From positions 1 through 20,170 of the IMG/VR virus record IMGVR_UViG_3300030388_001233: a stretch of 20,170 bases of DNA. The stretch is one strand, 5' to 3'. This document shows, piece by piece, positions 1-20,170 of the stretch. Under the pieces are notes generated by a model. The model had not been told where the DNA came from and did no database searches. It worked only from the letters and a program-made list of their open reading frames with translations. Source of the stretch: a virus. Position numbers and translations under genes: made by a program. Within the stretch, counting starts at the first letter, position 1. Each line of letters opens with the position of its first letter.

Positions 1-48
1 GCTAATTAGTAAGACACAAAGGCTACGCCATTTGCGTCGTCAGATACA

Positions 49-74
49 GGTAGTGAGCAATGAGGCTCACTATC
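49..74. repeat. Inverted repeat / hairpin upstream of first gene
   Basis: TAGTGAGC at 51-58 and GCTCACTA at 65-72 are exact reverse complements separated by six bases. The stem can extend by one G-U and one G-C pair to 49-74. No T-tract follows, so it is not a convincing intrinsic terminator. It could be a 3' processing hairpin of a gene left of the window or a leader structure of the gene at 104. Function unknown. Confidence 0.45.
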
Positions 75-103
75 ATAAGACCCAACCTAATAGGAATTTC
101 CAC

Positions 104-904
104 ATGGACAAATCAGCAAACGCAACTTTATCAAAAGCAAAAGCAACCGCTAACTCAGACCACTTCGATCCAAGCGAACAAGAAACTAAAGAGTTACATC
201 CACCTGTTACATCGTCACTCAACGACGTCGACGCTGATCCTAGCACCGACCCAGAGAAAGCTGACAGCATCAACAACCCACCACGTGACTATCCAGCATA
301 TCTGTTAGAGACTTTTGTCATTAACCAGAGCACAGGCAACTTAATGCCTAAATCCTCTGCAATCGATGGCGCTATCGCATACTACGCAGCATATGGTGAC
401 ACCGCTTACAAAGGATCAGAAGAAGAGCTCAAAGCGTTCGCGCATCAGATCAGCGAAATAGCTGGCACTATCACCACAATGTCACAGTCTGTTGGCTCAT
501 GGGCAACCGGTACAGCAATACGTCCTAGTAACGTATTCCAGTACAACATCCGCAACACAGGCTCCACGTTATGGGCTGAGTGGTGTATGTACATGAAAAG
601 CTTTGACGAATTATCTGGCAAAGCCGATATCTCAGAAAAGCAGTTGACCTATAAGCAGAACCTAGAGTTAATCCTTCGTAAACTCGGTACCGACGCACGC
701 GCAATACGCGACGCGTTACTCCAAGCTAACGCTCTAGGCGACGCAGACCTCACGATTACTCGTGAAGATGTCCGCAACGCTATCAAACGTAAACTCGACA
801 ACGAAGCACTGCGTCATACAAAGGCTCATAAGCCAATAAGTGTGGCTCGCGCATCAACCAAAGAGCTTACAGAACACGACGCTACGTTGCGCGCTAACTT
901 TTAA
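104..904 (+). CDS. Unrecognised phage protein, 266 aa
   Basis: I do not recognise this family. I chose the ATG at 104 because AGGA at 92-95 lies eight bases upstream. The frame is also open from 32, but the upstream part has no ribosome binding site and contains a hairpin. The first 60-70 residues are rich in S, T, N, D and P and look disordered. The remainder looks helical and soluble, with charged segments near the C-terminus. There is no signal peptide, membrane segment or obvious metal site. It is followed within about ten bases by a strong terminator, so it is the last gene of its transcript, whose earlier genes probably lie left of the window. A small terminase subunit or another packaging or accessory protein is possible by position only; no motif supports it. 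Confidence 0.75.
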   Translation: MDKSANATLSKAKATANSDHFDPSEQETKELHPPVTSSLNDVDADPSTDPEKADSINNPPRDYPAYLLETFVINQSTGNLMPKSSAIDGAIAYYAAYGDTAYKGSEEELKAFAHQISEIAGTITTMSQSVGSWATGTAIRPSNVFQYNIRNTGSTLWAEWCMYMKSFDELSGKADISEKQLTYKQNLELILRKLGTDARAIRDALLQANALGDADLTITREDVRNAIKRKLDNEALRHTKAHKPISVARASTKELTEHDATLRANF

Positions 905-913
905 CTCCCGTTA

Positions 914-946
914 CCCGTTCAGGTTTACGCCTGAATGGGTTTTTTT
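914..946 (+). terminator. Rho-independent terminator
   Basis: The arms CCCGTTCAGG (914-923) and CCTGAATGGG (930-939) form a ten-pair stem with one G-U pair and a six-base loop. Seven T residues (940-946) follow immediately. This is a textbook intrinsic terminator and separates the first gene from the rest of the window. Confidence 0.9.
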
Positions 947-1029
947 ATGCATCGCTATGTCCCACTCGCACCGCGCCTGGGGGCCCAGTGTGCCTGCTTC
1001 ACTATCATCATTTATGCAACACGAACCGT

Positions 1030-1085
1030 GCACCACGCACCACGAACTTAGGAATAACTACATGAATACTGCACCACGCACCACG
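1030..1085. repeat. Two tandem pairs of CACCACG flanking a start codon
   Basis: The 15-mer GCACCACGCACCACG occurs exactly at 1030-1044 and again at 1071-1085. Each copy holds two CACCACG heptamers, giving four in all. The two copies are 41 bases apart, close to four helical turns. The ribosome binding site and ATG of the helix-turn-helix gene lie between them, and the second copy is inside its first codons. The position suggests an autoregulatory operator, which is inference. Confidence 0.6.
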
Positions 1086-1265
1086 TCCGTTCAATACATC
1101 GACCGCTTACGCGCGCGCGTCTTGCAACACAAACGACAAACATTAGCAGATGCATCAAACATACACCGAAACACAATCAGTAGGTTCCTTAACAACGCCA
1201 ACGTCAGCATACAAACGCTTGCTCTTATAGAAAGCGCTGTACTAAAACTTGAGTCAAAGGAGTAA
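1062..1265 (+). CDS. Small helix-turn-helix DNA-binding protein
   Basis: A 67-residue protein. The frame is open upstream to 840, but the ATG at 1062 has an AGGA eight bases before it, and the upstream reading crosses the terminator of the previous gene, so I reject the longer form. From about residue 24 it reads KRQTLADASNIHRNTISRFLN, a typical helix-turn-helix of the kind seen in Cro/XRE or phage regulatory proteins, with polar recognition-helix residues IHRNTISRF. It is too short for a dimerisation or cleavage domain, so it is probably a Cro-like or antirepressor-type regulator. The paired CACCACG boxes around its start suggest autoregulation. It is separated by three bases from the next gene, which implies an operon with 1269-1723. 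Confidence 0.75.
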   Translation: MNTAPRTTSVQYIDRLRARVLQHKRQTLADASNIHRNTISRFLNNANVSIQTLALIESAVLKLESKE

Positions 1266-1268
1266 TCC

Positions 1269-1445
1269 ATGAGCCAATTTTGCGACCACAAAGACAACTA
1301 TACCTGGTGGGAATCAGATGCAAACAACATCCCATTTATACGTGTTTGCGAAGATTGCCGCGACATCAAAATGAGTGCTTATAAAGGCGACGTACCTACT
1401 AGCCCCCAATATAAAAAGTTCTTAGATAAGGAGAAACAATCATGA
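1269..1445 (+). CDS. Small cysteine-containing protein, 58 aa
   Basis: A short gene starting three bases after the previous stop. AAGGAG at 1257-1262 is its ribosome binding site, inside the end of the upstream gene. The product has FCDH near the N-terminus and VCEDC at residues 26-30, which could form a small zinc-binding knuckle (C5, H7, C27, C30). Its stop overlaps the next start as ATGA. Function unknown. The junction before the next gene (AAGGAGAAACAATCATGA) resembles the junctions of the 5.4-8 kb small-gene cluster. Confidence 0.65.
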   Translation: MSQFCDHKDNYTWWESDANNIPFIRVCEDCRDIKMSAYKGDVPTSPQYKKFLDKEKQS

Positions 1446-1723
1446 CCTTTGTAAGTTACTGGGACGACGCCGAAACAGAAACAATCAAACTTGTAACCGA
1501 ATTCGCACGAGGCGCTATCGACGGTATACATAACCTTGTCGAAGACGACCTCAAAGAATTCTACTTAGAAGATGCATGGCTATCGTTCTCTGAAGATATC
1601 GACATTAACGTCTTTTGGTCAAATAGCGAAGCATTCGACGGGACTTATGGAGCAATCGCATACCCCGTTGTCGACCAACTAACAGACACGACAGATGAGC
1701 TTAGCTTATTTGGCGTCACATAG
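1442..1723 (+). CDS. Small acidic phage protein, 93 aa
   Basis: The start codon overlaps the previous stop (ATGA), with AAGGAG about nine bases upstream. The product is strongly acidic and rich in D, E, T and aromatic residues, with no cysteine pairs or membrane segment. I do not recognise it. It ends 77 bases before the ubiquitin-like gene. That gap contains no clear promoter or terminator, so the two may share a transcript. Confidence 0.7.
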   Translation: MTFVSYWDDAETETIKLVTEFARGAIDGIHNLVEDDLKEFYLEDAWLSFSEDIDINVFWSNSEAFDGTYGAIAYPVVDQLTDTTDELSLFGVT

Positions 1724-1800
1724 AGCAACGCAACTTAGAGTCGGTGCGATCTAAGCCAAGCAACCAGCACCACAAACCTAAATAAACCAGGAAGAAACTT

Positions 1801-2013
1801 ATGATTACAGTAAAAGTTATGCAAATACCAGGAACCATCCGCGAAGTAGCACTAGAAGACGACGCAACCGTAGCTGACGCATTAGCCGCAGCTGACATGA
1901 CTGTAGGCGCAGGTTACGCGCTCAAAGTAGACGGTAATGAAGCAGAGGTTAGCTACATGCTGACCAACGGCCAAAACATTACGATCTCCAACAGTGCAAA
2001 AGGTAACGTTTAG
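1801..2013 (+). CDS. Ubiquitin-like beta-grasp protein, 70 aa
   Basis: A 70-residue protein with the strand-helix-strand layout of beta-grasp carriers (MoaD, ThiS and phage ubiquitin-like proteins). ITVKVMQIPG then REVALEDD form the first hairpin. ATVADALAAADM is the helix. YALKVDGNEAE, YMLTNGQNI and TISNSAKG are the later strands. It ends K67-G68-N69-V70, so it has a single glycine followed by two residues rather than a terminal Gly-Gly. AGGAAG at 1788-1793 is the ribosome binding site. The genes that follow encode E2-like, E1-like and JAB proteins. This arrangement is what identifies it as a protein modifier rather than a sulfur carrier for a cofactor: no thiamine or molybdopterin gene is near. 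The family assignment is from the pattern only. Confidence 0.75.
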   Translation: MITVKVMQIPGTIREVALEDDATVADALAAADMTVGAGYALKVDGNEAEVSYMLTNGQNITISNSAKGNV

Positions 2014-2023
2014 TTCGACCTCA

Positions 2024-2057
2024 GTAAGTCTTACTAATTCCGGTTAGTAAGACTTAC
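2024..2057. repeat. Perfect 14-bp inverted repeat between Ubl and E2-like genes
   Basis: GTAAGTCTTACTAA (2024-2037) and TTAGTAAGACTTAC (2044-2057) are exact reverse complements with a six-base spacer, TTCCGG. No T-run follows (the next bases are AACCCTAATAATATATT), so it is not a standard terminator. It could be an RNA hairpin protecting the 3' end of the ubiquitin-like message, an attenuator that lowers E2/E1/JAB expression, or a DNA operator. The segment TTAGTAAGAC also occurs at bases 5-14. Confidence 0.8.
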
Positions 2058-2089
2058 AACCCTAATAATATATTCAATTGGAGGAGCCA

Positions 2090-3511
2090 ATGGATACACA
2101 AATAGCTTTCGGGCGCATGCACCCGCAATGGAATCAAAAGTGCCGTGACTTTAGCGGCGACTTAATGCACAGCGAGTATTCCACAAACAATTTACAAGTC
2201 ATTAAAGAACAATTCATGACTCGTGTTTCAGACTTAATTGACGGCGCGTATCAACCTGTTGTGACTTCACGCAACGAGCTCCGCGCTCAACTAATGGCTA
2301 TGTCTGCAATCAAAAAAGTAATATTTCGTAAAAACGCTATATCTATCCAACTTAACGATATTACGTGCAAACCGTCTAGCAGCAACATCGGATGTATTGA
2401 AGACGAATTCAGAAGCTACGGCAAAGATCCTAACGTTAACGTTATTATCCCAGGGTTAATCTTAGGCGTCAGGTGGGACGTTCGACCACATACTACAGAC
2501 TTTGTTTACACCCTTAATGTATCCAAAAATATCGGCCAAAAACACAAAGGGTATTGCGGACGAAACCTTGCTCACCCTCACTGGATAACTCGAAACGACC
2601 CTTGTCTAGGTGACTTTCAGCAAGCCGTCAGTAACGCTCAACATGACTTAAATATCCCGCTACAAATCACAGTTCTAATTATGTACTTAGAACAATACGA
2701 CTACAGAGACTGCGCTGGCGGCTACATGCACAGGTGGGCACCAATACGCACGTTATTGCCTGACCCGTTTGCAGAGCTCGAAGACGATGGTTTTCAGATC
2801 AATAGCGCATACGCTTTAGACTTCGATCCTCGAGACGTTGTACCTTATGAAGACACTTTAAAAGCCTATGAATGGCTGCTTGCCCAAAGCGAAATCACGC
2901 CGCTTCCGGGGTGTTTCGAAGAACCTAATATTTTAAACTGTTTCGGCGCGTTAGCAGTTCACATCCAACGCGAGTTCGAAACAAGCCTACTGGCCATACG
3001 AATTATAAAACTAGCATATGTAAGCACCTGGTCTAACAACGAACAGTTAAACCTAGCTTATTATGAAAAACGTATGAACGCCGCTTCCAGTGTTGGCAGC
3101 TTTATTAAAAGCATAAATATCAAACACGACTACCGTTTGTACTTTGCAACAGCGTGGGGCCACATAGACAACTACGACCATGAGTACTATCTAGAACAAC
3201 ATAACGTAACAATATTTGATCATCACTATTGTCCACTTAACGACGGGGCACTAATAATCCTCCAAGATAAAAACAATAGTATTAAACAACCCCCACTTCA
3301 ATTTGCTCAATATATAGAAATGGGCTCACAAAGCTTAGAATCGTTTTACAAATTACAAACTGCAACTGCAGAAAATGACACGCTTGCTTGCCACACTATG
3401 CGCAAAATACTACACGCCCGTAGCCAAGGATTTTGCAATGACACCGCTTTGCAGATCCTTACAAACGAAATAAATACTAATTATCCACACGAGGACTCAG
3501 ATGATGAGTGA
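2090..3511 (+). CDS. E2-like ubiquitin-conjugating enzyme fold protein, 473 aa
   Basis: I chose the ATG at 2090, with GGAGG at 2080-2084 five bases before it, over the in-frame TTG at 2078. Residues about 125-220 resemble an E2 (UBC) fold: strands around RWDVRPHTTDFVYTLNV, then H162-P163-H164, seven residues, and C172 followed by LGD. That spacing equals the HPN-x7-Cys active site of classical E2 enzymes, with the oxyanion Asn replaced by His. After it, PLQITVLIMYLEQYDYRD and a terminal HRW match the helix and loop that follow the E2 cysteine. Prokaryotic E2-like proteins from phages and plasmids commonly carry HPH...C and a nearby Y..W. The N-terminal 120 residues and the roughly 250-residue C-terminal part, which contains several His and Cys, match nothing I know. 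The C-terminal part could select substrates. Its last codons overlap the E1-like gene. Confidence 0.75.
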   Translation: MDTQIAFGRMHPQWNQKCRDFSGDLMHSEYSTNNLQVIKEQFMTRVSDLIDGAYQPVVTSRNELRAQLMAMSAIKKVIFRKNAISIQLNDITCKPSSSNIGCIEDEFRSYGKDPNVNVIIPGLILGVRWDVRPHTTDFVYTLNVSKNIGQKHKGYCGRNLAHPHWITRNDPCLGDFQQAVSNAQHDLNIPLQITVLIMYLEQYDYRDCAGGYMHRWAPIRTLLPDPFAELEDDGFQINSAYALDFDPRDVVPYEDTLKAYEWLLAQSEITPLPGCFEEPNILNCFGALAVHIQREFETSLLAIRIIKLAYVSTWSNNEQLNLAYYEKRMNAASSVGSFIKSINIKHDYRLYFATAWGHIDNYDHEYYLEQHNVTIFDHHYCPLNDGALIILQDKNNSIKQPPLQFAQYIEMGSQSLESFYKLQTATAENDTLACHTMRKILHARSQGFCNDTALQILTNEINTNYPHEDSDDE

Positions 3512-4193
3512 TTTAAACTTATCCCGACATTTGTCAGTATTTAACCCGCTTGATCATCCAGCACCTGTCCACATTATCGGCGCTGGAGCAACAGGTTCAC
3601 GGCTATGGCTAGCTCTTATCGAACTAGGCATTACTAATATATCTATTTATGACTTCGACAACGTCGAATCACACAACCTTGCCAACCAGATATACCTCAA
3701 TAAACATATAGGTATGCCTAAAGTCGATGCGCTGCGTGACTATTACACCCTTAAAACAGGCGTCACACCCCCTGACACCATGAACTTTGTAAATGAGAAA
3801 ATTACATCAAGCTGGCGTAACGAGTTCGACGGCTCAATTTTCATCCTAACTGACACTATGTCATCACGCCGTGAAATATTCGAAACGTTTTGCGCAGCCA
3901 ACCCGTTCATACACCGTGTGTTTGAAACACGCATGGCCTCAACGCACGGCAATGTAAATACTGTTAACCCTAACAACTACACAGACAGCCTCGCATGGCT
4001 TGACAGTTTAGTTGATGACGATGCACCTGGCGAAACATCAGCTTGTGGCGCAAGCATTAGCGTAGGTACTACCGCATCAGTTATTGCAAACCTAGCCGTA
4101 TGGCAATTTATTCTTAGTTGTACAGACCTTGTAGGTGTTGACCCAAACATCGAACTATTCCTAAAACCACTAATCATTTCAAAAGGTAACTAA
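3501..4193 (+). CDS. ThiF/E1-like adenylating enzyme, 230 aa
   Basis: A Rossmann-fold E1/ThiF/MoeB-type protein expected to adenylate the C-terminus of the ubiquitin-like partner. Visible features are HIIGAGATGS at 24-33 (nucleotide loop), YDFDNVE at 50-56 (acidic ribose site), N59 and Q63, K74 in MPKVDAL, and the ILTDT strand with D118. The Arg that usually precedes the Gln (NLxRQ) is Asn62 here. C182 in the segment TSACGAS sits where the E1 cysteine or crossover loop is expected and is the best catalytic candidate. There are no zinc-binding CxxC pairs, and at 230 residues it is a minimal E1. Tandem ATGs exist at 3501 and 3504. GAGGA at 3490-3494 serves either. It overlaps the E2-like gene by 11 bases, so the two are translationally coupled. 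Confidence 0.88.
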   Translation: MMSDLNLSRHLSVFNPLDHPAPVHIIGAGATGSRLWLALIELGITNISIYDFDNVESHNLANQIYLNKHIGMPKVDALRDYYTLKTGVTPPDTMNFVNEKITSSWRNEFDGSIFILTDTMSSRREIFETFCAANPFIHRVFETRMASTHGNVNTVNPNNYTDSLAWLDSLVDDDAPGETSACGASISVGTTASVIANLAVWQFILSCTDLVGVDPNIELFLKPLIISKGN

Positions 4194-4194
4194 A

Positions 4195-5022
4195 ATGTCG
4201 CGTAAAAAAACTAAATCAGGGATCAAAACAACTCCCAAACTAATAAGTCCATACTCCGTAGACACCGGTGGGCTAGACCCCCGGCTTAGTTACATAGAAG
4301 GGCCAGGCTTAACAGCTCCGAAGTTAACGCCAACCGTGTACATCGAACCAAGAGCCTTTCAGAAAATGCAGCAAATCGTCGACGAATGCTCAAAAGAAGT
4401 AGGCTGGTTCTGTACCGTAGACAAAATTGACGACGAAGCTTACTTGCTCACCGAAGTCTATCTACCATCTCAAGAAGTCACTGCAGTAGAAACTGATATA
4501 CCTGGCGAAGCTGTAGAAGAAACATACTTAGCAATTCTTGCTGAAGGTAAAGACCCAAGTACTATGTACGCATGGTTCCACAGCCACGTCGACATGGGTG
4601 TTACACCCAGCAGACAAGACGAAACTCAAGTAGAAACGTTTCTCCAAACATGCCCCGTGTTTATCCGAGGCATTATAAACAAACGTGGCGAAATGAAAGT
4701 TGACTTGTATCTCCGCGACGAAGGCATTGCTTACAACTCAGTAAATGTAGAACGCTACTTTGACCCACTCACAACTGCAGAAGTTACAGCCTTATCTGCT
4801 GAAATAAAAAGCAAAGTCAAAAACCAAATTATGCCCGCAACAAAGTTTCCGTGGACCCTTAATAACCAAAAAGGATCTGCGCTAGCCGTTCCCCCAGCTA
4901 CTGTATATAACAACGGCTACCCCTTAGATAACGACAACACCTACGAAGGTTACACCCCTCGATCTAATAATAGTTACAACCCATCAAACCACTGGAATTA
5001 TGGAGACAGTTATGAAGATTAG
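4195..5022 (+). CDS. JAB/JAMM metallo-isopeptidase (deubiquitinase-like), 275 aa
   Basis: The full JAMM zinc-protease signature is present: E68 in KEVGW, then H129-S-H131 in WFHSH, S139 and D142 in PSRQD. This HSHVxMGVxPSxxD form is common among phage and plasmid JAB proteins that sit next to ThiF genes. Such enzymes cleave after the C-terminal glycine of ubiquitin-like proteins, either maturing the precursor or removing it from targets. The first 45 residues are basic and Pro/Thr-rich. Residues from about 230 form a low-complexity tail rich in Asn, Tyr, Gly and Ser. The gene begins two bases after the E1-like stop with AAAGG at 4182-4186, and its end overlaps the next gene. Confidence 0.9.
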   Translation: MSRKKTKSGIKTTPKLISPYSVDTGGLDPRLSYIEGPGLTAPKLTPTVYIEPRAFQKMQQIVDECSKEVGWFCTVDKIDDEAYLLTEVYLPSQEVTAVETDIPGEAVEETYLAILAEGKDPSTMYAWFHSHVDMGVTPSRQDETQVETFLQTCPVFIRGIINKRGEMKVDLYLRDEGIAYNSVNVERYFDPLTTAEVTALSAEIKSKVKNQIMPATKFPWTLNNQKGSALAVPPATVYNNGYPLDNDNTYEGYTPRSNNSYNPSNHWNYGDSYED

Positions 5023-5380
5023 TTCAGTAGAAATTGAAGCGACTTTACCTCAGTTTTATGGCTCGTATCATTTTACAAAATGGTCCCCACTCACTAAAAG
5101 TGTATTGACTGACGGGGCATTATACCTCGCAGAATCTGCGCAAGCGTTCTGGCTATTCGACGTTATCGATAGCCACGTAACACGACTTGGAGAAGACATG
5201 GTGCAATCAATTATTAATGTTCAAGAAGACAACACAGCAACTGTAGAACTCGACGATATGAACGAAAATATCATCGCCTCGCAGCTTGTGCCATACACAG
5301 ACTTCCCACTTAAAACCATAAAAATATGGTCTACCCGTAACGAGAACGGATTTACTCACATGCTGCCATCAGAGTACTAA
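5012..5380 (+). CDS. DUF6876-like protein, 122 aa
   Basis: Start at 5012, with GGAG at 5002-5005 six bases upstream. The start overlaps the end of the JAB gene by eleven bases. An ATG at 5000 lacks a ribosome binding site. The layout is HFTKWSPL early, LTDGALYLAESAQAFWLFDVIDS in the middle, and YTDFPLKTIKIW then a final LPSEY. It matches my memory of the DUF6876 family, small proteins of unknown function found on phages and plasmids. The gene is translationally coupled to the ubiquitin-like cassette, so it may be part of it or a passenger. No catalytic motif is evident. Confidence 0.75.
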   Translation: MKISSVEIEATLPQFYGSYHFTKWSPLTKSVLTDGALYLAESAQAFWLFDVIDSHVTRLGEDMVQSIINVQEDNTATVELDDMNENIIASQLVPYTDFPLKTIKIWSTRNENGFTHMLPSEY

Positions 5381-5382
5381 CC

Positions 5383-5691
5383 ATGAATACCAACGACGAT
5401 TGGAAAGATGAGTACTACTGCGCTGAAGTATTTGTTCGTGTCCAGTACAGACACAAAATATTAATAAGAGTAACGGACGGCGGCGATCCTGAAGAAGCCA
5501 CATTAAAATACTTAAAATCGTGTTCGATGCAAGATTTAACATTCGATACCTATCGGGAAAATTGGCAAGATAACCCAGATTGCGCTACTGAAAATGATCA
5601 GTTTGAAATAGCCAATTTATGGGATAGGAGCGACGATTGGGACGGATGTTGTTTAAAAGATGGCGCAGAAAATGAGAAATACAAATCATGA
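5383..5691 (+). CDS. Hypothetical acidic protein, 102 aa
   Basis: A 102-residue acidic protein beginning two bases after the DUF6876-like stop, with only a weak ribosome binding site (GAG). It contains scattered Cys and Trp residues, with C99-less pairs too far apart for a clear zinc site. An N-terminal YYCAEVFVRVQYRHKILIRV segment could form two beta strands. No family recognised. Its stop overlaps the next start (ATGA at 5688), which places it at the head of the coupled small-gene run. Confidence 0.65.
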   Translation: MNTNDDWKDEYYCAEVFVRVQYRHKILIRVTDGGDPEEATLKYLKSCSMQDLTFDTYRENWQDNPDCATENDQFEIANLWDRSDDWDGCCLKDGAENEKYKS

Positions 5692-6023
5692 ACAAGTACC
5701 TTGAATCGCCGCAGCCGTGTATTCATTGCGAACGTCCAACCATCTTTGGTTCAGGCAGATTCGTAAACCGCCTGCCCGCAGACACGTACCACGGACTACC
5801 AAACGGTAAAGCCGAGTATCGAGACGGGTACGCATGCGCAGAATGCATGGCCATAGATTGCGACAGGTGTCCAGACTCAATCGAGTTAGACGAAGACATA
5901 GGCGTAGAACAAGTCTACGGCGAAAACACCCTTCGCCACCTATTCGACGACGGCGCATGGAGAGTTCACGAAAAATGTCTAACGCCAGGCGAACAAATCC
6001 TATTCAAAGAGGAAGAATCATGA
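5688..6023 (+). CDS. Cysteine-rich zinc-finger-like protein, 111 aa
   Basis: CxxC pairs at C11/C14, C50/C53 and C58/C61, plus C97, suggest one or two small zinc-binding modules. The product is otherwise soluble. Function unknown. The start overlaps the previous stop, and the 3' end carries the repeated junction GAGGAAGAATCATGA, so the protein ends in KEEES. A minus-strand reading over this region is Arg-rich and is a shadow of this gene. Confidence 0.7.
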   Translation: MNKYLESPQPCIHCERPTIFGSGRFVNRLPADTYHGLPNGKAEYRDGYACAECMAIDCDRCPDSIELDEDIGVEQVYGENTLRHLFDDGAWRVHEKCLTPGEQILFKEEES

Positions 6024-6187
6024 AAACTTTTATCGTAAAAGTCTGCGAAACATACTGCGTTGACTACAGAGTAACGGCTAGTTCCAAAGAAGAAGCGTGG
6101 AACGCATGTTGCGATAACAACGTGTACCCCTCTGAAAAATACGACGAAGATTTCAGCATTGTAAAAATCGTAGAGGACGAATCATGA
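6020..6187 (+). CDS. DpnD/PcfM-like small protein, 55 aa
   Basis: MKTFIVKVCETYCVDYRV followed by TASSKEEAWNACC and a C-terminal FSIVKIVEDES. The strand-strand-helix-strand layout with an 'A-x-S-x-E-E-A' turn resembles the DpnD/PcfM-like family of small phage and plasmid proteins of unknown role. The upstream reading in this frame back to 5834 is Arg-rich and is a shadow of the previous gene. Ribosome binding site GAGGAAG at 6009-6015, start overlapping the previous stop by ATGA. Confidence 0.7.
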   Translation: MKTFIVKVCETYCVDYRVTASSKEEAWNACCDNNVYPSEKYDEDFSIVKIVEDES

Positions 6188-6480
6188 GCATCCAAGAGCT
6201 TATCAATGCATTACAAAACGCAATCACTGTTCACCATTACGACCCAGAAACGCCAGTGCAAATAGATATGTTGTGTGAGGAAGGTGAAATAATAGTAGAC
6301 ACTTACTGGAATATTTCAGTAGACGCGTCAGCCGTATCTGAGCCGCGATCACTTGCTATTAACGTGGAAACCCTCGACGAACGCGCTTACTGCGACGGTT
6401 GCGACACCATCCTTAATTACAATGAAGGCGACCTTTGTTGTTGGTGCGAGCAACGAGCTAAAGACGAGGAAGAATCATGA
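6184..6480 (+). CDS. Small protein with C-terminal zinc ribbon, 98 aa
   Basis: The N-terminal half (SIQELINALQNAI then PVQIDM) resembles small phage proteins with one helix and a sheet. The C-terminal third has C70-DG-C73 and C85/C86-W-C88, a probable zinc ribbon. It starts in the repeated GAGGACGAATCATGA junction, and its own end is another copy, giving the tail DEEES. No function can be assigned. Confidence 0.7.
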   Translation: MSIQELINALQNAITVHHYDPETPVQIDMLCEEGEIIVDTYWNISVDASAVSEPRSLAINVETLDERAYCDGCDTILNYNEGDLCCWCEQRAKDEEES

Positions 6481-6863
6481 TTACGGTACAAGGTGTAAAA
6501 CTTGACGACCATGAGATTAATACGTACTTCCAAGATTTATCTTACGGATGGACGCAAATTTGCGAATCGTGCAGAAGTAAATTCTCAGAACATGGCATAG
6601 ACCACAATAGCGGTCATGGCATATGTGGTGTGTTTGGTTGCGAAAATGATTCTAACCATTATTTAGACTTTGATAAAAGTGAGGTAGCAGATGACCAGCA
6701 AAGAATCATGAGCTACCAATTAGAACTGTTCCAAACTGTGCATTGTTTAACCTGCGACGGAGTATTCACCGAAAATATTGACCAATTCACCATAATCGAA
6801 AAATGCCCGTACTGCGGCAATGCAGACAAACAACAAACCGTTTACTTAGAGGACGAATCATGA
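6477..6863 (+). CDS. Double zinc-ribbon-like protein, 128 aa
   Basis: Four cysteine pairs are visible: C29/C32, C50/C55, C90/C93 and C110/C113. They probably form two four-cysteine zinc ribbons, with an acidic linker between them. The last pair, KCPYCGN, is typical of rubredoxin-like knuckles. Nucleic-acid or protein binding is likely from the fold class, but no specific role is visible. Start and end both lie in copies of the junction repeat, and the tail reads LEDES. Confidence 0.7.
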   Translation: MITVQGVKLDDHEINTYFQDLSYGWTQICESCRSKFSEHGIDHNSGHGICGVFGCENDSNHYLDFDKSEVADDQQRIMSYQLELFQTVHCLTCDGVFTENIDQFTIIEKCPYCGNADKQQTVYLEDES

Positions 6864-7024
6864 GTATTAAATTTGAGACTAAAACCATCATGCTTGGGGA
6901 CTTTGATAAGCAAGACACTGAAATGCTTTCAGAGATTATTCAATCAGCTCTTAGCGATAAAAGTATCGATCCAGCATCTTTCGCTTTCCATATAGAGGTT
7001 GAGTACACGGAAGACGAATCATGA
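6860..7024 (+). CDS. Hypothetical small acidic protein, 54 aa
   Basis: A short protein (MSIKFETKTIMLGDFDKQ...) with one likely helix around TEMLSEIIQSAL and a C-terminal strand FHIEVEY, ending TEDES. The ATG at 6860 has GAGGAC eight bases upstream and overlaps the previous stop. The upstream part of this frame is a shadow of the zinc-ribbon gene. No family recognised. Confidence 0.65.
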   Translation: MSIKFETKTIMLGDFDKQDTEMLSEIIQSALSDKSIDPASFAFHIEVEYTEDES

Positions 7025-7191
7025 GCACATACGAAGCATGGGTTACAGGTGTAGTAGGCAGACATGTAACAGTCGAAGCCAAAAATCAAGAAGCCGCTGA
7101 AATCGAAGCAATACGAGAGTTTAGCGCGCTAGTCGGAACAGAGTGCGACGTTGAAGTCGAAGACATTGAAGAAGTAGGAGAAGAGTCATGA
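7021..7191 (+). CDS. DpnD/PcfM-like small protein, 56 aa
   Basis: MSTYEAWVTGVVGRHVTVEA, then KNQEAAEIEAIREF and CDVEVEDIEEV. The layout is the same as for the product of 6020-6187: two strands, an Ala/Glu helix, and an acidic strand. I read the two as distant paralogues in the DpnD/PcfM-like class. Ribosome binding site GAAGACG at 7010-7016. It ends in a degenerate junction (GGAGAAGAGTCATGA), giving the tail GEES. Confidence 0.65.
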   Translation: MSTYEAWVTGVVGRHVTVEAKNQEAAEIEAIREFSALVGTECDVEVEDIEEVGEES

Positions 7192-7346
7192 CCCTACAAG
7201 AAACTATAGATGCGTGCGACAAATTACGGGAAGAATCAGAAGGCGTAGGGCTATCTGATTCATTAGTCCAAATCGTTGAGTTTGCTTACTGGAAAGGATA
7301 CAACAAAATGTTCTTCAAAGCCTACATAACCGAGGACGAATCATGA
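7188..7346 (+). CDS. Hypothetical small protein, 52 aa
   Basis: A short helical protein (MTLQETIDACDKLREESEG..., then LVQIVEFAYWKGYNKMF). It is bounded by ATGA overlaps on both sides and ends ITEDES from the repeated junction. I rely on the perfect coupling on both sides and the absence of another frame; no family is recognised. Confidence 0.6.
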   Translation: MTLQETIDACDKLREESEGVGLSDSLVQIVEFAYWKGYNKMFFKAYITEDES

Positions 7347-7600
7347 ATACCCCTCGCTATCCAGTCTTCATTGAAGTAAGAACAACAGCAGCACTGCGTG
7401 ACAAAATTGCTGACGAATACCCCGAGCATACTTATACTAATCCGCATCAACCCGAAGTGTTACTCGACACTATTAATATTGAAACCGATGAAGACGTTGA
7501 AACGCTTCGCAAAACATTAAACATGCCCAGCGATGAATTCGATCGATTAGAAAATGTCAACGATATCTGCGGCTGTGGAACTTTTATTTTATTTTATTAA
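7343..7600 (+). CDS. Hypothetical protein, 85 aa
   Basis: The start overlaps the previous stop within a junction repeat (GAGGACGAATCATGA). The product has a beta-type N-terminus (YPVFIEVRTTAALRDKIADEYP), an acidic middle and a C-terminal CGCGTFILFY. Unlike its neighbours it does not end in -DES: its stop comes 12 bases before the next start, and a complete junction repeat lies in the gap. No family recognised. Confidence 0.65.
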   Translation: MNTPRYPVFIEVRTTAALRDKIADEYPEHTYTNPHQPEVLLDTINIETDEDVETLRKTLNMPSDEFDRLENVNDICGCGTFILFY

Positions 7601-7612
7601 AGAGGACGAATC

Positions 7613-7813
7613 ATGAACGACGAAGACACACCTATTGTAGTCCCATTAGACAGCATGCTTTGGACATTACAAACGCTCGCTGACGCATTTGCATTAGAAC
7701 CTAAAAGAAAAATTAAGGGCAAAGAAATATCAGAAATAATCTTAACCGCAAAAACCGCGCTCGAAAAAGACTTTACAGAACAATGGATCGCCACTCACCG
7801 AGGAATACACTAA
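7613..7813 (+). CDS. Hypothetical protein, 66 aa
   Basis: Starts in a junction repeat (GAGGACGAATCATGA at 7603-7617) that here is not part of an upstream coding frame. The product has helices around SMLWTLQTLADAFAL and ISEIILTAKTALEKDF. It is soluble, has no cysteines, and is unrecognised. Confidence 0.65.
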   Translation: MNDEDTPIVVPLDSMLWTLQTLADAFALEPKRKIKGKEISEIILTAKTALEKDFTEQWIATHRGIH

Positions 7814-7815
7814 TC

Positions 7816-8001
7816 ATGAACCGTATGCCGTGCAGCATCAGCGACGACCCTTACAACGACTACAGCGATTTCGTAGAAGAGCAGGGCGTTTACAAACCAT
7901 TCTTACCACCCAATCCCGATGACGAACGTGACGTGCAATTTGCACTAAACATAGGACTCGGACCGTTAATAACCCCTCACGTAAATGACAAAAACTGTTG
8001 A
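7816..8001 (+). CDS. Hypothetical protein, 61 aa
   Basis: I chose the ATG at 7816 (context ACTAATCATGA), two bases after the previous stop. The ribosome binding site is the weak CCGAGGAAT at 7799-7806. The reading from 7783 overlaps the previous gene. The product is acidic and rich in D, P and Y (SDDPYNDYSDF). It is the last member of the coupled small-gene run, and an operator-bearing promoter follows it. Confidence 0.6.
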   Translation: MNRMPCSISDDPYNDYSDFVEEQGVYKPFLPPNPDDERDVQFALNIGLGPLITPHVNDKNC

Positions 8002-8026
8002 GCTAAAGTATTAGTAATGGTAATAT
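7998..8026 (+). promoter_or_regulatory. Promoter with embedded operator before DUF3310/polymerase unit
   Basis: TTGAGC (7998-8003), 17 bases, TAATAT (8021-8026). The operator TATTAGTAATGGTAATA covers 8009-8025, filling most of the spacer and the -10. A second half-like copy (TTACTAATA, 8036-8044) lies downstream. The geometry is identical to the site at 14975-15003, including the 11-base distance from the -35 start to the operator start. Confidence 0.6.
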
Positions 8027-8060
8027 TTATAACTGTTACTAATACTACTAGGAAAGTTCA

Positions 8061-8366
8061 ATGTCACTAGATAACGCCACACCATCAGAGTGGGACAAAA
8101 TGTCAAAGAAGCATGCTCAGGTTGAGCAATATACAGACCCTTACGATATCCAAGTCAATGTAGAACAACCTCCTCATTACAATCAAGGCGCCATTGAGTG
8201 CATTGACTATCTAAAAGATAGCCTTGGGGAAGGGTTCACAGACTACCTCGAAGGAAGCATTAAAAAATACCTTCACAGGTTCCGTTACAAAAAGAAACCC
8301 ATCGAAGACCTACGCAAAGCGCGTTGGTATCTCGAGCGATTAATAAGCGAAGAGCTTAACAAATAA
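8061..8366 (+). CDS. DUF3310 family phage protein, 101 aa
   Basis: The core QPPHYNQGAIECIDYLKDSLGEGF, then YLEGSIKKYLHRFRYKKK and DLRKARWYLERL match the DUF3310 (SaV-like) signature of PxHY, G-x-x-E, K-Y-x-x-R and DLxKAxWYL. This family is widespread in phages, commonly near nucleotide-metabolism and replication genes, and its biochemical role is not established. AGGAAAG at 8050-8056 is the ribosome binding site. It is the first gene after the operator-bearing promoter and heads the unit leading to DNA polymerase and CsrA. Confidence 0.85.
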   Translation: MSLDNATPSEWDKMSKKHAQVEQYTDPYDIQVNVEQPPHYNQGAIECIDYLKDSLGEGFTDYLEGSIKKYLHRFRYKKKPIEDLRKARWYLERLISEELNK

Positions 8367-8388
8367 ATCAGCCATCTAGGAGGATGCA

Positions 8389-8592
8389 ATGGAAACCAAC
8401 GAATACTTCGAAAAAATCAAAGATTTAGATCCCTACACGACGTCACCAGAGTTCCCGACGTACACAACCGTCTGGCTGCAATCTAACATGCCTGCTACTT
8501 ACTCTGAGTTAAAACACAAATTCAAAGAAATAGAGTCTGAAATCATGGCCAGGCATGAATCTAACGATCCTCAACTGAGATTACCTTTTTAA
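8389..8592 (+). CDS. Hypothetical protein, 67 aa
   Basis: Strong ribosome binding site AGGAGG at 8379-8384, five bases before the ATG. The product is a soluble protein with a helical C-terminal half (SELKHKFKEIESEIMARHE) and no family I recognise. Its stop overlaps the next start (TAATG). Confidence 0.65.
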   Translation: METNEYFEKIKDLDPYTTSPEFPTYTTVWLQSNMPATYSELKHKFKEIESEIMARHESNDPQLRLPF

Positions 8593-8762
8593 TGTCTATA
8601 GGCCATACGTGTAAAAATGCGGCCATCCGCAAAAAAATTAACGACCAAGTAAACGACTTTGTTAAAGCAGGCGGTGAAATCATAACGCTACCGTTCGGCA
8701 TTCGTAAAGAAGACAAAGTAAATTACAACAGTCACGCGCCAAAATATAAGACAAAAAAATAG
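8592..8762 (+). CDS. Small basic protein, 56 aa
   Basis: The ATG at 8592 shares its first base with the previous stop (TAATG). The product is rich in Lys and Asn (AAIRKKINDQVNDFVKAGG, then a KYKTKK tail). It ends 12 bases before DNA polymerase. The reading KAGGEIITLPFG resembles small phage proteins found just upstream of polymerase genes. A nucleic-acid-binding role is conceivable from charge only. Confidence 0.6.
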   Translation: MSIGHTCKNAAIRKKINDQVNDFVKAGGEIITLPFGIRKEDKVNYNSHAPKYKTKK

Positions 8763-8774
8763 GACTTTCAATAC

Positions 8775-10580
8775 ATGGATTTAATCACCTTAGATTTTGA
8801 AACCTACTACTCTGCTAAATACAGCCTCACCAAACTAACAACAATGGACTACGTTAACGGTCCAGAGTTTAAAGTGTGGGGCGTTGGCATCAAGATAAAT
8901 CATGATGACACAGAGTGGTACGGCGAAGACGATGCACAAGCAGCTATCGACGAGATCGATTGGAGCAACGCCTCCCTTATCTGTCACAACACCCCCTTTG
9001 ACGGCTATATATTAACCCGCTATTACAAACACATACCTAAATACTATATAGATACCGCAGCTATGTCGCGCGCGTTAGCCCCAGGTAAGTCTGCACGACT
9101 CAAAGATTGCGCAGTTCGCGTCTTTCCAGATGACGATACCATGCGTAAAGGCGACGAGCTCATGGATGCTAAAGGTATCTGGGATCTTGACGACGAACAA
9201 GAAGAGTCTCTTGCAGGCTATTGCATACAAGACGTCGACTTAACATACGCATTGTACAATCAAATGTATACTCAAATGCCTAAAAGCGAAATGGATCTAA
9301 TCGACATGACGTGTCGCATGTTCTGCGAACCAAAGCTAATCGCGAACCGTGAAGCGTTAATCAAATTCCGTGACGATACGATCGCAATTAGTGAAGCAGC
9401 TATTGCTGCAGCAGACATCGATCGCAAGATACTTAGCTCTAATAAACAGTTTGCAGAGCACCTCTATACTATGGGTCTTGTACCCCCCATCAAAGTCAGC
9501 CCAACTACCGGCAAAAATATCCCTGCGTTAGGCAAAAATGACAAAGCGTTTACTCAAATGCAGCAGATGTATCCGCAATTTGAACACGTGTGGGCAGGGC
9601 GCAAAGCAGTAAAGAGCCGCATCAACGAGACCAGGGCGCAGCGCTTCATCGACGCAACGCACGATGACGGCACAATCTCTGTACCGTTGCGTTATTACGC
9701 AGCTCACACAGGCCGCTTCGGCGGTACAGAAAAGATCAACATGCAAAACATGCCACGCAAATCTCCGTTACGCTTAGCGTTGCAAGCACCCCCAGGCAAG
9801 CTTGTCTTTGTCGCTGACTTGTCAAACATCGAAGCGCGCATGCTTGCATGGTTAGCTGACGAACAAAGCTTGTTGCAGCAGTTTAGAGACGGCGACGACG
9901 TCTATTCCAACCTTGCTACAGACATCTATGGCAGACCTATCAATAAGGATTGCGACCCGTTAGAACGGTTCGTCGGTAAAGTTGCAATGCTTGGCCTTGG
10001 CTACGGCATGGGCGCAAACAAATTCCAAGCAACACTCGAAGCTGGCGCTATGGGCCCACCCATGAAGTTCAGCACTAGCGAAGCGTTTGACGTAGTCAGT
10101 ACTTACCGTACTACCTACGCAGGCGTACCAAGTTTATGGAGCAAACTTGAAACTAAGTTAGCTAATACTATTAACCCAGCTTACCAAGAAGATTGGCAGT
10201 GCTTGTCTTTTGCATCACAAAAGATCGGCTTGCCCAACGGTTTATCACTTCATTACGACAAATTGCGTTATGAAGGCGGTAAACTGACCTATGATTCGCG
10301 CGCCACAGAAACCACCTGGGGCGGACGTATCACAGAAAACGTTGTACAAGCGCTATCTCGGCTTATTGTAACGGACGCAATGTTACGAATAGCTGCTGAC
10401 GACACGCTAGACGCGGAAGTCGTGTTAACAGTTCACGATGAAATTGTTTTAATTAGCAATGCTAATGAACCAGATGCTACAATGGATAAGTTAATCACTC
10501 ACATGTGCACACCCCCCGCATGGGCTTTAGATCTACCCCTAGATGCCGAAGGCGGATATGACACAAGTTACAGTAAATAA
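8775..10580 (+). CDS. Phage family A DNA polymerase with 3'-5' exonuclease, 601 aa
   Basis: Replicative Pol I-type polymerase. The N-terminal DEDDy exonuclease has D7 and E9 (LDFET), H71-N72 and D76 (CHNTPFD), and Y149/D153 (YCIQD). The polymerase domain shows motif A from D348 (DLSNIEARMLAWLAD), motif B around KVAMLGLGYGMGANKF, and motif C V553-H-D-E556. It lacks the 5'-3' exonuclease domain of cellular Pol I, which fits its length and is usual in phages. Motif A has Asn where most Pol I enzymes have Gln, while IEAR is the common phage form. The ATG at 8775 follows AGGACTTTCAATAC (AGGA at 8761-8764). It should synthesise phage DNA together with the primase-helicase encoded at 10824. CsrA follows after three bases. 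Confidence 0.96.
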   Translation: MDLITLDFETYYSAKYSLTKLTTMDYVNGPEFKVWGVGIKINHDDTEWYGEDDAQAAIDEIDWSNASLICHNTPFDGYILTRYYKHIPKYYIDTAAMSRALAPGKSARLKDCAVRVFPDDDTMRKGDELMDAKGIWDLDDEQEESLAGYCIQDVDLTYALYNQMYTQMPKSEMDLIDMTCRMFCEPKLIANREALIKFRDDTIAISEAAIAAADIDRKILSSNKQFAEHLYTMGLVPPIKVSPTTGKNIPALGKNDKAFTQMQQMYPQFEHVWAGRKAVKSRINETRAQRFIDATHDDGTISVPLRYYAAHTGRFGGTEKINMQNMPRKSPLRLALQAPPGKLVFVADLSNIEARMLAWLADEQSLLQQFRDGDDVYSNLATDIYGRPINKDCDPLERFVGKVAMLGLGYGMGANKFQATLEAGAMGPPMKFSTSEAFDVVSTYRTTYAGVPSLWSKLETKLANTINPAYQEDWQCLSFASQKIGLPNGLSLHYDKLRYEGGKLTYDSRATETTWGGRITENVVQALSRLIVTDAMLRIAADDTLDAEVVLTVHDEIVLISNANEPDATMDKLITHMCTPPAWALDLPLDAEGGYDTSYSK

Positions 10581-10583
10581 ACT

Positions 10584-10772
10584 ATGTCCAGATTAGTACT
10601 GACTCGCAAACTAAACGAAGAAATAGTCATTCATAATGACGACGGCGTCTTAGCGAATATCAAAATATCAAGGATTGATCGCAACCAGGTTAGGATAACA
10701 TTTGAAGCGGACAATGCTGTTAAAATAGATAGACAAGAAATCTTCGATAAGACGCTTTTTCTACAAAAATAA
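10584..10772 (+). CDS. csrA: Phage-encoded CsrA/RsmA-like RNA-binding regulator, 62 aa
   Basis: MSRLVLTRKLNEEIVI, ANIKISRIDRNQVRITFEA and AVKIDRQEIF reproduce the CsrA pattern. The N-terminal RNA-contact residues L6-T7-R8 and R50 (equivalent to E. coli L4-T5-R6 and R44) are present. CsrA dimers bind GGA in hairpin loops, often over ribosome binding sites, and repress translation or alter message stability. This copy is slightly longer than the bacterial protein, with an insertion around NDDGV. It starts three bases after the polymerase stop without a clear ribosome binding site, so it is probably translationally coupled. Targets could be phage messages with GGA-rich leaders (2080, 8379, 10812) or host messages. 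Which of these applies cannot be told here. Confidence 0.92.
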   Translation: MSRLVLTRKLNEEIVIHNDDGVLANIKISRIDRNQVRITFEADNAVKIDRQEIFDKTLFLQK

Positions 10773-10773
10773 A

Positions 10774-10790
10774 TATTAGTATCCCTAATA
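10774..10790. promoter_or_regulatory. Operator-like palindrome before primase-helicase
   Basis: TATTAGTATCCCTAATA, a member of the seven-site family, in the 51-base gap between csrA and the primase-helicase. The left half is perfect and the right half keeps CTAATA. A TATATT at 10797-10802 could be a -10, but no good -35 was found. Confidence 0.6.
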
Positions 10791-10823
10791 CTATGTTATA
10801 TTTTAGTCTCTGTAGGAGGAGCC

Positions 10824-13325
10824 ATGCAATTAACATTTTTAGAAGCCGTCAACGGACAACGGCTAAGCAAACGACACTGTCCTAAAAATGGGTTTACCCC
10901 ATATCCGCACGTCAAAAACGTTACATCGTACGAGCATGAGATACCATTAGATAACGCTGGCTTAGCAATGCTTGAGCAGCTTATCAATGATCATGCCAGT
11001 ACAGGTCATTGCCTACTCAAAGGAGACCTCAAACGTCCTTTACAAAACGAGTCGCGAGCCGGGAAGACTAACCGTGTTGCGTACTCCAATCTACTTGTAC
11101 TCGACATCGACGGCATTAAACTGCCTGGGCATACAAACCCAAAGACGTTTTCTAACACCGATGTCAGTAAGCTAGCAAAACAAGTTATGCGTGAGCTACC
11201 ACCAACAGTGCAAGACTGCAGCTTCGTTGCGCAAGCATCAGCCAGTCTCGGCCTTAAAGGTGAGAAAGTATCACTACATATCTTTATCCTGCTAAAAACT
11301 GCGTTACCTGCTAAAGCAGTAAAGCTGTGGCTACAGAATGCGAATTTTGAATCGCAGCTCTTTAGTTCACAACTAGAGTTATCATCTAACGGACATTCAT
11401 TAAAATACCCATTAGACGTCAGCGTTGCTGACAACTCGAAACTTATCTTCATCGCTCCTCCTACGTTTGAAGATGAAACCCACGATCCGTTCAGTTCCCC
11501 TGCTGATCGGGTCGTGCGCGTTTCTGGGATTAGCGATACATTAGACCTTGCAGCATTAATGGCTGACATCAGCCCAGAAGTTGTCTATCAAAAAAGCAAC
11601 GATCATAAAAACAAGCTGCGTGTATTACGCGGGTTTAATGCAAAGAAAGAACGATTAACTATTGCTACTGTAGACAACAAGTCAGAAGAGATCCTAACTA
11701 ACCCTGATCGTATGTCTATTAATATAACTGACGATACAAACCCTCCGTACATTCGATGTAACGTTAACGGCGGAGACAGCAACGCGTATTACTTTAAACT
11801 CGAAGACCCCACCTATATGTTTAACTTTAAAGGTGAACCTATTTGGTCTATCGAGCTAGCAGATCCTGACTTCTATAAGTCACTGTATGACCATTACCAA
11901 GAAGAAATGGCTAAAGAGGGAAGAGCACACTACCCAGTATCTATGCGTGATTACGACACCGATACGTATTACAACGGCGTGTTTGATCCTAACTTAAACC
12001 AATTCTCTACAGAATTTCCGTTAACACCTTGTTCATCAGCTAGCATCGAAGGCTTCATGCGATCTCATGGTCGCACTAAACCAGACTACGTACCTGATGC
12101 AAAAGTATACTTTGATCCAACATGTTCAAACGACGCAGTTAACTTAGCTACCGTGCCGTACTCTATAAACATGTTCCGTAAAACAGAATATATGTTATCG
12201 GACCGTGAACACGAAGCGTTAAGCGTAGGTGACTCTCCACAAATCGCTGCTTCGTGCCCGCTGATATACAAACTGCTCACCCACATCTTAGGCGGGCAGT
12301 CCCTTGAAGTAGAACACTTTACCAACTGGCTAGCTTATATCTTTCAGACCAGGAAAAAAGCACAAACAGCTTGGCTACTACAAGGCGTACCAGGCACTGG
12401 CAAAGGTATCTTCTACACTAAAGTACTCAGACCTCTATTTGGAGTATCACATGTGCCTATGCGAACACTACAAAGCATTGAAGAACAATTTAACCTTTAC
12501 ATGCGTCAAGCACTCTTTCTTGTAGTTGATGAGTTCCACATGGCGTCAGCCAGTGCAGGCACTATGAAAATTGCTGACAAATTAAAATCAAACATCACTG
12601 ACCCTACTTTAACGATTCGCGCTATGCGATCTAACCAAGCAGAAGTACCTAACTTTACAAACTATATCTTTCTTACTAACCGGCCTGACGCCGTTAAGAT
12701 CGAAGAAGGAGACAGACGATACAACATTGCTCCAAGACAAGAGCAGAAGTTAGAAGCCGTGTACCCTGAAGTAATAGCACAAATCGGCGGTATCGAAGCT
12801 GAACTGCCTGTATTTGCCGCTATTCTTAACCACTTCAAAGTAGTAGAACAACTTGTACATACACCTATAGCTAACAACGCTAAAGCACAGATGGCCCAAG
12901 TAACTATGTCTGTTATGGAAGAGTTCTTTGCCGCAGTCAAACACGGCAACCTAGAATTCTTTATAGATATCTTAGATATCGAATTAACAAATGTTATGCA
13001 AGGCCAAGAAATAACTTCAGCACAACGCTTTGTAAAACAATGGATTGCTGAATCACAGTGGCCCCACTCAGTTATCCCACTAGAGCACTTGCGACTAGTG
13101 TATGGCGTCCTTACAGACCATCGCTTATCGCAACGCGAGTTCCAAAAGAAAGCCGAGCGCTGCGGTATTGTTAAAGAACGTAAACGAATATTTGGCGTAA
13201 CTGGATCGTCCTCTAACGGAGTTTGGGGCGTTGTTACATCTTGGGAAACTAACCGACTTACTCTCGAAGAAATTACTGATAAATACTTCGATGCCAAAGA
13301 TAAAAAACTACTTGTTGCAGCGTAA
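10824..13325 (+). CDS. Primase (AEP-like) fused to SF3/D5-type helicase, 833 aa
   Basis: The N-terminal region resembles an archaeo-eukaryotic primase/PrimPol: D94-I-D96 in LVLDIDG, followed by S150-L-H152 in KVSLHIFILL. The C-terminal part is an SF3-like helicase of the kind found in phage replication proteins (DUF5906). Its Walker A, GVPGTGKG, is near residue 520-527. Its Walker B, FLVVDEFHM, is near 567. It also has an NYIFLTNRPDAV sensor motif and a downstream GDRRYNI arginine motif. A phage protein of this type primes and unwinds DNA for the polymerase encoded upstream. A strong ribosome binding site, TAGGAGGAGCC, lies just before the ATG, and an operator-like palindrome lies 34 bases upstream. 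The middle 250-480 region is unassigned. The AEP reading rests on two short motifs and is less certain than the helicase. Confidence 0.9.
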   Translation: MQLTFLEAVNGQRLSKRHCPKNGFTPYPHVKNVTSYEHEIPLDNAGLAMLEQLINDHASTGHCLLKGDLKRPLQNESRAGKTNRVAYSNLLVLDIDGIKLPGHTNPKTFSNTDVSKLAKQVMRELPPTVQDCSFVAQASASLGLKGEKVSLHIFILLKTALPAKAVKLWLQNANFESQLFSSQLELSSNGHSLKYPLDVSVADNSKLIFIAPPTFEDETHDPFSSPADRVVRVSGISDTLDLAALMADISPEVVYQKSNDHKNKLRVLRGFNAKKERLTIATVDNKSEEILTNPDRMSINITDDTNPPYIRCNVNGGDSNAYYFKLEDPTYMFNFKGEPIWSIELADPDFYKSLYDHYQEEMAKEGRAHYPVSMRDYDTDTYYNGVFDPNLNQFSTEFPLTPCSSASIEGFMRSHGRTKPDYVPDAKVYFDPTCSNDAVNLATVPYSINMFRKTEYMLSDREHEALSVGDSPQIAASCPLIYKLLTHILGGQSLEVEHFTNWLAYIFQTRKKAQTAWLLQGVPGTGKGIFYTKVLRPLFGVSHVPMRTLQSIEEQFNLYMRQALFLVVDEFHMASASAGTMKIADKLKSNITDPTLTIRAMRSNQAEVPNFTNYIFLTNRPDAVKIEEGDRRYNIAPRQEQKLEAVYPEVIAQIGGIEAELPVFAAILNHFKVVEQLVHTPIANNAKAQMAQVTMSVMEEFFAAVKHGNLEFFIDILDIELTNVMQGQEITSAQRFVKQWIAESQWPHSVIPLEHLRLVYGVLTDHRLSQREFQKKAERCGIVKERKRIFGVTGSSSNGVWGVVTSWETNRLTLEEITDKYFDAKDKKLLVAA

Positions 13326-13328
13326 AAC

Positions 13329-13345
13329 TATTAGCTATACTAATA
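13329..13345. promoter_or_regulatory. Operator-like palindrome before nuclease gene
   Basis: TATTAGCTATACTAATA, with both outer halves perfect (TATTAG and CTAATA). It contains TATACT (13336-13341), five of six matches to a -10 box. A further half site, TATTAGTAT, starts at 13354 and runs toward the AGGA ribosome binding site. Confidence 0.65.
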
Positions 13346-13374
13346 CTTCAGTTTATTAGTATCTAGGATTATAT

Positions 13375-14145
13375 ATGATCAAGTTAACTCAGGATAAGAG
13401 CCCACAAGCCGACCTACTTGACTTTGAAAAACCCGCTGTACTAGGAGAAATTCGCGCTTGGAGTTATTCAGCGCTTAAAGTCTTCGAAGAATGTGCGTAT
13501 AGAACATACATCACGCGCGTTAAAGGTATTAAAGAGCCTGGTAGTGCAGCTATGGATCGCGGTACGCAGATCCACCAATACGCAGAAGACTATGTCAACG
13601 GCACAATGGGCGAAATGCACGACTCGTTATTCAAATTCAAAGAAGAGTTTGAAGAATTACGACAGCTATACGCTGACGCTAAAGTAGAACTCGAAGGCGA
13701 CTGGGGCTTTGACGTTGATTGGGGCGTAGTCGGCTGGATGGAAAAAGCAACCTGGGCTCGTATCAAACTAGACGGCTTAGTACACGAAGACGAAACATCA
13801 GCCCGCGTTATAGATTACAAAACAGGTAAGAAGTGGGGCAATGAAATAGCTCACAGCCAGCAAGGCTTGCTGTATGCAATTGGCACATTCTTTAGACATC
13901 CTAACCTGCAGTTTGTACAAACAGAGTTCTGGTATCTTGATCACAAAAACGCTAAAGGCGAAGGTGAAACTACAAAGAAGTCATACACCCGAGAGCAAGC
14001 CATGCTGTTTGCTCCTGCGTTCCATCGACGCGCAGTGAAGATGACTACAGAAACAGAGTTTGCCCCAACGCCTAGCAAAGACTGCTGCAGGTGGTGTCCT
14101 CACCGTAAAGGTGACGAGCCACAATGTAGGTGGGGTGTAGCTTAG
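13375..14145 (+). CDS. Cas4/RecB-like PD-(D/E)XK nuclease, probable Fe-S, 256 aa
   Basis: An exonuclease-like fold: WSYSALKVFEEC with C40, R62-G63 and H67 (RGTQIHQYAE), D133-G (KLDGLV), then D147-Y-K149 (VIDYKTGK) and Q162/Q163. Near the C-terminus are C237, C238, C241 and C251 (CCRWCPH...C). One upstream cysteine plus a downstream trio is the arrangement that holds a 4Fe-4S cluster in Cas4 and AddB-type nucleases. No cas1, cas2 or repeat array is near, so CRISPR adaptation is not implied; DNA end processing or recombination in phage replication is more likely. AGGA at 13364-13367 is the ribosome binding site. An operator lies directly upstream. Confidence 0.9.
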   Translation: MIKLTQDKSPQADLLDFEKPAVLGEIRAWSYSALKVFEECAYRTYITRVKGIKEPGSAAMDRGTQIHQYAEDYVNGTMGEMHDSLFKFKEEFEELRQLYADAKVELEGDWGFDVDWGVVGWMEKATWARIKLDGLVHEDETSARVIDYKTGKKWGNEIAHSQQGLLYAIGTFFRHPNLQFVQTEFWYLDHKNAKGEGETTKKSYTREQAMLFAPAFHRRAVKMTTETEFAPTPSKDCCRWCPHRKGDEPQCRWGVA

Positions 14146-14211
14146 TAAGCTGCGCCTTATTCCCGACAGGAATTAAAATTGTCCTCATGAAGAATGAAAA
14201 AGGAGATCGCA

Positions 14212-14394
14212 ATGAAACTAAAAAAACTATTTGGTACAGCACTTACTTATTTCATAAGTGCTTGTATCATTTTTTTATCCCTCACGTTACTCGCACAAGT
14301 CATATCCTTTGCTTTTTTCGCACTGCTATTCCTTATAGGGATAGGCATGCTTGTGTACTTACTTTTTAGGAATCACAGATGGCACAAAACATAA
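14212..14394 (+). CDS. Small membrane protein, 60 aa
   Basis: I chose the ATG at 14212, with AAGGAG at 14199-14204 eight bases upstream, over the ATG at 14194. After a basic MKLKKLFG start, two hydrophobic segments are visible, about 9-30 (ALTYFISACIIFLSLTLLAQV) and 33-54 (FAFFALLFLIGIGMLVYLLF), followed by RNHRWHKT. The basic ends suggest a hairpin in the inner membrane. Function unknown. A holin role would need two or three such segments and a neighbouring lysin, which is absent. Confidence 0.65.
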   Translation: MKLKKLFGTALTYFISACIIFLSLTLLAQVISFAFFALLFLIGIGMLVYLLFRNHRWHKT

Positions 14395-14507
14395 TTGTTT
14401 TATTTAATGTTTACGAATTAATTCTTTTAACCGCAGCAATAGCAGGGGTGTTCTATGATTTTTGCCGGACTACTGTCAGCACTAGGTTTACTAGTACTAA
14501 TCTTTAA
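14379..14507 (+). CDS. Tiny hydrophobic protein, 42 aa
   Basis: Starts at 14379, seven bases after AGGA (14368-14371), and overlaps both the preceding and the following gene. It has one hydrophobic stretch (IIVLFNVYELILLTAAIAGVFY) followed by a short polar tail. The start signal is good, but the overlap of 53 bases with the next gene makes it less certain. Confidence 0.45.
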   Translation: MAQNIIVLFNVYELILLTAAIAGVFYDFCRTTVSTRFTSTNL

Positions 14508-14745
14508 ATTTGGCATACGCAGAATCATTGCGTATGACATACCTATCGACATAGTTTCAACAGGCTTGCTTATGTATCTGTTCGCAGGTACATACAGCGG
14601 CATGATTGCCGCTATGGTCGGCGGCCTAATAATATCTATAACGCTATTTACCGTAAAGAAAAGCATATACCGCGAAGAACTTAAGCTTGTCAAAGTGTCT
14701 GTCTTTCCTTATCGCAAGTTGCGATGGATCGAGGTCGCACCATGA
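14455..14745 (+). CDS. Membrane protein, 96 aa
   Basis: AGGGGTG at 14442-14448 precedes the ATG. Hydrophobic segments lie at about 2-18 (IFAGLLSALGLLVLIFK), 31-45 (DIVSTGLLMYLFAGTY) and 47-66 (GMIAAMVGGLIISITLFTV), followed by a basic soluble tail of 30 residues. Three membrane segments are likely. I do not recognise the family. It belongs to a cluster of three small membrane proteins inserted between the nuclease and the helicase, and its stop overlaps the next start. Confidence 0.7.
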   Translation: MIFAGLLSALGLLVLIFKFGIRRIIAYDIPIDIVSTGLLMYLFAGTYSGMIAAMVGGLIISITLFTVKKSIYREELKLVKVSVFPYRKLRWIEVAP

Positions 14746-14973
14746 ATACTAAACAACTTTTATTCGCACATGTTGAGGAACAACTCGATGCAGCACTTTT
14801 ACAAAAACGGCTCAGAGACGATAGAATACAAGCTAATAACCGATCCGCCAGAAGCTATGTACTGGTCAACGTACCGTCTCAAAAAAACCGACATCAAACT
14901 AATTACCAAGCTAGACCGCTCGTTAACAGCCGAAATCAAGAGAGAAATATTCGATGATATTAAAGCGAACTAA
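14742..14973 (+). CDS. Small protein, reading frame apparently shifted
   Basis: The ATG at 14742 overlaps the previous stop (ATGA) and has GAGG seven bases upstream, so it is a good start. The first 20 residues (NTKQLLFAHVEEQLDAALL) read like a protein. After the runs TTTT (14797-14800) and AAAAA (14802-14806) this frame becomes an R/N/Q-rich string ending at 14957. The +1 frame reads GSETIEYKLITDPPEAMYW and ends FDDIKAN at 14973. Removing one T or A from these runs joins the two parts into one sensible 76-residue protein. The possibilities are a mutation, a sequencing error, a programmed +1 shift, or a separate gene from an internal ATG at 14788 (GAGGA at 14774). The function is not recognised. 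Confidence 0.5.
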
Positions 14974-14974
14974 A

Positions 14975-15003
14975 TTGAATAAAACTATTAGTAATGCTAA
15001 TAT
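14975..15003 (+). promoter_or_regulatory. Promoter with embedded operator before helicase gene
   Basis: TTGAAT (14975-14980), 17 bases, TAATAT (14998-15003). The operator TATTAGTAATGCTAATA covers 14986-15002 and is the best match to the family consensus. Binding there would block RNA polymerase. It has the same geometry as the promoter at 7998-8026. Confidence 0.65.
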
Positions 15004-15029
15004 ATCAAACATATCAACGAGTGATTATT

Positions 15030-16367
15030 ATGTTAAAACCTTTTGAGCATCAGGCAGTTACGACTGCCCACATCTTAAAGAACGACCGTTGTTTTATTAC
15101 ATCTGATCCTGGCACAGGTAAGACGCGTTCTGTACTAGACGCTATCAAGGACCGTGGATCGCGTACCTTAGTTCTTGCACCGTTATCTATACTAGAAGCG
15201 TCATGGGGTGACGACATTGAGAAGTTCACTCCTGAGTTAACGTACGCTGTTGCGTACGCCAAGAACCGCGACAAAGCATTCGCCAGTAACGCCCGCATTG
15301 TTCTGACTAACCACGACGCTGCAAAGTGGCTTGTAAAAAATATACATGTTTTAGCTGGGTTTGATACGTTAGTTATCGATGAGTTCACTGCGTTTAAAAA
15401 CAAAGATTCGCAACGCTCTAAAGCAGCGCTTAAATTATCTAAGTTGTTTACGTACCGCATTGCTATGTCTGGTACACCTAACAGCAACACCATACTCGAC
15501 GTCTGGCACCCAATGCTGCTTGTCGATGAAGGCGAACGTCTAGGTCACAGATTCTATAGTTTCAGACAATCCGTGTGTACATCTAAGTTCAATGGCTTTG
15601 CAAACGAGTGGGTCGATAAAGATGACGCAGAGCTTTTAGTTGCAGCAGCACTGAGCGACGTTAACATTCGGTACGAGTTAGAAGAATGTCTAACCATGCC
15701 ACCACAAACTGTCAGCAGTAAATTTGTAACTTTGCCTCCTAAGATCATGAAGCAGTACCACCAGCTTAGCGAAGACTCTGTGTTGTACACAGGTACAGCA
15801 ACCATCAACGCTGTTCATGCCGGTGCCAAAGTAAAGAAGTTACTTCAGTTGTGTACCGGTGCGATCTATGACGAGCAAGGTGACGTGCAGAGCGTACACC
15901 CCGAACGTTATGAATTAGTCATGCAGCTTGTAGCAGAACGTAAGCACAGCCTTGTAGCTTTCAACTGGAAACACGAGAAGCTTCACCTTACCGCTCTAGC
16001 AGAAAAACAAGGTATCAAGTTCGCAACCATCGATGGTGATACGCCTGCACACAAACGCAAAGAAATTGTAGATCGCATGCAAGCAGGGCACTTACAAGTC
16101 GTGTTCTGTCACCCACAGTCTGCGGGTCACGGTCTAACTATGACTAAAGCAACCGCAGTTATCTGGGCATCACCAACTTATAACGCTGAGCATTACCAGC
16201 AGTTCAACCGACGCATCTATCGCGCAGGCCAAACGTTACGCACTGAAGTTATCCAGATTGCAGCACGCAATACCTGGGAGCCCGAGGTGTACGAAAAATT
16301 ACAAAGCAAACTAAGTCGAATGGAAAACTTATTACAAATACTAAATAAACTAAAAACAGCAGCCTGA
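15030..16367 (+). CDS. DEAD/SNF2-family (SF2) helicase, 445 aa
   Basis: I chose the ATG at 15030 because the protein begins MLKPFEHQAVTTAHIL, the usual start of SNF2-type helicases. The upstream part of the frame runs through the operator and promoter. Motifs visible: H7-Q8, Walker A SDPGTGKT (K31), Walker B VIDEFTAFKN (DEFT instead of DEAH) near 116, motif III AMSGTPNSN, and motifs V and VI in the C-terminal domain (SAGHGLTMTKA and QFNRRIYRAGQ, near 390). It is shorter than cellular Swi2/Snf2 remodellers and matches phage versions that sit beside polymerase and nuclease genes. It probably remodels or unwinds DNA during replication or recombination. The ribosome binding site is weak (GAGTG). 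Confidence 0.93.
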   Translation: MLKPFEHQAVTTAHILKNDRCFITSDPGTGKTRSVLDAIKDRGSRTLVLAPLSILEASWGDDIEKFTPELTYAVAYAKNRDKAFASNARIVLTNHDAAKWLVKNIHVLAGFDTLVIDEFTAFKNKDSQRSKAALKLSKLFTYRIAMSGTPNSNTILDVWHPMLLVDEGERLGHRFYSFRQSVCTSKFNGFANEWVDKDDAELLVAAALSDVNIRYELEECLTMPPQTVSSKFVTLPPKIMKQYHQLSEDSVLYTGTATINAVHAGAKVKKLLQLCTGAIYDEQGDVQSVHPERYELVMQLVAERKHSLVAFNWKHEKLHLTALAEKQGIKFATIDGDTPAHKRKEIVDRMQAGHLQVVFCHPQSAGHGLTMTKATAVIWASPTYNAEHYQQFNRRIYRAGQTLRTEVIQIAARNTWEPEVYEKLQSKLSRMENLLQILNKLKTAA

Positions 16368-16377
16368 AGGATATCAG

Positions 16378-16743
16378 ATGAATATTAATGAATTAATTAA
16401 AGCCAGAGCCGATGTGAAAGACGCAATCGCAGGTCTTAATACTGAACTCAAAGAAATTAACAGAACAAAAGAAGAGTTAGATTATCAACTCTTAACCAAA
16501 TTAGACGAGCAAGGGTTGTCACGTACCGCTAATGGCGACGCTAGTGTGTCTATTAACCAAGATACTGTGCCTGAAGTTACAGACTGGGATGCATTTTATG
16601 CCTATGTTCTGGAGCAAAAGGATTTCAGTCTCTTACAAAAACGGGTTTCGTCACTCGCATACAAAGAGTTGCTCAAGTTAGGCGAGCAAATACCTGGTCT
16701 GCAACCCCGTGAAATAAGACGAATCAACTTTCGATCTTTATAA
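16378..16743 (+). CDS. Conserved phage protein with N-terminal coiled coil, 121 aa
   Basis: AAGGA at 16366-16370 precedes the ATG. The first 50 residues (NELIKARADVKDAIAGLNTELKEINRTKEELDYQLL) form a coiled coil. The rest has VTDWDAFYAYVLEQKDFSLLQKRVSSLAYKELL and PGLQPREIRRINFRSL. The 'D-LLQ-R-V' plus 'PG......' pattern is familiar from phage proteins that sit next to the single-strand-binding-like gene, but I cannot name its role. It is transcribed with the helicase (10-base gap) and the following gene. Confidence 0.75.
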   Translation: MNINELIKARADVKDAIAGLNTELKEINRTKEELDYQLLTKLDEQGLSRTANGDASVSINQDTVPEVTDWDAFYAYVLEQKDFSLLQKRVSSLAYKELLKLGEQIPGLQPREIRRINFRSL

Positions 16744-16778
16744 ACTTAAACATGAATCAACATTCAAAGGAAAATCTT

Positions 16779-17471
16779 ATGGCAGCAGCAACAGCAGTAT
16801 CAAAAGCACCTTCAATGGTTGCATCTAACGACTCTCTTCCAGCTCACCTACAACTTGTAGAGAACGGAATAGGGCGTGGTAACGAAAACGTTGGCGCAAA
16901 CGTGGCTATCCCACGTATTAAATTGCTCCAAAAAATGTCAAACGAAGTCGACAAGCACCACGCTAACTTCATCGAAGGTTGCGAGCCTGGTCACTTTATT
17001 AACACTCTTACAAACACGAACTACGGGTCTGAGATATTTGCACTTAGCTTAACGTTCAAAACCGAATTTGTTGTATGGCGACAGCTTGACGCTGGCGGCG
17101 GTTATCTTGGCGCGTTCTCAAGTCAAGCTCTAGCACAAGCTAAAGTTGACGAGCAAGATAAGCCCGCTGACTACGACATCAACGAAACACATGCACACGT
17201 CATCCTTCTCAAGAACCCTGAGACAGGTGAGCTGGACCGTACACCGTGCATCATGGACTTTGCATCATCTAAGTTACGCGTATCTAGGAACTGGAATTCT
17301 CAGATTGGTATGCATGGTGGCGATCGCTTTGCAGGCTTATGGAAAGTTGCTGGCGTGTCAACCGAGAACAAGATGGGCAAGGCGTTTATGAACCTTGACG
17401 TGTCTTGGGTAGGTTGGGCAATGGAAGGTGATTACAAATCAGCCGAAGCACTGTATGAACAGCATAGCTAA
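16779..17471 (+). CDS. Conserved phage protein, possible ssDNA-binding function, 230 aa
   Basis: I chose the ATG at 16779, with AAAGG at 16766-16770 eight bases upstream. The ATG at 16752 is in frame but has no ribosome binding site. Recognisable blocks are IPRIKLLQKMSNEV, EPGHFINTLTNTNYG, FVVWRQLDAGGGYLGAF, SSKLRVSRNWNSQIGMHGGD and WKVAGVSTENKMGKAFMNL. These recur in phage proteins encoded beside replication helicases and nucleases, some of them annotated as ssDNA-binding. No OB-fold can be asserted from sequence alone. The N-terminal 25 residues are Ala/Ser-rich and probably disordered. It closes the operon that starts at the operator at 14986. Confidence 0.75.
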   Translation: MAAATAVSKAPSMVASNDSLPAHLQLVENGIGRGNENVGANVAIPRIKLLQKMSNEVDKHHANFIEGCEPGHFINTLTNTNYGSEIFALSLTFKTEFVVWRQLDAGGGYLGAFSSQALAQAKVDEQDKPADYDINETHAHVILLKNPETGELDRTPCIMDFASSKLRVSRNWNSQIGMHGGDRFAGLWKVAGVSTENKMGKAFMNLDVSWVGWAMEGDYKSAEALYEQHS

Positions 17472-17474
17472 GTA

Positions 17475-17491
17475 TATTAGTAATGCTAATT
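17475..17491. promoter_or_regulatory. Operator-like palindrome before VRR-NUC/repressor unit
   Basis: TATTAGTAATGCTAATT, 16 of 17 identical to the site at 14986. It lies directly after a stop codon in the 97-base gap before the nuclease and repressor genes. If the repressor binds it, it would provide autoregulation. Confidence 0.65.
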
Positions 17492-17535
17492 ATTCCTTTG
17501 ACTAAGGGCGGCTAGTTTGTCCTATTAGGCCAGCT

Positions 17536-17562
17536 TGATGCACTGGTAGTCGAAACGCATCA
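17536..17562 (+). repeat. Short inverted repeat in leader of nuclease gene
   Basis: TGATGC (17536-17541) and GCATCA (17557-17562) can pair around a 15-base loop just before the start at 17569. A competing CCAG/CTGG pairing exists upstream. The start codon has no visible Shine-Dalgarno sequence, so RNA structure may matter, but the repeat is short. Confidence 0.3.
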
Positions 17563-17568
17563 CTTGAT

Positions 17569-18033
17569 ATGAATGAACATAGTTTCATAAAATCTGTACA
17601 TCGTAAGCTACCACCTGAGATATTTAAGTGGAAGATACACGATACTTATACCGGAGGAGTCCCCGACGTAATGTACGGTGGGCCATCCGGTATTCTTTTT
17701 GCTGAATATAAATACGTACCTAAGCTCCCGGCAAGAGAGTCTACGTTAATCAAAACAACTCTCGCACCTCTACAAATACAATGGCTCAATCGAATGGTAG
17801 CCTGCGGTCAATCTGCAGCAGTTATCGTTGGTATAGAAAAACGCGCGCTAATTTTATTAGCAAATAACTTTACAGCTAATATAACAAAAAGGTACTATAT
17901 GGAACATAGCATAACAATTCCTGAGTTAATCCTTTGGATTCAGAGTCAAGTACTAACTGGAGCATCTCAAAATGAGTGCATCTCACAAACAACTAATTGT
18001 AAAAAACCTCCAACGTATATGGGACGTACGTAA
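17569..18033 (+). CDS. VRR-NUC-type PD-(D/E)XK nuclease, 154 aa
   Basis: The catalytic core is TYTGGVPDVMYGGPSGILFAEYKYV: G-x-P-D, then a strand with E-x-K (about E49 and K51). This is the hallmark of VRR-NUC and related restriction-fold nucleases that many phages encode for Holliday-junction or flap processing. A later LAPLQIQWLNRMVACGQSAAVIVG block fits the family's C-terminal half, where Q and a hydrophobic strand are common. There is no clear ribosome binding site. The last 62 bases overlap the repressor gene in another frame, and the tail after residue 133 (TGASQNECISQTTNCK) lies within that overlap. Confidence 0.82.
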   Translation: MNEHSFIKSVHRKLPPEIFKWKIHDTYTGGVPDVMYGGPSGILFAEYKYVPKLPARESTLIKTTLAPLQIQWLNRMVACGQSAAVIVGIEKRALILLANNFTANITKRYYMEHSITIPELILWIQSQVLTGASQNECISQTTNCKKPPTYMGRT

Positions 18034-18568
18034 AAGAGAAATGGAAATCACGCAAGTTGAAGCTGCAAAAAAACTTAACTGGACACAAGGCGCATTTAGC
18101 CAGTATCTAAACGCTATAACCGAAATGTCGCCAACGACAATTATCAAACTGGCTAACTTCTTAGATGTTGACCCCACAGAAATTGACCCGTTAATATTAC
18201 AATCCCTTCCTAATGTCCACAAAACGCCAATTTTATTTGCTGTAGATAACCCAAACCAAAAAGTAAATAAAACAGCACTGTGGGACGCTCAGCCTGACGA
18301 CTTTTGCATAGAAGTAAATGAGTCTTGCCATTTGCAAGTTGACGGCGGTATTGGAGAACGATGGCAAATGCTAAAAGGTATGATGTTTATCTGCCTTGAT
18401 TACAAAACAGAAAAAGATAAGTACTACCCAAGAATGTCATCTAACACTCTGTATTTCCTTGTCCAAAAAAAGAACAGCGACGTTTTTGAAATATTTACAG
18501 AGCCTCGTCTTCCCCCTAAAAACAAAGTCAGCAAGCAGTTTTTAATCACTGATTTAGCCATGTATTAA
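17972..18568 (+). CDS. XRE-family phage repressor, 198 aa
   Basis: The start at 17972 has TGGAG at 17957-17961 upstream. Residues 26-66 (ITQVEAAKKLNWTQGAFSQYLN, then SPTTIIKLANFLDVDP) form an XRE/lambda-CI-type helix-turn-helix. The C-terminal 110 residues have the length of a CI/LexA S24 domain. The expected serine nucleophile and lysine are not visible: the region aligned by eye, GIGERWQMLKGMMFICLD, lacks Ser. It may therefore be a repressor that cannot self-cleave and would need an antirepressor. It is the best candidate for binding the seven TATTAG...CTAATA sites. One such site lies upstream of its own unit and one downstream. Confidence 0.85.
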   Translation: MSASHKQLIVKNLQRIWDVRKREMEITQVEAAKKLNWTQGAFSQYLNAITEMSPTTIIKLANFLDVDPTEIDPLILQSLPNVHKTPILFAVDNPNQKVNKTALWDAQPDDFCIEVNESCHLQVDGGIGERWQMLKGMMFICLDYKTEKDKYYPRMSSNTLYFLVQKKNSDVFEIFTEPRLPPKNKVSKQFLITDLAMY

Positions 18569-18633
18569 TAGTTAAATCTTTATGCATTTATATGTAGTTT
18601 TCTTCTATTAATTGCGTTAAGCTTAAGTTACTT

Positions 18634-18650
18634 TATTAGCAATACTAATT
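18634..18650. promoter_or_regulatory. Operator-like palindrome before excisionase-type gene
   Basis: TATTAGCAATACTAATT, followed at once by a second overlapping near-palindrome, AATTAGTAAACTAATA (18647-18662), with a shorter centre. The pair sits in the 127-base gap between the repressor and the excisionase-type gene, where a lysogeny switch operator would be expected. Confidence 0.65.
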
Positions 18651-18695
18651 AGTAAACTAATAATCATTCGCATTCGAAAAGGAACTAAACGACTA

Positions 18696-18899
18696 ATGGC
18701 ACTTACAACTTTACTGCTAGAAAAATACGGACCTTTTATGGATTTGCAAGAACTAGCAGATTTACTTCGACTTAAAAAAACCAGCCTCTACCAACAGATT
18801 TATCTCGGTCAGCTTGACATCCCTCATATAAAACGCGGTAAAAAATATCTCTTTCCTACGTTAGAAACTGCCGATTTTCTACAGAATCAAATGCAGTAA
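18696..18899 (+). CDS. Excisionase-type helix-turn-helix protein, 67 aa
   Basis: MDLQELADLLRLKKTSLYQQIYLGQLDIPHIKRGKKYLFPTLETADFL is the HTH_17/Xis pattern: a winged helix-turn-helix with the LRLKKTSLYQQI recognition helix, then a basic RGKKYLF wing. Position between the repressor and the integrase, size and fold agree with a recombination directionality factor, though AlpA-like activators share this fold. AAGGA at 18679-18683 is its ribosome binding site, and the operator pair is directly upstream. Confidence 0.82.
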   Translation: MALTTLLLEKYGPFMDLQELADLLRLKKTSLYQQIYLGQLDIPHIKRGKKYLFPTLETADFLQNQMQ

Positions 18900-18918
18900 A
18901 CACATTTTTGTTATGCAA

Positions 18919-18956
18919 TATAAGCATTACTAATATGTCAACCGACTGGCTATAAT
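18919..18956 (+). promoter_or_regulatory. Operator plus TATAAT before a 21-codon ORF
   Basis: TATAAGCATTACTAATA (18919-18935) is the reverse complement of the family consensus with one change. A perfect TATAAT lies at 18951-18956. With TTACTA (18927-18932) as a weak -35 and an 18-base spacer, the operator would cover the -35. Confidence 0.5.
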
Positions 18957-18981
18957 GCGCATCTTCTAACAGAGGTGTGTA

Positions 18982-19047
18982 ATGATTCTATATGTAATTG
19001 GTTTTATCTTAGTGTGCTTGGGTGCCATCGCTCAAGACGATCTTTAG
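18982..19047 (+). CDS. Possible 21-residue hydrophobic peptide
   Basis: AGAGGTG at 18971-18977 precedes an ATG. The peptide begins MILYVIGFILVCLGAIAQ and ends DDL, a single membrane-spanning stretch with an acidic end. It has its own promoter-like sequence and lies in the gap before the converging integrase. It could be a real small membrane protein or the product of a leader transcript. Confidence 0.4.
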   Translation: MILYVIGFILVCLGAIAQDDL

Positions 19048-19059
19048 TTCGCCGGTCTG

Positions 19060-20085
19060 CTATTCCTCTGGTTCAATTAAGTCTTCTGGACGTAAGTTAA
19101 CATAGCGAGCTAACTGGTCAAAGCTACTGTGACCGCTGACAAGTTTCACCTGTTCAATGCTCATACCTCTACCTCCTTTTTCTTGAGCTTCAAACATCCT
19201 AGTAATTGCTTCGTGTCGTAAGTCGTGGAAGTCCAAACCTTCTATTCCAGCTTTTTTGGCTATTGCAGCAAACTTGTCAGAAATCGACCCTGCGCGCTCT
19301 ATCTTAAAGAGGGTGTCACCCCCGTCAAAGTAGTTATATCCGCGTAGGATCACCTCTCTAACGCTGTTCCAGAGCGGTATTTTGGCCTTTTTCTTACCCC
19401 CTTCAGACTTAATATCTTTCCTTAAAAGAGTGATAAGCCTCTTATCAAAGTCAATATCAGCGTGCTTGAGCGCGTGTATCTCTCCCATCCGCATACCACT
19501 GGTCAGTGCCAGGTCAACTGCCAACATAATCCACTTGTGTTTTCCCGCAGCTTTTACCAACCGCTCGTATTCACCTGGTTCTAAACGCCGGTCGCGCTGC
19601 TTACTACCCATAATAATTTTACGAGTCGTCAATTCTCCAATAGCTACCTCAACTACATTCTCTTCAAGACGAATACGGCTCGTCTTAATAGCTTGGCGAA
19701 AGAAGTACATTTGTTTTTGTAAGGTGTTAGCGCCAACAGTCTTTCGACGAAATGCTGCAAAGTCTAAAACGTCATCAACTGTTAGGTCGTGTATAGACTC
19801 ATTTCCAAAGTACGCTTTGATGCCGTTAAGTGAGGATGTCTTTGGGCCGTCTATCTCTAACCCAAAACGATTAAACGAATAAACTAAGTTATCGATGATG
19901 CCATCGATGTTTGTTATCTGCGTTTTGGTGGTGTCGATCCATGTGCCGTCGTCCATGCTAGTTTCTACACGGCGCGCCCATGACGCGGCTGCTGCTTTAG
20001 ATTGAAATGATTTTGTCTGTATCGGGAAGTATTTGCGCCTAATTTGGACGTGGTAATTTTCCCCTCTTTTCCTAACTGTTGCCAT
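19060..20085 (-). CDS. int: Phage tyrosine integrase, 341 aa
   Basis: A site-specific recombinase of the lambda-integrase class. The N-terminal 50 residues (VRKRGENYHVQIRRKYFPIQTKSFQSK) are an arm-site-binding domain. A core-binding SAM-like domain follows at about 60-150. The catalytic domain carries R199 (SGMRMGEIHAL), H287-x-x-R290 (FHDLRHEAI), H319 (VSGHSSF) and the nucleophile Y328 (ARYVN). An AGGAGGGG ribosome binding site lies just before the start on the minus strand. It is transcribed against the rest of the phage genes and ends 12 bases from the 21-codon ORF. The attachment site is expected beyond 20086 or between int and the excisionase-type gene, and cannot be fixed without host sequence. 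Confidence 0.95.
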   Translation of the reverse strand: MATVRKRGENYHVQIRRKYFPIQTKSFQSKAAAASWARRVETSMDDGTWIDTTKTQITNIDGIIDNLVYSFNRFGLEIDGPKTSSLNGIKAYFGNESIHDLTVDDVLDFAAFRRKTVGANTLQKQMYFFRQAIKTSRIRLEENVVEVAIGELTTRKIIMGSKQRDRRLEPGEYERLVKAAGKHKWIMLAVDLALTSGMRMGEIHALKHADIDFDKRLITLLRKDIKSEGGKKKAKIPLWNSVREVILRGYNYFDGGDTLFKIERAGSISDKFAAIAKKAGIEGLDFHDLRHEAITRMFEAQEKGGRGMSIEQVKLVSGHSSFDQLARYVNLRPEDLIEPEE

Positions 20086-20100
20086 AACTCCCCTCCTGGG

Positions 20101-20118
20101 TGTGCCAAAAATGTGCCA
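20101..20118. repeat. TGTGCCA direct repeat near integrase start
   Basis: TGTGCCA occurs at 20101-20107 and again at 20112-20118, an 11-base period that places both copies on the same face of the helix. The position just upstream of int suggests integrase arm-type or autoregulatory sites. Similar repeats precede other integrase genes in my memory, but this was not checked. Confidence 0.45.
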
Positions 20119-20128
20119 CTGGCTAGGG

Positions 20129-20156
20129 AGTGTACCGTAAGTAACTGATTTATCAA
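20129..20156 (-). promoter_or_regulatory. int: Candidate integrase promoter
   Basis: On the minus strand TTGATA (20151-20156), 16 bases, then TACACT (20129-20134). The spacing is acceptable and both boxes are fair matches. The TGTGCCA repeats lie between this promoter and the integrase start, where a bound protein could block transcription. Confidence 0.4.
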
Positions 20157-20170
20157 CTACTTTATTGTAT

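Follow-up and report, generated by a model that had tools for sequence, protein, structure and literature searches.

Complete E1–E2–Ubl–JAMM pathways are known from eukaryotes, from some archaea, and from bacterial defence islands or plasmids. The locus described here raises the question of whether a phage can also carry such a ubiquitin-like (Ubl) conjugation cycle and, if so, which proteins it would modify. The stretch of DNA analysed, hereafter the window, is a 20,170-base viral contig from IMG/VR. The reading that we favour, with a probability of about 0.72, is that four of its genes form a self-contained Ubl conjugation cycle acting early in infection, in which E2 chooses the target and a host protein is the likeliest substrate. 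That conjugation takes place is an inference from conserved chemistry, and no covalent adduct has been shown. No paper on phage-borne Ubl-E2-E1-JAB sets was found in the open-licence literature, and since the search was confined to such papers, priority is unproven.

Gene content of the locus

The preliminary description of this DNA had claimed four consecutive genes for a modifier cycle. This claim held, as the open reading frames of the Ubl, the E2-like protein, the ThiF/E1, and the JAMM protein were located on the plus strand at window positions 1801–5022, followed by a DUF6876 gene, and their identities were backed by relatives. As single proteins, only the E1 (ThiF, 1.3e-18) and DUF6876 (7.8e-26) gave firm family matches; Prok-JAB was weak (0.039), and the E2-like protein had no match in Pfam, PHROGs, NCBIfam, or PADLOC. 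Ubl, E2, and JAB being weak or unmatched alone, firmer matches for them were obtained once relatives were added to the profiles. The rest of the window was the early region of a temperate phage, as previously proposed, with integrase, repressor, DNA polymerase, primase-helicase, exonuclease, and helicase genes.

The gene at the end of the cassette (5000–5380, plus strand), which had been called DUF6876-like, does belong to this family, with a probable alternative start at 5012 preceded by GGAG. It is accessory, however, and was ruled out as a core part, as it was seen only in the window, L001, and L008, next to cassettes of the window type or of L008.

Further genes of the window were recorded separately. 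A CsrA-like protein of 62 aa is encoded at 10584–10772, flanked by the genes for the phage DNA polymerase and primase. A Cys-rich protein of 111 aa (5688–6023), whose RING-like match is weak (0.007) and which also matches PHROG 35699 (3e-18), is retained in L001 and absent from the other loci. Small open reading frames follow in series at 6023–7346, with a near-identical junction (GAGGACGAATCATGA) and proteins ending in ...EDES/EEES; between junctions resembling these, L001 has other small genes, a pattern suggesting that cassettes are exchanged at the repeat.

The modifier and its C-terminal end

The Ubl gene (1801–2013, plus strand) encodes 70 aa ending in ...SAKGNV. With relatives included, its profile matched SAMP2 (1.4e-5), and the AF2 model (pLDDT 84.5) was closest in fold to SAMP1, SUMO, and ubiquitin. 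Both the profile and the model indicated a beta-grasp fold with a free C-terminal tail, in agreement with the beta-grasp carrier proposed at the outset, and KGN-ending relatives were also found. In most Ubls of the family the tail is Lys-Gly-Asn and not Gly-Gly. Lys-Gly-Asn was the exact end of 29 of 70 unique Ubl sequences, and 15 others were one residue longer. Divergent bacterial relatives had EGG or KGG at the place of KGN, while some phage Ubls ended in KSAA, KGA, or KTNNA, so that several ends (KTNNA, KSAA) had no Gly. Some Ubls were tandem, with KGN at every junction. Separately, L036 (9222–9887) and L064 (9221–9886) encode a second multi-Ubl protein of 221 aa about 2.3 kb away from the cassette.

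Immediately behind the Ubl stop codon and ahead of E2, a 15-bp RNA hairpin was predicted at 2024–2057 on the plus strand (−23 kcal/mol, z −4.4). Across the family, z values below −2 were obtained at this place in 59% of 112 cases, versus 12–19% after the other genes; when only internal gaps were considered, the values were 58% after Ubl versus 33% (p 5.5e-4). The hairpins recurred at the same place with unrelated sequences. By inference, the hairpin may serve to hold the modifier at a higher level than its enzymes.

The E1 and JAMM enzymes

The E1 gene (3501–4193, plus strand) encodes a minimal adenylyltransferase of 230 aa, whose profile was closest to UBA1 (1.2e-14), ThiF, and MoeB, with Cap2 also matched. 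The GxGxxG motif, the catalytic Asp, and the Lys are present, while the Arg of NLxRQ is replaced by Asn (NLANQ). The protein is a single domain without a separate Cys domain. C182 (4044–4046), at the site of the conserved Cys of MoeB/ThiF, was Cys in 76/77 relatives, which bears out the earlier assignment of a minimal ThiF/E1 with this residue. The JAMM/JAB metallopeptidase (4195–5022, plus strand; 275 aa) carries E68, H129-S-H131, S139, and D142, and its profile, with relatives, was closest to Rpn11 (1.1e-5). The full set of E, HxH, S, and D was present in essentially all of about 80 relatives, so the zinc and catalytic residues ascribed to the isopeptidase, H129 included, were all recovered.

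A sulfur-carrier or cofactor pathway of the ThiS/MoaD type, with the Ubl donating sulfur and the E2-like protein having no kinship to UBC, would agree with a ThiF-like E1, often annotated as thiamine biosynthesis, and with SAMPs as the best Ubl matches. Archaeal SAMPs have both conjugation and sulfur-carrier roles. We consider this pathway improbable, since an E2-like gene bearing the invariant PH..C..D lies alongside in nearly all cases, the Ubl ends in KGN or KTNNA whereas sulfur carriers end in Gly-Gly, and no cofactor genes were found among the shared neighbours. Tandem Ubls and a JAMM protein also suit conjugation better.

The E2-like protein

The E2-like gene (2090–3511, plus strand) encodes 473 aa from its ATG, with a putative UBC-like core at about residues 55–232 and a variable C-terminal half. 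The active-site block H162-P163-H164-x7-C172 is encoded at 2573–2605, and D207, 35 residues after C172, at 2708–2710. P163, H164, C172, and D207 were invariant in all 57 aligned sequences, many of them just 9–15% identical to the window E2, which supports the HPH-x7-Cys motif noted earlier, C172 included. The distance from H164 to C172 was 8 in 44/57 sequences, as it is between HPN and Cys in eukaryotic E2s and between HPH and Cys in UBE2W, and that from C172 to D207 was 35 in 55/57. D207 aligned with the UBC Asp region; the window E2 has the UBC/E2 superfamily feature of HPN/HPH-x7-Cys with a downstream Asp. Conserved chemistry was observed for each step of the proposed cycle.

Evidence for the fold was weaker. 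The E2 profile matched a UBC profile, made from the archaeal E2 of L192 and four manually entered human E2 sequences, with 91.8% probability over 119 columns, HPH falling on HPN and Cys on Cys. The score of 42.4 was reached by none of 200 column shuffles (maximum 17.7) and none of 200 block shuffles that kept the motif (maximum 38.2). Without the active-site block, the score was 17.2, which is not above the best column shuffle. The structural model was confident only in the core, at about residues 61–220, where the order of secondary structures fits UBC, and Foldseek with the whole model returned no significant match to UBC or to anything else. Since the profile match depends on the motif and Foldseek was null, the UBC fold is likely but unproven; the E2-like chemistry is well supported, and so is the earlier view of the 473-residue protein as E2-like. 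Other searches were also negative: tblastn of this E2 against phages and of a relative against plasmids found nothing, the E2-core profile against the PDB gave DARPin repeats and a weak UBE2W match, neither significant, and Pfam found no family common to all 57 cores.

The E2s of the family are 257–892 aa long, and the core can sit at the N-terminal or the C-terminal end. Cys-rich segments outside the core occurred in nine E2s, and in these Pfam found no RING and only a weak FYVE-type match. Two adjacent E2-type genes were seen in L049, L055, L058, L060, L067, L068, L071, L073, and L099. Most of the second copies retain His and Cys, some lack Pro, and the L099 copy lacks Cys; the idea that the second copies are pseudo-E2s was dropped, since His and Cys are retained in most.

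Distribution and gene order

An alignment search with E1 confirmed 218 related contigs in IMG/VR, from a few kb up to 395 kb in size, although the viral status of every contig was not checked. Eighty of these relatives were kept, and a JAB search gave 32 loci. Ubl, E2, JAB, and E1 were adjacent in 58/80 non-redundant loci, shuffled into at least six gene orders, and a joint occurrence of this extent indicates that the four-gene grouping is not due to chance. The four cassette genes were the sole gene families shared across lineages, with no other common neighbour; five loci in which profiles detected no Ubl contained a divergent one. Operon structure and distribution are thus matters of observation. 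The surmise that the window might hold an undescribed variant was right in that it is neither PRTRC nor Bil, but the arrangement is no one-off, belonging instead to a widespread phage family.

In GTDB genomes, 68 further loci were found, of which the proviral share is undetermined; their hosts are Melainabacteria, candidate phyla, Myxococcales, Clostridia, Methylomirabilota, Allochromatium, and some few archaea. Allochromatium humboldtianum harbours a close relative as a prophage (L010, identical to L123). E1 was also present in isolate jumbo phages of Xanthomonas and Erwinia, the former having E2 and a GG-ending Ubl-like gene as well; no JAB was found. Since relatives exist in culture, direct testing is feasible. 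Flavobacterium and crAss-like phages carry related E1 and JAB genes and an HxH..C protein at the E2 position. This protein is supported only by its position, the HxH..C motif, and a weak profile match (12.9%), and no Ubl was matched by profile in these phages; accordingly, this set is a lead only. Apart from these, a human gut phage (L004, 6954–8291) has an E2-JAB-E1 cassette directly followed by a reverse-transcriptase-like gene, which from the reading of its sequence may be a diversity-generating element.

In unrelated phages, the cassette lies beside polymerase, primase-helicase, exonuclease, SSB, UDG, and topoisomerase genes. Such neighbours would be expected if the cassette modified phage or replication-fork proteins for replication or assembly, outside any conflict with host defence. 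This explanation is somewhat unlikely in our judgement, as the replication genes differ from lineage to lineage, and a substrate of this kind would be expected to constrain E2, yet E2 evolves fastest, as described below.

Evolutionary rate of E2 and proposed function

Compared with its near twin L001, the window had an identical E1, a JAB of 99% identity, and an E2 of only 89%. The ratio of nonsynonymous to synonymous changes was 65:15 in E2 versus 13:39 in five other genes (p 1.7e-10), and the E2 changes clustered around the active site and in residues 361–473. In five further phage pairs, omega was highest for E2 among E1, JAB, and E2, with values of 0.30–0.50 for E2 and 0.05–0.12 for E1 in four pairs and of 0.20 and 0.08 in the fifth. 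E1 and JAB were under purifying selection. Within the cassette, E2 evolves fastest, and recombination could add to its divergence.

Rapid diversification of E2 would also suit a phage- or prophage-borne defence, functionally like Bil, that tags proteins of competing phages in superinfection exclusion. Bil has been reported to hinder phage assembly by tagging phage tails in a ubiquitin-like manner (cited in PMC12135933), and both the integrase and repressor of the window and the Allochromatium humboldtianum prophage speak for a temperate lifestyle. Nevertheless, replication and early genes, and not defence cargo, surround the cassette, in jumbo and crAss-like phages as well, and E2 and JAB match no known defence model; we regard a defence role as unlikely.

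The favoured reading, a conjugation cycle directed by E2, can be put as a mechanism in which each step is inferred. The JAMM protein would trim the Ubl tail where residues extend beyond its end. E1 would then adenylate the Ubl C-terminus, probably holding Ubl as a thioester on C182, from which it would move to a thioester on C172 of E2. The variable E2 flanks would pick the substrate protein that receives the Ubl, and JAMM would be able to take the tag off again. Since no separate E3 was seen, the large E2 itself probably makes the choice of target. That the substrate is a host protein is the most likely inference and would explain why E2 evolves fastest, but this idea, like the early anti-host role, has no basis other than evolutionary rate and genome position. 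In favour of the proposal are the gene set in 58/80 loci, the near-invariant catalytic residues, the Ubl fold, the tandem KGN Ubls, and the E2 rate; the lack of a demonstrated adduct, the null Foldseek result for E2, the E1 without Arg or a separate Cys domain, and the Ubl ends without Gly count against it.

More tentatively, and with slightly less than an even chance of being correct, tailed phages from many lineages, jumbo phages and perhaps crAss-like gut phages among them, may own a complete KGN-modifier pathway whose target-choosing E2 tags host proteins to disable or redirect them at the start of infection. If true, post-translational tagging would be a common tool or weapon of phages, since the family is present in hundreds of viral contigs. 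The cassette family would also offer many natural examples of minimal E1/E2/Ubl enzymes whose modifier has an unusual end, and would account for phage genes at present labelled as thiamine biosynthesis proteins.

Comparison with known systems

In the E1 tree, 114 members formed one group apart from PRTRC, Cap2, 6a, MoeB, and ThiF (99/86), including a subgroup of 85 mostly phage members (98/99); the root and long branches are uncertain. The PRTRC cassette, equated here with operon type 6d of Iyer 2006 (PMC1779556), has the same four functional classes on mobile DNA (Ubl, E2-like, JAB, and ThiF), for which a phage version of it had to be considered. This derivation is hardly tenable. The 99/86 branch separates the phage E1s from PRTRC ThiF, with which they do not group, and PRTRC E1 retains the Arg where phage E1 has Asn. 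PRTRC E2 (protein B; comparators FNTWDGGAICIG and FNIYEDCRVCLG) lacks the upstream His and has a downstream one, whereas the PH before the Cys is invariant in 57/57 phage E2s, and hhalign gave 0.5% between the two. The PRTRC Ubl has a Gly end (comparator L121), and PRTRC E2, JAB, and Ubl were not recovered by the phage-cassette profiles. PRTRC also includes the extra proteins E, F, and ParB, none of which was found among the scanned window proteins or the shared neighbours across loci; the absence of a ParB-like partner had been correctly noted.

Bil likewise combines Ubl, E1, E2, and JAMM. In BilB, the site is CEHH, with His following the Cys; BilA has two Ubl domains, and BilD is an E1 of two domains that includes a Cys domain (PMC11354881). 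In contrast, the phage E2s have no conserved Glu or His after the Cys, and the window has a single 70-aa Ubl and a 230-aa single-domain E1. Judged on sequence, the phage cassette belongs neither to PRTRC nor to Bil. The Cap2/6a-6b systems share a ThiF E1 and, in the E2 region of L193/L194, PH-x7-C. However, their E1 and E2 are fused, while the genes are separate in the window and surveyed loci, they are tied to a nucleotidyltransferase or metallo-beta-lactamase, and the tree and profiles set them apart. The eukaryotic E2 UBE2W also has HPH instead of HPN at its active site (HPHVYSNGHICL), but otherwise there is no sequence similarity of note.

Archaeal ubiquitin operons resemble the phage cassette in combining Ubl, UBC, a separate E1, and an Rpn11-like JAMM in one operon. 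The Caldiarchaeum type additionally contains a small RING protein (PMC5654768), none of which was identified in the phage cassette. The closest cellular analogue among those read is an Aenigmarchaeota operon (L192, 181–2112) with a Ubl-UBC fusion, a JAMM, and an E1, the last of which has NTANQ, without Arg, as the phage E1 has NLANQ. Its UBC, unlike the phage E2, is a true Pfam UBC domain (5.5e-22) with HPN, and the archaeal operons are cellular, whereas the phage cassette is virus-borne.
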